DNA of 64,000 bases, from NCBI RefSeq assembly GCF_000764535.1, contig NZ_CP009572.1:62001-126000 (forward strand), in the 5' to 3' direction. The DNA is from Sphingomonas taxi. Its GTDB lineage: Bacteria; Pseudomonadota; Alphaproteobacteria; Sphingomonadales; Sphingomonadaceae. The notes under the pieces are model-generated. The model had not been told where the DNA came from and did no database searches. It saw only the letters and a program-made list of their open reading frames with translations. Shown in pieces: positions 1 to 64,000 of this stretch (its first letter is position 1; every line of letters starts with the position of its first letter). The position numbers were made by a program, and so were the translations under genes.

Positions 1-1166
1 ACCGTGCCGATCTGACCGGCGATCACCGCCTGTGCCTGACCGTAATTGGCGCGGAAGCCCTCGGTGACCGGGGCGAGGCGGGTCAGCGGCGCGCCGTCGC
101 GATCGGCATATTGGCTGTCCGCACCGTGGATCCGCTGGCCGATGCCGATCAGCTCGGCGCTCCAGCCGGACCCGATCTCGAGGTGCGCGGTCGCCCGCCC
201 GCCCTCGATGCGGGTGCGATTGACGTCGGCGCGGCCGAGCAGCGGCTTGTCGATATAGCCGCCCTCGATCGCGTCGGTGGCGACGAGGCGCACGCCCAGC
301 CGGTCGGTGACGACGGGCACGTTCAGCACCGCCTGCGCGTCCAGCCCCGGACCGCCATGCATCGTCGCCGACGTGCCGACCACCACCGATCCCACGGCAC
401 GGTCCAGCGCGACCGGATTGGGCACCAGCCGGATCAGCCCGCCGAGCGATCCGGCGCCGTAGAGCGTGCCCTGCGGGCCTTCCAATACCTCCACCGCCGC
501 GAGATCGGCGAGGCGCAGGTCGGGATCGGGTGCGTTGTAGCTGAGACGCAGGTCGCCGTAATATTGGCCGACCGTCGCCTGGGTCGGACCGGTGAAGCTC
601 GAATCGGCGATGCCGCGGATGAACAGCTTGTTCCGGCCGGCGCCGAGATAGGTCGAGGTCACGCTGGTCAGCCGCTGGACGAGGCGATCCGTGCCGCCGG
701 CACCGCCGCGCTCCAGCTCGCCGCCCGGGATGCTCGAGACCTGGCCAGCGAAATTGTCCTGGGTCGTATCGCGCTTGCTGGCGGTGACGACGATGTCGCC
801 GTCGGGCTGCGGCGCGGGGGGTGGCGGCGACGGGGGCTTCGGGCGGGGCAGCGGACGGGGTGCGGCGGGCGGCGCGGGGCGCAGCCGCCAGCTCTGCGCG
901 CCGATCGGCTCGACCTGCGCATGCGCGCGCGCGGCGATCGCGGCGAGCGCCGCCTTGGCCGACAACCGTCCGCGCAATGCGGGGACCGCGCGCGACCAGA
1001 GCGATGCGTCGGGCACGACGATGCTGATCCGGGCCTGACGGCCGAGCGCGGTCACCTGTTGCCCGACGGTGCCGCCGGGCAGGTTGATCGACAGGGTCTC
1101 GGCGCGAACCGCGGGCGAGACGAGGAGCAGCGCGCAGGCGGCGATGCCGCTCGTCCCGCGCCTCAC
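1..1166 (-). CDS. TonB-dependent receptor with STN signalling domain (partial, C-terminus beyond window)
   Basis: Outer-membrane active transporter of the FecA-like transducing class. The visible part starts with a GTG at 1166 and a signal peptide (GIAACALLLVSPAVRAE). A secretin/TonB short N-terminal domain follows at about residues 23-75, then a Pro-rich linker, the TonB box DIVVTASKR, and a plug domain with the typical NKLFIRGI and VEVLEGPQGTLYGAGSLGG stretches. The GTG overlaps the TGA of the upstream fecR-like gene (GTGA), so the two are probably translationally coupled. Known of the family: the STN domain contacts FecR in the periplasm and relays ligand occupancy to the ECF sigma factor. 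The substrate cannot be told; the barrel lies outside the window. Confidence 0.9.
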   Translation of the reverse strand, partial: MRRGTSGIAACALLLVSPAVRAETLSINLPGGTVGQQVTALGRQARISIVVPDASLWSRAVPALRGRLSAKAALAAIAARAHAQVEPIGAQSWRLRPAPPAAPRPLPRPKPPSPPPPAPQPDGDIVVTASKRDTTQDNFAGQVSSIPGGELERGGAGGTDRLVQRLTSVTSTYLGAGRNKLFIRGIADSSFTGPTQATVGQYYGDLRLSYNAPDPDLRLADLAAVEVLEGPQGTLYGAGSLGGLIRLVPNPVALDRAVGSVVVGTSATMHGGPGLDAQAVLNVPVVTDRLGVRLVATDAIEGGYIDKPLLGRADVNRTRIEGGRATAHLEIGSGWSAELIGIGQRIHGADSQYADRDGAPLTRLAPVTEGFRANYGQAQAVIAGQIGT

Positions 1167-2119
1167 CGAGGCAGATCCAGCGTCCAACCGTCGCCGTTAC
1201 GCCGCACGCTGACGTCCAGAAGCGCCGCGAGCAGCGTCGGGTCGTTGCGGAACGCGTGCGTCTCCAGCGTGCCGTTGAAGATCCGGGTGGCGACCGCCGG
1301 CGCGGCGGTGATGCGCCAGCCGAGCTGCCGCGACAGGTCTTCGGCGACCTCCGCCATCGTCGCGCCGTCATAGGCGAGGCGGCCGTCGCGCCAGGCGCCG
1401 ACATCGGCGACGTCCGTCCGCGTCCGCCGCAACGTGTCGCCATCGGCGACGACCCCCTGACCGGGGTCGAGGCGGAGCGCAGCGCCTTTGGGGTCGACCA
1501 TCACCGCGCCTTCGCCGACCGCGACCTGCTTGCGCGCGCCCAGCACCCGCACGTCGAACACGGTGCCGAGATCGGTCAGCGCAAGGCCACCGACATCGAC
1601 GTGGAACGGCGCGCCGGCGTCGTGGCGCACCCGGAACAGCGCCTCGCCCGCCTCGACGGTGGCGCGACGCGGCCGGGCCCGATCGAGCCGGACGCGCGAC
1701 CCGCCGGCCAGTTCGATGCTGCTGCCTTCGGCAAGCGCGATGCTGCGCCGTTCACCCGCCATGGTGGCGATCGTATAGGATCGATCCTGTTCGCGCCAAA
1801 AACCGAAACCGAACAATCCGACCAGCACGACGGCGACGGCGAGCCAGATGCCGCGTGCCGGCCGCTGCACAGGCTCGGCAATGACCGGCTCGGGATCATT
1901 CGCGGCGGGTGGCGGCGTCGGGACGGTCCGCGCGACGCTTTCGGTCGCGGCGGCCAGAGCGGCGACCGCGCGATCGTACAGCTCCGCATGCCCCGCGTCC
2001 GCTTCGAGCCAGTGCGTGAAGGCGTCCCAATCGGCATCGGGCTCGGCCATCCGCAGCGCCCAGTCCAAGGCGACGCCGTCGACGGCATGTCCTGCGGCGC
2101 CCGGTCCGAACGCGCTCAT
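1163..2119 (-). CDS. FecR family anti-sigma/sensor protein
   Basis: Inner-membrane signal transducer, 318 aa. The N-terminal cytoplasmic part (residues 15-50, [21 protein letters not shown]) matches the sigma-binding FecR N-terminal domain. One membrane segment (about 90-108, [17 protein letters not shown]) is followed by the periplasmic FecR domain (about 115-210) and a C-terminal secretin-like region ([18 protein letters not shown]) that would meet the receptor STN domain. Its ATG overlaps the sigma-factor stop (ATGA) and its stop overlaps the receptor GTG, so sigma factor, FecR and receptor form one coupled operon. Expected role: hold the sigma factor until the receptor reports substrate. 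Confidence 0.92.
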
Positions 2120-2616
2120 CGTATCTCACCCTTCAGCTTGACCAAGGCCCTGGTCACGTCGCGCAAATCGCTCTCCACCGTACTCAGGCTGATGCCGAGC
2201 TCCGCAGCGATCACCCGTTGCGGCACCCCCTCGACGCGCGCCCGATGGAAGATCGTCGTCTTGCGATCGCCGAGGCTGCGCAGGAGCTGCGTGACCTTCG
2301 CCGCCTCCTGCCGCGCGCCGACCTCGCGTTCCGGGGTCGGGGCGGTCGCGGGATGATCCTGCTGTCCGTCGTGCCACGCCTGGTCGCGCCGTTCCGCCTG
2401 CCGCAGCGAGCGATAGCGGTCGATCATCAGCAGATCGGCGGCCCGATAGAGGTAGGCGACGGGATTGGCGATCGGTCCGTCGCTGCGCCCCGCCACCTTG
2501 AGCCAGAGGTCATGGACGAGATCCTCGGCAGCCTCGCCCGCACCACGTGCCCGGAGGAAACGAAGCAGCTTGTCACGATTGTCCAGATAGACTGCTTCAA
2601 GGCCGTTCGGCGGCAT
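2116..2616 (-). CDS. ECF RNA polymerase sigma factor, FecI-like
   Basis: 166 aa. Region 2 is seen in [14 protein letters not shown] and [19 protein letters not shown] (core polymerase and -10 recognition). Region 4 is the C-terminal helix-turn-helix, [21 protein letters not shown] longer in-frame reading extends upstream, but that part is the broken ynfA gene plus non-coding sequence, so the start at the ATG at 2614-2616 (MPPNGLEAV) is chosen; it gives the normal FecI length. It is first in the sigma-FecR-receptor operon and presumably drives it. Confidence 0.92.
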
Positions 2617-2927
2617 GGTGTGACGGGTCGTCCGCGTTGGAAGATGCCGCTGTCTAATCGGAGAGGCCTGGCAGGAGAAGCCATGTTTGCCGTGGTCCGC
2701 TCCGGTACGCGGGGGAGAGACGTCATCGGCGGTGTCGTCCAGCGGGGGAACGCACCTGTCCGCCGCGCAAGCCGCGATCGGCCGCGCCTCGTCCCATTCA
2801 TCCGTCCTGTCTTGCAGACCCTCGTCGAGGCGCATTGTCGGTCTTTCCCGGTCTTTAGCAACCGAGACGGAGTCGGACGGGCAAACCCTTGGAGCCGCCG
2901 GCCTTGCCCCCTCGCAGAAGGCTGCGG
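2617..2927. other. Intergenic, 311 bases
   Basis: Lies between the broken ynfA gene and the sigma factor. Open frames exist on both strands but none has recognisable protein character. It should hold the promoter of the sigma-FecR-receptor operon (minus strand); I cannot point to a convincing -35/-10 pair. Confidence 0.4.
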
Positions 2928-3261
2928 TCAGGTCCCGGACGCGACGCGTGGTCCGCAATAGATGATCGCGGCGCCGGCAAGGCACACGCACGCCCCCAGG
3001 ACGTCCCAGCGATCCGGCTTCGTGCCTTCGGCGAGCCACAGCCAGACGACCGCCGATGCGATGTAGACGCCGCCATAAGGCAGCATAGGCGCGCCCCGCC
3101 TGCGCCATGGCTGGCAGCGTGAGCAGAGAGGCGAACAGGCATAGTGACAGCAGGCCCGGGACGACCCACCACATCGATCTGCCGAGGCGCAACCAGGCCC
3201 AGAAGGCGAAGCATCCGGCGATTTCGGCCAGCGCTGCCGCAAGGAATGCAAAGGCCGTCAT
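2928..3261 (-). pseudogene. ynfA: UPF0060/YnfA small membrane protein, broken by a one-base frameshift
   Basis: Four-helix inner-membrane protein of the YnfA/UPF0060 family (about 108 aa). The first half reads [20 protein letters not shown], then [13 protein letters not shown] and [15 protein letters not shown]. The second half, [18 protein letters not shown] onward through [19 protein letters not shown], is in a different minus-strand frame. Removing one A/T at 3077-3078 (plus-strand CATAAGG) joins them at exactly the family's conserved AYGGVY motif and gives 110 aa. The rest of the gene looks intact, so this is either a very recent inactivation or a base-calling error. A start at 3279 is also possible. 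Confidence 0.85.
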
Positions 3262-3298
3262 CGTTGCGTTCGCGCTCATGGCAAAGGCCTCCGGTGGC

Positions 3299-4825
3299 CT
3301 ATGCGGGGCCGCGCCGCCCGAACCGCCGCCCGATCTGCGACAGCCGGTCGACCACCATGCTCTCCGGCCCCTCGGGACGGCCGACCGCCGCCCAGGAGCC
3401 GAGCAGGATCGCGCCGTAGACCGATGCGCCGAGCACGACGGTGCCGATCACCGCGACCAGCGACAGCGACTGGCGCATCGCATCGGGGAGCAGCAGGATC
3501 GCTGCGGCCATGCCGGCGGTGGCGAGCGCGATCCGCCACGGCGCGAGCACTTGCGCGACGATGCCGAGGCCGACGAGCTTGCGGACATAGCCCATCGTCA
3601 CCAGCATCATCGTCGCATTGGTGAGGACCCGGCCGATCACCGCGCCCATAACGCCATAATACCAGATCAGCGCCACCAGCACCGGCAGCTTGATGACGAT
3701 CTCGACGAGGCGCTGGCGCAGGAAGATCGAGGTGCGGCCCATCGCCATCGCCATCGGATCGAGCGGCGAGACCCAGACGACGAACACCGGCGCGAGCGCG
3801 AGCCAGCGCAGCATCGGGATCGACGAGATCCAGTTGCCGCCGAGCACCACCGGCACGACCTGATCGGCGACGAGGCTGAGCCCGATCATGCCCGGCGCGG
3901 CGATGGTCAGCAGCGTCTGCGAGATGCGCAGATAGGCGCGCGCCATCCGCTCGCGCGAATCCTTGAGCGTCACGAAGCCGGCCATCAGCGGCCGCATCGC
4001 CGGCGTCACCAATACCTGTTCGGGCACCGACGACAGATCCGCCGCCATCGAGAAATGGCCGAGGTCGCCTTTGCTGATGAAGCGACCGAGGATCAGCTTG
4101 TCCGACTGCCAGCTCAGCGCGGCGAGCGCCTGCGCGAGGCTCGCCCAGCCGAGGAAGCCGGCGAAGCTGCGCCATTGTGACAGGCCGAGCCGCGGCCGGA
4201 ACGGCGCAAAGCAATAGGATTGCACCATGCTGGCGAGCGGCGTGACGACGGTGCCCGCGGCGATCGCCCAGTAACTGTGGGTGGTGATCGCGAGCACGAC
4301 CGCGACCGAGAAGCCGAACACCTTGCTGACGATCTCGATCACGAGATCGCGGCGGAAGTCGATGCGGCGGGCATATTGCACCATCGCCGGGCTCTGCAGC
4401 CCGCGCGCGATCGGCGACAGCGCGAGGAACAGGATCAGCGGCACCAGTCGCGGATCGGCATAGGCCCAGGAGAAGGGAAAGGCGGCGCCGGCGATGACGA
4501 TGGCGAGGATCGCGCCGCGGATCACGCCGATGGTGAAGGCGGTGTCGAGATGGCTGCGGCCGATCTGGTCGAGCCGGACCAGCGACTGGACGATCGGCAG
4601 TTCGGACACCGCCTCGACGATGAAGATCAGCGTCATCGCCACCGAGATCAGGCCGAAATCCTGCGGCGACAGCGTCCGCGCGAGCACGATCAGCGTGGTG
4701 AAGTCGATGCCGCGCGCCATCAGCCGCGAGGCCATCAGCCACGCCACGCTGCCCGCCGTCCGGCTGCCAACCCCCGGCCCACGCTCTGGTCCGGCCCCTG
4801 GACCGCCCCCTGACTTGTCCGTCAT
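3299..4825 (-). CDS. Polysaccharide flippase, MOP/Wzx type (copy 1)
   Basis: Inner-membrane flippase for lipid-linked oligosaccharide, 508 aa from [10 protein letters not shown] at 4825; an extension to 4906 is possible but is low-complexity. About 12-14 hydrophobic helices are visible, starting at [19 protein letters not shown]. The segment [20 protein letters not shown] is typical of the Polysacc_synt family (RfbX/GumJ relatives). Its N-terminal half is clearly paralogous to the flippase part of 14291-16237 ([28 protein letters not shown]). It closes the left side of the EPS locus, and the GT8-like gene lies upstream on the same strand after about 100 bases. Confidence 0.9.
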
Positions 4826-4921
4826 CGCCGCAATGCCACCCTTATCATCCAGTGCCGGCCCGCTCCCCGCAGCCCCGGCGGCCGCCCGGCGATCGGGGCG
4901 GCGCACGTCGGCGCGTCCTAC

Positions 4922-5950
4922 TCAATCGCGTGGCGTGAAAAAAGTCCTGTGCAGGAAGCGCTTGAGCAGCACCGCCTGCCAGCGGTGCTCGGCCGCCTCC
5001 TTGGCCGCCTTGGCCATCCGTCGCGCCCGCATCCGCACCGACGTGGTGAGATATTTAGGGTCGATGTTCCGGCTAGAATCGATCCGGAGATATTTGGCGA
5101 AATACGGATAGTCCTTGAGGAAATCGACATAGACCTGGCGGTGGCTCGGGTCCCACGGTCCGTTGGTGGTGTTCCACGGTTTGACCGGGCCGGTGAAATG
5201 GACGATCCGCGGCCCGAGCGAGCGATCGAGATCGGCGAGCCGGAACCAGGTCGAATAATTGTAGCGCGGATGCATCATCTCGCGCTGCGACCCGACCACC
5301 GCGTTGAGCGCGCTCTGGTCGTGATGCTTGCAGCGTTCGGGGTTCTCGGCGAGGAAGCGCAGCGCCTGCGTCGTGAACGTCCGCCACGCCTCGCGCTGTG
5401 CCATCATCACGCCGGCGTTGAAATAATCCGCGACCCGGTCGATGCCGATACCCTTCAGATAGGATTGCGGATTGGCGTAGCGGCCGCCGTTGTCGAGCCG
5501 GTCGGCCCCCGCCAGCAACGTGCCCGGCGGGCAGTCGTGCGCGATCAGCGGCGCGACCGGGCCGACGATCTGGACGTCGCCGTCGATATAGATGACCGTC
5601 TCATATTGCGCCGGGATCTCCGCCTCGACCGCGAGCCGGCCCAGGGTCGAGCTCGGGCAGTGCAGGTCGGGCAGGCGGTCGACGCTGTCGGGGATGAAGC
5701 GACGGCTGTCGAGGAAGCGGAAGTTGAACCGCGCCCCGCCGAGCGCCGCCTGGATCGCCGCCTGTTCCTCGTCGGGGATGTCGATCAGATAGATGATGAT
5801 GTCGGCGATCGCGACGACATCGGGCTGCGCGGCGAGCTGCGAGGCGGCGATCATCGCTTGGCCGACATAGCCGCGGTCGCTCACGAAGGTGATGACCCGG
5901 GTGATCCCCGGCCTGTCACACTCGGGTGTCCCCAGGGTTAGCTTGTTCAC
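4922..5950 (-). CDS. Glycosyltransferase, family-8-like
   Basis: Cytoplasmic retaining-type sugar transferase, 342 aa. Evidence is a GT-A fold with the metal-binding DxD in ETVIYIDGDVQIVGPVAPL, the hydrophobic strand VITFVSDRGYVGQA at the N-terminus, FNAGVMMAQREAW, and KHHDQSALNAVVG followed by HFTGPVKPW, all typical of GT8 (LgtC/glycogenin relatives). The start chosen is the GTG at 5948-5950 because GGAG lies six to seven bases before it; an ATG at 5998 in the same frame has no such site. It is divergent from the polymerase gene at 6260. Donor sugar unknown; UDP-Gal or UDP-Glc is usual for the family. Confidence 0.85.
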   Translation of the reverse strand: MNKLTLGTPECDRPGITRVITFVSDRGYVGQAMIAASQLAAQPDVVAIADIIIYLIDIPDEEQAAIQAALGGARFNFRFLDSRRFIPDSVDRLPDLHCPSSTLGRLAVEAEIPAQYETVIYIDGDVQIVGPVAPLIAHDCPPGTLLAGADRLDNGGRYANPQSYLKGIGIDRVADYFNAGVMMAQREAWRTFTTQALRFLAENPERCKHHDQSALNAVVGSQREMMHPRYNYSTWFRLADLDRSLGPRIVHFTGPVKPWNTTNGPWDPSHRQVYVDFLKDYPYFAKYLRIDSSRNIDPKYLTTSVRMRARRMAKAAKEAAEHRWQAVLLKRFLHRTFFTPRD

Positions 5951-6259
5951 CGGTACACTCCTGACTGGCGCATCGGGCCGGCGCCGGGCCGACCTCACGT
6001 CGCGACCAGCATGGCACGACGGGCATCCCGCGGCGCGCCGCGTTCATGTCCCCCTATGGTCGACGCAGGTCAATAATTAGTAAGCGCCCGTTTTGGCACG
6101 GGTTCGGCCCACGAGGATAGCCTTGGGCGACAGGCGATGCTACGGTTTTGTTGCCTGCTATCAGGTCGACGGACGGTGCGCGTCCATCGTGCGACGGCGT
6201 CGCCTTCTTCGGGAAGGGTGCGGTCAGGCGATGGTCCCGCGCCCCGATAAGGGTCTGCA
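5951..6259. other. Divergent promoter region between glycosyltransferase and polymerase
   Basis: 309 bases between two divergent EPS genes. It contains an AT-rich patch (6071-6083) followed by CGCCCGTTTTGG (6085-6096), whose exact reverse complement recurs at 9982-9993 upstream of the GT2 gene. No coding frame is supported. Confidence 0.4.
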
Positions 6260-7669
6260 ATGGTCGTTCTAGCAATCTTCTGGCTGTTGTTCTTCGCCGC
6301 GGCGGTGTCGGGTATCCGCTGGACGCTGTATCTGTTCTTCGCCAGCCTCGCTTTCGGCTCGCTCGCCATCCTGCCCGTCAACCTGACCGGCGGTACCACC
6401 TTTCTGCCGCACACCGCCTGTTCGGCGTTGCTCTGCATCCGCTCGTTCATCGCCTGCCGCAAACCGCACCTGCTGATCGACGGGCTGCTCGACTATAACA
6501 AGCTCGGCCTGCTCACCGCCTTCATCGTCTACGGGCTGATGGTCACCTATACCGCGCCGTTCCTGTTCCACGGTGCGCCGATCATGGGGCTCAACAACAT
6601 CACGCGCAGCCCGCTGGGCTTCGGCTCGGGCAACATCACCCAGCCGCTCTACCTGCTCGCCGCCTTCGCGATCACCATCTCTATCTACCAGCTGCTGCTG
6701 CAGACCGACACGCGGCGCATGGTCTATCAGGCGATCTTCGTCGGTGGCGCGATGGCGCTCATCGCCGGGATGATCGACATGGCGACCGCGGGTTCGGGCA
6801 TGCTCGCGCCGCTGCGCACCGCGACCTATGTCATCATGGATGGCGACGACGTCGGCGGCATGCGCCGCGTCATCGGCTTCAACACCGAAGCCTCGGCCTA
6901 TGGCGCGCTGGTGCTGTCGTTCGGTGCCATCATCTACTTCACGCGGATCGGCGAGGCGCTGGGCGGCATCTATGCCAAGATCCAGACGCCGATGGCGCTC
7001 GCGTTGATCGCGTTCACCGTGCTGTCGACCTCGTCTGCCGCCTTCCTGGGACTGGGTATCCTCGGCGTCTTCGCGGTCGTCGCCAACGTCATGGCATTGC
7101 GCCATCCCGCCGACGAGAAGCGGGCATTGATCCAGCTGCTCGTCATCGGCGCCGCGGGGCTGATCGTCGCGGCGCTGGTGGTGGCGACGCCGAGCATGTT
7201 CAACGGCGCGGTCGAACTCGTCGACAGCCTGATCTTCAAGAAGACGTCGAGTAGCTCCTATTCGGAGCGCAGCAGCTGGAACCTCGTCAGCCTCGAAGGC
7301 CTGGTCGCCACCGGCGGCTATGGCGTCGGCGTCGGATCGACCCGCGCATCGAGCTGGCCGGTCGCCGTGCTGAGCAGCACCGGCGTCATCGGCGGCCTGC
7401 TGATGGCGCTGTTCTTCCTGCGGCTGCTGACGCTGAGCCTGCGCAATGCCAGCGACGAGATCCGCCGGGTAGTGATCGGTGCGCGCTACAGCCTCGCGGT
7501 CTGTCTCGTCCCCAGCGCGGTGGCGGGCACGCTGGTCGATTTCGGCGCGTTCAACGCGACGCTGTTCGCGATCACCACCGCGCTGCCGACGCTGATCCCG
7601 GTGGCGACGCGCCGGCGACGCGTGCCGCGGGCGCCGCGCGTGCAGGCCAATGCCGTGGCGCAGCGTTGA
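6260..7669 (+). CDS. Polytopic EPS repeat-unit polymerase (Wzy/GelG-like)
   Basis: 469 aa integral membrane protein with roughly a dozen hydrophobic segments (for example VVLAIFWLLFFAAAVSGI, MALALIAFTVLSTSSAAFLG, LLVIGAAGLIVAALVVA). A large periplasmic loop sits around residues 325-365 (SLIFKKTSSSSYSERSSWN), followed by GGYGVGVGSTRASSW, a layout usual in Wzy polymerases. Primary sequence in this family is weakly conserved, so the call rests on topology and on its place among glycosyltransferases and flippases. It would polymerise flipped repeat units in the periplasm. Confidence 0.75.
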   Translation: MVVLAIFWLLFFAAAVSGIRWTLYLFFASLAFGSLAILPVNLTGGTTFLPHTACSALLCIRSFIACRKPHLLIDGLLDYNKLGLLTAFIVYGLMVTYTAPFLFHGAPIMGLNNITRSPLGFGSGNITQPLYLLAAFAITISIYQLLLQTDTRRMVYQAIFVGGAMALIAGMIDMATAGSGMLAPLRTATYVIMDGDDVGGMRRVIGFNTEASAYGALVLSFGAIIYFTRIGEALGGIYAKIQTPMALALIAFTVLSTSSAAFLGLGILGVFAVVANVMALRHPADEKRALIQLLVIGAAGLIVAALVVATPSMFNGAVELVDSLIFKKTSSSSYSERSSWNLVSLEGLVATGGYGVGVGSTRASSWPVAVLSSTGVIGGLLMALFFLRLLTLSLRNASDEIRRVVIGARYSLAVCLVPSAVAGTLVDFGAFNATLFAITTALPTLIPVATRRRRVPRAPRVQANAVAQR

Positions 7670-7812
7670 GGCCGGGCCGAGATACGGGTGGCGGCACCGC
7701 GCCGGGTGGCGCCGGTGTACATACCTGTTATCAACACCCGATCGTTAATCCTGTCCTGATCCGGGGTAATCCACCTTTGATCTCACGGCCGTAGCACAGG
7801 AAGATCCAACGC

Positions 7813-8811
7813 ATGAGCAGGCGCATTCTGGTAACCGGCGGGGCGGGATATATCGGTAGCCATACCTGCAAGGTGCTCGCGGCCGAGGGGTTCCTGCCCG
7901 TCACCTACGACAATCTCAGCCTGGGCGATCCGGCGCGCGTGCGCTGGGGACCGTTGGTCGAGGGCGACGTCCGCGATGCCGCTGCGGTCGCCCGCGCGAT
8001 CGCCGATCACGGCGCCGAGGGCGTGATTCATTTCGCCGCGGACGCCTATGTCGGCGAATCCGTCGCCGACCCTGCGCGCTATTACGACAATAACGTCGGC
8101 GGCATGATCGGCCTGCTCGCCGGCATGCGCACGGCAGGATGCGGCCGGATCGTCTTCTCGAGCACCTGCGCGGTCTATGGCGACCCGACGACGTTGCCGA
8201 TCTCCGAGGACACGATGCCGGCACCGGTCAATCCTTATGGCCGGACCAAGCTCATCGGCGAAGGGATGCTCACCGATTATGCCGCCGCCTACGGGCTCGA
8301 CTTCGTCGCGTTGCGCTATTTCAACGCGAGCGGCGCCGACCTCGACGGCGAGCTGGGCGAGGACCGCGAGTACGAACCGCATCTCATCCCGCGCGCGATC
8401 CTCCATTTGCTCGGCCATCTTCCCGATTTCCAGGTGTTCGGCAGCGACTTCCCGACCCCCGACGGCACCGCGATCCGCGACTATATCCATGTCGCCGACC
8501 TCGCCCGCGCGCACGTGCTGGCGGTGCAGCGGCTGCTCGCCGGCACCGGCGGCCGGCGCATCTTCAATCTCGGCTCGGGCGTCGGCCATTCGGTCGCCGA
8601 GGTGCTCGCCGCGATCGCCGCGGTGTCCGGCCGGCCGCTCGCCACCCCGACCGGCAACCGCCGCCCTGGCGACCCGCCGCAGCTCGTCGCCGACGTCGCG
8701 GTCGCGCGCGACGACCTCGGCTTCACCGCGCGCCATTCGGCCTTGCGCGACATCATCGTCTCGGCCTGGCAATGGCACGTAAAGACCCATCGCGAGGCCG
8801 TGTCATCCTGA
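7813..8811 (+). CDS. galE: UDP-glucose 4-epimerase
   Basis: Interconverts UDP-glucose and UDP-galactose in the cytosol. 332 aa, extended SDR fold: NAD-binding TGGAGYIGSH at residues 8-17, FSSTCAVYGDP carrying the catalytic Ser/Thr, the YGRTK proton-relay pair (YxxxK), RYFNASGAD, and IRDYIHVADLARAH near the C-terminus, all diagnostic of GalE. It is followed after 36 bases by the UDP-glucuronate decarboxylase. Supplies galactose donor for the EPS. Confidence 0.95.
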   Translation: MSRRILVTGGAGYIGSHTCKVLAAEGFLPVTYDNLSLGDPARVRWGPLVEGDVRDAAAVARAIADHGAEGVIHFAADAYVGESVADPARYYDNNVGGMIGLLAGMRTAGCGRIVFSSTCAVYGDPTTLPISEDTMPAPVNPYGRTKLIGEGMLTDYAAAYGLDFVALRYFNASGADLDGELGEDREYEPHLIPRAILHLLGHLPDFQVFGSDFPTPDGTAIRDYIHVADLARAHVLAVQRLLAGTGGRRIFNLGSGVGHSVAEVLAAIAAVSGRPLATPTGNRRPGDPPQLVADVAVARDDLGFTARHSALRDIIVSAWQWHVKTHREAVSS

Positions 8812-8847
8812 CGCCGGCCGCCTCCATCCGCTCCTCGGGGACCGATC

Positions 8848-9822
8848 ATGCATCTTGAGAAACGCATCCTCATCACGGGCGGCGCCGGCTTCCTCGGCTC
8901 GCATCTGTGCGACATGATGCTCGCCCGCGGCCATCGCGTCCTGTGCGTCGACAATTTCTTCACCGGCACGCAGCGCAACGTCGACCATCTGCGCGACAAT
9001 TCGCGCTTCGAGCTGATGCGCCACGACGTCAGCTTCCCGCTGTTCGTCGAGGTCGACGAGATCTACAATCTCGCCTGCCCGGCGAGCCCGATCCACTATC
9101 AGCGCGATCCGGTGCAGACCACCAAGGTCAGCGTCGTCGGCGCGATCAACATGCTCGGCCTCGCCAAGCGCACCAAGGCCAAGATCTTCCAGGCCTCGAC
9201 CTCGGAAGTCTATGGCGACCCCAGCGTCCACCCGCAGACCGAGGATTATTGGGGCAACGTCAACCCGATCGGCATCCGCTCCTGCTACGACGAGGGCAAG
9301 CGCTGCGCCGAGACCTTGTTCTTCGACTATCGCCGCCAGCACGGCCTGGCGATCAAGGTCGCGCGGATCTTCAACACCTACGGGCCGCGCATGCACCCCA
9401 ATGACGGGCGCGTCGTGTCGAGCTTCATCGTTCAGGCGTTGCGCGGGCAGGACATCACTATCTTCGGCTCGGGCGAGCAGACCCGGTCGTTCTGCTATGT
9501 CAGCGACCTGCTCGCCGGGTTCGTCTCGCTGATGGACACGCCGAACGACGTCACCGGCCCGATCAACATCGGCAATCCGGTCGAATTCACGATGCTGGAG
9601 CTGGCGACGCTGGTGATCGAGCTGACCGGCTCGCGCTCCAGGATCGTCCACATGCCGCTGCCCGCCGACGATCCGCGCCAGCGCCGCCCCGACATCACGC
9701 TGGCGCGCCAACAGCTCGACTGGGAGCCGAAGATCCAGTTGCGCGAGGGTCTCGAGAAGACGATCGCCTATTTCGACGCTCAGCTCGCCGGATACGCCCA
9801 GCACCAGCGGGCCGATCCATGA
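8848..9822 (+). CDS. uxs: UDP-glucuronate decarboxylase (UDP-xylose synthase)
   Basis: Converts UDP-glucuronate to UDP-xylose using bound NAD. 324 aa. Motifs: [13 protein letters not shown] at the N-terminus, [29 protein letters not shown] (the YxxxK of this subfamily), [19 protein letters not shown], and [16 protein letters not shown]. This set separates UXS from GalE and dTDP-glucose dehydratases. With the UDP-glucose dehydrogenase at 11180 it forms a complete UDP-Glc to UDP-GlcA to UDP-Xyl route, so xylose and/or glucuronate is expected in the polymer. Confidence 0.93.
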
Positions 9823-10071
9823 TAGGACGAAATCACCGTCGCCGTGGTGGCGTGACGCTTGCAAATCCCGCGCCGGCCATGCCATGGATCATCGCTTAGC
9901 CAGGCGACTTGAAGGTGTTGGTAATCATAGCATTACTACAACATGCAAGTTGCCGCGATCCAGCGAGCTAAACGGTTAGGACCAAAACGGGCGTGCGCAC
10001 GATAGACCAGTATGTATTGTGCCGGCCGCATGACGCGGGACTACATATCCGTCAGGAACGGGATCGCCGGC

Positions 10072-11136
10072 ATGACTGAGGGGATGCCGTCGATCCGGGC
10101 CAGCGTCGTCGTCATCAACCACAATTACGGCGAATTCCTCGCCACCGCGATCGACAGCGCGCTGGCGCAGGATCATGCCGATGTCGAAGTGGTCGTGGTC
10201 GACGACGGCTCCACCGACCATTCGGCCGCGATCATCGCCGGTTATGGCGACCGCATCCGGGCGGTGATGAAGGCGCAGGGCGGCCATGTCGAGGCGGTCA
10301 ACGCCGGCTACGCCGCCTCGTCTGGCGAGGTGGTGCTGTTCCTCGACGCCGACGACCTGATCCATCCCGACTGCCTGCGCCGCGCGCTGGCGATGCTCCA
10401 GCCGGGCGATTCCAAGGTGCAGTTCCGGCTGGCGACGCTGGACCGCACCGGCGCCGACCAGAACATGCCGTTCCCGCATTTCCCGCCCAATTTCTCCGCC
10501 GACGACGTGTTGCGCGGCGCGGCGCGCTCGGGCTGGTATCCCTGGACGGTGTCGACCGGCAACGTCTTCGTCCGCGGTTTCCTCGACCGGGTGATGCCGA
10601 TCGATGCCAAGACGGTCTATCGGTCGCCGGACGGCTATCTCAGCAAGCTCGCGCCGCTCTACGGGCCGGTGCGCTCGCTGCGCGAAGTGCTCGGCGGCTA
10701 TCGCGTCCACGGCCAGAACGCCTGGGCGAGTTCGCAGAAGACGTGGAGCGCGGATACCGCGCTGCGCTGGCTCGCGTTCGACCGGGTGCTCGAACGCGCC
10801 TTCGTCAGCGCGGCGCAGACGCAGGGCGTCGTGGTCCGCCAGCCGCTGCTGCGCTCGTTCCAGGCGCTCGAATATCGCATGCAGGCGCTGCGCTTCGCCG
10901 ATCCGGACAAGCGCCCGCCCGACAGCCGCCAGACGGTGATGACCGACGCCGTCCACTGGCTGGTCGAGCTCCACCCGTTCGGCTGGCCGGGCAGCGTCGC
11001 GCGATTCGGCTGGCTGGCGTTCCTCGGCTATGCGCCGCGCCGGCTGGTCGAACGCCAGGTGCGCAAGGCGCGCACCCAGACCAACCGCTCGCTGTTCTGG
11101 CGCTCGATGCTGTCGCTGACCCGCAAGTTCGAATAG
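10072..11136 (+). CDS. Glycosyltransferase family 2
   Basis: Inverting GT-A sugar transferase, 354 aa from MTEGMPSIRAS. The N-terminal nucleotide-binding region has ASVVVINHNYGEFLATAIDS and VVVVDDGSTDHS, then the metal site in GEVVLFLDADDLIHPDC. The C-terminal third is basic and partly hydrophobic (GSVARFGWLAFLGYAPRRLV), suggesting membrane association. The frame opens upstream at 10012, but the ATG at 10072 puts the family's first strand close to the N-terminus. It is convergent with ugd, with a strong hairpin between them. Confidence 0.88.
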   Translation: MTEGMPSIRASVVVINHNYGEFLATAIDSALAQDHADVEVVVVDDGSTDHSAAIIAGYGDRIRAVMKAQGGHVEAVNAGYAASSGEVVLFLDADDLIHPDCLRRALAMLQPGDSKVQFRLATLDRTGADQNMPFPHFPPNFSADDVLRGAARSGWYPWTVSTGNVFVRGFLDRVMPIDAKTVYRSPDGYLSKLAPLYGPVRSLREVLGGYRVHGQNAWASSQKTWSADTALRWLAFDRVLERAFVSAAQTQGVVVRQPLLRSFQALEYRMQALRFADPDKRPPDSRQTVMTDAVHWLVELHPFGWPGSVARFGWLAFLGYAPRRLVERQVRKARTQTNRSLFWRSMLSLTRKFE

Positions 11137-11140
11137 GGGC

Positions 11141-11171
11141 GGCGCCGGTCCGGTCCGCCCGGACCGGCGCC
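11141..11171. terminator. Bidirectional hairpin terminator between GT2 and ugd
   Basis: A perfect 12-bp inverted repeat (GGCGCCGGTCCG / CGGACCGGCGCC) with a seven-base loop, directly after the GT2 stop and just before the end of ugd on the other strand. There is no T run, so whether it ends transcription by the intrinsic route is uncertain. Confidence 0.55.
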
Positions 11172-11179
11172 AGGCCGGC

Positions 11180-12481
11180 TCACCGCCCGATCGAGGTATA
11201 GGCGAAGCCGAGCGCGGCGATCTCGGCGGGGCGGTAGACGTTGCGCAGGTCGACCAGCACCGGGGCCGCCATCGTCCGCTTCAGCCGCTCGAAGTCGAGC
11301 GCGCGGAACGCATCCCATTCGGTGACGATCACCACCGCGTCGCTGCCCGTCGCGGCGTCATAGGCGTCGCTGCAATAGGTGATGTCGGGCAACGTCGCGC
11401 GTGCCGCGGCCATGCCTTCTGGATCATAGGCGCGTACCGTCACGCCGGCATCGTGCAGCGCCTGGACGATCGCGATCGACGGCGCATCGCGCATGTCGTC
11501 GGTGTTGGGCTTGAAGGTCAGGCCGAGCAGCGCGACCGTCTTGCCGCGCGGCGCATCGCCGAGCATCGCGATCACCTTGCGGCCCATCGCGCGCTTGCGG
11601 CTGTCGTTGACCTTGACCACCGCCTCGACGATCTGGATCGGGCTGTCGTGATCCTCGGCGGTCTTGAGCAGCGCGAGCGTGTCCTTGGGGAAGCACGAGC
11701 CGCCATAGCCGGGGCCGGCGTGCAGGAACTTCTTGCCGATGCGGTTGTCGAGGCCGATGCCGCGGCTGACGTCCTGGACGTCGGCGCCGACCGCCTCGCA
11801 CAGATTGGCGATCTCGTTGATGAAGGTGATCTTGGTCGCGAGGAAGGCGTTCGCCGCATATTTGATCAGCTCGGACGTGCGCCGGCCGGTGAACAGGATC
11901 GGGCTCTCGTTGAGGTAGAGCGGGCGGTAGACCTCGCGCATCACCTTGCGCGCGAGCTCGTCGTCGGTGCCGATGACGATCCGGTCGGGGCGGGTGAAAT
12001 CACCGATCGCGGCGCCCTCGCGCAGGAATTCGGGGTTGGAGACGACCGCCACCGCGACGTCGGGGCGCTTCTCGCGCAGGATCGCCTCGACCTTGTCGCC
12101 GGTGCCGACGGGCACGGTCGATTTGGTCACGACGACGGTCGGGCCGGTCACCGCTGCGGCGATCTCCTCGGTCGCGGCGAAGACGTAGCTGAGGTCGGCA
12201 TGGCCGTCGCCGTGTCGCGCGGGTGTGCCGACCGCGATGAAGATCGCATCGGCGCCCGCCACCGCCGCGGCGAGATCGGTGGTGAAGCGCAACCGGCCGG
12301 CCGCGACGTTGGCGGCGACCAGCGCGTCCAGTCCGGGCTCGAAGATCGGCATCCGCCCCGCCTCGAGCGCGGCGATCTTGTCGGCCGCCTTGTCGACGCA
12401 GATCACATCATGACCGAAGTTGGACAGGCAGGCACCCGAGACGAGGCCGACATAGCCCGAGCCGATCATGGTAATACGCAT
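11180..12481 (-). CDS. ugd: UDP-glucose 6-dehydrogenase
   Basis: Oxidises UDP-glucose to UDP-glucuronate with two NAD+. 433 aa. Motifs: the Rossmann start MRITMIGSGYVGLVSGACLS, VTKSTVPVGTGDKV, the ELIKYAANAFLATKITF helix carrying the catalytic Lys, and the active-site Cys263 in HAGPGYGGSCFPKDT. The C-terminal domain has LGLTFKPNTDDMRDAPS. Length is normal. Product feeds both glucuronate incorporation and the UXS at 8848. Confidence 0.97.
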   Translation of the reverse strand: MRITMIGSGYVGLVSGACLSNFGHDVICVDKAADKIAALEAGRMPIFEPGLDALVAANVAAGRLRFTTDLAAAVAGADAIFIAVGTPARHGDGHADLSYVFAATEEIAAAVTGPTVVVTKSTVPVGTGDKVEAILREKRPDVAVAVVSNPEFLREGAAIGDFTRPDRIVIGTDDELARKVMREVYRPLYLNESPILFTGRRTSELIKYAANAFLATKITFINEIANLCEAVGADVQDVSRGIGLDNRIGKKFLHAGPGYGGSCFPKDTLALLKTAEDHDSPIQIVEAVVKVNDSRKRAMGRKVIAMLGDAPRGKTVALLGLTFKPNTDDMRDAPSIAIVQALHDAGVTVRAYDPEGMAAARATLPDITYCSDAYDAATGSDAVVIVTEWDAFRALDFERLKRTMAAPVLVDLRNVYRPAEIAALGFAYTSIGR

Positions 12482-12592
12482 AGAGCCTCATCGTCTGGGG
12501 GACCGCCGCAGCAACGATGCGGCGTGCAACGATCTCTAACAAAAGGGGAAAGGTTAGAGAACGCGCGATTGCTGTCCTATTTTGGGCAGGGA

Positions 12593-13630
12593 TCAGCGGA
12601 TCAGGCGACGCATCGGCGGGATGTGGTCGAGGATCAAGACGCACAGCGCCGACGCCAGCACCGCGAGCAGCGCATTGCCGAGGCAGGCGGCGAGCGTCGC
12701 CTGACCCAGCAGGCGCGCCGCGAGGTCGAGGAACAGCAGGTGCACGACATAGAGGCCGAGGCTGAGCCGCGCGAGCCGCGCGAACAGCGGCGACAGGCGG
12801 AACGTCGACGGGATCGCCAGCGCGACGAGGAAGGCGGCGATGCCATAAGGGATGGTCATCAGCGTGTTGTCGGTGAAACGCGGGAAGGGGATGGTGCCGA
12901 CCGCGACCAGCGCCGCGACCTCGGCGAGTTGCAGCAGCGCGGCGACGGCGAACACTGCCAGCGCAAGGCGTAGCGGAATATGACGGCCGCGATCGCGCAG
13001 CCACGCGCCCGCGGTGACGAACAGCAGGCCGAAGAAGGGGCCGTTGCGTGTGTTGAACGGCGGCTTCGGCAAATGAAGCAGCAGGCGCAACGGTCCGAAG
13101 GCGAACGCCAGCGCATAGAAGACGAGCGCCAGCGCGAGCACCGCGCCCCAGCCGAGCCGGCTGCGCACGACGGCGAACAGCACGCCGGCGACGCCCAGCG
13201 CGGGCAGGAACCAGAGATGCTGGCCGTCGAGACCGGTGATCAGCAGCCGCACGATCATCGCCGGCGAGCGCAATTCGGCGAGCGAGCCCTGGAAATAGAG
13301 GATGTAGACCAGCGCCCACACCAGGAAGGGCGGCGCGAGCCTGACGAGCAGGCGCAATGCGGTCCGCTCGGGCGAGCGTTGCGGCATGAAATAGCCGAAG
13401 GCGACGAAGAAGAAGGGCACGGCGAAGCGCGACAGCAATGCGATCACGTCGGCCGCGACCGGCGCGTCCTGGGCGCCGTTGGACACCGCATGGATCAGCA
13501 CCACAGCGACGAAGGCGACCAGCCGCATCAGGTCGATGCCGGCGAGGCGGATCGTGCCGTCTGGCGGCGTCACCGGGGAAGCGTCGATTGCCGTCGCGAT
13601 GGCCGATCCCTTTCCGCTCAAGCCTCGCAT
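12593..13630 (-). CDS. Acyltransferase family 3 (EPS-modifying, first copy)
   Basis: Polytopic membrane O-acyltransferase (OafA/ExoZ-like), 345 aa from MRGLSGKGSA at 13630; a frame extension to 13714 is unlikely to be used. Shows AGIDLMRLVAFVAVVLIHA with the conserved His of the first helix, FFFVAFGYFMPQ, GQHLWFLPALGVAGV, and about ten helices ending with LSLGLYVVHLLFLDL. Such proteins transfer acetyl, succinyl or similar groups to sugars of lipid-linked units. Location next to ugd suggests the EPS as substrate. Confidence 0.85.
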   Translation of the reverse strand: MRGLSGKGSAIATAIDASPVTPPDGTIRLAGIDLMRLVAFVAVVLIHAVSNGAQDAPVAADVIALLSRFAVPFFFVAFGYFMPQRSPERTALRLLVRLAPPFLVWALVYILYFQGSLAELRSPAMIVRLLITGLDGQHLWFLPALGVAGVLFAVVRSRLGWGAVLALALVFYALAFAFGPLRLLLHLPKPPFNTRNGPFFGLLFVTAGAWLRDRGRHIPLRLALAVFAVAALLQLAEVAALVAVGTIPFPRFTDNTLMTIPYGIAAFLVALAIPSTFRLSPLFARLARLSLGLYVVHLLFLDLAARLLGQATLAACLGNALLAVLASALCVLILDHIPPMRRLIR

Positions 13631-13815
13631 CGACCGGCGGCCGGACCGGCCCGACACGGTGTCGGCACGATCTGGACGGGGAGATGCCAAGCACCGCCAA
13701 CAGGTTGGCGGCAAAGGTTAGCATAACCCGGCGACGGACCGGCAAGCTTTTGCGAAAGGTGGCGCGATAAACGGCTAAGCGACTGGGATCGCCTCGGTAA
13801 TTCTACCGGGCAGCG

Positions 13816-13938
13816 TCAGTCCTTGTAATAATTGCGATACGCGCGACGCCTTCTGCGCCTCGACCGTCGGTTCAGCAAAACCACGATCAGACTTAATCCG
13901 ACCAGCGCCGCGATTATGATGAGGGTAGGAACCGACAT
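13816..13938 (-). CDS. Tiny basic single-pass membrane protein
   Basis: 40 codons. One membrane helix (residues 5-22, TLIIIAALVGLSLIVVLL) is followed directly by an extremely basic tail with nine Arg among residues 24-32 region and the end AYRNYYKD. The start ATG is at 13936-13938; a purine-rich stretch lies upstream but no ideal ribosome binding site is seen. The positive-inside rule puts the tail in the cytoplasm. It lies upstream of the acyltransferase in the same direction. No family recognised; a real small protein is likely from composition but not proven. Confidence 0.45.
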   Translation of the reverse strand: MSVPTLIIIAALVGLSLIVVLLNRRSRRRRRRAYRNYYKD

Positions 13939-14290
13939 GCTCACGATTAATCAAAGGCTCCCTCGTGAACGCGTTGCCGCATCTAACAATGATGCGCTGC
14001 GATATGCAACGCCAAATCGCCTCGTACCGTGTTCAACAATGGGAAAGCATTCGACCCGATAGCGGCCAATAGCGACACTTGACCAAGCCAGTTTTGGTAA
14101 ATACAAAATAAACGCGAGGCACGCATCAAGGTCGCCGCGCCATTCAAACAGCATGAACCGGTCGAGACCATTATAGCGCGATCGCGATCCGCGCCTTGAG
14201 CAATGCACGATCAATATTCGCGGTGACCGGCTATGGGCAGACCCGATCCGGGATTAATGCTCATGTACGGCACTGCGGCATTTCGAGGGA
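13939..14290. other. Intergenic, about 350 bases
   Basis: Between the 40-aa gene and the flippase fusion. It is less GC-rich than its surroundings. An 87-codon minus-strand frame exists (13951-14214) but has no domain character. It should contain the promoter of the 40-aa gene. Nothing else supported. Confidence 0.35.
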
Positions 14291-16237
14291 TCATGGCCGT
14301 TTCGGATAGGGTCGGGCGACTTGGCGCGACGGGGTCGGGCAGCGTACACAATGTCCGTCGACCTCGATCGTCTTGGCGGTCATGCGAAACCCTGCGGCGC
14401 CGGCGGCAACGCTGATGATATTCGCCGCGGTATGGCCCCTGATCGGCGTGGATTGCCCGCACCTCTGGCAGACCAGGGTGATACGCGGCTGATATTGCTC
14501 GCCTTCTATCGCCCGATTGTCGGTCGGCTGGACGAGGTTGGCCTGCATCAGGATATCGAGGATGCGATAGACGCTCGCCGCGGCGGGTTCGGCGTTCACC
14601 TTGGTCGAGGCGGTGGCGAGCGCGAAGATCTGGTCGCGCGCATCGGCGTGCGCCGCCTCCTGCGCGGGCGACACCATGGCGCCGTCGCCCGCCGCGGCAC
14701 CGCCACGCCGACGGCGCAGCTTGGCGGCGATGCCGAGCACCATCGATTCACCGCCCTGCGGCCGGCCGGCGACCTGCCAGAGCAGCAGCACCGTCGCGCC
14801 GAACGCCAATGCGCCGAGCGCGGCGAGCGCGGCGAGCGCCACCGTCAGCCACGGCCGCGACAGATCGGTCGGGAGCAGCTGTGCCACCGGGAAGACGACC
14901 GCCCCCATCACCAGGCAACCGAGGATCGGACGCAGGATCGCCTTGAGCTGCGCCCAGACCGGCAGTTCGATGGCGTCGCGCGCGGCGCGCACCGCCATCC
15001 CGGCCAGCACCAGCGCGGCGGCCGCCCGCGCGGCCGCGATCCCCGGGATCAGGAAGAACCAGGCGCCGGCGATGACCAACGGCACCTTGACGAGGAAGTC
15101 GGTGAGCTGGCGGTTGAAGATCAGCGTCGAGCGGCGCAGCGCCAGCGCCAGCGCGTTGAGCGGCGTCCACAACAGGCCGGGAATGCCGGCGAGCGCCAGC
15201 CATTGCAGGATCGGCGCGACCATATCCCATTTCGCGCCGAGCGCGAGGCTGACGACGGGATGGGCGAGCAACGCAGTGCCGGCGAGGATCGGAAAGCCGA
15301 GCAGCGCCACCGCCGCGAAGGTCTTGAGATAGGCCTGGCGCAGCCGCTCGGGATCGTCGCGCACCGCGACCAGCCCCGCCGACAGCGGCCCGAGGATCGG
15401 CGTCAGCAGCACCTGGCCGGGGATCGACGCCAGACTGTCCGCCATGGTGAAGCGGCCGACCGTCGCGGTCGGCGCGAGCCGGCCGAGCACCAGCCGGTCC
15501 ATCTGCCAGGCGAAGGCGGAGAACAATTGCGCGCCGCTCAGCCAGCTCAGGAAGTTGCGGAACAGCCGCCAGTCCTTGAGCGAGAAGGTGGGCCGATAGG
15601 GGGCGAGGACGAACGACATCAGCGACGCCGTCACCGGCGACAGGATGGTGCCGAGCGCCAGCGCCCAATAGCTGCCCGTCGCCACCGCGACGCCGATCGA
15701 CACGCACAGCGACACGACCTTGCCGAGCAATTCGGTGGCGACGGTCCGGCGGAAGTCGAGATCGCGATTGTACAGCGCCAGCCGCGGATTGCTGATGCCG
15801 CGGAACGCCGGCGCCAGCGCCAGCGCGGCGATCAGCGGCAGCAATCGTGCGTCGCCATAGACCATCGCGAAGGGCCAGGCCGCCGCGCCGATCAGGATCG
15901 CCAGGACGACGCCGCGCAGCACGCTGAGCGTGAAGGCGGTATCCATCATCGTCCGGGTGATGTCGCGCTCGACGAGCAGCACCTGCGACACCGGCAGTTC
16001 CATCACCGCCTCGACGATGAAGATCAGGCTCATCGCGATGCTGATCAGGCCGAAGTCGGCGGGCTGCAACAGCCGCGCCAGCACGATCAGCGCGACGAGA
16101 TCGATCAGCCGCGACAGCAATCGCCCGCCGACCGCGAGGATCGAGGCGAGCGCGGTGCGATGCGAGGCGGTCGCCGCGACGGCGGTGGTGCGGGTGGCGG
16201 CGGCCGGGGCGGGGACGCCCGCCGATCCTAGCGCCAC
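14291..16237 (-). CDS. Polysaccharide flippase (copy 2) fused to a Fur/Zur-like C-terminal domain
   Basis: 648 aa from a GTG at 16237 (start uncertain; the frame is open to 16609). Residues about 30-510 are a MOP/Wzx flippase paralogous to 3299-4825, with LARLLQPADFGLISIAMSLI near the start and GRPQGGESMVLGIAAKLRRR at its natural end. The frame does not stop there. Residues 521-648 resemble the Fur/Zur family: ASVYRILDILMQANLVQ (recognition-helix region, compare TVYRALDFLLEQGFV in Zur), LVCQRCGQ (Cys590, Cys593) and IEVDGHCVRCPT (Cys630, Cys633), the two pairs that bind structural zinc. The first helices of the normal DNA-binding domain and the His-rich regulatory site are missing. A separate protein started at the internal ATG at 14677 is an alternative. 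Function of the added domain unknown. Confidence 0.8.
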   Translation of the reverse strand: MALGSAGVPAPAAATRTTAVAATASHRTALASILAVGGRLLSRLIDLVALIVLARLLQPADFGLISIAMSLIFIVEAVMELPVSQVLLVERDITRTMMDTAFTLSVLRGVVLAILIGAAAWPFAMVYGDARLLPLIAALALAPAFRGISNPRLALYNRDLDFRRTVATELLGKVVSLCVSIGVAVATGSYWALALGTILSPVTASLMSFVLAPYRPTFSLKDWRLFRNFLSWLSGAQLFSAFAWQMDRLVLGRLAPTATVGRFTMADSLASIPGQVLLTPILGPLSAGLVAVRDDPERLRQAYLKTFAAVALLGFPILAGTALLAHPVVSLALGAKWDMVAPILQWLALAGIPGLLWTPLNALALALRRSTLIFNRQLTDFLVKVPLVIAGAWFFLIPGIAAARAAAALVLAGMAVRAARDAIELPVWAQLKAILRPILGCLVMGAVVFPVAQLLPTDLSRPWLTVALAALAALGALAFGATVLLLWQVAGRPQGGESMVLGIAAKLRRRRGGAAAGDGAMVSPAQEAAHADARDQIFALATASTKVNAEPAAASVYRILDILMQANLVQPTDNRAIEGEQYQPRITLVCQRCGQSTPIRGHTAANIISVAAGAAGFRMTAKTIEVDGHCVRCPTPSRQVARPYPKRP

Positions 16238-16248
16238 GTCAGGACCGC

Positions 16249-16279
16249 GCCGCAAGAGAAAGGGCCGCAAGAGAAAGGG
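16249..16279. repeat. Two tandem copies of a 15-bp unit
   Basis: The unit GCCGCAAGAGAAAGG is repeated without interruption just upstream of the chosen flippase start. A length divisible by three leaves any longer reading frame open (it would encode PFLLR twice), so it does not decide the start. Confidence 0.7.
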
Positions 16280-16671
16280 GTGTCCCGGGGACGGGGCGCA
16301 CGGCCGCAACGAACGCCAATACTCTCTGCTCCGATGATGACATCGACGGACCGGGACCGACGTGATCCTGGACCGCAAGCCGCGCCGCAGCCGCTTAGCG
16401 CATTGATTAGCGGTTCCTTCATCGTCTGTCACCCGCATTGAACCATTGCTTTCGGCGCGTCGCTGGCCTGATATGGGGCCATAAGCACGATGCAGGTGCG
16501 CGCCGCGCCGCGGCCGACGGGAGAGGAATGCAGACGACGGCCGAGCAACAGCACCCGACCCGCCGCCTCTGGTATAGTTAACGCCTGTTGACCAAGAACA
16601 GATCGGCAAGACACGTGCGCTGCAATAGCGCGATCGCAGTCCCGGCAGGGTCCAGACACGCGGGATCGGCC
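16280..16671. other. Intergenic, about 390 bases
   Basis: Upstream of the flippase fusion and of a tiny plus-strand gene. Only overlapping shadow frames are seen. Expected to hold divergent promoters; none identified with confidence. Confidence 0.35.
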
Positions 16672-16803
16672 ATGAGTGTTATCGTCGCGGTCTTTCTGTT
16701 CATCACTGTTGCCACAACGGTTGCGAATAAGCTGGTACGGCCGGTGAACATCGTTCACACTGTCTTTACCTTTTTTGGCTTAGAGCTATATCCAGAAGAT
16801 TAG
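16672..16803 (+). CDS. Tiny hydrophobic membrane protein
   Basis: 43 codons from MSVIVAVFLFITVATTVANK. One membrane helix at the N-terminus, then VRPVNIVHTVFTFFGLELYP, which may be a second amphipathic segment. Its 3' end is AT-rich compared with the neighbourhood. It ends eight bases before the PilZ gene, so the two may be cotranscribed. Weak ribosome binding site (GGGA). No family recognised. Confidence 0.38.
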   Translation: MSVIVAVFLFITVATTVANKLVRPVNIVHTVFTFFGLELYPED

Positions 16804-16811
16804 GGTGCGAT

Positions 16812-17282
16812 ATGGCGATAACTGCTCAGATCATCAGTGACGACCGCAGCTCGGAACGGTTCCCGGCCGGGCTCAACGCGACACTGCGCGACCAGGTGAC
16901 GCGTCCCCACGACGTGATGATCGACGATCTGTCGCTGACCGGCTTCCGCCTGTCGGGCGGCCCGGCGATGGCGCTGGGCAGCGAGGCGTCGATCGGCTTC
17001 GCCGGCATCGGCGTGCATCAGGCGCGGGTGACGCGCCAGGACGGCGACGTCTACGGCTGCGAGTTCGTCACGCCGATCACGCAGGAGATGCTGACCCGCG
17101 CGCTCACCGCCGGCCCGGTCGCGCCGATCGCCTTCCCGACCGCGGCGGGCCCGTCGCTGCTCGACCACGTTCCCGAACCTTATGTCGAACCCTATTCGGG
17201 CCGCACCAAGCTGGCGATCGCGACGGTCGCGGCCGCCGCAGGCTGGGCGGTCGCAGCCGGCCTGTATTTCGCGCTGACCTGA
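16812..17282 (+). CDS. PilZ-domain protein with C-terminal membrane anchor
   Basis: 156 aa. Residues 13-90 fit a PilZ fold: SSERFPAGLNATLRD (position of the RxxxR arginines, here degenerate), VMIDDLSLTGFRLSGG (the D/NxSxxG signature with T before G), and VYGCEFVTPIT. Residues 131-154 (TKLAIATVAAAAGWAVAAGL) are a membrane helix. PilZ domains commonly bind cyclic di-GMP, but the RxxxR motif is not clearly intact here, so ligand binding is doubtful. Placed inside the EPS region, it could control polymer synthesis at the inner membrane. Confidence 0.75.
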   Translation: MAITAQIISDDRSSERFPAGLNATLRDQVTRPHDVMIDDLSLTGFRLSGGPAMALGSEASIGFAGIGVHQARVTRQDGDVYGCEFVTPITQEMLTRALTAGPVAPIAFPTAAGPSLLDHVPEPYVEPYSGRTKLAIATVAAAAGWAVAAGLYFALT

Positions 17283-17289
17283 GCGTCGG

Positions 17290-17309
17290 GGGCGGGGGAT
17301 GACCCGCCC
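17290..17309. terminator. Short GC hairpin between convergent genes
   Basis: GGGCGGG / CCCGCCC with a six-base loop, just after the PilZ stop and just before the end of the opposite receptor gene. No T run; weak candidate. Confidence 0.3.
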
Positions 17310-17320
17310 GCCCCGCACCG

Positions 17321-19813
17321 TCAGAAGCGCAGCACCGCCGATGCGGTCACGTTGCGCCCGGCGAAGGTCCGCGCGCTGGCGATGCCATCCGCCGGAATAT
17401 AGTCCCGGGGACGGCCGACCTCGGTAACCGCGGTCACGTTGAACAGATTCTGCGCGTTCAGCCCCAGCCGGATCGTCGGCGTCACGTCGACCGACGCAAA
17501 GCCGTTGGTCAGGACGTAACCCGGCATCTTCAGCGTATTGGAGTCACCCGCATAGGATGACGTCGTGCCGGTGACGTTCAGGCCGACGACGAAGCGGCCG
17601 GTATCGATCGACGGCGTCGCCTGGAAGACGATAGCGGCCTGGCGATAGGGGATGTGCCCGTCGAGCGTCGGATCGACCTCGCTCTCGGAAATGCGGGCAT
17701 GGGTATAGGTCGCCCCGCCGAGCAGGTGGAAGATGCCGCGGTCGAACCCGCCCTCGAATTCGACGCCGTAGGACCGGTAATGGTTCTTGACCAGCATCTG
17801 CACCGGGACGGCGATCTCGTTGGTCTCCGCGGTGAGCGCGCGGAAGGCGGTGAGGTTGGCGAAGAGCGGACCGGAGCGGAGCTTGATGCCGAGATCCTGC
17901 TGGTCGACGAAATTGACCGCGACCTCGTCGGCGATGCTGCCGTCCGCGCGAACGCCGCCCCCGAACAGCAGATGGTCGGCGTTGAAGCGCGCGCCGCGGC
18001 TCACCCGCCCGAACGCCGCGACATCATGGACGATCTCGTAATTCACGCCGACCGAATAGGTGAGGTAGGACTTGCGGTAATCGACGGGCTGCGCCGCGTT
18101 GAGGTCGACAACGGGAACGCGCTGTTCGGGCGTCTGGATACGCCCGTCCTGGTTGACGTCGATCATGCCCGGGCGGCTGGGGCCGGCATAGAAGCCGTTG
18201 GCAGACGAAATGTTGTAGCGGATGCTGCCGCCGACGTTGAGCCCGCCAATCTGGAAATTGGCGCCGAAATAGGGCGCGTCGATATTATAGTCGACGTCGT
18301 AGAAGCGCTGGCAGCAATTGCCGAATATGGGTTCGCCATAAGCGATCAGCCCGTTCTGCGTCACCGGCTGGCCGGCGCTGTCGTAGACGTCGAGCAAGGC
18401 GGCGCGATGGCCCTTCGCCTCCTCGAGATAGCTGTTCCAATGCCAGTCCATGCTGACCTTCTGGAATGACTTGAAATAGCCGAGCGCGATGCTGCCCTTG
18501 AAGGCGCCGAGATGGTAATCGCGGGTCAGCGACAGGATGTTGGTCGCATTGGTTAAATCGTTGAGCGTGACGCCGAAGGTCAGCGCGTAGAGGCCCAGGC
18601 CGTTGCCGTTGAGCCGGGTCGGGTCGGCGATCGCCCGACCGGCGTTCGGCCCGCTGGCATAGGCCACCGTCGCGCCCGCTTCGCCGATCCTGCCCGCCAA
18701 GGTTGCTAGCGGCGCCACATCCGCCGGGAAGGAGGTGATGACGCTGCCCGAATTGCTGGCGACGTTGAACATGTCGCTGAAATTGAAGCCGTCGCCCAGG
18801 TCGAACGACACCTGCGCGCCACCGCCGCGGGTCTTGATGCGATAGCCGTCGGCAAGGTCGGAGGCGATCCGGTTGCCGTCATGACCGATCGCGGTGTCGC
18901 TGCGGAAATAGGGCGACAGGGTCGTGCCGGACCGCAGATCGAAATCGGGGAAGCTCTCGTAGACCGGCTTGTCCGCGGTGCCGGTGATGCGGGCCGGCGT
19001 CGGCATGTAGAGCGGCGAGCGATCGTCGAGAACCTTGACGCTCAGCCGGATGAAGCCGTTGTCGAACTTGCGCGTGACATTGGCCTTGAACTGGCCGCCG
19101 CGCTCGGCGGTATAGCCCGTGTTCCTGAGCCCCTTGCCGATGCGGTAGAAGCCGCCGACGTGGAAGGTCCAGTCGTGGCCGATCGGTGCGCCGTAATCGG
19201 CATCGAGCCGGGTCCGGTCGAAGTCGACGCCGCGGCTGAAGCCGATCGACCCGCCGGCGACGTCGCCGGTCTTGCTGATGAAGTTGATCACCGCGCCGGG
19301 GGCGTTGCTGGTGAAGGTCGACGCCGATCCGCCGCGCAGCACCTCGACGCGCTGGATGTTGTAATCGGGACGCAGGAAGGTGTCGGCGGTGGCGAAGGCG
19401 ATGTCGCCGAAATCGAGCAGCGGCAGGCCGTCTTCCTGGAACTGGACGAACTTGGCCCCGCCGCTGGCGGAGGGCAGGCCGCGCACCGCAATATTGGCAT
19501 TGGTCTCGCCGCCCGACGATTCCGACCGCAGACCGGGAATGTTGCGCAGCAGATCGGCACTGCCCAGCGGCGCGAGCCGGACGAGGTCGGTGGCATCGAC
19601 CGCGCTGATCGAGATGCTGGTGGTCAGCCGGCGCCGTGGGCGCGCCGTCCCGGTGACGATGATGTCCTTGTCGGGCGGCAAGGTCTCGTCAGCGGATGCC
19701 GGCGTGGCGGATGCCGGGGCATCGGATACCGGCACGGTGGTTTGCGCCGAAGCGTCCTGCGAGATCAACGCGATCGCAGCCACACCGACCAGCAAACGGG
19801 ACGTAACGTTCAT
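17321..19813 (-). CDS. TonB-dependent receptor with EF-hand-like loop
   Basis: Outer-membrane transporter, 830 aa. Signal peptide MNVTSRLLVGVAAIALISQDASA; TonB box KDIIVTGTARPRR at about 49-61; plug with LRNIPGLRSESSGGETNANI, IAVRGLPSA and QRVEVLRGGSASTFTSNAPG; C-terminal beta-barrel ending in the required Phe (TASAVLRF). A loop near the middle reads DVNQDGRIQTPE, a canonical EF-hand calcium loop (Asp1, Asn3, Asp5, Gly6, Ile8, Glu12). Two adjacent Cys (GNCCQRF) are also unusual in a barrel. No STN domain, so not self-signalling. It interrupts the EPS genes; substrate unknown. Confidence 0.92.
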   Translation of the reverse strand: MNVTSRLLVGVAAIALISQDASAQTTVPVSDAPASATPASADETLPPDKDIIVTGTARPRRRLTTSISISAVDATDLVRLAPLGSADLLRNIPGLRSESSGGETNANIAVRGLPSASGGAKFVQFQEDGLPLLDFGDIAFATADTFLRPDYNIQRVEVLRGGSASTFTSNAPGAVINFISKTGDVAGGSIGFSRGVDFDRTRLDADYGAPIGHDWTFHVGGFYRIGKGLRNTGYTAERGGQFKANVTRKFDNGFIRLSVKVLDDRSPLYMPTPARITGTADKPVYESFPDFDLRSGTTLSPYFRSDTAIGHDGNRIASDLADGYRIKTRGGGAQVSFDLGDGFNFSDMFNVASNSGSVITSFPADVAPLATLAGRIGEAGATVAYASGPNAGRAIADPTRLNGNGLGLYALTFGVTLNDLTNATNILSLTRDYHLGAFKGSIALGYFKSFQKVSMDWHWNSYLEEAKGHRAALLDVYDSAGQPVTQNGLIAYGEPIFGNCCQRFYDVDYNIDAPYFGANFQIGGLNVGGSIRYNISSANGFYAGPSRPGMIDVNQDGRIQTPEQRVPVVDLNAAQPVDYRKSYLTYSVGVNYEIVHDVAAFGRVSRGARFNADHLLFGGGVRADGSIADEVAVNFVDQQDLGIKLRSGPLFANLTAFRALTAETNEIAVPVQMLVKNHYRSYGVEFEGGFDRGIFHLLGGATYTHARISESEVDPTLDGHIPYRQAAIVFQATPSIDTGRFVVGLNVTGTTSSYAGDSNTLKMPGYVLTNGFASVDVTPTIRLGLNAQNLFNVTAVTEVGRPRDYIPADGIASARTFAGRNVTASAVLRF

Positions 19814-20350
19814 TCGAATACCTCATGCGGCGCCGAAACCTCCTTCGGCCGCATCAATTATAGAGGGGGCGGGCGACGCCGATCGGGCATCGGCCAGGCG
19901 CGAAACCGCGATCGGCCCGCCATCGACGTCGATGCTCTTGGGAACGTTAGCGCTCCTCGCGGTGACTAAATTTCAAGCGGCTGGATGCACTCGGCCGTAC
20001 CGCATCCGTCGGAGCCGTTCGGCGCAGACCTAGCCGAACCCCGGATACGATGGTTCACGGGGCCATAGACGGCATCACAGGCCAATAAGCCGGCATCCCC
20101 CGATCGAAAGCATCACCAAATAAAATGAATTTTTCAGCCGGATCGTCAGAATACCGTCATACGACGGCAGTACCAGCAGTCTGATTGCAATAGAGTCGAT
20201 CCGGCAAAGTGCGCATTGGATCGATCATGCAGTGTGTACCGCGATTAGCCGGCACTTTCTAAAGATCTGCGTTCAATTGGCGCATTGTGGTTGTTTGACA
20301 ACGGCCGCAATCCGAACTCCGAAGGGAAAACAACGATCGTGGCCAGCGGC
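19814..20350. other. Intergenic, about 540 bases, AT-rich patch
   Basis: Upstream of the receptor at 17321. It includes an AT-rich stretch at about 20110-20160 (CACCAAATAAAATGAATTTT) unlike the surrounding DNA. The receptor promoter must be in its left part. No gene supported. Confidence 0.4.
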
Positions 20351-20554
20351 ATGAACCGCCTCAAGTCTTCGCTGCGCGCCGCACGTGATTGGCTGCGCAA
20401 CGAACCGGACAAGGGTCACGCGGCAGATCTCACGCTGGCCTGCCCATCGGATGTTCAGCGAACATCAATCGACATGCCAGGGCCAGAGATTTGGGATCAT
20501 GCGCGTGATCGGGCCGAAGAAGCCGATCGAATCCGGCGCAATGGTTATCCATGA
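20351..20554 (+). CDS. Small hypothetical protein
   Basis: 67 codons from MNRLKSSLRAARDW, with an amphipathic, charged C-terminus (IWDHARDRAEEADRIRRNG). Start could also be a TTG at 20285. No ribosome binding site or family recognised; coding character is only moderate, so it may not be a gene. Confidence 0.3.
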   Translation: MNRLKSSLRAARDWLRNEPDKGHAADLTLACPSDVQRTSIDMPGPEIWDHARDRAEEADRIRRNGYP

Positions 20555-20690
20555 TCCAGCCCCTTCTATCATCATGACAACGAACAAGATTTGCGGTGCC
20601 CCAGATGGGACGACATCCGATCGCAACCGAATGCCACCGGTTGCCGCCGAACGTCCCGATCACGTTCAGAACTGCGACGAAGAGAACAGA

Positions 20691-20921
20691 ATGACATCCG
20701 AGATCAAGACCATACAGGCACGATTGGTGCAGGGATGGGAGATCGTCGAAGCCGATACCGGGATCGGCCTGATATTCAAACTCGCGAGATCGGACGGCAA
20801 TGGCATGGTCGAGATCGTCGGCGATATTCCGCTTCTCCTGTCACCGGCACATTGTCGTTCGCTGGCAGCGCACCTGAACGAGATCGCTGATCGCACGAAC
20901 GGTTCGGCGCGTCGCCCCTGA
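20691..20921 (+). CDS. Small hypothetical cytosolic protein
   Basis: 76 codons from MTSEIKTIQARLVQGWEIV. Composition looks like a folded soluble domain (VQGWEIVEADTGIGLIFKLA, then LSPAHCRSLAAHLNEIADR as a helix). A purine-rich GAAGAGAACAGA precedes the ATG. No family recognised. The frame opens further upstream but that part is not protein-like. Confidence 0.45.
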   Translation: MTSEIKTIQARLVQGWEIVEADTGIGLIFKLARSDGNGMVEIVGDIPLLLSPAHCRSLAAHLNEIADRTNGSARRP

Positions 20922-21182
20922 GGTTGCGTCGTTCGCACTTGCCGTTGTCCAAACCGGACTCGGCGTTTCACCCCGATCCGACCGGGACGCACGGCATCGT
21001 GCCGCACCGCACGCCGGCAATTGCTGGCGGGCAGGAGCGTTGCAAGCGGCGGGAATGCCCCTATAGCCGTGTGCATTACGACGGTGGCAGGATCGGACCT
21101 TCTGGCCCGCGCCATCGTCAAACCCCTGCCATCGGTCCCCTACCGTCGATGTTACGGGTCGCTCGCTCGACTATGGGGATGC

Positions 21183-22229
21183 GTGTTGACGATCGTTCAG
21201 GGACACAAACAGCATTTTCTCGTGCTCGACGGCATGCGCGGGATCGCCGCACTGATCGTGGCCGGGCTGCACGCCAGGGAGTTGATGATCGGCGGCCGGC
21301 TGCTCGACCATTCGTACCTCGCGGTAGATTTCTTCTTCTGCCTCAGCGGCTTCGTCATCGCCTACGCCTATGAGGGCCGGCTGGCATCGGGCATGCGGCT
21401 CGCGACGTTCGCCAAGCTGCGGTGGATTCGCCTGTATCCGATGATCTTCATCGGAGCGCTGCTTGGCGGCCTTGTGCTGATCGCCGGGCGCAAGGATGGC
21501 ATCATCGTGCCGACGGTCATCACGATCGGGACCATGCTCCTGATCCCCGCCGGATTCTTCTTCAGGAAACAGGCCTATCCCAGCGACAATCCGATCTGGT
21601 CGCTGTTTTTCGAGGTCATCGCCAATATCGTCTATGCGCTGTCGCCGCGATTGTCGGCGCGGTCCTTCGGCGCCCTGCTGCTGCTGTCGGCGCTGGGCTA
21701 TGTCGCGATCTGCTATGCGTTCGACGGCATGCAGTTGGTCGGCTTCGATAGCTGGTGGAGCTTTGCGGCCGGTTTCGTGCGCGTGACATTCCCGTTCGCG
21801 GCCGGCGTCGCCATCTTCCGTCTCGGCCTGCACCGCCGCAGCGGCGTGCCGACATGGCTGCCGCTGATCGCGCTGCCGGCGCTCCTGCTCTTTCCGATCG
21901 CCTCGCAGGCGATCGCCGACGCCGTGATCGCCTTGGTGTGCCTGCCGGCGCTAGTCGTGCTTGGCGCCCGCACCGCGCCTGCGGCAGCCCTTGCGCCGTG
22001 GCTGAAGGCATTGGGCGAACTATCCTATCCGCTGTACCTGCTGCACCAGCCGATCCTGCGCGTCGTCAAGAATGCGCCGCACATCGACGTGGTGCGATCG
22101 ATCCATCCCCTGTTGCCGCCGCTGATGGGGATCATCCTCGCCGTCGTCGCATCGGCCATCGCGATCCGCGTGTACGACCGGCCGGTCCGCAAGCTGCTGA
22201 CGGCGCACCTCGGCCGGGTCGCGGCCTGA
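21183..22229 (+). CDS. Acyltransferase family 3 (second copy)
   Basis: Polytopic O-acyltransferase, about 348 aa. QHFLVLDGMRGIAALIVAGL is the first helix with the R/G pair and a His a few residues on; YLAVDFFFCLSGFVIAYAYE follows, and the C-terminus has ALGELSYPLYLLHQPILR with the conserved YxxH-like ending. The ORF is open from 21021, but GGGGA lies just before GTG (21183) and TTG (21186), so one of these is the likely start. Expected to decorate EPS or another surface glycan. Confidence 0.85.
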   Translation: MLTIVQGHKQHFLVLDGMRGIAALIVAGLHARELMIGGRLLDHSYLAVDFFFCLSGFVIAYAYEGRLASGMRLATFAKLRWIRLYPMIFIGALLGGLVLIAGRKDGIIVPTVITIGTMLLIPAGFFFRKQAYPSDNPIWSLFFEVIANIVYALSPRLSARSFGALLLLSALGYVAICYAFDGMQLVGFDSWWSFAAGFVRVTFPFAAGVAIFRLGLHRRSGVPTWLPLIALPALLLFPIASQAIADAVIALVCLPALVVLGARTAPAAALAPWLKALGELSYPLYLLHQPILRVVKNAPHIDVVRSIHPLLPPLMGIILAVVASAIAIRVYDRPVRKLLTAHLGRVAA

Positions 22230-22267
22230 GCGCCATCAGGCCCGCGTAAACCCGTCTCCGCCTTCCG

Positions 22268-23446
22268 TCAGCGCGCTTCAGGCTCCGCCGACGCCAGCAC
22301 GCTGTCGGCCGCGACCAGCCGTTCGGCGCGCGCGACCTCCGCGGCGAAGTCGCGCAGGAAATTGGCGCGGGCGAAGCGGCTGGCGTTGGCAATCGCCGCC
22401 TCGGGGTCGAAGCCGGGCAGCCAGGCGTCGAACCGCTCCATCGCCGCGATCAACGACTCCGCGCTCTGCTCGTGGAAGTGGATGCCGGTCTCGCCGTCGA
22501 TCACCGTCTCGGTGCCACCGCCACGGCCGAACACCACCACCGGTCGCCCTGCGGCCTGCGATTCGACCGGGATGATGCCGAAATCCTCCTCGGCGGTGAA
22601 GATCAGCGCGCGCGCCTGCGCATAGGCCGCGCGCAGCTCGTCGAAGCGCATCCGCGTCGTGAAGCGGACGTTGGGGCCGGCGCGTGCCTTCAGCGTCTCG
22701 AGCATCGGGCCGTCGCCAATGACGTGCAGCTTGCGGCCGCTGCGGGTGAAGGCGTCGACCGCGATGTCGGGGCGCTTGTAGGGGACGAGCTGGCTGATCC
22801 AGACGCATTCGTCGCTGACCGCGTCGCTGCGCTGGAAGATGTCGACGTCGACCGGCGGATAGACGACGCTCGCCTCGCGGCCCCAGAATTTGCCAATGCG
22901 CCGGCGGACGAACTGGCTGTTGGCCATGATGACGTCGGGCCGCGACGCGCTCATCCGGTCCCAGGCGCGCATCCGCGGCGCGACCAGCCGCAGGTAGAGG
23001 CCGGCGAGCTTGCCGCTCGCCTTGCGATAGGCGTGATATTGATCCCAGATGTAGCGCATCGGCGAGTGGCAATAGGTGACGTGGACCGCGTCGGGGCGGG
23101 TGATGACGCCCTTGGCCGGCCCGGCCTCGCAACTGATGACGAGGTCGTAGGCGCTCAGATCGAGCGCCTCGAGCGCGGCGGGCATCAGCGGCAGGTATTT
23201 CTGATATTGCGTCTTCGCCAGCGGCAGCTTGCTGATGAAGGTGCTGAAGATGCGATGGCGCTTGAGCGTCTGCGACAGCGCATTCTCGTCGACGACATGG
23301 GTGAAGATGTCGGCGTCGGGATAGAGATCGCAGATCCGCTCGAGCACGCGCTCGCCGCCCCGCATCGTCACCAGCCAGTAATGGACGATCGCCACCTTGC
23401 GCGGGCGGGCCGGGATGCTCTCGCCGGGCGTGGGGTCTACGGTCAT
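22268..23446 (-). CDS. Glycosyltransferase family 1/4 (GT-B)
   Basis: 392 aa from MTVDPTPGES; the frame is open beyond but upstream is another gene. N-terminal VAIVHYWLVTMRGGERVLERI with the GGxE-type acceptor loop, CHSPMRYIWDQYHAYRK (typical of WbaZ/mannosyl-transferase-like GT4), MANSQFVRRRI, and the C-terminal donor site FTAEEDFGIIPVESQAAGRPV containing the E(x7)E pattern. Retaining sugar transferase acting on the lipid-linked unit in the cytoplasm. Substrate cannot be deduced. Confidence 0.9.
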   Translation of the reverse strand: MTVDPTPGESIPARPRKVAIVHYWLVTMRGGERVLERICDLYPDADIFTHVVDENALSQTLKRHRIFSTFISKLPLAKTQYQKYLPLMPAALEALDLSAYDLVISCEAGPAKGVITRPDAVHVTYCHSPMRYIWDQYHAYRKASGKLAGLYLRLVAPRMRAWDRMSASRPDVIMANSQFVRRRIGKFWGREASVVYPPVDVDIFQRSDAVSDECVWISQLVPYKRPDIAVDAFTRSGRKLHVIGDGPMLETLKARAGPNVRFTTRMRFDELRAAYAQARALIFTAEEDFGIIPVESQAAGRPVVVFGRGGGTETVIDGETGIHFHEQSAESLIAAMERFDAWLPGFDPEAAIANASRFARANFLRDFAAEVARAERLVAADSVLASAEPEAR

Positions 23447-23487
23447 CGAATAGGGTCCTGTTGCAAAAGCAGCGCCATGCCGCGAAC

Positions 23488-24531
23488 TTACTGGGGCAGC
23501 GGCAGATGGGAACGCGTGTCGCGGCGATCGGGAAAATAATTGCGCGGCGTCGCTTTGGCGGCCGGGGTCGGGGTCGCGGCGGGGGCCGGCTGGCCGGCGG
23601 TCGCGCCGCTGCCGCCGCCCGGGTTCGCGCCGCTGTCCGACGTGGTGTCGGTGACGGTCGGGCCGGGATAAGCGGGCAGCGCGAGCGGCACGCCGACGAC
23701 CGCGCGCGTATCGACGTCGCTCGCCGGCAGCGTCGGATCGGGCAGCGTCGGCGCGAGCAGCGCCGGGTCGGTGGGCAGCGCCGCGGCCGCGGTGCGGAAG
23801 GCGGTGTAATCGTGGGGCTGGCCGGGCAGGCGGTAGAAGATATGGTGGCCGAGGATGCCGAGCTTGAGCAGCTCGGGCGCCCATTTCGGGAAGACGTAGA
23901 GCGTGTGGTAATGCGTCGCCTGTCCGGCCTCGGCCGAGGTCCAGCCATCGAGCGCGGCGGTGGCGACGCCCATCGCGACCTTGAAGCGCGCCGGATTGGG
24001 CGCCCGCGCGAGCGAACCGTCGCAGGTGAAGCTGAACTGGCAGCCCGTCGGCCGGTCGGCCCCCTGGTTGACCACCTCGCAGATCGTCTTGGGATAGCGC
24101 GGATGGCGCAGCCGGTTGAGCACGACCTGCGCGACCGCGCGCTGGCCGCTCAGCGGCTCGCCGTTCGCCTCGTAATAGACCGCATTGGCGAGGCAGACGG
24201 TCTGGCGTTCGAGATCGGCGCCGAGCCAGGCGGCGACGAAGGGCGGCGCCAGCGGGTTGCTGGCATGGCTGAGCGGCAGCGCGAGGTTGCGGGCGAGCGC
24301 GTCCTGCGGCGACAGTTTGAGGATCGCGCTCGGTACGAAGGTGTCGAGCGGCAGCTCGTCCTCGGCCAGCGGCGCGGGGGCTTCGACCTTGGTGCGCGCC
24401 GGGCCGAAGGGAATGGCGTCGAGGAAGGTGCTGTCGTCGTCCATCGTCAGCAGCGCGGTCACCAGCCCGATGACGAGCAGCACCGCGGCCAGGCCCCAGA
24501 GCGTCGATCGTTGGGAATGGGAAAGCGACAC
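23488..24531 (-). CDS. Cell wall hydrolase, SleB/CwlJ type
   Basis: 347 aa. The GTG at 24531 is chosen as start because GAGG lies seven bases before it; the frame remains open to 26226 only because it shadows the ligase gene. One membrane anchor near the N-terminus (LWGLAAVLLVIGLVTALL), then the Hydrolase_2 domain: CLANAVYYEANGEPLSGQ (catalytic Glu region), AVAQVVLNRLRHPRYPKTIC and CQFSFTCDG. The C-terminal 90 residues are Pro/Ala/Thr-rich and disordered. It probably opens peptidoglycan, perhaps to seat the export machinery; the link to EPS is inferred from position. Confidence 0.88.
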   Translation of the reverse strand: MSLSHSQRSTLWGLAAVLLVIGLVTALLTMDDDSTFLDAIPFGPARTKVEAPAPLAEDELPLDTFVPSAILKLSPQDALARNLALPLSHASNPLAPPFVAAWLGADLERQTVCLANAVYYEANGEPLSGQRAVAQVVLNRLRHPRYPKTICEVVNQGADRPTGCQFSFTCDGSLARAPNPARFKVAMGVATAALDGWTSAEAGQATHYHTLYVFPKWAPELLKLGILGHHIFYRLPGQPHDYTAFRTAAAALPTDPALLAPTLPDPTLPASDVDTRAVVGVPLALPAYPGPTVTDTTSDSGANPGGGSGATAGQPAPAATPTPAAKATPRNYFPDRRDTRSHLPLPQ

Positions 24532-24723
24532 GGGCGGTCCTCGGGCAATCGGGGCGGCCGCACCCTTATGCCGATCGTTCGGCGGGTGTCCTGCGCGGGA
24601 TCGGATCGATCCCCGCCGCATCGTGTGTTTTCGGGACATTTGCAAGCTGGCAGAGGCGATTGCATTGGCTAGGGTCGTCGCGAACCGGCGGTTGGCCACG
24701 GCTCGGTCGGACAGGGGAAGGAT

Positions 24724-26085
24724 ATGAGCGTATTGCCCGATCGCGAGCGTGCCTCGCCTGCACCACCGACATCGGCGCCGCGTCCGCTCGGCTGGGCGGC
24801 GCCGGCGCTTGCCGGGCTGGTCGTCGTGCAGATCCTTGCGGGTGGCGCCAACCAGGGCCTCGCCAGCGCGATCGCCGCCTTCGCCGATGCCTTGCTCGCG
24901 ATCGCGGTGATCGCGCTGTCGCCGGCCGCGTCGCGCTTCTGGCGGCTGGCGCGGCTGCCGCTCGCGCTGCTCGCCGTGGCGCTGGCGTGGGCGGCGCTGC
25001 CCGGATTGCTGCCGCAGGGGCTGGGCAGCGCGCTCGGCGTGCCCGCCAATCCGGCCGCCGATCTGTTCGGCCTCGCGCTCGCCAAGGCGCTGGCGACGAC
25101 GCTGCTGACCCTCGTCGCCGCGCTGCTCGCCTATCGTGCCGGCTCGGCGCGCGGCGTCATACGGGTACTGACGCTGATCGGGCTGGTCTATCTCGCCTGG
25201 GCGGCGGTCGATGCGATCGACTGGCTGTACGACAGCGCGCGCGCGTCGCGCTACAGCGGCACGATCGGCAATCCCAATGCCGCCGGCATCACCTTCGCGG
25301 CGCTCGCCCTGCTCGCCGGCGGACTGGCGCTCGCCCCCGACGAGGAAGCGATGCAGCTGCGCCTCGCCGCGCTGGCCGGGAGCGCGGTGGCGCTGGTGCT
25401 GTGCGCGTTGACCGGCAGCCGCAGCGCGGTGCTGCTCGCGATGCTGGGCGGCGCCCTGCTGCTGGTGCGGCGCTGGCGGCGCTGGCAGGACGGCCGGCCG
25501 CCGCTCCGACTGCTCGGCCCCGCGGCGCTGGCGCTGATCGTGCTGCTGGTGCTGGTCGCGGTGTTCACCCCGGTCGCCGACCGCTCGGCCTATCTGCCCG
25601 AAGATGCCGGATCGCGCTGGGCGGTGATCGATCATTACACCGGCGTGGCCAACCAGAGCCCGCTGTGGGGCCATGGTCTCGGCAGTTTCTACGAGGTCAA
25701 CCAGCGCACGCTGACCGCGGAGGTGGCGCCGCTCTACTGGAATTTCGGCGCCGCGCACAATGCGCCGGTACAGCTCGCGATCGAGGCGGGCTGGCCGGGG
25801 CTGGCGCTGCTGCTGATCGCGCTGGCGGCGATCGCCTTCCAGATCGCGCGGGCGCGGCGCGACTGGTGGTCGGTCGCGCCGCTGTGCGCATTGCTCGCGA
25901 TCGCCGGCAGCGCGATGGTCGACATCGCGCTCAACGTACCGGCGGTGGCGGCAGTGTTCGCGGTGCTGCTCGGCTCGGTATGGGGCGCGGCGCTGGCGAG
26001 CGGCGCGACGCGGCGGCCGGTGGCGGCGCGACGGCCCGTGACGGCGCGGAAGCGACCGCGGCGCGCGAAGGCCTCGACGACCTGA
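24724..26085 (+). CDS. O-antigen ligase/polymerase family membrane protein (Wzy_C)
   Basis: 453 aa, about 12 helices. The conserved core is SGTIGNPNAAGITFAALALL, CALTGSRSAVLLAML (GSR motif) and the periplasmic loop HYTGVANQSPLWGHGLGSFY followed by AHNAPVQLAIEAGWPGLAL, where the His-containing HN motif is functionally important in WaaL and PglL relatives. Basic C-terminal tail. Either polymerises EPS or transfers glycan to an acceptor; having both this and the 6260 protein suggests one polymerase and one ligase, or two polymers. Divergent from the hydrolase at 24531. Confidence 0.85.
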   Translation: MSVLPDRERASPAPPTSAPRPLGWAAPALAGLVVVQILAGGANQGLASAIAAFADALLAIAVIALSPAASRFWRLARLPLALLAVALAWAALPGLLPQGLGSALGVPANPAADLFGLALAKALATTLLTLVAALLAYRAGSARGVIRVLTLIGLVYLAWAAVDAIDWLYDSARASRYSGTIGNPNAAGITFAALALLAGGLALAPDEEAMQLRLAALAGSAVALVLCALTGSRSAVLLAMLGGALLLVRRWRRWQDGRPPLRLLGPAALALIVLLVLVAVFTPVADRSAYLPEDAGSRWAVIDHYTGVANQSPLWGHGLGSFYEVNQRTLTAEVAPLYWNFGAAHNAPVQLAIEAGWPGLALLLIALAAIAFQIARARRDWWSVAPLCALLAIAGSAMVDIALNVPAVAAVFAVLLGSVWGAALASGATRRPVAARRPVTARKRPRRAKASTT

Positions 26086-26086
26086 C

Positions 26087-26170
26087 ATCCATCCGTTGGT
26101 GCGAATATCCATCCGTTGGTGCTGAGCCTGTCGAAGCACCTTGGGACCCACCTGCCCTTCGACAGGCTCA
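26087..26170. repeat. REP-like inverted repeat with adjacent tandem 20-bp repeat
   Basis: Between two convergent genes. Two copies of ATCCATCCGTTGGTGC at 26087-26102 and 26107-26122 (20-bp period), then the inverted pair TGAGCCTGTCGAAG (26123-26136) and CTTCGACAGGCTCA (26157-26170), a perfect 14-bp stem. These arms are a familiar dispersed intergenic repeat in sphingomonad genomes. It may act as a bidirectional terminator or as a target for a REP-associated transposase; no transposase is nearby. Confidence 0.75.
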
Positions 26171-26229
26171 GGGCGAACGGGCTGGGAGGCGGGTAAGCGG
26201 GTAAGCAGGCAGCCTCCCGTCGTCACGCC

Positions 26230-26853
26230 TCAAGGCTTCGGCTGCACCCGCAGCGCGAAGCGGACCGACATCGGCGAGCCGCCCATGATGTCGACCAGCC
26301 GGTCGTTGAAGCGGCCGTCGAGCGCCGCGAGCCACGCCGCCTCGGCGACCGCCGCCTCCTGCGTCGCGGCGGGCAGGTCGCGCCAGTAGCGTGCCGCATA
26401 GGCCGCGCGCCAGAAGCCCTCGGCGGTGAGGAAGGGCGCGGCGGCATAACTGGCGATGAAGGCCCGCAGGCTCACCGGGGTCGGGTGATCGCCGGGGGCG
26501 ATCGCGAGCTGGCTATGGAGCAGCAAGGTCGCCGCGGCGTCCGGCCGGCCGGCATCGGCAACCGCGAGCATCGCGCGGGCATGGGCGAGGCTGGCGCGAT
26601 CCGAGCCGGGCGGCACCGCGGCACCGGCCTGCCGCAACCACAAAGCGGCAAGCCCGATCGCGGCGCGCGGCGGCACGTCGGCGGGCCGCCAGCCCGCCGC
26701 CTCGGCGAGCAGCGCGGCGCGGACCGACGGTTCGGCGTCGCGCGCCGCAGCGACCGCGGCGACGCGCCGTTCGCTGCCGATCGCCATCCCCGACACGACG
26801 AGCGTCACCCCCGCAGCCACCAGCCACGCCGGCCTCAGGCGGGAGCGGGTCAC
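26230..26853 (-). CDS. Hypothetical membrane-anchored protein of the EPS export operon
   Basis: 207 aa. N-terminal anchor or signal (AWLVAAGVTLVVSGMAI), then an Ala-rich, probably all-helical periplasmic domain. Six bases after the BY-kinase stop and therefore in its operon. No family recognised. Its position at the end of the export operon suggests a periplasmic accessory factor. Confidence 0.75.
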   Translation of the reverse strand: MTRSRLRPAWLVAAGVTLVVSGMAIGSERRVAAVAAARDAEPSVRAALLAEAAGWRPADVPPRAAIGLAALWLRQAGAAVPPGSDRASLAHARAMLAVADAGRPDAAATLLLHSQLAIAPGDHPTPVSLRAFIASYAAAPFLTAEGFWRAAYAARYWRDLPAATQEAAVAEAAWLAALDGRFNDRLVDIMGGSPMSVRFALRVQPKP

Positions 26854-26859
26854 GCGCCC

Positions 26860-29004
26860 TTATTCGTTGTAGTAGGAGGAGTAGCGCGCCGAATAATAGA
26901 GGCCGCCCATCGCTTCCGAGCGGTGATCGACCATCGTCAGCACCGCGCCGAGCACCTCGCCCTGGCTCTGTTCGAGCCCGGCGAGCGCGGCGTCGACCGC
27001 GGCGATCGGCGTCGTGTTCCACTTGATGACCAGCATCACCGCATCGGCGAGACCGACCAAAGTGCGGGCATCGGCGATGCCGAGCAGCGGCGGGGTGTCG
27101 AGGATGATGAAATCGTAGCGGCCGCGCGCCTCGGCGAGCATCGCTTCCATCCGGCCCCCGCCGAACAGGTCGATCGGGGTGAACAGCGAGCCCTGGACGA
27201 GCAGCAGGTCGAGTCCGTCGACCTCGTCGGGGATCACCGCCTGCGCCATCGACGCACGGCCTTCGAGCACGTCGGCAAGACCGGTGTCGACCGAGCGGTT
27301 GAGCGCGCGGAGCACGCCGGCACGGCGCACGTCGCAGTCGATCAGCAGCACACGGTCGCCGCTCAGCGCCATGATCCGCGCCAGCGACAGCGCGCTGGTC
27401 GTCTTGCCCTCGCCCGGCAACGTCGAGGCGAGCGCGATCACCTGGGTCGGCTGGCTCTGGTTGCGCGACACGATGAACGAGCGGATCGCGCGATAGGCCT
27501 CGGCATAGACCGTCATCGGCTTGGCGACGAGCGTCGTCGCCGGATTGGCGACGCGGCGCGACCGCAGCTTCCACGGCGTCGGCAGACGCGGCACCGAGGC
27601 GACGAACGGCAGGCCGAGCATCGTCTCGATGTCCTCGGGCTTGCGGATCGTCGAGCTCAGCCCCTCGAACAGCAGCACGCCGGCGAGACCGAAGACGAGG
27701 CCGATCAGCAGGCCGGCCGCGGCGAACGCCTTGACCTGCGGGAAGGTCGGCTTGGTCGGGATCGTCGCATTCTCGATGATGTTCGCCTGCGGCGTCGAGA
27801 CGCGCTGCGCCTGCGTCGACTGCTGCGCTGCCTGCGCGAGGCGGGTGTAGGCGGTACGCTTGGCCTCGGCGTCGCGCTCGAGGCTGCCGGCCATCACCGA
27901 CGCCTGGTCGTCGCGGGCAACGCCGCGCTGGAGCGTGTTGAGGCGATTGCGCAGGCTGGCGGCGCGTGCCTCGGCGGACAGCGCCTGGCTGCGCAGGCCG
28001 CCGACGACGCGCTGCGCCTCCTGGCGGATCTGCGCGTCGAGCGATTCGATCTGCTGCGCGACCTGGATCGACAGCGGATAGCGCGGGCCGTAGCGCGAGC
28101 TGAGCTCGGCGCGACGCTTCTCCGCCTCGGTGCGCTGGCGGCGCAGGTCGGCGATGACCCCCGACGACAGCACCGCGGAGATCGCGTCGGTACCGCCGGT
28201 GGCATTCTGCCGTTCCGCCACCGACACCGCCGAGCGCGCCGCGGCGGCCTCGGATTCGGCGGTGGCGAGCTGCATCGACAAAGGCGCGATCTGCTGGTCG
28301 GTGATCGTGCCGCCTTCGCCGCTCTGGCTGATGCCGCTCTGCGCGCGATAGGAGGCGAGGCGCGCGTCGGCGGTCTGGACCTCGGCGCCGAGCTCGCGCA
28401 GCCGGTTCTGGATCGACTGCGACTGTTTCGCCGCAGTGCCCATCAGATTGTCGGCGGTGCCGGCGACATAGGTGCTGGCATAGGTGTTGGCGATCCGCGC
28501 CGCCTTGGCACCGTCGATCGAGCGGATGCCGATGAGGACGAGATAGCTCTTGTCGTCGCGGTTGATCTTGAGGTGCTCGAGCACACCGCTGGTCGCGCGT
28601 TCGATCGCGGTGTTGGCGGGGCCCTTGCCGGTGAATTCCGGATCGCGATCGAGGCCGAGCTGGGTGACGACCTTGCGCGCGGTGGCGCGCGAGCCGATCA
28701 CCTGCACCTCGGTGTTGACCGCGGTCTGGTCGGCGGGCTGTTCGGTGCCGTTGCCGAAGTCGAGCGGCGAGGCGGCATTGGGGGTGATGCGCACCTTGGC
28801 GAACGCGTCGTATTTCGGCGTCAGCATCAGCGCCGTGCCGAGCGCGGCCGCGAACACCACCAGCGCGGTGACGACCACGATGATCCAGCGGCGACGGATC
28901 GCTTCGCCGACCGACTTCAGGGTGACAGCGCGCCGTCCGACATGACGTGACTGGTCGAAGCGGCTTGCTTCCTCTTGCTCGGCCAGCGTGGACATCTTGT
29001 TCAT
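26860..29004 (-). CDS. Wzc-type polysaccharide co-polymerase with BY-kinase domain
   Basis: Inner-membrane tyrosine autokinase controlling chain length and export, 714 aa. N-terminal Wzz domain with first membrane helix at about 40-61 (WIIVVVTALVVFAAALG), a long periplasmic coiled coil (about 180-410), and a second helix (AAAGLLIGLVFGLAGVLLF) with the preceding Pro-rich TKPTFPQVK. The kinase has Walker A ASTLPGEGKTTS (Lys534), Walker A' VLLIDCDVRR and Walker B FIILDTPPLLG. It ends in a Tyr cluster (YYSARYSSYY), the autophosphorylation tail. Sphingan systems often split these into two proteins (GelC/GelE); here they are fused. ATG at 28995 is an alternative start. Confidence 0.95.
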   Translation of the reverse strand: MNKMSTLAEQEEASRFDQSRHVGRRAVTLKSVGEAIRRRWIIVVVTALVVFAAALGTALMLTPKYDAFAKVRITPNAASPLDFGNGTEQPADQTAVNTEVQVIGSRATARKVVTQLGLDRDPEFTGKGPANTAIERATSGVLEHLKINRDDKSYLVLIGIRSIDGAKAARIANTYASTYVAGTADNLMGTAAKQSQSIQNRLRELGAEVQTADARLASYRAQSGISQSGEGGTITDQQIAPLSMQLATAESEAAAARSAVSVAERQNATGGTDAISAVLSSGVIADLRRQRTEAEKRRAELSSRYGPRYPLSIQVAQQIESLDAQIRQEAQRVVGGLRSQALSAEARAASLRNRLNTLQRGVARDDQASVMAGSLERDAEAKRTAYTRLAQAAQQSTQAQRVSTPQANIIENATIPTKPTFPQVKAFAAAGLLIGLVFGLAGVLLFEGLSSTIRKPEDIETMLGLPFVASVPRLPTPWKLRSRRVANPATTLVAKPMTVYAEAYRAIRSFIVSRNQSQPTQVIALASTLPGEGKTTSALSLARIMALSGDRVLLIDCDVRRAGVLRALNRSVDTGLADVLEGRASMAQAVIPDEVDGLDLLLVQGSLFTPIDLFGGGRMEAMLAEARGRYDFIILDTPPLLGIADARTLVGLADAVMLVIKWNTTPIAAVDAALAGLEQSQGEVLGAVLTMVDHRSEAMGGLYYSARYSSYYNE

Positions 29005-29037
29005 ACGGTCGCTATTTTCCCTTGGGGGACGACAGCG

Positions 29038-30333
29038 TTAGCGCTGCAGGACGATTGATAACAGCGCACGGGTTTCGTCGAAAGCCTGTAATCCGACGTT
29101 GCCGCGGGCGGACCGGTTGTCGCGTCCGACCAGCAGGCCGAAACCGAAATTGCGGTTGAGCAGATAGCGGCCGCCGGCACTGTAGCGGACGATCTTCGAC
29201 CGGCCGTTCTGGTTGACGAAATCGTCCTGCTCATAGCCGACCTGTGCGTTGAGCAGCAGGTTGCGAAGCAGTTCGTGATCGACGCGCAGCGCGGCCGCGG
29301 TCGCGAAGAAGCCGCTGCTGGTGCCGAAATAGCTGTCCTGCACGGTACGGCGGACGTTGAGCCCCACCGTGGTGAGCTGGGTCGGGAAATATTCGACCTT
29401 CGCTTCCGCCGCGATACCCGAAATGTCGCGGTAGATCGGCGAATCGTAGCGGCGGTTGACGTAGCCCACCCCGATGCCACCGCGGATCAGCGCCGACAGA
29501 TCGAAGCTCGCGCCCCCGATCACGTTGAATTCCTTGGAATCGCGATTGGGGATGCCGGTTGTCAGCGGATATTTGTAGGTCGTGTCGGTATAGCCGCCCT
29601 GCACAAACAGCGAGGTGTCGGGCGACACCGCATATTCGCCGCGCGCGGTGGTGCGCAGCAGCACCTGGTCGCGGCCCTGCTGGCTGATCAGCCCGCCCGA
29701 GAAGGACCGGACGTCCGAGAAGTTGAACTGGTCGACGCTGACCGCGACCTGGCCGCGGATGCGCGCGCCGGCGAAGGCGCTGCCGACGCTGGCGGTGGTC
29801 TGCTGGAACTGGATCGCCTCGGCGGCATCCTGCGGCGAGGCGGCGGACGAGCGCGGCTCGGTCGAGCGTGCGGTGCGCAGCAAGGTGTTGAAGGTCAGCG
29901 AGCGCGTCGCGTCGAGCCGGCCGCTGGCGTCGATATTGTAGTTGGTCTCGTTCCGCGGCGTCTCGCTGGCGAAGCGGCGCAGGCGCGCGCCGGCGTTGAA
30001 GTTCAGTTCGTTCGTCGACCAGTTGCTGTTCGCGGCGATCGACGGCGCGATCAGCGCATAGACGTCGCTCTGCTTGTTGTTGTCGACCTGATAAGCGTTG
30101 TCGCTGAAACCGGCACCGAGTTCCAGCTTCGGGTAGAGCAGGAACGAGCCCGCCCGCACGCCCTGCGCCTGATATTCCGGGCGCTCGCGCTGGAGGACGC
30201 TGGTGTTCTTGCCGCGATCGAAGTCGAGCGGCAGGTTTGGCAGGACCAGATTGGAATCGGTCGACTGCGCCTGCGCCACGCCGGCAGCGAATGGCATCGT
30301 CAGCATGCCCGCCAGGGCAACAAAGGGCAGCCG
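29038..30333 (-). CDS. Outer-membrane beta-barrel protein of the EPS export operon
   Basis: 431 aa from MRLPFVALAGML at 30333, chosen because AGG lies about seven bases before it; the frame is open to 30363. Signal peptide ends GVAQAQS. The rest alternates polar and hydrophobic residues as in transmembrane beta-strands (for example FLLYPKLELGAGFSDNAYQV, YALIAPSIAANSN) and ends ALLSIVLQR. It resembles the barrel proteins encoded beside wza/wzc in sphingan clusters (GelF position). Likely a helper for polymer passage across the outer membrane. Confidence 0.85.
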   Translation of the reverse strand, partial: RLPFVALAGMLTMPFAAGVAQAQSTDSNLVLPNLPLDFDRGKNTSVLQRERPEYQAQGVRAGSFLLYPKLELGAGFSDNAYQVDNNKQSDVYALIAPSIAANSNWSTNELNFNAGARLRRFASETPRNETNYNIDASGRLDATRSLTFNTLLRTARSTEPRSSAASPQDAAEAIQFQQTTASVGSAFAGARIRGQVAVSVDQFNFSDVRSFSGGLISQQGRDQVLLRTTARGEYAVSPDTSLFVQGGYTDTTYKYPLTTGIPNRDSKEFNVIGGASFDLSALIRGGIGVGYVNRRYDSPIYRDISGIAAEAKVEYFPTQLTTVGLNVRRTVQDSYFGTSSGFFATAAALRVDHELLRNLLLNAQVGYEQDDFVNQNGRSKIVRYSAGGRYLLNRNFGFGLLVGRDNRSARGNVGLQAFDETRALLSIVLQR

Positions 30334-30363
30334 CATCGAAATACCTGTCATCAAAGTCATCAA

Positions 30364-30798
30364 TTAAAACGAGGCGTAATTGGAGCTGCCACCGCCGATC
30401 CCGACGGCGGGACCCTGGGCAAGCGTCGCGCCCGGGCCGCCGACCGCGGCGGTGCCGTAGCGGTCGCAGCGCGAGGCGTTGGTGAGCACGTCGCGCAGCG
30501 CCTCGACGGTCGGCTTGGGGCTGCGCGGCACGTCGAGCGCCTCGTGCAGCGCGGCGACGACGACCGGGCAATTGGCCTGGCTCTGATCGACCGTATAAGC
30601 GATCTGCGCTTCGAGCTGGTCGCGGCCCGCCGGGGCGGGAACGCCGGCGATCGTCCGCATGATCTCGGTATAGAGCGCGATGACGTTGGGATCGTCGCGC
30701 GACACCATCGGCGACAGCGGCGTCACCGGGATCTGCGCGTCACCACTGGCACCGACGAAAGACAGCGTCGCCGCCATGCCGAACAAAACCAATCGCAT
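30364..30798 (-). CDS. Small secreted protein of the EPS export operon
   Basis: 144 aa from MRLVLFGMAATLSFVGAS, with AAGGGG six bases before the ATG. Signal peptide, then a helical domain with two Cys (QANCPVVVAAL, ASRCDRYG) that could form a disulfide, and a Gly-rich C-terminus. It lies between the Wza-like and barrel genes, 30 bases before the latter. No family recognised. Confidence 0.75.
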   Translation of the reverse strand: MRLVLFGMAATLSFVGASGDAQIPVTPLSPMVSRDDPNVIALYTEIMRTIAGVPAPAGRDQLEAQIAYTVDQSQANCPVVVAALHEALDVPRSPKPTVEALRDVLTNASRCDRYGTAAVGGPGATLAQGPAVGIGGGSSNYASF

Positions 30799-30964
30799 AG
30801 CTGAACCCCTTAGTTGACAAGTCTGTGTCACATAACGCCGCAATCGGCAATCACGTGGCATGGCCCGGTCAACATTCCGTCCGATTTCGGGACAATAATG
30901 GCCCTAATCACACGGTTTCGACGTATGTCCGGCGACGGAAAGGGGGCCGTCGCCGGGCCGGTTG

Positions 30965-31600
30965 CTAGAACAGACGCTCGCGAATGCGGATCGTGTCGCC
31001 GGGACGGACGCGCAGATCGGGCGACAGCGGCACCGTCTCCTCGGTCGCCTCGCCGGCGTGCTTGACCACCACCGACTTCTTGCTGGCGCGATAGGTGAAG
31101 CCCTCCGCCGTGGCGACCGCGTTGAGCACGGTGAGCCCCGAGGAATAGGGATATTCGCCCGGCTTGTTGACCTCGCCGAGGATATAATAGGGCCGGAAGG
31201 TCAGCACGTCGATGCTGACCCGCGGCTCGCGCAGATAGCCGTCGGCGAGCTTGCGCTGGATGGTCGCGGCGAGCGCGGTGGTGGTGACGCCGGCGGCATC
31301 GACGTCGCCGATCAGCGGCAGCGACAGCTTGCCGTTGGCGTTGACCAGGAATTCCCCCGACAGCGACGGTTCGTCGAAGATCAGGATGCGGATCTTGTCG
31401 GCGACGCCGAGCCGGTAATCGTCGGTCGACGCGGTGACGCCCGCCGGACCGGCCTGTGCCGAAGCGGTGACGCCGCCCGCGGCGGTGGCGGCAGGGCGCG
31501 CCGGCGCGCTGGCGGTGGTCGGCGCGGTCTGGCCGGAGGCGAGGGCAGGGCCGCAACCCGCCAGGCCGATCGCCGCGATCAGGGTCATCAGGATTTTCAT
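30965..31600 (-). CDS. Polysaccharide export lipoprotein (Wza/GumB type)
   Basis: 211 aa from MKILMTLIAAIGLAGCGP; lipobox LAGC with lipidated Cys. After a Thr/Ala-rich linker comes the Poly_export domain: DDYRLGVADKIRILIFDEP, NGKLSLPLIGDVDAAG, REPRVSIDVLTFRPYYILGE, then one SLBB-like repeat (PGEYPYSSGLTVLNAVATA). Short like GumB, so the outer-membrane pore may depend on the barrel protein encoded downstream. First gene of the minus-strand export operon; divergent from the LapG-like gene. Confidence 0.94.
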   Translation of the reverse strand: MKILMTLIAAIGLAGCGPALASGQTAPTTASAPARPAATAAGGVTASAQAGPAGVTASTDDYRLGVADKIRILIFDEPSLSGEFLVNANGKLSLPLIGDVDAAGVTTTALAATIQRKLADGYLREPRVSIDVLTFRPYYILGEVNKPGEYPYSSGLTVLNAVATAEGFTYRASKKSVVVKHAGEATEETVPLSPDLRVRPGDTIRIRERLF

Positions 31601-31782
31601 TCGCCGGACTTCCCCATTTGCCACTCTATCTTCCGAACGACCGCCGCAGCCGCGGTCTCAATCGGTTAAGGCTAGCGCAGGTCGCGATTATTGTCACCTG
31701 TCGGACACGCCCCGCAACGCGCCCTTTTCTGGGACGGCACAGGAATTTTCCTTAACCTTCCCGCGGTACATTGCATGACGAG

Positions 31783-32385
31783 ATGATCACCGCGCCCTCC
31801 TCGACCGGCCGTATCGCGGCCCTCCTTGCTGCGGCGCTGGCCGTGCTGTCCGCCACCCCGGCGAGCGCGAGCCGGCCCGACCTGTTCATTGCGCTCGCCC
31901 AGCCGATCACCCCGCCGCGCGGCTTTGCGGTGATGTGCGAGACGCGCCCCGATCTGTGCAGCAACCAGCCCTGGACGGGCGAGACCGAGATCACCGACGA
32001 CCTGCGCCTGCTCGACCAGGTCAATCGCACCGTCAACCGTCATGTCCGCCAGGAGAGCGATCTACGCGCCTACGGCCGTGCGGAGGTGTGGACGCCGTCG
32101 GGTCGCGGCCGCCGCGCGGTCGGCGATTGCGAGGATATCGCGCTGGAGAAGCGGCTGGAGCTGATCAAGGCCGGCTTCCCGCCCGACAATCTGTTCCTCG
32201 CGGTCGGCTATGCGCGGCGCATCGGCCTCCATGTCGTGCTGGTCGCGCGCACCGGCTCGGGCGATCTGGTGCTCGACAGCCGCGCCGCGGGTATCCGGAT
32301 GTGGCGCGACGTGCCCTATAGCTGGATCGGCGCGCAGTCGGGGCAGGACCCGGCGCGCTGGTTCGGCATCCAACGCAGCTCCTGA
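31783..32385 (+). CDS. Transglutaminase-like cysteine protease (LapG/BTLCP family)
   Basis: 200 aa with a signal peptide ending ATPASAS. The catalytic triad is readable: Cys116 in RAVGDCEDIALEKR, His150 in RIGLHVVLVAR, Asp165 in DLVLDSRAAG. These are the signatures of the bacterial transglutaminase-like cysteine proteinases. LapG of this family cleaves a surface adhesin when the cyclic-di-GMP receptor LapD releases it; no LapD or large adhesin is in the window. Start at ATG 31783; a TTG at 31771 is in frame. Divergent from the export operon. Confidence 0.88.
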   Translation: MITAPSSTGRIAALLAAALAVLSATPASASRPDLFIALAQPITPPRGFAVMCETRPDLCSNQPWTGETEITDDLRLLDQVNRTVNRHVRQESDLRAYGRAEVWTPSGRGRRAVGDCEDIALEKRLELIKAGFPPDNLFLAVGYARRIGLHVVLVARTGSGDLVLDSRAAGIRMWRDVPYSWIGAQSGQDPARWFGIQRSS

Positions 32386-32456
32386 CGGAACTTACCCATT
32401 GCTCGGCGATTGACCCCCTTCGGCTTTCAAGCCGTTCGATAACAGGGGTAATTTCG

Positions 32457-32726
32457 ATGAAGAAGATGGTGGTTCTCGCCATGGCGGCCGGTCTGGCCAG
32501 CCTGTCGGCCTGCAATTCCAGCCCGCGCGAGCAGGTTGCCGACAATATCGAGGCGAACAGCGAAGCGGTTGCCGACAATCTGGAAGACGCCGCGGACAAT
32601 GCGAGCACCAGCGCAGCCGAAGCCAGCCTCGAGAACAAGGCGGACGCGGTACGGGCGACTGGCCAGAACCAGGCCGACGACATGCGCACGAACGACCCCG
32701 ACACCAATCTGTCGAACGGTATCTGA
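32457..32726 (+). CDS. Small lipoprotein
   Basis: 89 aa. Signal peptide with lipobox LSAC (residues 16-19), then a highly acidic, Asn/Ala-rich helical stretch (REQVADNIEANSEAVADNLE) ending TNLSNGI. Preceded by a usable ribosome binding site (AGGGG) and followed by a clear terminator. Likely an outer- or inner-membrane lipoprotein of unknown role. Confidence 0.75.
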   Translation: MKKMVVLAMAAGLASLSACNSSPREQVADNIEANSEAVADNLEDAADNASTSAAEASLENKADAVRATGQNQADDMRTNDPDTNLSNGI

Positions 32727-32783
32727 CGGCCGGCGAAGTTCCGGGTCAGGCCGGGCTGTTCCCAAGCACAGCTCCGGACTGGG

Positions 32784-32812
32784 GGGCGTCCGGTCAACCG
32801 GGCGCCCTTTTT
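32784..32812 (+). terminator. Rho-independent terminator
   Basis: GGGCGTCCGG / CCGGGCGCCC stem (ten pairs with one G-T), loop TCAA, then TTTTT. It lies 57 bases after the small lipoprotein gene on the same strand and is the cleanest intrinsic terminator in the window. Confidence 0.85.
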
Positions 32813-32882
32813 CGTTGCGGCACGGCCGGCAACAGCCTGACCCCGCCCGCCGTAAACGACGGACGGGGCCGGACGTCACAGC

Positions 32883-33158
32883 TTAGTTGCTGTCGGAATC
32901 ATTGTCTTCCTTGTCGCTGATCAGCACCGCGGCGCCGATCGCGATACCGGCGACGATCACCGCTGCGGCGATCGGACCGATGCCGGCACCGGCGAGCTTG
33001 CTCGACTTGCCTGCGGGCGCGCCGGCACGATGCGCGGACGACAGCGACAGCGCGCTTGCGGCATTGGTCGGCGCGGCGACGGTCGGCGCGGCGCTGGCGG
33101 CGATCGGGCTGGCGACGAGGGCGAGCGTCGAGGCGCCCAGCATGACGGATTTAAGCAT
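32883..33158 (-). CDS. Small exported protein with C-terminal membrane helix
   Basis: 91 aa from MLKSVMLGASTLALV, with GGGAG eight bases upstream; the longer frame to 33350 is not protein-like. Signal peptide ending ASAAP, Ala/Ser-rich middle, then a hydrophobic segment (GPIAAAVIVAGIAIGAAVLI) and an acidic end (SDKEDNDSDSN). A common layout for short sphingomonad envelope proteins of unknown function. Confidence 0.75.
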   Translation of the reverse strand: MLKSVMLGASTLALVASPIAASAAPTVAAPTNAASALSLSSAHRAGAPAGKSSKLAGAGIGPIAAAVIVAGIAIGAAVLISDKEDNDSDSN

Positions 33159-33309
33159 AGAGATACTCCCGGTTGCGATTGTCGGCGAACATCGCCGCCC
33201 GACCGAACGCGTCAGGACGCGAGCCTCTACCATCCAAGCTACGGATTCTTTTGCACTGCGGTGTAACCGGGGCGGGGCGGGGGCGCGACATCGCCCGGCT
33301 CCGCGGCCG

Positions 33310-34086
33310 CTAGCCAAGCGGCGGACTGACGATGCGCGGGCGGCCGTCACGCGCCTGGACGAGCCATTGCGCGTCGTCTTCCAGGCCGAGCGCGGTGAGG
33401 CAGCCGGTTTCGTGCGCGCCGGTGTCGATGCCGATGCGATTGCCGCCGAGCCGCGGTACGCCGGGCTCGACGGTATGGCCGTGGACGACCACTTTCTCGT
33501 GGCGGCGCTTGCTCGACAGGAAGGGTTCGCGGATCCACAGCAGGTCGTCCGGGTCCTGCCGGGTCAGCCGCACCCGCGGACGGATGCCGGCGTGGGTGAA
33601 GAAATAATCGCCCAGGCTCCACGAATGCGGCAGCCGGTCGAGCCAGTCGACGATCGCGCCGTCGAGCGCGCTACGCAGCAGCGCCAGCGTGCGGGCGCTG
33701 TCGAACGGCCGCCCGCCGACCGGCACGCCCAGCCCCTCCAGTGTCGGGCGGCCGCCGAATTGCAGCCAGAAGGCAAGCGCCTCCTCGTCGCCGCGATAGA
33801 CGTCGACCAGCGCCGCCTCGTGATTGCCCTTCAGCACCTTCACGCCTTCGTCGCCGGCAAGCGAGAAGACCTTGAGCAACGTCGCCGAATCCTTGCCGCG
33901 ATCGATGAAGTCGCCGAGGAACACCAACGTCACCGCAGCCGGCGGGCGGGCGTGGGAGTCGACCCGGATCGCCTCGAGCAGGCGGATCAGCAGATCCGCC
34001 TCGCCGTGGATGTCGCCGATCGCATAGACGCGCCGGCCCGGCGGCAGGCACGGTTCGGTCGCGGGGCGGCGGCTTCGGAATACCAT
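33310..34086 (-). CDS. PPP-family metallophosphoesterase (serine/threonine phosphatase-like)
   Basis: 258 aa from MVFRSRRP; starts up to 34173 are in frame. All metal-binding motifs are present in order: VYAIGDIHGEADLL, FLGDFIDRGKDS, LKGNHEAAL, FTHAGIRP and VVVHGHTVEP. This is the bacterial PPP type (PrpA/ApaH relatives). A possible partner is the BY-kinase or another phosphoprotein, but no evidence ties it to the EPS genes except distance. Confidence 0.9.
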   Translation of the reverse strand: MVFRSRRPATEPCLPPGRRVYAIGDIHGEADLLIRLLEAIRVDSHARPPAAVTLVFLGDFIDRGKDSATLLKVFSLAGDEGVKVLKGNHEAALVDVYRGDEEALAFWLQFGGRPTLEGLGVPVGGRPFDSARTLALLRSALDGAIVDWLDRLPHSWSLGDYFFTHAGIRPRVRLTRQDPDDLLWIREPFLSSKRRHEKVVVHGHTVEPGVPRLGGNRIGIDTGAHETGCLTALGLEDDAQWLVQARDGRPRIVSPPLG

Positions 34087-34245
34087 TGGGACAACCAGAC
34101 ATGCCGCGGGCGGACCAACGGGGAGCGGGATCGGGCGGGACGGGGTGAAACGGCGAGCGGCTCCAACCATCATATCCGCCGAGCGGCAACCGATATTTAA
34201 CTCGGTGCCGCTAAGAACTTGAGAATAATCTCAAGTTGGATCGTC

Positions 34246-36111
34246 ATGCTGAACTTCCGAATGACTCTTGCGACGTGCGGCGCGCTGCTGCTCGGTGGCT
34301 GCGGAGGAGGCGGCGGAGGTGCTGCCGGCGAAAGCGCGGCCGGTTCGTCCGGCGCCGTCGTCGTCGTTCCCGCCGCGACCCCCACGGCAACGCCGACGCC
34401 CACTGCGACCCCGACCGCGACCCCCACGCCGACCCCGGTCGCGACCACGCCGAGCGCGATGATCCTCGGCGCCGCCACCGCCTTCGGCCAGCAGACCTGG
34501 GACTTCTCGATCCTGCAGACCGCAAAGTCGCTCGGCACGGCGGTCGTGCGCGACGGCGTCGCCTGGACCGAGATCGAGAAGTCGCCCGGCGTCTATGAGT
34601 TCAATTCGGCCAAGGTGAGCTGGATCAACAACGTCAGCGACGGCGGCTTCCCGGTCACCTTGCTGTTCGACAATACCAATCCGCTCTACGACGGCGGCCT
34701 GACGCCCTATACCGACGCCGGTCGCGCCGCTTACGCCAAGATGATCGTCGCGACGCTCGACCATTTCCCCAAGGTCAAGACGATCGAGGTCGGCAACGAA
34801 TACAACGCCTTCAACTTCGTCACCGGTCCGGTGCTCAACGACGGCTATCCGGCGCGCCAGAAATATTATTACGAGACGCTGAAGGCGGTCTATACCGCGG
34901 TCAAGGCGACGCATGCCGACGTCAAGGTGCTCGGCGGTGCGGCGCTCGCCATCCCGGTCGGCTATTTCAAGCCGCTGTTCGCGATGGGCGGGCTCAACTA
35001 TATGGATGGCATCGTCGTCCATCCCTATACGACCGACGCCGAACAGCTCGACAAGCAGCTCACCGTCCTCAAGTCGGCAATGGGCGCCAATGCCAAGCCG
35101 ATCCACGTCACCGAATTCGCCAAGGAGCTCGACAGCGTCGTCGACACCGCCGACTATCTGGTCAAGAGCGTCGCGGTGATGGCGACCGCGGGCGTCGCGG
35201 AGGCCGACTGGTACGCGCTGCGCCAGCAGGGCGGCCCCAACAACATCTGGTACAAGAATGTCGCGCTCGCCTCCTTCTCGGGCGCGGTGCTGCCGCCGGG
35301 GCAGGGCTATAAGGTCATGGCGACGCAGGTCCTCGCGAAGGGCGCAGGCCGGCGGATCGCCACCGATCCCTTCGTCTACGCCTATCAGTTCGGCCAGAAT
35401 GCGATGGTCGTCTGGGGCGATCCGCGCAGCCTGACGGTCAAGGCCAGCGCGAAATTCTACAATTCGCAGGGCATCGAGATCGCCCAGCCGACGACGATCG
35501 ACGCCAAGTCACCGACGATCATCGTCAGCGACAGTCCGTTGGTCTATGGCGACACCGTCGTGCTCGGCTCGAGCCAGCTCGTCGCCGACAGCTACGACCA
35601 GTTCGACTTCACCAATTCGCTCGACGGCTCGACCAAATTCGAGGGGCCATGGACCTATTTCGCCTATGGCGTCCGGTCACAGGCCTATACTTTGGCCTAT
35701 ACGCAGGGCGGGGGCGAGGTCGCGAGTTCGGACTGGATGCCCTATATCGGCATCGACTGGCTGCGCCCGTTCAACATCAACGCCAATACGGTGAGCCCGG
35801 TCGACTATAACACCGGCGGGTCGCCCGACGCCTATAAGGCGATCCTGCGCTACACCTCGCCCTATGACGGCAAGTTCGACATCAGCGGGGTGTGGGACGT
35901 CAACGCCAAGTCGGCGGACGGCATCGACGTGCAGGTCGTGGTCAATTCGCAGACCGTGCTGGCGACGATCTTCAACGGCCATTACGATATGAGCCTCAAG
36001 GGGATCAGCCTCAAGCAGGGCGACGTCATCACCTTCGTCGTCGGGCCGAACAAGAATGCCGCCGGCACCGACACGACCAACTACCGGATCAAGATGTACC
36101 GCGCGTCCTGA
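34246..36111 (+). CDS. Clan-A glycoside-hydrolase-like lipoprotein (GH39-like)
   Basis: Surface or periplasmic lipoprotein, 621 aa from MLNFRMTLATC; lipobox LLLGGC (Cys19) followed by a run of Gly. Then a Thr-Pro linker of repeated ATPT/TPTP units, a TIM-barrel-type domain, and a C-terminal beta-sandwich-like region from about residue 400. Barrel evidence: VRDGVAWTEIEKSPGVYEF, acid/base Glu185 in TIEVGNEYNAF, and nucleophile Glu290 in PIHVTEFAKEL, the two-Glu arrangement of clan-A enzymes such as GH39 and GH5. It could trim or release EPS; substrate is inferred only from the neighbourhood. Starts at 34219 and 34261 are possible. Confidence 0.8.
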   Translation: MLNFRMTLATCGALLLGGCGGGGGGAAGESAAGSSGAVVVVPAATPTATPTPTATPTATPTPTPVATTPSAMILGAATAFGQQTWDFSILQTAKSLGTAVVRDGVAWTEIEKSPGVYEFNSAKVSWINNVSDGGFPVTLLFDNTNPLYDGGLTPYTDAGRAAYAKMIVATLDHFPKVKTIEVGNEYNAFNFVTGPVLNDGYPARQKYYYETLKAVYTAVKATHADVKVLGGAALAIPVGYFKPLFAMGGLNYMDGIVVHPYTTDAEQLDKQLTVLKSAMGANAKPIHVTEFAKELDSVVDTADYLVKSVAVMATAGVAEADWYALRQQGGPNNIWYKNVALASFSGAVLPPGQGYKVMATQVLAKGAGRRIATDPFVYAYQFGQNAMVVWGDPRSLTVKASAKFYNSQGIEIAQPTTIDAKSPTIIVSDSPLVYGDTVVLGSSQLVADSYDQFDFTNSLDGSTKFEGPWTYFAYGVRSQAYTLAYTQGGGEVASSDWMPYIGIDWLRPFNINANTVSPVDYNTGGSPDAYKAILRYTSPYDGKFDISGVWDVNAKSADGIDVQVVVNSQTVLATIFNGHYDMSLKGISLKQGDVITFVVGPNKNAAGTDTTNYRIKMYRAS

Positions 36112-36139
36112 TCGCGGCGCATCGCGCCAACGTCCCGAG

Positions 36140-36174
36140 GAACGGGTCGCCGGCACCCCGCCGGCGGCCCGTTC
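36140..36174. terminator. Bidirectional hairpin terminator
   Basis: A 15-bp stem, GAACGGGTCGCCGGC with GCCGGCGGCCCGTTC (one G-T pair), loop of five. Sits between the convergent glycosidase and TonB receptor genes. Confidence 0.6.
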
Positions 36175-36179
36175 GTCCG

Positions 36180-38300
36180 TTACCAGGCGAGACGCAGCGA
36201 CAGCGCGCCGTTGATCGCCTCGCCGACGTTGGTCTGCGTCCAGTAATGCGCGTTGGTCAGATTGTTGACGTTGCCGGTGACGGTGACCGGCTGGTCGCCG
36301 AGCCGGGTCTGATACTGGAAGCCGGCATTGGCGACGGTATAGCCGGGGATGGCGAGCCGGTTGTCGTCGTCGGTCGGTGCCGGGCCGATATAGCGGACGT
36401 TGCCGAACAGGCTGAACCCCGGCAGCGCGGGCGGCCGGTAATCGGCGTTGCCGGTCACCTGCCATCGGCTCGCGCCCGCTGGGACATGGCCGAGGATGTC
36501 GGCATTGTCCGACGCGACGGTGCGGAGGCTGGGGTCGAGATGGATCGCGCCCGCCCCCAGCCGCAGCGCCGGGGTCAGCCGATAGCGTGCGGTCGCCTCG
36601 ACGCCCTTGTAGAGCGTCAGCCCGTCCTGCACCAGGCGATGGCCAACCCCCTCGATCGGCTCGACCCGTTCGATGCGGAAGGTCGCGGTGGTCAGGCTGA
36701 GCCCGTCATGCTCATATTTGCCGCCGACCTCATATTGACGGCTGATCGTCGGCTTCAGCACCTCGCCGGCGTTGACGTAGATGCCGTCGACCCGGCTGCC
36801 CGGCTCCAGCGCCTCGGCATAACTGGCGTAGAGCGTGGCATAGGCGACCGGCTTGTAGAGCAGCGCGACGGTCGGCGTCAGCGCAGTGGCGCGGTAGCTC
36901 GAATCCTTCGTGGGATCGTCGTCGGTGTCGGACAGACGATAAAGATTGTAGCGCGCACCGGCCATCGCCTGGACGTGATCGCCGAAGTGCAGCGTATCGC
37001 TGGCGAACAGCGCCCGCTGCTGCTCCCGCGACGGCCAGCCGTCGGTGCCGAAGGCGATCGCGCGCGTCACGCGGAACGGCTGGTTGCGATAGAGATTGCC
37101 GTTGAAGTCATTGCCCCAATGCGAGTCGGCGGGGCCGAAATCGCTGAGGTTCACCTGCAGCGACGTGCCGACGACGATCTCGTGCCGCACCGGCCCGGTC
37201 GCAATCTCGCCCTGCACCAATGCCTGCCCGAAGTGGCTGCGGCCCAGCGAGCCGAAATTGTAGGCGAAGCCGCGGTAGTCGCCGGTCCGGTCGAGCAGGT
37301 CGACGAACATCTTGTTCGCATGGTGCAGCTTGCTGGTGTAGCCATAGGTCAGCCGCACCGACCAGTCGGGCGCGAAAGCCCAATCCAGCCCGGTTGCGGT
37401 CGCCAGCGTCCGCGTCGCGTAGAAGCTGTTGGCGATGTTCAGTTTGTCATAATCGTACGAGACGCGCGGCAAGGCCGTATCGCTATATCGAGACCAATAG
37501 ACGCCGAACGGCTCGTGGCGCAGCGTGCTGTCCTCGTAGCTCGCGGTCGCATACCAGTGCAGATCGGCGGCGAGGCGATAGTCGAGCGCCAGCGCACCGA
37601 CCAGCCGGTTCACCCCGGCGCGATTATAGGCATCGCCCTTCTCGCCGGCGAGGTTGAGACGATAGCCGAACGCACCGTCGCGGGTCAGCGGCCCGCCGGC
37701 ATCGAGCCGCGCATAGCCGATGCCGGCGGTGCGATACCCGATTTCGGTGGTGAGCAGCGGCGCCGGCGTCGGCCGCTTGGTACGATAGCTGATCACCCCG
37801 CCCGGCGACCCGAAGCCGTACATGAAACCGGTCAGCCCCTTGAGCGCGGTGACGCTCTGGATCGGCTCGAGCGCGAAGTCGCCGCCCCAGTGCAGCGCCA
37901 TCGGCACGTCATCGACGTAATAATTGCGCACGCCGATGCCGCGGATCTGCGTTCCCCACCAATTCGTCGAGGCCGCCGGTGCCGACGACGAGACCGAGGG
38001 ATCGTCGGCGAAGAGCTGGCCGATATTGGTCACCTGACGGCGCAGGATATCCTCGGCATCGACGACGGACAGCGAAAACGGCGTGTCGAGCAACGGCTTG
38101 GCGCCGAGCGCGCCGTTGCTGACGATTTTCGCCTGCCCTTCTTCGTCGTGCACGCCGGTGACGATGATGTCGTGCCGGTCGTCCTGCCCCGCGGCGGTCT
38201 CCCCCGCCTCGGTCGCGGACTGGCTGCTTTGCGCGTCGACCGTCGCCGGCCATGCGGCAAGCGCCGAGGTGGAAAGAAGATACGCGCAGACCCGATACAT
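36180..38300 (-). CDS. TonB-dependent siderophore-type receptor
   Basis: 706 aa from MYRVCAYLLSTSALAAW at 38300, with GGGGG nine bases before; the frame opens at 38321. TonB box HDIIVTGVHDEEG; plug with TPFSLSVVDAEDILRRQ, GTQIRGIGVRNYYVDDVP and LKGLTGFMYGFGSPGGVISY, the siderophore-receptor (TIGR01783-like) pattern; barrel closing with ALSLRLAW, aromatic at the end. No STN domain. Probably imports an iron chelate. The upstream DNA has TGATAATGC (38341-38349), resembling a Fur half-site. Confidence 0.92.
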   Translation of the reverse strand: MYRVCAYLLSTSALAAWPATVDAQSSQSATEAGETAAGQDDRHDIIVTGVHDEEGQAKIVSNGALGAKPLLDTPFSLSVVDAEDILRRQVTNIGQLFADDPSVSSSAPAASTNWWGTQIRGIGVRNYYVDDVPMALHWGGDFALEPIQSVTALKGLTGFMYGFGSPGGVISYRTKRPTPAPLLTTEIGYRTAGIGYARLDAGGPLTRDGAFGYRLNLAGEKGDAYNRAGVNRLVGALALDYRLAADLHWYATASYEDSTLRHEPFGVYWSRYSDTALPRVSYDYDKLNIANSFYATRTLATATGLDWAFAPDWSVRLTYGYTSKLHHANKMFVDLLDRTGDYRGFAYNFGSLGRSHFGQALVQGEIATGPVRHEIVVGTSLQVNLSDFGPADSHWGNDFNGNLYRNQPFRVTRAIAFGTDGWPSREQQRALFASDTLHFGDHVQAMAGARYNLYRLSDTDDDPTKDSSYRATALTPTVALLYKPVAYATLYASYAEALEPGSRVDGIYVNAGEVLKPTISRQYEVGGKYEHDGLSLTTATFRIERVEPIEGVGHRLVQDGLTLYKGVEATARYRLTPALRLGAGAIHLDPSLRTVASDNADILGHVPAGASRWQVTGNADYRPPALPGFSLFGNVRYIGPAPTDDDNRLAIPGYTVANAGFQYQTRLGDQPVTVTGNVNNLTNAHYWTQTNVGEAINGALSLRLAW

Positions 38301-38504
38301 GCTGTTACGCCCCCGAAACATCCGGGCGCCATAGGTTGCATGATAATGCGAGTCAAAGGCGTTAAGCCAGCTTAATGATAAGGTCCTGAGAAGAAGGGCT
38401 TTCGCTCCAGTCTTCGGTGGATGGATGCAGCGAGCGCTGCCTGCGACGGCGCTCCGCCGCTTGCCCAGCCCCAGTCAGGGAGGGTGCGGGCGGCGTTCCT
38501 GCGA

Positions 38505-39320
38505 TCAGATGGCGGCGGGCGCGGCCGTGGTGTTCGATGGCGAGGCGAGTGCGCGATTGACGTCGTCGGCCGCCGCATCGCCGTCTTCCCCGTCCTGCTC
38601 GTGGCGGCGCCGCACGCTCGCCTTGAGATCGCGGGCGAGCGCGCGCGCATCGCGGGCGAAGGCGGCGTCGGGATCCTCGCCGACGGTGACCGCGACGCTG
38701 GTCACATCGCTCACCCTGGTGACGGCGCTGGTCAGGTCGGCGGCCTCGGTGTCGCGCTGCGCGGTCGCGGCCTGGATCACGGCGGCATGCTGCACGTCGC
38801 CACGGGTGGCGGCGACCGCGGCCGCCGCGACCAGCACCGCCGGATCGGTTGGGCTGACCGCCTTCGGCGGGGCGGTGTCCTTGACCGGATCGATGTCGAT
38901 CGCGCTGAGATCGATCGGCGTGCCGCCGACGCTGATGAACGCCTGCACCGAGGCGGCCAGTTCGCGCGCGATCTGCGCCACCGCCTGTCCGTGCCGGGCG
39001 GGATCGCCGGTGTGCATCATCTCGACCAGATGCAGCTGCGCCTTGAGGTCCTGCAGCTTCTGGCTGGCATGCGCGCGCGCGATCTCCGCGTCGCGCTTCA
39101 CCGCGCGCAGCGTTTCCAGCGTCTCGCTTGCGCCGGACACCTTGTGCGCATCCGGGCGATGCACGGGATGGGGCTGTTGCGGATCGATGCGGTTGGGATC
39201 GGGGGCGCCGGCATCCACCGTGCCGTCGCTCGCCGACACGTCTTGGACCGGCGCGATCGGCGCGATGCCGAACTGCTGCGGATCGGCGGAAACCGCCGGC
39301 GAGGCGCTGCCTATCTTCAT
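38505..39320 (-). CDS. Hypothetical Ala-rich helical protein
   Basis: 271 aa from MKIGSASPAVSADPQQ; the frame opens at 39416. No signal peptide. The Pro/Asp-rich first 90 residues look disordered. Residues about 95-145 (ETLETLRAVKRDAEIARAHA) and the C-terminus are helical and may form coiled coils. An opposite-strand frame also covers this stretch, but it is Arg/Gly-rich nonsense. No family recognised. Confidence 0.6.
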   Translation of the reverse strand: MKIGSASPAVSADPQQFGIAPIAPVQDVSASDGTVDAGAPDPNRIDPQQPHPVHRPDAHKVSGASETLETLRAVKRDAEIARAHASQKLQDLKAQLHLVEMMHTGDPARHGQAVAQIARELAASVQAFISVGGTPIDLSAIDIDPVKDTAPPKAVSPTDPAVLVAAAAVAATRGDVQHAAVIQAATAQRDTEAADLTSAVTRVSDVTSVAVTVGEDPDAAFARDARALARDLKASVRRRHEQDGEDGDAAADDVNRALASPSNTTAAPAAI

Positions 39321-39430
39321 GGATCCATCATAGGATGGAATCCGGAACCGCGGAAACACGGCCGGCGCCGGCGCGCCCGACGGCACGCCGGACCGCGGCA
39401 TGGCCTGCCCGGCCACGCCGCGGCGTCAGA

Positions 39431-39547
39431 TCAGAATACGGTCGCGATGATGCCCGCCCAGAGCGCAGCCGCGATCGGCAGCGCGATCAGGATGCCATGC
39501 GCCCCAAAGGGGTGACGCTCGGCTTCGGGGTAATTGAAAATACGCAT
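39431..39547 (-). CDS. Tiny single-pass membrane protein with sequestered ribosome binding site
   Basis: 38 codons: MRIFNYPEAERHPFGAHG then a membrane helix (ILIALPIAAALWAGIIATVF) that runs to the stop. GGGAGAGG lies five to seven bases before the ATG, a strong site. The leader contains a matching GAACCTCTTTCCCA that would pair with it. No family recognised, but start signal, hydrophobic profile and codon bias all support a gene. Confidence 0.6.
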   Translation of the reverse strand: MRIFNYPEAERHPFGAHGILIALPIAAALWAGIIATVF

Positions 39548-39609
39548 CAGAACCTCTCCCAGCGTTTTCGCCTTAGGAGGTTAACGTACCAATTTGGGAA
39601 AGAGGTTCA
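39545..39609 (-). promoter_or_regulatory. Leader hairpin covering the ribosome binding site
   Basis: Read on the minus strand, GAACCTCTTTCCCA (39609-39596) can pair with TGGGAGAGGTTC (39562-39551), 12 pairs with a two-base bulge, hiding the ribosome binding site of the 38-codon gene. The loop of 33 bases holds a second small stem, GCG-AAAA-CGC. Could be an RNA thermometer or a trans-RNA target; a coincidental or terminator hairpin is the alternative. Confidence 0.45.
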
Positions 39610-39955
39610 AGGGGTAGACGGATCTTTTGTTTTTTTGGCATGGGTCACCCGCACCGCATTGCAGCGACAACATCTCGAAATCGTCGTCCCGACCCTCGCC
39701 GTGGCAGGCTTGTGCTGCCATCGGTGGATGCCGTGCCGGCAGAGAAATCTCAGCACGCAAACGCCTCACCTTGCTTGGGCTATCCTTATCCAAACACACG
39801 GGTTTTACCAGCCATCACGGGTCTATCGCGTCTCAAAACGGGGCGATGCGCGACCGCTGCGATGGCCGCCGGGACGGTGAAAGTGGGGCGATGGCGGGGG
39901 GTGTCCGGGCGCGGGGTGAACGTCCGTACCGGGGCGTGTTTTTTTTCGAAGACGG
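39610..39955. other. Intergenic, about 350 bases
   Basis: No supported gene. Contains T runs (39626-39636) and, at its right end, the G-rich lead into the barrel remnant. Open frames here are not protein-like. Confidence 0.35.
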
Positions 39956-40330
39956 ATGCAACGGGAGCGTTTTCGTGGTTCGGGTACGGTCTATTGCGGC
40001 TGTGAGACGGCTGCCCGCCACGATGGCGGCTGGGTCTTGATAGTTGATGATTCGGCCGGCACGTCGGACGCCGCCTTCCGCCCCTATGTCGGTTTCGGCC
40101 TGCGCGCGCAGCTGCAGGGCCGCAAGCCCGAGGCGTTCGGCGGCTATGCCGGTGCGCCGCTGGTCCTCGGCGCCTTCGGGGCGCAGCGCGCGCCGCTGGT
40201 CGGCACCGTCTCGGCGGGCGTCGGCTATCGCCTCAACGACGGGATCGAGCTGTTCTCGACCGTCGAGGCGCAGACCGGCCGCGACGACCATCGCGAGAGC
40301 ATCGCGACGGGCGTCCGCCTGCGCTTCTGA
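39956..40330 (+). pseudogene. Remnant of an autotransporter/outer-membrane beta-barrel
   Basis: Only the last 85-100 codons look like protein: DDSAGTSDAAFRPYVGFGLR, VSAGVGYRLNDGIELF, then ESIATGVRLRF with the terminal Phe expected of an outer-membrane barrel. This is the C-terminal end of an autotransporter-type domain; the passenger, the signal peptide and most strands are missing upstream. The first codons (from 39956) are not barrel-like. Best read as the 3' end of a deleted gene. Confidence 0.6.
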
Positions 40331-40336
40331 CCGGGT

Positions 40337-40363
40337 GGACGCCGGTCCTTTGGGCCGGCGTCC
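40337..40363 (+). terminator. Hairpin terminator after the barrel remnant
   Basis: GGACGCCGGT / GCCGGCGTCC, about ten pairs, seven-base loop, followed by GCACCGTTTC. Placed seven bases after the barrel stop, so it is probably the original terminator of the deleted gene. Confidence 0.55.
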
Positions 40364-40460
40364 GCACCGTTTCATCCCGCAGGGCGGCTGCGGCTGCATC
40401 ATTCGGCAAGTTTGTTCGTAGCTTGCCACTCGCATGCTGCGACCGCGAAGGAGCCCGTGA

Positions 40461-40640
40461 TTGTCCGACCCGTCCGCGCCGATCGACTATGCGCAACTGG
40501 CGCAAACCGAACTGGATCTGGCCGCCCGTTCGCCGACCACGGCGCGCCGGCGCGCGCACCTCGACCAGGCGGCGATCTTCGCGACGCTGGACGAACGGCA
40601 ACGCGCCAATTGCGATGACGGCGACCGCTCCGCCGGGTGA
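40461..40640 (+). CDS. Small hypothetical protein with TTG start
   Basis: 59 codons starting TTG, with AAGGAG exactly seven bases before it, an ideal site. The sequence reads as a helical soluble protein: SDPSAPIDYAQLAQTELDLA, SPTTARRRAHLDQAAIFATL, DERQRANCDDGDRSAG. Other frames over this region are Arg/Pro-rich and not credible. It looks like a conserved short protein of sphingomonads, from memory of style rather than from a search. Function unknown. Confidence 0.6.
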   Translation: MSDPSAPIDYAQLAQTELDLAARSPTTARRRAHLDQAAIFATLDERQRANCDDGDRSAG

Positions 40641-41189
40641 GCCGACCCAGTGACGGCTGTCAGGAGATGATCCGCCTATCGCGGAAGAGCTTCCCGGCCG
40701 GCTTGCAGATCTCGTCTGTCGATCAAGCCACCTTAAGGTTCCTTAAGGCCATTTATCGTGTTGCTACAAGATCTTGGCCCCGTAATTGCACCATCTTAAG
40801 GAACCTTAGGACTCGTCTCGACGGCATTTTACCGCTTTTTCCCAAACGCTTGGCGCCACGGCCCGCCGTGTAGGGTGTGCAAAAAACAGGAACTGCCCGC
40901 CGTCTGTTTCCGTGCTCTCCCGACCTCTCGTCCGGATGGCTGGCGTAGACCTGGGAGAGGCGAACGTATGGCGACCAATCGCGCAATCATGCGGGTCGAG
41001 GCGTGCGCAGATCCGATGCCGCGGTGCACCGACGACGGCCGATCGCCGCTGCCGATGCTGCGCCCGTCTTACATTTTGTTGCGGGCTGCCAGTGCCGCAA
41101 CCCGAGCCCCTTGCCCGGAATTGTAGGACCATGGTCCAACAACATCCGCATCACCGGCCGGGACAGGCCGGGATGCCGCAAGGAGAGAC
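40641..41189. other. Intergenic, about 550 bases
   Basis: Holds the TTAAGG inverted repeat (40731-40810) and otherwise only short overlapping frames on both strands. It presumably includes the promoter of the 41190 gene. Confidence 0.4.
40731..40810. repeat. Long-looped inverted repeat built on CCTTAAGG
   Basis: Left arm CCTTAAGGTTCCTTAAGG (40731-40748), itself two CCTTAAGG palindromes two bases apart; right arm CTTAAGGAACCTTAGG (40795-40810), the reverse complement of the left with one base missing. The 46-base loop is without a gene. Could be operator sites for a dimeric regulator, or ends of a small mobile element. Confidence 0.6.
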
Positions 41190-41642
41190 ATGATGGCCTA
41201 TATGCTGCTCGCCGGTCTGGCGCTCGGCGCTGCCGGCGCCACGCTCGGCATGACCGTGGATCATCGCACGCAGCTCGATCACCATAGCGGCCGCGTCGCC
41301 GTCACCTATCGTGGCGATGTCGCGATCCACCACAAGCAGGTCGGCACCGCGACGGGCGGCGGTCGCAGCGCGACGCTGCGCTGCGACTGGACCGCGAAGA
41401 TGACCGTCGCCCGCCACGCGACCGGCACCGGCGGCACCAGCATGACCCGCCATATCGCCGATACGCCCGCGATCGCCGGCACCCGGCCGGGCTGGTGCAT
41501 CACCAACCGGTCCGCGATCAGCGAGGAGGTCGCCAGCCGCGCCGGCGACATGCAGCGCCATCTGGTGACGGTCGCCGAAGAGGATCATGCCGCCTTGCGG
41601 GCCGAACTCGACCGGTTGCACGGGGCGGAACGCACCGGATGA
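41190..41642 (+). CDS. Hypothetical exported protein
   Basis: 150 aa, AAGGAGAG just before the ATG pair. N-terminal hydrophobic segment (AYMLLAGLALGAAGATLGM), then a His/Thr-rich domain with two Cys (ATLRCDWTAKM, GWCITNRSAI) that may pair in the periplasm, and a C-terminal helix. Its stop overlaps the next start (ATGA), so it is coupled to the TorF-like gene. Confidence 0.75.
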   Translation: MMAYMLLAGLALGAAGATLGMTVDHRTQLDHHSGRVAVTYRGDVAIHHKQVGTATGGGRSATLRCDWTAKMTVARHATGTGGTSMTRHIADTPAIAGTRPGWCITNRSAISEEVASRAGDMQRHLVTVAEEDHAALRAELDRLHGAERTG

Positions 41643-42379
41643 TGCGCATGCGGGCAATGCTGCTGACCCTCGCCGCGGCGGCCCCCGCCGCGGCGCAGGA
41701 CGTGCCCTCCGCCGGCGTGACCGCGAGCGCGGAAGTGACGAGCGACGAGGTGCGGCGCGGACTGAGCTGGAGCGGCGGCCGCGCCGCGGTCGCCGGCGAG
41801 CTGCTTGGCTCGCGCGGCGCGCTCGACGCGTCGGTGCGCGCGGTGACGCTGCGCGACAGTCCGCGCCATGCCGGCGCTGAGGCCGTCGTCGATCTGACCA
41901 CCGGCACCGGCTGGGACCTCGGCGCGATCCGGCTCGACGCCACCGCGACCGGCCATCTGTTCGCCGGTGCGCGCGGCCGGATGGACTATGTCGAGTTCGG
42001 CGCCACCGCAGGCTATGGCTATGGCCCGATCTACGCGACGCTCGGCGTCGCGGTCGCGCCGTCGCAGGATGCGATCGGCGGCAGCAACGTGCATGTCCGC
42101 GCCGACGCCAACGCCGGCATCCCCGGCACGCCGTTCACCCTGCTGGCCGGGCTCGGCCATTCCTCGGGCAGCGTCACCGATCCCGCCCGCGCGGACCGGC
42201 TGCGGCCGGGCGGCAGCTATGTCGACTGGCGGCTCGGCGTCGAGCATCGCCGCGACCGGCTGACCTTCGGCATCGACTATATCGGTACCGATGTCGCGCA
42301 GGCGGACGCCAGCACCCGCTTCGCCGATGCGCGCCACGCGGGTGACCGGCTGGTCGGTCGCGCGCAACTGTCCTTCTGA
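41639..42379 (+). CDS. TorF-like putative porin
   Basis: 246 aa from MMRMRAMLLTLAAAAP; signal peptide ending PAAAQD. The mature start VTASAEVTSDEVRRGLSWSG follows the pattern of the gcw_chp/TorF family (beta-strand, then RG-S motif), with alternating strands to the end RLVGRAQLSF, a barrel-type terminal Phe. Translationally coupled to the upstream gene. Substrate unknown. Confidence 0.75.
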   Translation: MMRMRAMLLTLAAAAPAAAQDVPSAGVTASAEVTSDEVRRGLSWSGGRAAVAGELLGSRGALDASVRAVTLRDSPRHAGAEAVVDLTTGTGWDLGAIRLDATATGHLFAGARGRMDYVEFGATAGYGYGPIYATLGVAVAPSQDAIGGSNVHVRADANAGIPGTPFTLLAGLGHSSGSVTDPARADRLRPGGSYVDWRLGVEHRRDRLTFGIDYIGTDVAQADASTRFADARHAGDRLVGRAQLSF

Positions 42380-42403
42380 TCCCACCGGCCGGAGCGATGT
42401 CCG

Positions 42404-42775
42404 TCAGTGGGTGACGGACCGGACGGGTCGCGTGATGAAGCGCTGGATCGTATCGCGCAGCCGGTCGTGCGACACCGGCTTCTGGATCACCGCGCCTGCG
42501 GACGGGCAGCCGTGACAGCCCTCGGGATGGCCGGTGACATAGAGGACGGGGATGGGACCGCCCGCGCCGGTGATCCGCCGCACCGCGGCGACGCCGGTGC
42601 CACGGCGCAGCCGGACGTCGGCGACGATCAACGCCGGCACGCGACGCGTCGCCGCCTGTTCGGCCTCGGCCTCCGTCTCCGCCACCTCGACGGTGCGTGC
42701 ACCCGCGAGGATCGCGGCATCGCACACGAACTGACCGAACAGATAGGAATCCTCGATGATCAAGACGTGCGGCAT
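42404..42775 (-). CDS. Single-domain response regulator (receiver)
   Basis: 123 aa, a whole receiver domain and nothing else. Acidic pair in VLIIEDSYLFG, phospho-acceptor Asp53 in LIVADVRLRRG, Thr81 in LYVTGHPE, Lys99 in VIQKPVSHD. Likely partner: the hybrid kinase at 44828 or another kinase. The gap to the EAL gene is 53 bases on the same strand, but the receiver lies downstream of it. Confidence 0.92.
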   Translation of the reverse strand: MPHVLIIEDSYLFGQFVCDAAILAGARTVEVAETEAEAEQAATRRVPALIVADVRLRRGTGVAAVRRITGAGGPIPVLYVTGHPEGCHGCPSAGAVIQKPVSHDRLRDTIQRFITRPVRSVTH

Positions 42776-42828
42776 TAGGGACTTCCAGCTAACCGCTTAG
42801 AAAATGCCGTTAAAGCAGGATTGTTCCG

Positions 42829-44643
42829 TTAGTGTAACGGTATTTGCGAGGCGACGGCCGTCTGACTGTCGACAATCTGCCGATCGCGATGGTCCGCCAG
42901 CCATGTGGCGAAGTCGCCCGCTTCCATCGGCCGCGCGAACCAGAAGCCCTGCGCCTCGTCGCAGCCGAGCCGGGTAAGCACCGTCGCCGCGGCTTCGGTC
43001 TCGATCCCCTCGGCGACGACGTGATAGCCGAGCTTCTTGGCGAGGCCGATCATCGTCTCGACCAGCACGAAATCGGGTCCCTGCGCACCGGTCAGGTTGC
43101 GGATGAAGGCCTGATCGATCTTGAGCACGCGCGCCGGCAGCCGCTGCAGATAGGCGAGGCTGCTGTGCCCGGTGCCGAAATCGTCGATCGCCAGGCAGAT
43201 GCCCGCCGCGGCCAGCTCGCGCAGCATGGCGAGCGCCTGATCGGGTTGCGCCATGATCGCGCTCTCGGTCAGCTCGATCTCGAGCCGGTCGGGACGCAGG
43301 CCACGCTGCGCCAGGCCGCGCTGGACGCGCGCGACGAAATCGGCCTCGGTCAGATTGGCGGCGGAGATGTTGACCGACAGCGTCTGCGCGATCGCCGCAT
43401 GGTCCCAATGCGCCAATTGGTCCATCGCCGCATCGAGCACCCATTGCGTCGTCGGCCGCGCCAGCGAGGTCTGTTCGATGATCGGGATGAATTCGGCCGG
43501 CGAGATCTCGCCGAGCTGCGGATGCCGCCAGCGCAGCAGCGCCTCGGCGCCGAGGCAGCGGCCGCTCGCCATGTCGAGCCGCGGCTGATAGACCAGCCGC
43601 AACTGGTCGCCCGCCTCCAGCGCCGCGCCGAAATCGCGCAACAGACGATATTGGCGCTGGTGGGCAGTGTCGTTGGCGGCGGAGTAGAGCGCGATCGACC
43701 CGTCGGCGCGGCGCGCATCCTGCGCGGCGCTCGCCGCGCCGCGCAGCACGTCGTCGGGCAGCACGTCGCCGAGGACGAAGGGCCGCACGCCGATCGCGAC
43801 GCTGGTGACGAAGCGTGCCGAGGACGATCGGCGGATCAGCGCGAACCCCGATTGCAGCACGTCGAGATAGGCCGCCTGTTCGGTGTCGGGCGGCGACAGG
43901 AAGGCGAATTGCGCCGCTCCGACGTGATAGACGGTCCGGCTCGGCCCGAGCATCCGGGCGAGCGAGCGCGCCGCTTCGCGGATCAGCTCGTCGACGCGCG
44001 TGCCGCCCATCACGCGCGTGATCCGGCTGATCTGGTCGTCGCGCGCGAGATCGACCACCACCGCAAAGCGCGGCTCGCCGCCACGGTCGCGCGCGAGATC
44101 GGTCAGATCGTCGCGGAACTGGTTGCGCGTCGGCAGGCCGCTGATCGGATCGATCCGTCCGAAGGCATGCTGCAACTCGATCTGCGCCATCACCATCGCG
44201 GCAAGATCGACCAGCCCGGCCAGCTCGGCCGGCGAGACCTGCCGCGGCACGGTGCCAAGGACGCACAGCGCGCCCAGGCCATAGCCGTCGCTGGTGATCA
44301 GCGGCGCGCCGGCGTAGAAACGCGTACCCGCGCGTGCCAGCACGCTGTCGGCGTAATGAGGGTCGGCCAGCAGATCCTCGACGACCAGCGGCACGGTCGA
44401 TTCCGCGACCGCGGCGCACGGCGCCTTGTCGCGCGGGATGCTGCAATGATCGATGCCGACGCGCGACTTGAACCATTGCCGGTCGCGATCGGTCAGCGAG
44501 ACGGCGGCTACCGGCAGGCCGAAGATCTGGCTCGCCATGCGGGTGATGCGATCGAAGCTTTCGCTCGGCGGGGTGTCCAGCAATTTGAGCTGGGCGAGGG
44601 CATCCAGCCGGGCGTCTTCGACGTCGTTCGCGCGCGGTTTCAT
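42829..44643 (-). CDS. GAF - degenerate GGDEF - EAL cyclic-di-GMP phosphodiesterase
   Basis: 604 aa from MKPRANDVEDARLDAL. GAF domain at about 15-160 (LLDTPPSESFDRITRMASQI, SIPRDKAPCAAV). The GGDEF-like domain (about 165-325) has GAAQF at 242-246 in place of the active-site GGDEF, so no cyclase activity is expected. The EAL domain (about 345-590) is complete: AEALLRWRHP (Glu367), SVNISAANL, AIDDFGTGHSSLAYL, LKIDQAFIR and VAEGIETEAA. Should hydrolyse cyclic di-GMP, with sensing by GAF. Cytosolic; no membrane segment. Confidence 0.93.
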   Translation of the reverse strand: MKPRANDVEDARLDALAQLKLLDTPPSESFDRITRMASQIFGLPVAAVSLTDRDRQWFKSRVGIDHCSIPRDKAPCAAVAESTVPLVVEDLLADPHYADSVLARAGTRFYAGAPLITSDGYGLGALCVLGTVPRQVSPAELAGLVDLAAMVMAQIELQHAFGRIDPISGLPTRNQFRDDLTDLARDRGGEPRFAVVVDLARDDQISRITRVMGGTRVDELIREAARSLARMLGPSRTVYHVGAAQFAFLSPPDTEQAAYLDVLQSGFALIRRSSSARFVTSVAIGVRPFVLGDVLPDDVLRGAASAAQDARRADGSIALYSAANDTAHQRQYRLLRDFGAALEAGDQLRLVYQPRLDMASGRCLGAEALLRWRHPQLGEISPAEFIPIIEQTSLARPTTQWVLDAAMDQLAHWDHAAIAQTLSVNISAANLTEADFVARVQRGLAQRGLRPDRLEIELTESAIMAQPDQALAMLRELAAAGICLAIDDFGTGHSSLAYLQRLPARVLKIDQAFIRNLTGAQGPDFVLVETMIGLAKKLGYHVVAEGIETEAAATVLTRLGCDEAQGFWFARPMEAGDFATWLADHRDRQIVDSQTAVASQIPLH

Positions 44644-44827
44644 TGTGATTTGGATTAGAAACAATGTCTTAAATATGTGTGGCGGGCGACCGCCGGCAGT
44701 CGCCGAGCCGCCATGAAACGCCTCGCCGCGCCTGGACGGCGTCGGGCGAGGCATTTACCCGGCCTTGGGGGGCACCGAGCGTCAGGATCACTGACGCTTA
44801 TTCCCTAACGAAAGGTAAAGGCTCCGC

Positions 44828-46903
44828 TCAGGAATGGGCGAGCTGGCGGTCGGCCGGCGCCGGCCCGGCCAGCACCCCGGTCAGTGCGGCGAGCAGATCG
44901 GCCTGGCGGAACGGCTTTTCGAGCCGCGGCAGATCGGCCGCGAGGCCGACCGCATCCGAATAGCCCGAGACGACGAGGACGGGCAGGCCCGGCCGCCGCG
45001 CGACGATCTCCCGCGCCAGCTCGACCCCGGTCATGCCGGGCATCAGATGATCGGTGACGAGCAGGTCGATCGCGCCGGCCTCGTCCAGACGGGCGAGCGC
45101 CTCGCTCCCCGAACGCGCCTCGATCACCTCGAAGCCGAGATCGACGAGCATGTCGGCGGTCGACGCCCGCACCAGATCCTCGTCGTCGACGAGCAGCACG
45201 GTGCCGGCGACCGCGGCGGTGGCAACGCCCGGCGCCGGGCGTACTGCCACGGCTGCCGCGCCGGCGGGCAGCCAGAGCGCCACCGACGTGCCTTCGCCGA
45301 CGCTGCTGTCGATCGTCAGGCGGCCGCCGAGCTGCAACGCCAGACCGTGCGCCATCGACAGGCCGAGCCCGGTGCCGCGGCCGACGCCCTTGGTCGAGAA
45401 GAACGGCTCGACCGCGCGCCGGCGCGTGTCGGCGTCCATCCCGGTGCCGGTGTCAGTGACGCGGATGACGACATAGGCCCCCGGCGCCAGCCCCGCCGCG
45501 GCCGGATTCTCCCCGCGCTGCGCCGACACGGTCAGCCGGCCGCCGCCCGGCATCGCATCGCGCGCGTTGACCGCCAGATTGAGCAGCGCCATCTCGATCT
45601 GCTGCGGATCGGCGATCGCATGCGGCAGCGCCGGGGCGATATCGAGCTGCAACCGGATCTGCGGCCCCAGCGTCGTGCCGATCAGATCCGCCATGCCATG
45701 GATCAGCGCCGACGGCGCGACCGGCTCGGGGCGCAAAGGTTGCCGGCGCGCGAAGGCGAGCAGCCGCTGCACCAGCGTGCGCGCCCGGTCCGCCGACTGC
45801 AACGCGCCCGCGATCAGCCGCTGTTCGCGCTCCCCGCCGATCTGGCGGCGGTGGAGCATGTCGAGGCTGCCGATGATCGGGGTCAGCAGATTGTTGAAGT
45901 CGTGCGCGACGCCGCCCGTCAGCGATCCCATCGCCTCCAGCTTCTGCGATTGCTTGAGCGCCTCCTGCGTCTCGACCAGTTCGCGGGTCCGCTCCTCCAC
46001 CCGCTGTTCGAGCGAACTCGCCGCGCGGCGCAGCGCCTCTTCCATCACCTTGCGCTCGGTGATGTCGATGGTCACGCCGGCCATGCCCTCGACCCCGCCG
46101 CCCAGCAGCAGCGCCGGGCGGCCGCGCGCCTCGATCCAGCGCTGGTCGCCGGCCGGCGTGGTGATGCGATATTCGACGTGATAGTCGCCCCCCTGCGCCA
46201 GGCTGGCCTCGATCGCCGCGCGCACCCGGTCGCGATCCTCCGGCGCGACCGCGGCCTCGAAATCCTCGTAGGTGAAGGGCGCGGCGGGATCGCGGCCGAA
46301 CGTCACCCGGCACGTCTCCGACGTCTCGAGCCGGTGGCCGAGCGCATCGAGCGCCCAGGTGCCCATCCGCCCGGCGTCGAGCGTCAGCGTACGCAGCCGC
46401 TCGCTTTCCTCCATCGCGTGGATCAGCCGCGCATTCTCGATCGCGGTGCCGGCGAGCTGCGCGAGCATCTGCAACCGGTCGATCACCTCGGGGCCATGGT
46501 CGCCGGGATCGGACCAATAGGCGCCGAGCGCGGCGACCGGCTCGGGCGTGCCGATCGGCGCCATGATCAGGCTGCGCACGAAGGTGGCGCGATAGGCGTC
46601 CTGCGGCACGCGCGGATCGGTGCGCACGTCGGCGATCACCGTCGTCTGGCGATGACGCATCACCCAGCCCGAGACGCAGCTGTCGGCGGCATAGCGATTG
46701 CCGCGCCACAGCGGCCCGATCGCATCCTCGGCGACGTAATAGCATTGGTCGCCGTCCTTGAGCGCGACCGCGATCCCCTCGGCGTCGAGCGCGTCGCGCG
46801 CGGTCAGCCGCAGCGCCTCGACCACCCCAGCGATCGACCGGGCGGCACCAAGCCGTTCGCTCGCTTCGCGGAGCAGCGCACTGACCTCTCGCCCCTGGGG
46901 CAC
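44828..46903 (-). CDS. Hybrid histidine kinase (GAF-PAS-HisKA-HATPase-REC)
   Basis: 691 aa, soluble. GAF at about 15-165 (SCVSGWVMRHRQTTVIADVR), PAS/PAC at about 180-290, a coiled coil (EEALRRAASSLEQRVEERTR), phospho-acceptor His334 in GGVAHDFNNLLTPIIGS, ATPase with NLAVNARDAMPGGG, VTDTGTGMDA and GRGTGLGLSM, and a C-terminal receiver with Asp618 in DLLVTDHLMPGMTG and Lys in RLEKPFRQ. Signal unknown. Separate transcription unit from the EAL gene, 184 bases upstream of it. Confidence 0.95.
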   Translation of the reverse strand: MPQGREVSALLREASERLGAARSIAGVVEALRLTARDALDAEGIAVALKDGDQCYYVAEDAIGPLWRGNRYAADSCVSGWVMRHRQTTVIADVRTDPRVPQDAYRATFVRSLIMAPIGTPEPVAALGAYWSDPGDHGPEVIDRLQMLAQLAGTAIENARLIHAMEESERLRTLTLDAGRMGTWALDALGHRLETSETCRVTFGRDPAAPFTYEDFEAAVAPEDRDRVRAAIEASLAQGGDYHVEYRITTPAGDQRWIEARGRPALLLGGGVEGMAGVTIDITERKVMEEALRRAASSLEQRVEERTRELVETQEALKQSQKLEAMGSLTGGVAHDFNNLLTPIIGSLDMLHRRQIGGEREQRLIAGALQSADRARTLVQRLLAFARRQPLRPEPVAPSALIHGMADLIGTTLGPQIRLQLDIAPALPHAIADPQQIEMALLNLAVNARDAMPGGGRLTVSAQRGENPAAAGLAPGAYVVIRVTDTGTGMDADTRRRAVEPFFSTKGVGRGTGLGLSMAHGLALQLGGRLTIDSSVGEGTSVALWLPAGAAAVAVRPAPGVATAAVAGTVLLVDDEDLVRASTADMLVDLGFEVIEARSGSEALARLDEAGAIDLLVTDHLMPGMTGVELAREIVARRPGLPVLVVSGYSDAVGLAADLPRLEKPFRQADLLAALTGVLAGPAPADRQLAHS

Positions 46904-47247
46904 TATCGGTTCCTTCGTGGGAGCGGGTCCCGCCTGACCCTTATCATCTCCCCCCGGCGAACGCGACGAGACAAACAGCGTGAAACCACGTGGATGGCCT
47001 GATCGCGATCGGCCGGGCGGCCGATTGCAACGATCCTGGCGACGGATCGTTAAAGCCCCGTAACAGCAGGATGTCGCGACAGGATGAAACGCGTCGTCGG
47101 GTCCGCCGCAGCCGATGAATCGGCCCGATCGGCGCTCCGAGGTCGCCCGACTCCCGCCGCATAACGCGCACGTCTTGCCTGATATCGATTGTCAATTGGC
47201 GCCGAGCCTGAGCTGTCTCCTGCGATCCATGTTGGAAAGGTGAGTAT
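46904..47247. other. Intergenic, 344 bases
   Basis: Divergent spacer between the hybrid kinase and a small lipoprotein. No gene supported; should hold both promoters. No clear motif seen. Confidence 0.4.
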
Positions 47248-47559
47248 ATGCGTCTGAATTTCCCTAAATCTTCCGCGGTTGTCGTGATCCTGGTCGGTGC
47301 CACCGCGCTCGGCGGCTGCGCGACCAAGGGGTTCGTCCGGGAGCAGATCGCCACCGTCAACACCCGCATCGACGGCATGGACGGCCGTCTGCGCACGGTC
47401 GAGGGCACCTCGGGCCAGGCACTCGCCCAGGCACAGGCCGCCGCGGGCCAGGCGCAGCAGAACGGCCAGCGCATCGACCAGCTCAACGGCCGCGTCGATG
47501 GCCTTGACCAGCAGGTCCAGCAGCAGGCGCAGCAGCGCGCCCGCCGTCCCCGCGGTTAA
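47248..47559 (+). CDS. Small coiled-coil lipoprotein
   Basis: 103 aa. Lipobox LGGC in VVILVGATALGGCATKG, followed by a heptad-rich helix (IATVNTRIDGMDGRLRTVEG, then Ala/Gln-rich AQAAAGQAQQNGQRIDQLNG) and a basic end (QQRARRPRG). Layout resembles Lpp-like or OmpA-family linker lipoproteins that form trimeric coils. Followed by an L,D-transpeptidase 36 bases on, which may attach proteins or crosslink peptidoglycan. Confidence 0.8.
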   Translation: MRLNFPKSSAVVVILVGATALGGCATKGFVREQIATVNTRIDGMDGRLRTVEGTSGQALAQAQAAAGQAQQNGQRIDQLNGRVDGLDQQVQQQAQQRARRPRG

Positions 47560-47595
47560 GCACCAAGGCACCGGACGGCTCTGCTGAACAAGATC

Positions 47596-48372
47596 GTGTC
47601 GACAGGGCTGTCCCGTCGCGGCCGCACGGCGCTCGCCGTGCTGGTCGCGCTCGCACTGAGCGTCCCGGCTGCGGCGATCGCGCCGCAGCCGGGTGCGCGC
47701 AAGACCGCACCGCGCGCCAAGGCGGCGGCCAAGGCCAAAACCAAGGCCAAGACCGCGAAACCCGTCGCGCCCGTGGTCGTGCCGGCGCTACCGCGTTCGG
47801 ACGCGGCGAACCGGGTGATCGCCTGGGTCGCCGCAGCGCACGACAATGCCGGCCTGCCCTATGCGGTGATCGACAAGCCGACCGCATCGCTCTTCCTGTT
47901 CAGCGCCAAGGGCGAATTCCTCGGCGAGACGCCGGTGCTGCTCGGGGTCGGCGTCGGCGACGAATCCTCGCCGGGGATCGGCGCCAAGCGGCTCGAGGAG
48001 ATCGGCCCCGTTGAGCGGACGACGCCGGCGGGACGGTTCGTCGCCAAATTCGGCCGCGCCTTCGGCAACCAGCGCGTGCTCTGGGTCGATTATGCCAATT
48101 CGGTCGCGCTGCACGCGGTGATCACTACCCACAAGAGCGAGCATCGCGTCGACCGCCTGCTGTCGCCGACCCCTGACGACAACCGGATCAGCTTCGGCTG
48201 CATCAACGTCGGCACGAGCTTCTACATCAAGTCGCTGCGGCCGCTGTTCCAGAAGAAGGGCGGCATCGTCTACATCCTGCCCGACACGCTGCCGCTCGAC
48301 GACGTCTTCCCCCGGCTGCGGCTGCTGCCCTATCTGGGGGCCGATGGGAGGATGGTTGAAAGCGTAAGCTAA
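47596..48372 (+). CDS. L,D-transpeptidase (YkuD domain)
   Basis: 258 aa from a GTG. Signal or anchor at residues 8-30 (ALAVLVALALSVPAAAIAP), a Lys/Ala-rich linker, then a YkuD-type domain: LYPF-like strand ASLFLFSAKGEFLGETPVLL, HAVITTHKSEHR, and catalytic Cys202 in RISFGCINVGTSFY. Forms or exchanges 3-3 crosslinks in peptidoglycan, or anchors lipoproteins. The start has no clear ribosome binding site. Confidence 0.85.
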   Translation: MSTGLSRRGRTALAVLVALALSVPAAAIAPQPGARKTAPRAKAAAKAKTKAKTAKPVAPVVVPALPRSDAANRVIAWVAAAHDNAGLPYAVIDKPTASLFLFSAKGEFLGETPVLLGVGVGDESSPGIGAKRLEEIGPVERTTPAGRFVAKFGRAFGNQRVLWVDYANSVALHAVITTHKSEHRVDRLLSPTPDDNRISFGCINVGTSFYIKSLRPLFQKKGGIVYILPDTLPLDDVFPRLRLLPYLGADGRMVESVS

Positions 48373-48533
48373 GCACGGCGACCGTCTCGATTGGGATCCT
48401 TTTTGGGAAAGCTGGCTGGGCAGTCGGCAGGGCTGAGGCTAAGCACCTGCTCCGCCGCCAACATGAATGAATGGTAGAAGGTGGGGAGCCAAAAAGAGGC
48501 CGCGGATGACCGGATGTGGGTCATGCGAGCTGA

Positions 48534-49334
48534 TTATCTGGCAGCATCGTCATTCGTTGTTGCTTGTGTAGCGGCAAGGATAACTCGGATGGTTTCTGCG
48601 GGCATGTCCCACATGGGAAAGTGGCCGCTTGACTCAAACCAGTGCAGTTGCGCGGAGGGAAACGCCGCCATTGCCCGCGCCGCCTGCCTTGGCAGGCAGA
48701 GCCTGTCATGCTTGCCCCACCCGATCACGATATGGCCGGTGCTATCGGCCGCGGGTCCGATCTGCTCGGGACCTGACGCAAGGCTATCGACCAGCGCATC
48801 GAACGTCGGGGTCAGGCTAAGACCCTTCAGCTCAGTTCCCACAATCTCCGGATCGAGCGCCCACGGATGCGCGGACAGCTGGGCCAGCAGTGCGGTGCGT
48901 GACGCAGCATTCTGGCTGAGCATCGGCAGACCGGGCCGGATCGCCCGCAACAAGCGGCCCGAAAGGCCTATGGTGATTTTGAAGAAGGCACGCTCCCAGC
49001 CGCGCCAGAACCCGCCCGGATCGAGCGCGACGACGTTTCCGACGACACCGCGCCGAGCGAGTTCGAGCACCAATCGCGCGCCCATCGAACTGCCGACGAC
49101 ATCGATCCCCGTCAGCTCGTTGCTCTCAATGTAACGCTGCACGCTGCTGACCAAGCCGTCAAAGGTACCGCTATCGTGCTCGACCGGCGTCGCGCCATGC
49201 CCGGGGAGGTCGACCGCGATTACTGTGCGGCTGACGCTGAGCCCATCCAGAACGGTGCTCCACGATTGCCAGCTACCTCCCAAGCCGTGGATCAGTAACA
49301 GCTTGCGACCGGTGCCGCGCTGGATATGGTTCAT
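48534..49334 (-). CDS. Alpha/beta hydrolase
   Basis: 266 aa. Classic fold: LLLIHGLGGSWQSW (oxyanion HG), nucleophile Ser83 in VVGSSMGARLVL, acid Asp in GWGKHDRLC, and His in FESSGHFPMWD. No signal peptide. Substrate not predictable. It is divergent from the AraC gene at 49650, which may control it; codon use is less GC3-biased than in the EPS region. Confidence 0.9.
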   Translation of the reverse strand: MNHIQRGTGRKLLLIHGLGGSWQSWSTVLDGLSVSRTVIAVDLPGHGATPVEHDSGTFDGLVSSVQRYIESNELTGIDVVGSSMGARLVLELARRGVVGNVVALDPGGFWRGWERAFFKITIGLSGRLLRAIRPGLPMLSQNAASRTALLAQLSAHPWALDPEIVGTELKGLSLTPTFDALVDSLASGPEQIGPAADSTGHIVIGWGKHDRLCLPRQAARAMAAFPSAQLHWFESSGHFPMWDMPAETIRVILAATQATTNDDAAR

Positions 49335-49649
49335 CTCGGATCACCTGTCTTATTGAAACAGCTCAACGATCACGGCCGGTGCGTGGGGCCAGCGGCCATC
49401 ACGAAACTGCTGACTCAAGGGAGAAGTTTTCGCAGCGGCGAGATCGGCCCTTTGAAATGTCCAATTACAAGCGTTCACTGCTCGAAGGCGCTGGAGGTGA
49501 CCTGGACGTCGCCTCTGGATTTCTTTGGCCTGATAAATCGAGTTAGATGCCGTGTGGAAATCTCGACTACGGCAGATGTGCCGCTTCGATCGGACCGGTC
49601 AGCCTTTGTCGCGGCAACGTTGCGGTGTGCTGAAGCGTCTTGAGGGTCC
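49335..49649. other. Divergent intergenic, 315 bases
   Basis: Between the alpha/beta hydrolase and an AraC regulator; the natural place for an AraC operator. No clear repeat pair seen. Confidence 0.4.
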
Positions 49650-50648
49650 ATGCCAATCGATCCGACCCTCAATCGTCTGCTGACCGCCCTCGAGGTGGCG
49701 CCGCATGCCTTTTCAGTGTGCCGGATCCAGTCCGGTTGGCGAATGAGTTTTCCGGTGTTCAAGGCGGTCACGGTCCATTTCGTGCTGCGCGGATCGGGAC
49801 ATGTCCAGGCTGGCGAGAGGGCGCCGGTTCCATTTGCTCCATCGAGTGTCCTGGTCGTGCCGGCGTTGCAGCCACACTGGGTCGGGGACGCTGATGTAAC
49901 CGCCGCGACCGGCGCTGCGGCCGACAAGTGCGAGCTGATCGGTGACGGCCTTGTCGAGTTCACCGCGGGCAACGGCGCCGACGACACACTGCTGCTGTGC
50001 GCCGCGCTGTCCGCGCCGGACCAGGCGGCGCTCGGTCTGTTCGACCTGATGCGCTGGCCGGTGGCCGACGACCGCGCGGCAAGCGGCGTGCCGGCTGCGA
50101 TCATCGATGCCATGCGCCACGAGGTCACCAACGCCGGGCTGGGGACTCAGGCGATGTGTCAGGCGCTGATGAAGCAGGCGCTCATCACGCTTCTGCGCCG
50201 GCACTGGTCGCAGGCGGACAGGTCCAGCGTCCTCGATGCGCTCCATCACCCCCGGCTTGCCCGCGCGATCGCCGCCATCATCGAGCGACCCGGGGCAAAC
50301 CACAGTGTGGGCAGCCTTGCCGATCTCGCCGGCATGAGCCGGGCGTCGTTCTCCGATCATTTCTCGCGCACCTTCGGCCAGGGCCCGATCGACTTCGTGC
50401 AAAAGGCGCGGTTGCGGGTGGCGGCGCGGTTGCTCAGGGTTACCGACCTTCCGATCAAGGCCATTGCTCAAAGCGTAGGCTATGGCGGATCGCGGCCGTT
50501 CTCTCGCGCGTTCGAAGCGACCTATGCCATGTTGCCATCGGCGTACCGGCTGGCACCGCTCCCGTCGCCGATACATCCAGACGACGCAGATCAATCGTCT
50601 GCAAGTCACCGATCGTCCAGATTGACCGCCTCGCTGTCCAATCCTTGA
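49650..50648 (+). CDS. AraC family transcriptional regulator (cupin + HTH)
   Basis: 332 aa. N-terminal cupin-type sensor (MSFPVFKAVTVHFVLRGSGH, SSVLVVPALQPHWVGD), then two helix-turn-helices: VGSLADLAGMSRASFSDHFS and ITDLPIKAI-like LPIKAIAQSVGYGGSRPFSR with the AraC signature. Cytosolic activator or repressor. Plausible targets are the divergent hydrolase and the downstream DUF4142/catalase-like genes; this is inferred from position. Confidence 0.92.
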   Translation: MPIDPTLNRLLTALEVAPHAFSVCRIQSGWRMSFPVFKAVTVHFVLRGSGHVQAGERAPVPFAPSSVLVVPALQPHWVGDADVTAATGAAADKCELIGDGLVEFTAGNGADDTLLLCAALSAPDQAALGLFDLMRWPVADDRAASGVPAAIIDAMRHEVTNAGLGTQAMCQALMKQALITLLRRHWSQADRSSVLDALHHPRLARAIAAIIERPGANHSVGSLADLAGMSRASFSDHFSRTFGQGPIDFVQKARLRVAARLLRVTDLPIKAIAQSVGYGGSRPFSRAFEATYAMLPSAYRLAPLPSPIHPDDADQSSASHRSSRLTASLSNP

Positions 50649-50734
50649 GCGACTAGGGAACGGCTCAATCGACGAGCCGTCCTGCCAGAGACCCTCGCGC
50701 ATGTGTGCCTTTGGTCACCATGAGAGGATTGCCC

Positions 50735-51307
50735 ATGATTACCGATCGCCGCACCATTCTGACCGGGGCCGCCGCTGCCCTAGTCGCCGCTCCCGTCATG
50801 GCGATGGCGCAGCAGCGCCGAGTGGAAACGGACCCGGCCATGATGCCGATGCCTGATGTCTCCGGCACGCGCACGCACACTCAATTCGAAATGGGCGTGT
50901 TCGGCCCCGCAATGCTGTCACTGGCGACCAGCCAGATCGCAGTTGACCGGGCGCGGAAGGCCGACGCGCGCGAGTTTGCCGGTTTCGAGCTGACCGAGGC
51001 GGTCGCCGTCACGACCGTGCTGAAGCAGCTAGGCAATACGCCGCCGCCGTTGGACGCCAAGGCGCAGGCGACGCTGGACAAGATTCGCTCGGCGGCACCC
51101 GGTGCGGCGTTCGACCGCGCGTACATCGACGCTCAGTACGAAAACCACGTGTTTCTGCGCGATCTCGCCACCGCCTACCTGGCCAGCGCGGCGAATACGA
51201 GCGACATGATGGAGATGCACGGACGCCATCTCGCGACGCTCGCGCTGGCGACGTTCAAGGAGCATACGATGATCACGCAGCGTATCGCGCACGAACTCCG
51301 CGTCTGA
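50735..51307 (+). CDS. DUF4142 family exported protein
   Basis: 190 aa from MITDRRTILTGAAAAL, with GAGG eight bases before; the frame opens at 50705. Signal peptide with an RR pair (TDRRTILTGAAAALVAAPVM), suggesting Tat export, ending AMAQQ. Mature part is ferritin-like helical: FGPAMLSLATSQIAVDRARK, EFAGFELTEAVAVTTVL. DUF4142 proteins are envelope proteins of unclear role, often stress related. Confidence 0.8.
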   Translation: MITDRRTILTGAAAALVAAPVMAMAQQRRVETDPAMMPMPDVSGTRTHTQFEMGVFGPAMLSLATSQIAVDRARKADAREFAGFELTEAVAVTTVLKQLGNTPPPLDAKAQATLDKIRSAAPGAAFDRAYIDAQYENHVFLRDLATAYLASAANTSDMMEMHGRHLATLALATFKEHTMITQRIAHELRV

Positions 51308-51380
51308 CGAGAAGACCGGTCTCCTCTTCGCCGGAGGAGACCTCCCCCATCAGCTCCGTTTTAAAATTGGAGATTCCGCG

Positions 51381-52505
51381 ATGCCTGACGACATCAAACA
51401 CGCGCCTGTTCCATTTACCCCCAATGTCGAAGTCCGCGCTGAAGACGAGGCCGAGACGATCCAGGGGTTGAACGAGCAGATCCGCCTTATCCAGGAAACG
51501 ACCGCCAAGGATTATGGCACCGCGGTTCGCGGCGTTCATGCCAAGGGCCACGCAATCGTAAAAGGCAAGCTTGAGGTGCTGCCAGGAATTGCGCCGGAAC
51601 TCGCCCAGGGGCTGTTCTCGACGCCCGGCAGCTATGACGCCCTGCTGCGCTTCTCGACTTTGCCCGGCGACCTCCTCGACGACAGCGTCAGCGTGCCGCG
51701 GGGTCTTGCCATCAAGCTGTTCGATGTACCCGGCGAGCGGCTGCCTGGATCGGAGAACGACACCACCCAGGATTTCATCCTGGTCAACGGCCCGGCATTC
51801 GCGTCGCCGACGCCCAAGGCGTTCCTCGCCAACCTCAAGATGCTCGCTAAGACCACTGATGTTGGCGAGGGCCTGAAGAAGGGGCTGTCGGCGACGATGC
51901 AGACGCTTGATGCGGCATTGGAGACGGTTGGCATCCAGAGCCCGACGATCCAAACGCTGGGCGGCGCACCTAACACCCATCCGCTCGGCGAGACCTACTA
52001 CACACAGGTGCCGTTGCGGCATGGTGGCTACATCGCCAAGCTGTCGGTCGCGCCCATTTCGATCAACCTGACCGAGCTCGCCGGCAGCAAGGTCGATACT
52101 TCCGGCCGTCCCGATGCCCTGCGCGAGGACATGGGAGAGGTGCTGATCGAGCAGGACAGCGTCTGGGAGGTGCGCGTCCAGCTCTGCACTGATCTAGAGA
52201 AGATGCCGGTTGAGGATACCTCGGTGGTCTGGGACGAGAAGGTGAGCCCTTACGTGGCCGTCGCACGGCTCACTGTGTTGGCGCAGCTCGGCTGGGAGCG
52301 GGGCCTTAGCGAGCATCAGGAGCAGGCGGTCGCATATAGCCCGTGGCACGGCCTGACGGCTCATCAGCCGATCGGCGGCGTCAACCGGGCTCGCAAACCG
52401 ACCTACGAGCGCTCAGTGCAGTTCAGGGGCGAGCGAAACGGCTGTCCGGTTCACGAGCTTCGGGCGATTGGAGACTTGCCGACGCAGGGCATGACGATCG
52501 ATTGA
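51381..52505 (+). CDS. Catalase-like heme protein (catalase family, short form)
   Basis: 374 aa, shorter than true catalases (about 480). The distal-His strand is recognisable in GTAVRGVHAKGHAIVKGKLE, then FSTPGSYDALLRFSTLPGDL, SVPRGLAIKLFDVPGERLPG, TTQDFILVNGPAFASPTPKA, matching the catalase-like domain of y4iL/SrpA-related proteins. The usual catalase C-terminus is missing. Likely a peroxidase or related oxidoreductase. Follows the DUF4142 gene by 73 bases on the same strand. Confidence 0.82.
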   Translation: MPDDIKHAPVPFTPNVEVRAEDEAETIQGLNEQIRLIQETTAKDYGTAVRGVHAKGHAIVKGKLEVLPGIAPELAQGLFSTPGSYDALLRFSTLPGDLLDDSVSVPRGLAIKLFDVPGERLPGSENDTTQDFILVNGPAFASPTPKAFLANLKMLAKTTDVGEGLKKGLSATMQTLDAALETVGIQSPTIQTLGGAPNTHPLGETYYTQVPLRHGGYIAKLSVAPISINLTELAGSKVDTSGRPDALREDMGEVLIEQDSVWEVRVQLCTDLEKMPVEDTSVVWDEKVSPYVAVARLTVLAQLGWERGLSEHQEQAVAYSPWHGLTAHQPIGGVNRARKPTYERSVQFRGERNGCPVHELRAIGDLPTQGMTID

Positions 52506-53157
52506 GCGCAGACCTGAGGCGCTGGAGCATAATTCGGCGCCTCAAACCCATAAGCAGTGAAGATCGCGCACGTGATCCGAGGTGGTCCGAACCTGCGTCC
52601 GATCACTGGCAACTGGATCGTGATCATCCAAGCTACCGATGGCCGATCGTCTTGGTGAACGAATGTCCGAAGCAGGGTGCGGGTCGCAGGTCATTGAATG
52701 ACCGGGTCTGGGCGGAAGCGGCCATCCCGCAAACGAAGGTTGAGGGAGACCATCAGAGGTTTCGGCCAATCCCGTAGGTCGCGGGCGGGCGGCTTTCCCG
52801 AAATGTGTTCCCGACAGAGTTTTCCCGAAACTGCCCGTCGGACATGGAGAAACGGGACGCTCCGCAATCGGGCCTATGGGTGACGAAGCGCCTGTCCGGC
52901 TCGATCGGCATCAAGCGATGTCACCTAACCCGTCACGTGATCGATGGACCCCAATCGATCCCGGCTCCGGGCGGAATGACACGCCAAGGATGGCCCCTTA
53001 GCGTACGATTTGACCATTCGCTCACCGGCCCCGTATCTCGGCGCGACCGCTTGAGGATAACGGGTTCGCGCCACCGATCCTTCTTTTGCTGGCTGCCGGT
53101 CTGACCTAGGCTGCCGCTGCGCCCCGGCACCGGAGGCGGTCATGCGAAGGAACGATC
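52506..53157. other. Intergenic, about 650 bases, no gene recognised
   Basis: The longest gene-free stretch. Base composition is more balanced than the neighbourhood. Several open frames of 60-140 codons exist on both strands, none protein-like. It contains a direct near-repeat TTTCCCGAAA at 52794-52803 and 52821-52830. Possibly debris from a deleted or inserted element. Confidence 0.4.
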
Positions 53158-53478
53158 ATGCTGATGCTCACGCTTGCCCTGCTGGCTGCGGCGGACCGAC
53201 CGGTGGTGGTGAGCGCGCTGACCACCGGCCAGCTCGTCGAGCAATGCCGCGGCAAGGACAACGACCCGACCTCCAATTTCTGCACCGGCTATATTCTCGG
53301 CGTCTTCGACACGCTGTCGCTGGCCCGCCAGATCTGCCCGTCGCCGGCGCGCGCATCCAATATCGAGGTGCTGGCCTCGGCCCGCAAATATCTGCGCAAG
53401 CACAAGAAGGCCGCTGCCGCCCCGGCCTTCGTCATCCGCGACGCGCTGCGCGACGCCTTCCCGTGCAAACGCAAGTAA
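53158..53478 (+). CDS. Rap1a/Tai-like exported protein
   Basis: 106 aa, AAGGA five bases before the ATG. Short signal peptide, then the Rap1a/Tai pattern: TTGQLVEQCRGKD, FCTGYILGVFDTLSLARQIC, VLASARKYLRKHKKAA, and RDALRDAFPCKRK, with four Cys spaced for two disulfides. Some family members are immunity proteins against type VI secretion amidases; here no secretion or toxin gene is near, so a housekeeping envelope role is as likely. Confidence 0.8.
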   Translation: MLMLTLALLAAADRPVVVSALTTGQLVEQCRGKDNDPTSNFCTGYILGVFDTLSLARQICPSPARASNIEVLASARKYLRKHKKAAAAPAFVIRDALRDAFPCKRK

Positions 53479-53482
53479 CGGC

Positions 53483-53827
53483 ATGAAGGACTGGGCGGCG
53501 GTCGTCGCGGCGGGGCTGGCGCTGCCCGGGGTCGAGCAGGGCAGCCGCTATGGCCGCCCGGCGTTGCTGTTCCGCGGCCGGATGCTCGCCGCCACCACCG
53601 CCCCCGACCCGGCGAGCTTCGTCCTCCACGTCGCTCTTCCCGACAAGGAGGTGCTGATCGACACCGACCCCGCGACCTTCTGGGAGACGGATCATTATCG
53701 CGGCTGGCCGGCGATCCTCGTCCGCTATGGCACCATCGCGACCGAGCGCATCGCCACGCTGCTCGCCCGCGCCTGGTGGGACCGCGCCACCATCGCCCAG
53801 CGCCGCGGCTATGGCGAACGGCCGTGA
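53483..53827 (+). CDS. MmcQ/YjbR family DNA-binding-like protein
   Basis: 114 aa. Typical features: LPGVEQGSRYGRPALLFRGR, LIDTDPATFWETDHYRGWPA and the C-terminal helix LLARAWWDRAT. The family has a CyaY/YjbR fold; DNA binding is claimed for some. It starts four bases after the Rap1a-like stop, so the pair is probably an operon. Ends six bases from the convergent AraC gene. Confidence 0.88.
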   Translation: MKDWAAVVAAGLALPGVEQGSRYGRPALLFRGRMLAATTAPDPASFVLHVALPDKEVLIDTDPATFWETDHYRGWPAILVRYGTIATERIATLLARAWWDRATIAQRRGYGERP

Positions 53828-53833
53828 CGCGCG

Positions 53834-54730
53834 TCACACCGGCATCAACAGGCTGCCGCTGGTCTGCAGCCGCTCGATATCCCGGCGCGGCGGGGCACCG
53901 AACAGGCGGGCATATTCCCGGTTGAACTGCGACGCGCTGTCATAGCCGACGGCGAAGCCCGCGCTTCCCGCGGTCGCCCCTTCCGACAGCATCAGCCGGC
54001 GCGCCTCCTGCAAGCGAAGCTGCTTTTGATATTCGAGCGGCGTCATCTTGGTCACCGCCTTGAAATGCTCGTGCAGCGACGACGGACTCATCCCCGCGGC
54101 CGCGGCGATGTCGCCGATGCGCAATTGCCGGTCGAAGCCGTTGCGGATGAGCGCGATGGCGCGGCTCACCTGGTTGAGATGACTGTCGGCGACCGCCATG
54201 TAGCGGAGCGCGGCGCCGTGCGGGCCGCTGAGCAGGCGGTAGAGGATCTCGCGCTCGATCAGCGGTGCCAGCGTCGGAATATCCTCGGGCCGTTCCAGCA
54301 GCCGCACCAGCCGGATCGCCGCATCGATCAGGTCGTCGTCGCTGCGATAGACCGCCAGCGCCGGCAAATCGGCCTTCGGCGCGCGGCCACCCGCGGCGAG
54401 GATGAGGTCCGCCAGCGCTACTTGGTCGATATCGATCTTGCAGCACAGATAGGGCGCCTCGGCGCTGGCCTCGGTCACGTGCCCGACCAAGGGCAGGTCG
54501 ACCGACACCAGCAGATAGTGCGTCGCATCGTAGACGAGGCTGCGATCCGCCAGCGATACGCGCTTGGCGCCTTGGGCGATCAGGCAAAGCGACGCGTCAT
54601 AGACCGCAGGCAGCGGCACCGTCGGCTCGTCGGCACGAAACAGCGACAGCCGCTTCACCGCCGTGCTCACCATGCCGGTGCGGGTGATGTGCCGCGCGAC
54701 GAGGGCGGCGAGGTCGGTGATCCGGGTCAT
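53834..54730 (-). CDS. AraC family regulator (AraC_N type), divergent to SDR
   Basis: 298 aa from MTRITDLAALVARH; the frame opens at 54820. N-terminal domain of the AraC_N class (DASLCLIAQGAKRVSLADRS, YDATHYLLVSVDLPLVGHV), then QLRIGDIAAAAGMSPSSLHE and AGFAVGYDSASQFNREYARL for the two helix-turn-helices. The 148-base gap to the divergent SDR gene is the likely operator; regulator and oxidoreductase commonly pair this way. Confidence 0.93.
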   Translation of the reverse strand: MTRITDLAALVARHITRTGMVSTAVKRLSLFRADEPTVPLPAVYDASLCLIAQGAKRVSLADRSLVYDATHYLLVSVDLPLVGHVTEASAEAPYLCCKIDIDQVALADLILAAGGRAPKADLPALAVYRSDDDLIDAAIRLVRLLERPEDIPTLAPLIEREILYRLLSGPHGAALRYMAVADSHLNQVSRAIALIRNGFDRQLRIGDIAAAAGMSPSSLHEHFKAVTKMTPLEYQKQLRLQEARRLMLSEGATAGSAGFAVGYDSASQFNREYARLFGAPPRRDIERLQTSGSLLMPV

Positions 54731-54878
54731 CGCCTTTGTGTGTCCGCATCCCGCCATGCCCGCAAGCGCATCGCTGCGGTTTCGGAGGATCGTGCAATAC
54801 GTCCGGGGGATCGCTCTCACGCTCCGGCCGGCGCCGGTGCCACCTGTGTCGCGTCACAGCGACAGCAAGGAAAGCATC

Positions 54879-55604
54879 ATGACCGACGTCATCGACAAGA
54901 CCATCCTCATCAGCGGTGCCTCCAGCGGCATCGGCGAGGCGACGGTGCGCGAACTGGCCACGACGGGCGCCCGTCTGTTCATCGGCGCGCGCCGGACCGA
55001 CCGCCTGGAAGCGCTCGCGGCCGAGCTCGGCGCCAATGTCGGCTGGCAGGCGCTCGACGTCACCGACGCGGCGAGCTTCGCCGCCTTCGCCGACGCCGCG
55101 CAGGCGTGGTTCGGGCGTATCGACGTGCTCGTCAACAATGCCGGCGTGATGCCGCTCTCGCCGCTCGCCGCGCTGAAGCAGGACGAATGGACGCGGATGA
55201 TCGACGTCAACATCCACGGTGTGCTCAACGGCATCGCCGCGGTGCTGCCGCGCTTCGTCGCGCAGGGATCGGGGCATGTCGTCAACGTCGCATCGATCGC
55301 GGCGCATATGGTGATGCCCAGCGCGGCGGTCTATTGCGCGACCAAACATGCGGTGTGGGCCATCACCGAAGGCCTCCGGCAGGAGCATGACGACATCCGC
55401 ACGACGATCATCTCGCCCGGCGTGGTGGCGACGGAGCTCGGCAACGACATCACCGATCCGGACATCGCGACGGCACTGACGACGTGGCGGCAGAAGTCGC
55501 TCACCCCCGACGCGATCGCGCGCGCGATCCGCTATGCGCTCGCGCAGCCCGACGGCGTCGATATCAACGAGGTCATCGTCCGACCGACGGTCGCCGGAAT
55601 GTAG
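54879..55604 (+). CDS. Short-chain dehydrogenase/reductase
   Basis: 241 aa from MTDVIDKTILISG, with AAGGAA seven bases before. Classical SDR: cofactor motif SGASSGIGEAT, RRTDRLE (Arg after strand 2 suggests NADP), VLVNNAGVMPLSPL, catalytic VNVASIAA and AVYCATKHAV (Tyr-x3-Lys). Substrate unknown. A strong GC hairpin follows the stop. Confidence 0.94.
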   Translation: MTDVIDKTILISGASSGIGEATVRELATTGARLFIGARRTDRLEALAAELGANVGWQALDVTDAASFAAFADAAQAWFGRIDVLVNNAGVMPLSPLAALKQDEWTRMIDVNIHGVLNGIAAVLPRFVAQGSGHVVNVASIAAHMVMPSAAVYCATKHAVWAITEGLRQEHDDIRTTIISPGVVATELGNDITDPDIATALTTWRQKSLTPDAIARAIRYALAQPDGVDINEVIVRPTVAGM

Positions 55605-55617
55605 CCCCCGGACGCCT

Positions 55618-55654
55618 CCCGACGGCCCGCCCCGGGGGGGCGGGGGCCGTCGGG
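55618..55654 (+). terminator. GC-rich hairpin after the SDR gene
   Basis: CCCGACGGCCCGCCCC pairs with GGGGCGGGGGCCGTCGGG (two unpaired G), loop of about three. Located 14 bases after the SDR stop. No T run. Confidence 0.55.
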
Positions 55655-55749
55655 GGCATGCGCGATCAGGTTACATTTTGTGTCGCGGGCGTCGCGAGGG
55701 ATATGTGACCGATGCGGGCGGTTCCAAGGTCGACGAAGCCGGAGCCACC

Positions 55750-57021
55750 ATGACCAAGACCCTCATTGCGCACCTTGTCCTCGCCTCGACGATGCTCGCC
55801 GGGGCGGCGCATGCGCAGTCCGCACCCAAGGTCGTCGGGCTCGCGCCGCAGCCCGAACCCTATGCGACGGCATCGGTGATCAACCATCCGCGCACGATCG
55901 GCTGGCCCGAGGGGTGCACGCCGGTCGCGCCACGCGGCTATGAGGTGGTCAAGTTCGCCGGCGGTCTCGACTATCCGCGCCAGGCGTTGCTGCTGCCCAA
56001 TGGCGACGTGCTGGTCGCCGAGGCGCGCACCAAGCCCAAGTTGGATGCCGAGCCGGAGGTGCAACGCGGCCAGGCGCTGTCGAAGACCGCGGGATACAGC
56101 GCCAACCGCCTCACGCTGCTGCGCGACGCGGACCGCGACGGCGTCGCCGAGCAACGCTTCGTCCTGCGCGAGGGGCTCAACCAGCCGTTCGGGATGCAAT
56201 ATGCCGACGGCCGGCTCTACGTCGCCAATACCGACGGGGTGGTGAGCTTTCCCTATCAGCCCGGACAGACGCGGATCACCGCCGCGCCCAAGCCGCTGAT
56301 CGCGCTGCCCGCGGGCGGCTACAACAACCATTGGACGCGCAACCTGCTGCTCAGCCCGGATGGGCGGACGCTCTACGTGTCGGTCGGCTCGGCCTCGAAC
56401 GTCGGCGAGCATGGCATGGCGGAGGAGAAGCGCCGCGCCGGCATCCTCGCGGTGGATGTCGCGAGCGGACGCGAGCGGATCTATGCCTCCGGCCTGCGCA
56501 ATCCCGTCGGCATGGCGTGGGCGCCGGCCAGCGGCGTGCTGTGGACCGCGGTCAACGAGCGCGACGAGATCGGCGACGACATCTCGCCCGATTATCTCGT
56601 CGGCGTGCGCGACGGCGGCTTCTACGGCTGGCCGTACAGCTATTACGGCAGGCAGGACCCCCGCCACGCCAACGAACGCCGCGATCTGCTCGCGACGACG
56701 CTGATGCCCGACGTCGCGGTCGGGGCGCATGCCGCGGCGCTCGGCCTCGCCTTCGCCAAGGGGGGTGGGCAGACCGCCTATGTCGCGCGCCACGGATCGT
56801 GGAACCGCGCCAGCTTCAGCGGCTATGACGTGCTGGCGGTGCCGTTCTCGGCAGGTCGGCCGACCGCGGCGCCGCAGCCGTTCCTCACCGGCTTCGTCGC
56901 CGATGCCAAAAAGGGCGAAGTCTACGGCCGCCCGGTGAGCGTCCAGACGCGCGAGGACGGCGCGGTGTTCGTCGTCGACGATGCGGGCGACACCGTCTGG
57001 CTGGTGCGCCGCACGTCGTGA
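55750..57021 (+). CDS. Sorbosone dehydrogenase family protein (PQQ-type beta-propeller)
   Basis: 423 aa from MTKTLIAHLVLASTM, with GGAG five bases before; the frame opens at 55534. Signal peptide ending AAHAQS. Six-bladed propeller of the GSDH/sorbosone dehydrogenase type: GLDYPRQALLLPNGDVLVAE, NRLTLLRDADRDGVAE (metal-loop-like DxDxDG), NQPFGMQYADGRLYVANTDG, GLRNPVGMAWAPASGVLWTA, FYGWPYSYYG and HGSWNRASFSGYDV. Periplasmic sugar or aldose oxidation with PQQ is the family role; PQQ synthesis genes are not in the window. Confidence 0.88.
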   Translation: MTKTLIAHLVLASTMLAGAAHAQSAPKVVGLAPQPEPYATASVINHPRTIGWPEGCTPVAPRGYEVVKFAGGLDYPRQALLLPNGDVLVAEARTKPKLDAEPEVQRGQALSKTAGYSANRLTLLRDADRDGVAEQRFVLREGLNQPFGMQYADGRLYVANTDGVVSFPYQPGQTRITAAPKPLIALPAGGYNNHWTRNLLLSPDGRTLYVSVGSASNVGEHGMAEEKRRAGILAVDVASGRERIYASGLRNPVGMAWAPASGVLWTAVNERDEIGDDISPDYLVGVRDGGFYGWPYSYYGRQDPRHANERRDLLATTLMPDVAVGAHAAALGLAFAKGGGQTAYVARHGSWNRASFSGYDVLAVPFSAGRPTAAPQPFLTGFVADAKKGEVYGRPVSVQTREDGAVFVVDDAGDTVWLVRRTS

Positions 57022-57103
57022 CCGTAACCACGCCTCTTCGGCCTTCGCATTGACCCCGTAGATCTCCTGGGTGGCTTGCAGCGCCTCGCCATCGGCCGCA
57101 GCG

Positions 57104-59494
57104 CTACATCCGGAAGCGTATCGTGCCGCCGATGGTGCGCGGGTCGCTCGGCGAGCCGAGGATCAGGCCGGAATTGCCCGCCTGGATCGTCAAATTCTGG
57201 ATATAGTCGGCATCCAGCAGGTTGCGCGCCCAGACGATCACCTCGAGGCCATCGGCGAAGCGATAGCCGATGTTGGCGTTGGTCAGATTGTAGCCGCGGA
57301 TGTAGGTGAAGCGCGACAGGCTGGGGTCGCCGTTATAGCCGCTGCGCGAGGCGGTATCGACGTGGACGAATACCGCGCCCGTACCGACAGGCCGGGTGTA
57401 ATCCAGCCCCGCCGTCAGTGCGAAGTGCGGGAGTGAGGCAAGACGTCGGCCCGTCAGGCTGCACTGCGTCGTCGCGGCAGTCTGAACTTCCAGCGGGCAG
57501 GGGCCGGCCGGGTAGTTGCTATACTCGCCGTCGGAATAGGCGAAATTGGTGCGGGCGCTGAGGCCGGGCAGCAGGACGGCGGTGACGTCCGCCTCGATTC
57601 CCTTAACCGTCACCTCGGGAATGTTGGAGAGATAGCCGCGCAGCTGCACCGTCTGGGTCAGCGAATTCTCGACCACCGTCGCCTGGAAGTCGTGCACCTT
57701 GGTGTAGAAGCCGTCGATGTTGACGATCAGGCGCCGGTCGAACAGCGTGTTCTTGATCCCGACCTCATAGGTTTCGTTGCGCTCCGGGCGCACCACCGCG
57801 GTGGCCAGCACCGGGCGATTGCTGTTGTCGAGCGGCAGGCCGGACATGTTGATCCCGCCCGATTTGAAACCGCGCGCATAGCTCGCATAGGCCATGGTGT
57901 TTTCGGTCGGCTGCCACGCGATGTTGCCGCGACCGGACAGGCTGCCGTCGCTGTCGTGTGCGTCATAGCTTTGCGGCCGCAGCACGCCGAGGCGCGCGTT
58001 GATCAATGCGGCGCTGGTCGTCGCCGGACCGCCGGAGACGGTGGTGTTGTAATAGCCGTCCTTGTCCTCCTGCGTGTAGCGCAGGCCGAGCGTCGCCGTG
58101 ACGGTCGGCACGATCCGCCAATTGACCTCGCCGAAGGCGGCATAGCTGCGGCTGCGGAAGTCGGTGCGGCCATCCTGGCCATAGCCGTCGAGCAGATTGG
58201 CCGGCACCGCCGTGTTGTTGGTGCCCGTCGTCGTGCCGATCAGATAGCGCGCCGCAGCGGGACCGTAGATGCTGATCGGCCGCCCCACGATCCGTTGCCG
58301 GAAGCCATATAAGCCGACGACATAGGAGATCGGCCCGGTACCGTTCGAGGCGAGGCGCAGCTCCTGGCTGTACTGGTCCTGCCGCGAGGGGATGTGCTGC
58401 GACGACTGGATCGGCAGGCCGGTATAATCGCGGTCGTTCTCCGCATCCCAGTTCCAGAAGCGCCACGCGCTCACCGAGGTGAGCGTCGCGAAACCGAGGT
58501 TCCAGTCGGTGATCGCGCTGACCCCGCCTTCGTTGGTGTCGACGCCGAGCGGCCCGTCGATGTCGGTGACGCGATCATAGGCGTTGGTGCTCGCCGGCGT
58601 GTAGCCGAATTGCGCGGCGAGGCCGGCGGGACCGCCGAACTGCCGGCTGGCGGCACGCAGGCTGGTGCCGGTGCGCAGATAGACCTGTCCGCAGCAATAG
58701 GCCTGGAAATTGGTGAAGTCGGCGATGACCCGCATCTGGATCGCGTCGTCGGGCTTGAACAGCAATTGCCCGCGCACCGCCTGCGTGCCGAGCGTGTTGG
58801 TGTCGCGGCCGGTGCGGATGTTGTCGATCACGCCGTCGCGTCGCGTCGACACCGCAGACAGGCGATAGGCGATGCTGTCGGTGATCGGGCCGGAGACCCA
58901 GCCCTTGGCCTGCACGAGATTGTAGGAGCCGTAGGACAGTTCGGCGAAGCCCTCCTGCGTGAAGGTCGGCGATCGCGTGGTGATGTTGAGCGCGCCAGCC
59001 GTCGTGTTCTTGCCGAACAGCGTCCCCTGCGGTCCGCGCAGTTCCTCGACCTGTTCGAGGTCGGCGAAGTCGAACGCGGCGGTGGCGGGGCGGGCGTGAT
59101 AGACCTGATCGACGTAGAAACCGACGCCCGGCTCCAGCCCGTCATTCGCCTGGCTGACCGCGACGACGCTCGATCCGAGACCGCGGATGGTGAAGGCGGT
59201 GTTGCGCGGATTGGCGGAGCTGTAGTTGAGGCTGGGGATCAGCGTCGTCAGCCCCTGCGTGTTGACCGTATAGCTCTGGTCGATCAGCGCGCCGCCCACC
59301 ACCGACAGCGCGGCCGGGACCTTCTGCGCATTCTCCGCCCGGCGCCGTGCGGTGACGATGACGTCCGCGACGCCGTCCGTGTCGTCGGCGGCTTCGGCCT
59401 GCGTCGGGTCGGCGGTGGTCGATTGCGCGACGGCGGGTGCCGCGACGACAGGCATGGCGACCGCACCCAGCAAGACCGCGAGACGCTTGGACAT
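57104..59494 (-). CDS. TonB-dependent receptor, probably ModE-controlled
   Basis: 796 aa. Signal peptide ending PAVAQS; TonB box VADVIVTARRRAENAQ; plug with IPSLNYSSANPRNTAFTIRG, DFADLEQVEELRGPQG and LFGKNTTAGALNITTRSP; long barrel ending GGTIRFRM. No STN domain. It is the last gene of a minus-strand series peptidase, molbindin, ModE-like, receptor. The 89-base gap before its ATG holds TATAT-rich repeats that resemble molybdate-regulator sites, so it may import a molybdenum or tungsten complex, or a substrate linked to a molybdoenzyme. By sequence alone it looks like the common sphingomonad receptors for organic substrates. Confidence 0.93.
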   Translation of the reverse strand: MSKRLAVLLGAVAMPVVAAPAVAQSTTADPTQAEAADDTDGVADVIVTARRRAENAQKVPAALSVVGGALIDQSYTVNTQGLTTLIPSLNYSSANPRNTAFTIRGLGSSVVAVSQANDGLEPGVGFYVDQVYHARPATAAFDFADLEQVEELRGPQGTLFGKNTTAGALNITTRSPTFTQEGFAELSYGSYNLVQAKGWVSGPITDSIAYRLSAVSTRRDGVIDNIRTGRDTNTLGTQAVRGQLLFKPDDAIQMRVIADFTNFQAYCCGQVYLRTGTSLRAASRQFGGPAGLAAQFGYTPASTNAYDRVTDIDGPLGVDTNEGGVSAITDWNLGFATLTSVSAWRFWNWDAENDRDYTGLPIQSSQHIPSRQDQYSQELRLASNGTGPISYVVGLYGFRQRIVGRPISIYGPAAARYLIGTTTGTNNTAVPANLLDGYGQDGRTDFRSRSYAAFGEVNWRIVPTVTATLGLRYTQEDKDGYYNTTVSGGPATTSAALINARLGVLRPQSYDAHDSDGSLSGRGNIAWQPTENTMAYASYARGFKSGGINMSGLPLDNSNRPVLATAVVRPERNETYEVGIKNTLFDRRLIVNIDGFYTKVHDFQATVVENSLTQTVQLRGYLSNIPEVTVKGIEADVTAVLLPGLSARTNFAYSDGEYSNYPAGPCPLEVQTAATTQCSLTGRRLASLPHFALTAGLDYTRPVGTGAVFVHVDTASRSGYNGDPSLSRFTYIRGYNLTNANIGYRFADGLEVIVWARNLLDADYIQNLTIQAGNSGLILGSPSDPRTIGGTIRFRM

Positions 59495-59529
59495 CGATGA
59501 ACACCCCTTTGGCGCGGGGCGTCCGCGCT

Positions 59530-59574
59530 CGTTATATCCGGGCGTATATCGACTGTGTATTCAGGCGTATATAG
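59530..59574 (-). promoter_or_regulatory. Mo-box-like operator in the receptor promoter
   Basis: 59530-59551 is an imperfect palindrome: CGTTATAT, six bases, GTATATCG. Read on the minus strand it is CGATATAC...ATATAACG, close to the ModE site pattern of CG-nTATA half-sites about six bases apart. GGCGTATAT occurs twice with a 23-base period (59541 and 59564), so a second site may overlap. It lies 36-80 bases before the receptor ATG and just after the ModE-like gene. Confidence 0.55.
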
Positions 59575-59583
59575 AGGATCGGC

Positions 59584-59961
59584 TCAGCGCGCGGCGGGGG
59601 GCAGCGGCTCCGGGCGGAGGCTGGCGCGCAGCCGCGCATAGGCGGGGCGATCGGCGATCGTCGCCGCCTCGGCTTCCATCTCGCGATACGCCTGCAGCAC
59701 CAGGATGCCGGTGTCGGTGATGCGCGCGCCCCGCTCCACCCCGCCGCCCCGCAGCGTCTCGACGACCGGCGGGTCGAAGCAGCGGTTCATCTCGTCGACG
59801 AGCAGCCATGCGCGCCGGTAGCTCATGCCGAGCGCGCGCCCGGCCGCCGAGATCGAGCCATGCGTCTTGATCGCGTCGAGCAGGTCGGCCTTGCCCGGCC
59901 CCAGAGCGAGGGCGTCGCCGCAGGCGATCTGGAGCTTGAGCCAGAGCGGGCCGATCTTCAT
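59584..59961 (-). CDS. ModE-like winged-helix regulator lacking the molybdate-binding domains
   Basis: 125 aa, only the N-terminal DNA-binding domain of ModE: GPGKADLLDAIKTHGSISAA, GRALGMSYRRAWLLVDEMNR (recognition helix), VVETLRGGGVERGARITDTG. The two C-terminal TOBE/Mop domains of E. coli ModE are absent; instead a free molbindin is encoded directly upstream. Its ATG follows the molbindin stop by one base (TGACATG), so the two are coupled. Expected to repress or activate molybdenum-related genes. Confidence 0.9.
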   Translation of the reverse strand: MKIGPLWLKLQIACGDALALGPGKADLLDAIKTHGSISAAGRALGMSYRRAWLLVDEMNRCFDPPVVETLRGGGVERGARITDTGILVLQAYREMEAEAATIADRPAYARLRASLRPEPLPPAAR

Positions 59962-59962
59962 G

Positions 59963-60169
59963 TCATTTGCCGATCATCACGTCGCTCGCCTTGACGATGA
60001 CCGTCACGGTATCACCCGCGGCGAGGCCGAGGTCGCCAATCGCCTCTTCGGTGATGCTGGCGGTGACGATGGTGCCGCCCCCGATGTCGACCTTGACGGT
60101 GCCGTTGACCGCACCGGGCGTGATCGCGACGATCGTGCCGGAAATCTGGTTACGCGCGCTCAGCTTCAT
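59963..60169 (-). CDS. Molbindin (single TOBE/Mop domain)
   Basis: 68 aa, whole protein is one Mop domain: MKLSARNQISGTIVAITPGA, VNGTVKVDIGGGTIVTASIT, LGLAAGDTVTVIVKASDVMI. Preceded by GAGGAGG. Mop proteins oligomerise and bind molybdate or tungstate in the cytosol. Coupled to the ModE-like gene, possibly serving as its detached sensor or as a store. Confidence 0.94.
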   Translation of the reverse strand: MKLSARNQISGTIVAITPGAVNGTVKVDIGGGTIVTASITEEAIGDLGLAAGDTVTVIVKASDVMIGK

Positions 60170-60232
60170 CGTTCATCCTCCTCATCGTGTCGGACCCGTC
60201 TACGTCGATCGCCCGCCGATCGCCACGGGGCA

Positions 60233-61495
60233 TCATCGCGCGGGCGATCCGCCGCTGCCGGTCGCAGTCAGCACCGGATCGGCTGTCCGATCGCGCTCGG
60301 CGCGGTCGAGATAAAGGTTTGGCCGATAGGCTTCGCGCGGCAGGCCGGTGACGGTGAACAGCTGCTCGGTGCCGATATCGACCTTGGCGGCCGATCCGTC
60401 GATCGTCTCGTTGCTCAATCCGCCGAGCAGATGGGCGAGATCGGTGCCGACGGTCGTCGCCCCGATCGCGTCGAAGCCGATCATCAATCCCTCGCCCATG
60501 CTGCCGGTCCAATGGCCGCCGGCGACATAGACCTTGCCGGCGTAATGGCGGCCATAAGGCGCGACAAATTCGGTGAATTTGCGCGTCGGCCCGAGCACGC
60601 GCGTCTCATAGGGAATGACGTGCGTCTGGTAGGGCCGGTCGTGATCGACGAAATGCCCCATGATCCCCCGCGCCACACTGGTGTTGCCGCCGCTCGGCGT
60701 ATTGCGCAGATCGATCAGCAGCGTCGTCGTGTCCGCCAGCGTCGCCAATGCCTCGCCGAACTGCTTGATCAGCGCCTGATCGCCCAAGGCGTTGTTGATC
60801 CGGATGATGCCCAGCGTGCCGTGCCGTTCGACATCGACAAGCGGACCGGTCTCGATACGAGCCGCCTGGTCCGACGTCGCCGCCAGCGCGATCGTACGCC
60901 GGCGCCGGCCATCGACGATGTCCAGCGATCGCGGCTGCTTGCGGCGTCCCGCCAGCGCCACGTTGAAGGCGAAAGCGACCTGGACCGGGCTCAACGCGGC
61001 GAACGGGCGGCCGGTCACCGCCTCGATCGCGGCGCGCGGCGTGTCTCCGTCGATCCGCAGCACCGTCATCCCCGACCGGACGCCCTTGGCCAGCGCATCG
61101 CTGCCTGCCCGCACCTCGCCGATCCGGAACGCCGCGCCATCATAGGTGCCGAACAGGTCCGACGATGTCGGGATGATCGCCCAATCGTCCGCTTCGAAGG
61201 GGCCGACGATGAAGTGCGGGTCCGCAAAATTGTGCGATACCAACTGGAGCGTATCGATGAACGCCTTGTCGGACGGCGCAGCCTTGGCCCGGGCCGCAAA
61301 GGCGGCGAGGATCGCATCGCCGTCGATGCCCGCCCGATCGAAATAGCCGTAATTGTCGTGCAACAGCGTTTCGAACGAGGACCATGCCTTGGCGGCGTCG
61401 AACGCAGGCGGCGGGGACTGCTGCTGCGCGTTCGCGGCAACGCTCGATAATAGCATCCATCCGCAGAGCGGGACGAGCAGGCGCGGTGCAATCAT
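60233..61495 (-). CDS. S41 family peptidase (C-terminal processing protease-like)
   Basis: 420 aa from MIAPRLLVPLCGWML; the frame continues to 62518 over an opposite gene and is not used there. Signal peptide ending ANAQQ. Tail-specific protease features: LHDNYGYFDRAGIDGDAILA, a PDZ-like segment (LAKGVRSGMTVLRIDGDTPR), LLIDLRNTPSGGNTSVARGI, and VYVAGGHWTGSMGEGLMIGF with the likely catalytic Ser. Periplasmic. It precedes molbindin by 63 bases on the same strand; a functional link to molybdenum is not evident. Confidence 0.85.
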   Translation of the reverse strand: MIAPRLLVPLCGWMLLSSVAANAQQQSPPPAFDAAKAWSSFETLLHDNYGYFDRAGIDGDAILAAFAARAKAAPSDKAFIDTLQLVSHNFADPHFIVGPFEADDWAIIPTSSDLFGTYDGAAFRIGEVRAGSDALAKGVRSGMTVLRIDGDTPRAAIEAVTGRPFAALSPVQVAFAFNVALAGRRKQPRSLDIVDGRRRRTIALAATSDQAARIETGPLVDVERHGTLGIIRINNALGDQALIKQFGEALATLADTTTLLIDLRNTPSGGNTSVARGIMGHFVDHDRPYQTHVIPYETRVLGPTRKFTEFVAPYGRHYAGKVYVAGGHWTGSMGEGLMIGFDAIGATTVGTDLAHLLGGLSNETIDGSAAKVDIGTEQLFTVTGLPREAYRPNLYLDRAERDRTADPVLTATGSGGSPAR

Positions 61496-61648
61496 GGCGT
61501 GTGGTATCGGACAATCGGCGCGCCACGGGAAGGGCGATGCCGACGGTCGAATGCAGGCGGTATTGCGTCGCAGCAAAGTGGCTTTATGATACGTTGCAAC
61601 ATACCTAACGCCAACACATCGCATGATGGACCGGTGCCTGGAGACCGC

Positions 61649-63727
61649 ATGCCTCTTACAACCGGCTTCGTCCGTCGTTTCCGTCCGTCCGCTTTGGGGT
61701 ACGTCCTTGCGATCGGTGCCGCGCCGCTCGCCGCGGAGGCGCAGGACGTCGAGGAGGAACGCGCCGACATCGTCGTGCTCGGCACGCGCAGCACGGTCGA
61801 TCGGACGCTGTCGTCCGATCCGGTGACCGAGCGGATGTCGCAGTCGAGCCGCTCGCTCGAACACGACGTCCTGCAAGCGGCGGGCACGTACCGGCTCAGC
61901 GATGCGCTGGAGCTGGTCAGCGGCTTCAGCCAGCAGAACAATCGCGGCGGTGTCCTCGACAATTTCGCCATCCGCGGCTTTCTCGGCACGCCCGATGGCG
62001 GCGCCGAATTCTACGTCGACGGCTTCGTCGCCAATCGCGGCATGGCGCCGCCCCGTGATCCCGCGACGGTCGAGCGGATCGAGGTGCTGAAAGGGCCCGC
62101 GGGTGCCGTCTTCGGCGACGTCGATCCGGGCGCGCGGGTCAACATCGTCAGCAAGGTGCCGCGCTTCTCGTCGCATGCGCATGCTGCCGTCACCTACGGA
62201 TCGTTCGATACGCGCCGGGCCGAGCTCGATGCGACGGGGCCGATCAGCGACACTCTGGCCGCACGGATCGTCGTCGCGGCGGAGGACAGCGACGGCTGGC
62301 GCGATACCGTCTCGCTCCGGCGCCGCATCGTCTCGCCATCGCTGACCTGGCAGCCCAGCGCGGCGGTTCGCCTGACCTATCTCGGCGAGATCATGCGGTT
62401 CGACACGCCGTTCGATCGCGGCATCCCCGCCGTCGGCGACGATGCCAATGCGCTGCCGCGCTCCAATTATTACGGCGAGCCGGCGAACGGCGTCACGCGG
62501 TTCCGCAATATGCGCCATCAGCTCACCGGCCTCGCGCGGCTCGACACCCGCTGGACGCTGAACGGCGGTGTCGTGTGGCGGACGGGATCGCTCAAGGGCT
62601 TTTCCGCGGATCAGTCGCGGATCGTCGGCACGCAGCTATGGCGCCAGCGCCGGTCGCGCGACTTTGCCGTCGACGATCTGTCCGCACGGCTGGAACTCGC
62701 CGGCGACGTCGGACGGCACCGCGTGAGCCTCGGGCTGAAGGGCTATCGCCTGACCTATGGCGAGCGCTGGATGCGCCGCAATCCCACCGGGGCGGCGCCC
62801 TATGCGGTCGATCTGTACGATCCTGCGCCAACCTATGGCGCGATCGCCGCGCCGCTTCTGCCCTTCACCAACAACGACGAGCGCCGCTGGGCCGGCACGC
62901 TCTACGTGCAGGACATGTGGGACGCGACCGATCGGCTCACCCTCGTCGGTGGGGCCAGGATCGATCCCTATCGCCAGACGATCGTCAACAACACCACGGG
63001 CGGTACCGGACGCACCGTCGACGCGCCGGTCAAGTTCCGCGCCGGCGCGCGTTATGCGGTGGACGACCATGTCTCCGTCCACGCCAATTGGGGTGAGTCC
63101 TTCCTCCTCAACTCGGGCACCGGCCGGACCGGGGAGGGGTTCGCCCCCGAACAGGCGCGCGGCTATGAAGTGGGCGTTGCCGGACGCTGGCAAGGACTGG
63201 ACGTCGGCCTGACCTGGTTCGACATTGCGAAGACGAACATCCTGACCACCGATCCCATCGACGCCGGGTTCAATGCGCCGGTGGGCGAGTTGAACAGCCG
63301 GGGTGTCGAGGTCGACGCCTCGCTGCGCCTGGGGCAGCGCTGGCAGGTCGTCGCCAATTACGCCTGGGTCGATGCACGCAACGACGACGCGGCCTTCGCG
63401 ACGCCGCGGGTCCTCGGCGTTCCCGCCCATGCCGGCACCGTGTTCGTGGTGCACCACCTGCCGCTGGCGAACCGCACATGGCAGCTCAGCGGCGGCATCG
63501 GCTATGTCGGCGACCGCGCCGGATCGCTCGACGCCGTGCCGCTGGTGCTGCCCGACTACGTCAAGGCGAAGGCCGCGATCGAGGCGCCGGTGTCCGACGT
63601 GCTGCACGTCCGGCTCGAAGCGGACAACCTCTTCGACGCCCGCTATGCCGCAAGTTCCTACAGCAGGTTGTGGGTCTTCCCCGGCGCACCGCGAACGGTG
63701 CGCGCGTCCTTGCGGATCGGGCTCTGA
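61649..63727 (+). CDS. TonB-dependent siderophore-type receptor
   Basis: 692 aa from MPLTTGFVRRFRPSALG, with GGAG five bases before; the frame opens at 61499. Signal peptide ending AEAQD; TonB-box-like ADIVVLGTRS; plug with DALELVSGFSQQNNRGGVLD, FAIRGFLGTPDGGAEFYVDG, IEVLKGPAGAVFGDVDPGAR; siderophore-receptor barrel (ARYAVDDHVSVHANWGESFL, EQARGYEVGVAGRW) ending RTVRASLRIGL. Divergent from the peptidase at 61495, with a 153-base spacer. Confidence 0.92.
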   Translation: MPLTTGFVRRFRPSALGYVLAIGAAPLAAEAQDVEEERADIVVLGTRSTVDRTLSSDPVTERMSQSSRSLEHDVLQAAGTYRLSDALELVSGFSQQNNRGGVLDNFAIRGFLGTPDGGAEFYVDGFVANRGMAPPRDPATVERIEVLKGPAGAVFGDVDPGARVNIVSKVPRFSSHAHAAVTYGSFDTRRAELDATGPISDTLAARIVVAAEDSDGWRDTVSLRRRIVSPSLTWQPSAAVRLTYLGEIMRFDTPFDRGIPAVGDDANALPRSNYYGEPANGVTRFRNMRHQLTGLARLDTRWTLNGGVVWRTGSLKGFSADQSRIVGTQLWRQRRSRDFAVDDLSARLELAGDVGRHRVSLGLKGYRLTYGERWMRRNPTGAAPYAVDLYDPAPTYGAIAAPLLPFTNNDERRWAGTLYVQDMWDATDRLTLVGGARIDPYRQTIVNNTTGGTGRTVDAPVKFRAGARYAVDDHVSVHANWGESFLLNSGTGRTGEGFAPEQARGYEVGVAGRWQGLDVGLTWFDIAKTNILTTDPIDAGFNAPVGELNSRGVEVDASLRLGQRWQVVANYAWVDARNDDAAFATPRVLGVPAHAGTVFVVHHLPLANRTWQLSGGIGYVGDRAGSLDAVPLVLPDYVKAKAAIEAPVSDVLHVRLEADNLFDARYAASSYSRLWVFPGAPRTVRASLRIGL

Positions 63728-63751
63728 CCACGCCGACGCACGGCGTTTCGT

Positions 63752-63892
63752 CTAAGCGAAATTACCCAGTTTATCGGCCTCGTCATCGGGCAGATCATGC
63801 TCCGCCGGACTGTCGTTCGGCATGCCGGTGCCCGGCTCGGTGGACATATCGCCGGGGTCGGGCTCGTTGCCCGGAATGCGGATCGGGTTCAT
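63752..63892 (-). CDS. Tiny acidic protein
   Basis: 46 codons: MNPIRIPGNEPDPGDMSTEP, then GTGMPNDSPAEHDLPDDEAD, KLGNFA. AGAGGA lies upstream of the ATG. Strongly acidic, Pro-rich, no hydrophobic core, so probably disordered. Third-position GC is high, as in real genes here. No family recognised. Confidence 0.5.
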   Translation of the reverse strand: MNPIRIPGNEPDPGDMSTEPGTGMPNDSPAEHDLPDDEADKLGNFA

Positions 63893-64000
63893 CGTCTCGT
63901 CCTCTGCTGTACCGTGCAAACGCACGAGCGCGCAGAAACGGCACCGACGGTCCGGCGCGCGAAGGGGGCCAGTCGCCCGTTCGGCTAACGTCCTGATGAA

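Follow-up and report, generated by a model that had tools for sequence, protein, structure and literature searches.

The window, the whole 64,000-nucleotide stretch of Sphingomonas taxi DNA analysed here, lies on a 163-kb contig that carries a plasmid replication initiator, in a genome of three contigs. It contains an exopolysaccharide cluster with glycosyltransferases, a UDP-glucose dehydrogenase, a cell-wall hydrolase, a Wzz/Wzc-type kinase and two Wzx flippases. One of the flippase genes is a single minus-strand frame with zero stops, in which a flippase of the MOP superfamily is followed by a C-terminal domain that, judged by sequence comparison, comes from a Zur (zinc uptake regulator, Fur superfamily) of the sphingomonad type (Table 1). 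The motifs quoted in the earlier note, ASVYRILDILMQANLVQ, LVCQRCGQ and VDGHCVRC, are all found in this frame. The true start of the gene is not certain, with the frame extending open up to a TTG at 16609; the GTG at 16237 aligns with the methionine starts given for two close homologues (P0004 and P0005). GC at third codon positions falls from 0.81 in the tail domain to 0.54 in the 100 codons past the stop. Nearly the whole gene is also covered by an antisense open frame of 636 residues (14321-16231, plus strand); long antisense open frames are typical of GC-rich coding DNA, and we give this one no weight.

Table 1. Features of the fused flippase gene and of its neighbours in the window (aa, amino acids).
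Feature	Position	Strand	Remarks
Complete fused gene: Wzx/MOP flippase with Zur-derived C-terminal domain	14291..16237	-	648 aa; GTG start inferred
Flippase part, residues 1-508	14714..16237	-	PF13440, E 1.4e-59; PF01943, E 6.4e-19
Variable linker, residues 509-529	14651..14713	-	contains a non-conserved ATG (14677)
Zur-derived domain, residues 530-633	14339..14650	-	profile and structure matches
Recognition-helix equivalent SVYRILDILMQANL, residues 555-568	14534..14575	-	most conserved piece of the tail
First CxxC, structural zinc clamp, residues 590 and 593	14459..14470	-	
Second CxxC, structural zinc clamp, residues 630 and 633	14339..14350	-	
PilZ-domain gene	16812..17282	+	transcribed divergently from the fused gene, as in five other fused loci (L064-L068)
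TonB-dependent receptor	17321-19813	-	between PilZ and a glycosyltransferase
Second Wzx paralogue, without Zur tail	3299..4825	-	508 aa, about 40% identical, same cluster

The membrane part matches both flippase profiles (PF13440 and PF01943) above their cut-offs. A crude hydropathy scan gives 14 peaks, some of which adjoin one another and possibly belong to one helix, and in a structure model the membrane part is helical throughout. The flippase portion terminates inside the basic stretch KLRRRR (residues 506-511). As the earlier note had observed, the tailless paralogue stops at the corresponding place, its end lying 19 residues past the matching RPxGxES site.

Much of the cluster's gene set is kept around the fusion in the five other loci (L064-L068); within the stretches fetched, UDP-glucose dehydrogenase is matched in L064 only and the TonB receptor in L065 only. 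The PilZ-domain gene was considered as a fusion-specific partner and set aside: it is not special to the fusion, because PilZ relatives occur in unfused genomes too: G018 has a 53% relative at a distance of about 17 kb from its unfused sister flippase, and the six other unfused genomes searched have weaker ones. The TonB-dependent receptor is present at this place in the window and in RIT328 (L065) and is unmatched in the other four fused loci; it may have entered the cluster later, or been lost from some copies of it. Elsewhere in the window, a minus-strand frame at 2116-3279 consists of about 60 residues of YnfA/UPF0060 (profile positions 4-62 of 107), about 160 unmatched residues and then an ECF sigma factor, after which comes FecR (1163-2119). 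This frame resembles a YnfA gene that has been broken or frame-shifted and now runs on into the sigma gene.

The fusion is not confined to one assembly. A whole-sequence search, which scored only the 7996 candidates with the most shared words, returned 40 proteins, 12 of which (P0004-P0015, 67-96% identical) have the same tail, and the two nearest untailed proteins (53% and 52%) stop at the natural end of the flippase. A genus survey with a model built from 12 fused domains found the fusion in 5 of 295 genomes, our own included, each confirmed by full-length matches. A scan of named genomes, a collection from which records of the window's genome or its near relatives may be absent, placed it in Sphingomonas melonis AS2.3, Sphingomonas sp. 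RIT328 and Sphingomonas sp. Leaf21, all three among those five (G128, G017 and G305), and a sixth genome, Sphingomonas sp. NY01, carries it on the complete plasmid p2, annotated as one 652-residue protein. In a draw of 397 genomes from 96 genera of the family, only two genomes matched at E<=1e-22, both belonging to Sphingomonas. The same frame in these relatives, none of which was found to have a stop between flippase and tail, bears out the earlier note's proposal that a Wzx flippase is truly fused in frame to a Fur/Zur-type domain. In all six fused genomes, the gene sits in a related, plasmid-borne exopolysaccharide cluster, and a plasmid replication initiator lies on the fusion-bearing contig in five of five.

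This distribution fits one origin. At E<=1e-90, the flippase subfamily has two copies in each of the five fused genomes and one in each of the seven unfused genomes with a match; since the fused genomes share one cluster lineage, the paired flippases count as one event rather than five. In a tree of 37 tail-trimmed flippases, 17 fused rows fall on one side of a single branch (support 100/99), adjoining three unfused rows (P0016, P0017 and G018), and 0 of the 20 unfused rows lie inside the fused clade. One gain without any loss would explain the tree. The fused flippase and the second Wzx are near-identical between G081:C2 (L068) and NZ_CP101724.1 (L067), suggesting that the two strains have recently shared the plasmid-borne cluster.

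Taken singly, the matches of the tail to database models are marginal or modest. Against Pfam FUR it scores 22.2 bits (E 1.6e-4), just under the curated cut-off of 23.1; against NCBIfam Zur it scores 25.1 bits (E 1.2e-5), far below the cut-off of 167; and its match to the solved Zur structure 7dh7 has an E of 1.2e-5. Family-level comparisons are stronger. A profile of 12 sphingomonad Zurs, chosen from the 26 extracted from our genome and 25 other loci and used also for the alignment and the Cys/His comparisons below, finds all 13 fused domains with scores of 36.7-50.8 bits, while 2000 shuffles of the window's domain reach at best 12.3 bits against it. Profile-profile alignment with hhalign matches the fused domains to the sphingomonad Zurs with 99.0% probability and an E of 3.5e-18, with about 100 residues homologous. 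The set of fused domains A2 comprises 12 of the 13, with P0004 omitted. These comparisons with Fur-family profiles uphold the earlier note's assignment of the C-terminal part. All 12 fused members scanned match PF01475 at E<=1 (best 4.5e-5), and the best structural matches of the tail are likewise Fur and Zur proteins, with modest scores. The tail is also closer in sequence to the genome's own Zur (34 of 102 aligned residues identical) than to its own Fur (17 of 105).

Two further searches are of limited weight. In a search for free-standing homologues, the 128-residue tail alone had no match at E<=0.001 among 98 candidates, a result that says little given that the search requires shared five-residue words. 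In a search for other fusion partners, residues 515-648 compared with proteins of about 357-1136 residues gave nine matches, all of them flippase fusions found above, and missed the more divergent tails of P0013-P0015, so further partners may exist. Separately, in 4 of 12 members the tail domain (14291-14650, minus strand) weakly matches LapB's rubredoxin-type zinc ribbon in Pfam, with an E of 0.011 at best.

What the tail keeps and what it has lost are equally consistent across the fusions, bearing in mind that the 13 fused rows contain near-copies, and that several protein clusters come from the same strains as the genomes, so that counts are not independent events. By alignment, the parts of Zur present are helices 3-4, remnants of the wing and the zinc-clamp half. 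The four structural-zinc cysteines of the two CxxC pairs occur in 13 of 13 rows; the residues of the Zn(Cys)4 clamp are thus retained, and zinc binding is predicted. Five other Cys/His residues are conserved in every one of the 12 Zurs compared and absent from all 13 fusions; Zur's sensing ligands are expected among them. With these residues outside the clamp gone, the sensing site appears lost, and metal-responsive sensing, as the earlier note had envisaged, is not supported. The winged-helix DNA-binding domain is incomplete: the profile alignment starts at helix 3, confirming that the N-terminal helices 1-2 are missing, and the ARRV-type stretch that follows the recognition helix is replaced or missing. 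DNA binding by the tail is unlikely because these two helices and this stretch are gone, which agrees with the earlier note's argument against normal DNA binding; what sits less easily with that argument is the recognition helix itself, whose S-V-Y-R-I-L-D residues are invariant in the 13 fusions.

Substitution rates point to selection on the tail. For ten pairs drawn from five coding sequences, the flippase has a dN/dS of 0.07-0.31 and the linker, taken as residues 509-533, one of 0.45-1.76; within the Zur domain, the ratio is 0.13-0.52 for the helix region (residues 534-570) and 0.23-0.66 for the remainder (residues 571-632). With such short segments, and with dS frequently high, the order counts more than the values. 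On these figures the tail is under purifying selection and the linker drifts. Within the tail, divergence is faster in the zinc-clamp half, which drops to 23-34% identity, than in the helix region.

We favour, at a probability of about one half, the reading that a sensor-dead Zur domain has been put to new use at the cytoplasmic mouth of the flippase, as a docking or dimerisation module stapled by zinc. Because both termini of E. coli WzxE are cytosolic, according to PMC11706664, the tail should also lie in the cytosol, directly past the Arg-rich tail of the flippase. According to the same source, the Arg-rich C-tail of WzxE adjoins the cytoplasmic entrance and is essential. The Zur piece starts about 20 residues past the comparable basic tail of the fused protein, a position from which it could bind a partner, bring two flippases together or obstruct entry. 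It would no longer sense zinc or act as a free repressor; instead, it would fold around one structural zinc and either join two flippases as a pair or, with its invariant SVYRILD helix, attach to a component of the exopolysaccharide machinery. By such pairing or docking, flipping would be localised or throttled. A broader version of this idea is possible but doubtful: a zinc-regulator fold stripped of its sensing site would serve as a built-in controller that gates or clusters a polysaccharide flippase at its cytoplasmic mouth and link slime export to a partner in the cytosol; that partner might be Zur itself, or the link might run to c-di-GMP by way of the PilZ protein encoded next door.

Several alternatives have to be weighed against docking or dimerisation. 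The tail could be a neutral leftover of a chance join, tolerated without a role, as would be allowed by its narrow distribution and by the rapid change seen at its far C-terminal end and in the zinc-clamp half. This is unlikely, given that no loss is seen among the 20 unfused rows, that the helix region is constrained (dN/dS 0.13-0.52) alongside a near-neutral linker, and that the four cysteines are invariant though the half surrounding them has diverged so far. Somewhat less likely again is a role as decoy or partner of the cell's own Zur, in which tail and free Zur would form mixed dimers at the membrane, so that exopolysaccharide export and zinc control would affect each other. The domain model matches a second time in each of the five fused genomes, as a separate Zur should make it do (the position of such a Zur-like match is given for G000 and G017), and the tail comes from a sphingomonad-type Zur with the zinc-clamp half kept; against this, that half is the faster-diverging one, and identity to the genome's own Zur is only one residue in three.

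A thiol or redox switch, in which oxidation would make the four cysteines release zinc, unfolding the tail and gating the flippase, is improbable. Zn(Cys)4 clamps in Zur are usually purely structural, and the sequence does not discriminate between the two uses. Speaking for a switch are the presence of the Zn(Cys)4 residues in every fused row and the PerR site, described as a Zn(Cys)4 structural redox switch in the title of PDB entry 2fe3. The membrane-tethered, metal-responsive DNA-binding regulator that the earlier note proposed has the invariant recognition helix in its favour, but is quite improbable because helices 1-2 and the five other Cys/His are missing, and with them the ARRV-type stretch. 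More improbable still is a separate small Fur-like protein made from the same frame by an internal start. ATG 14677 exists in the window, yet four other coding sequences examined have no ATG, GTG or TTG at the matching position, and inspection by eye finds no clear ribosome-binding site in the 20 bases upstream; an in-frame ATG at the flippase end (14743) is present in five of five coding sequences examined, with a purine-rich stretch upstream, but its methionine is part of a flippase motif shared with the tailless paralogue. Finally, an assembly or sequencing join is refuted, because 12 further protein clusters, 5 of 295 genomes and the complete NY01 plasmid p2 carry the fusion in the same frame.

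If the tail is indeed a docking or dimerisation module, it would represent a Fur-family fold acting as a non-sensing, structural part of a transporter. To our knowledge, the control and cellular placement of Wzx flippases are largely open, and a natural, selected tail that can be removed from just one of the cluster's two paralogous flippases offers a direct test of flippase control. The parts, a Wzx flippase and a Zur, are known; their combination is new among the literature searched, in which no flippase-Fur/Zur fusion was found, with coverage partial and most subscription journals outside it.

The fused protein can be set beside three known systems. With the Wzx flippases of the MOP superfamily (PF13440, PF01943), such as E. 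coli WzxE and the window's second Wzx, it has in common the whole membrane part and the basic C-tail; the unfused members compared stop at or shortly past that tail, whereas the fused protein continues into the Zur domain. With Zur (PF01475), chiefly that of sphingomonads, the tail has a homologous stretch that runs roughly from helix 3 as far as the second CxxC, and the two share the SVYRILD helix, the motifs LVCxxCGQ and IEVxGxC and the structural Zn(Cys)4 residues. Unlike Zur, which is a free regulator, the tail is joined to a membrane protein and lacks helices 1-2 and the five other conserved Cys/His. The third system, MviN (MurJ), is a flippase of the same superfamily as Wzx. Mycobacterial MviN carries a C-terminal pseudokinase domain, an activity-dead fold that, according to PMC12599244, recruits a regulator and is dispensable for peptidoglycan synthesis itself. 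The MviN tail is a pseudokinase rather than a Zur, of unrelated origin and not homologous; the parallel would lie in how the two work, each as an activity-dead regulatory fold at the C-terminus of a flippase that recruits a partner.
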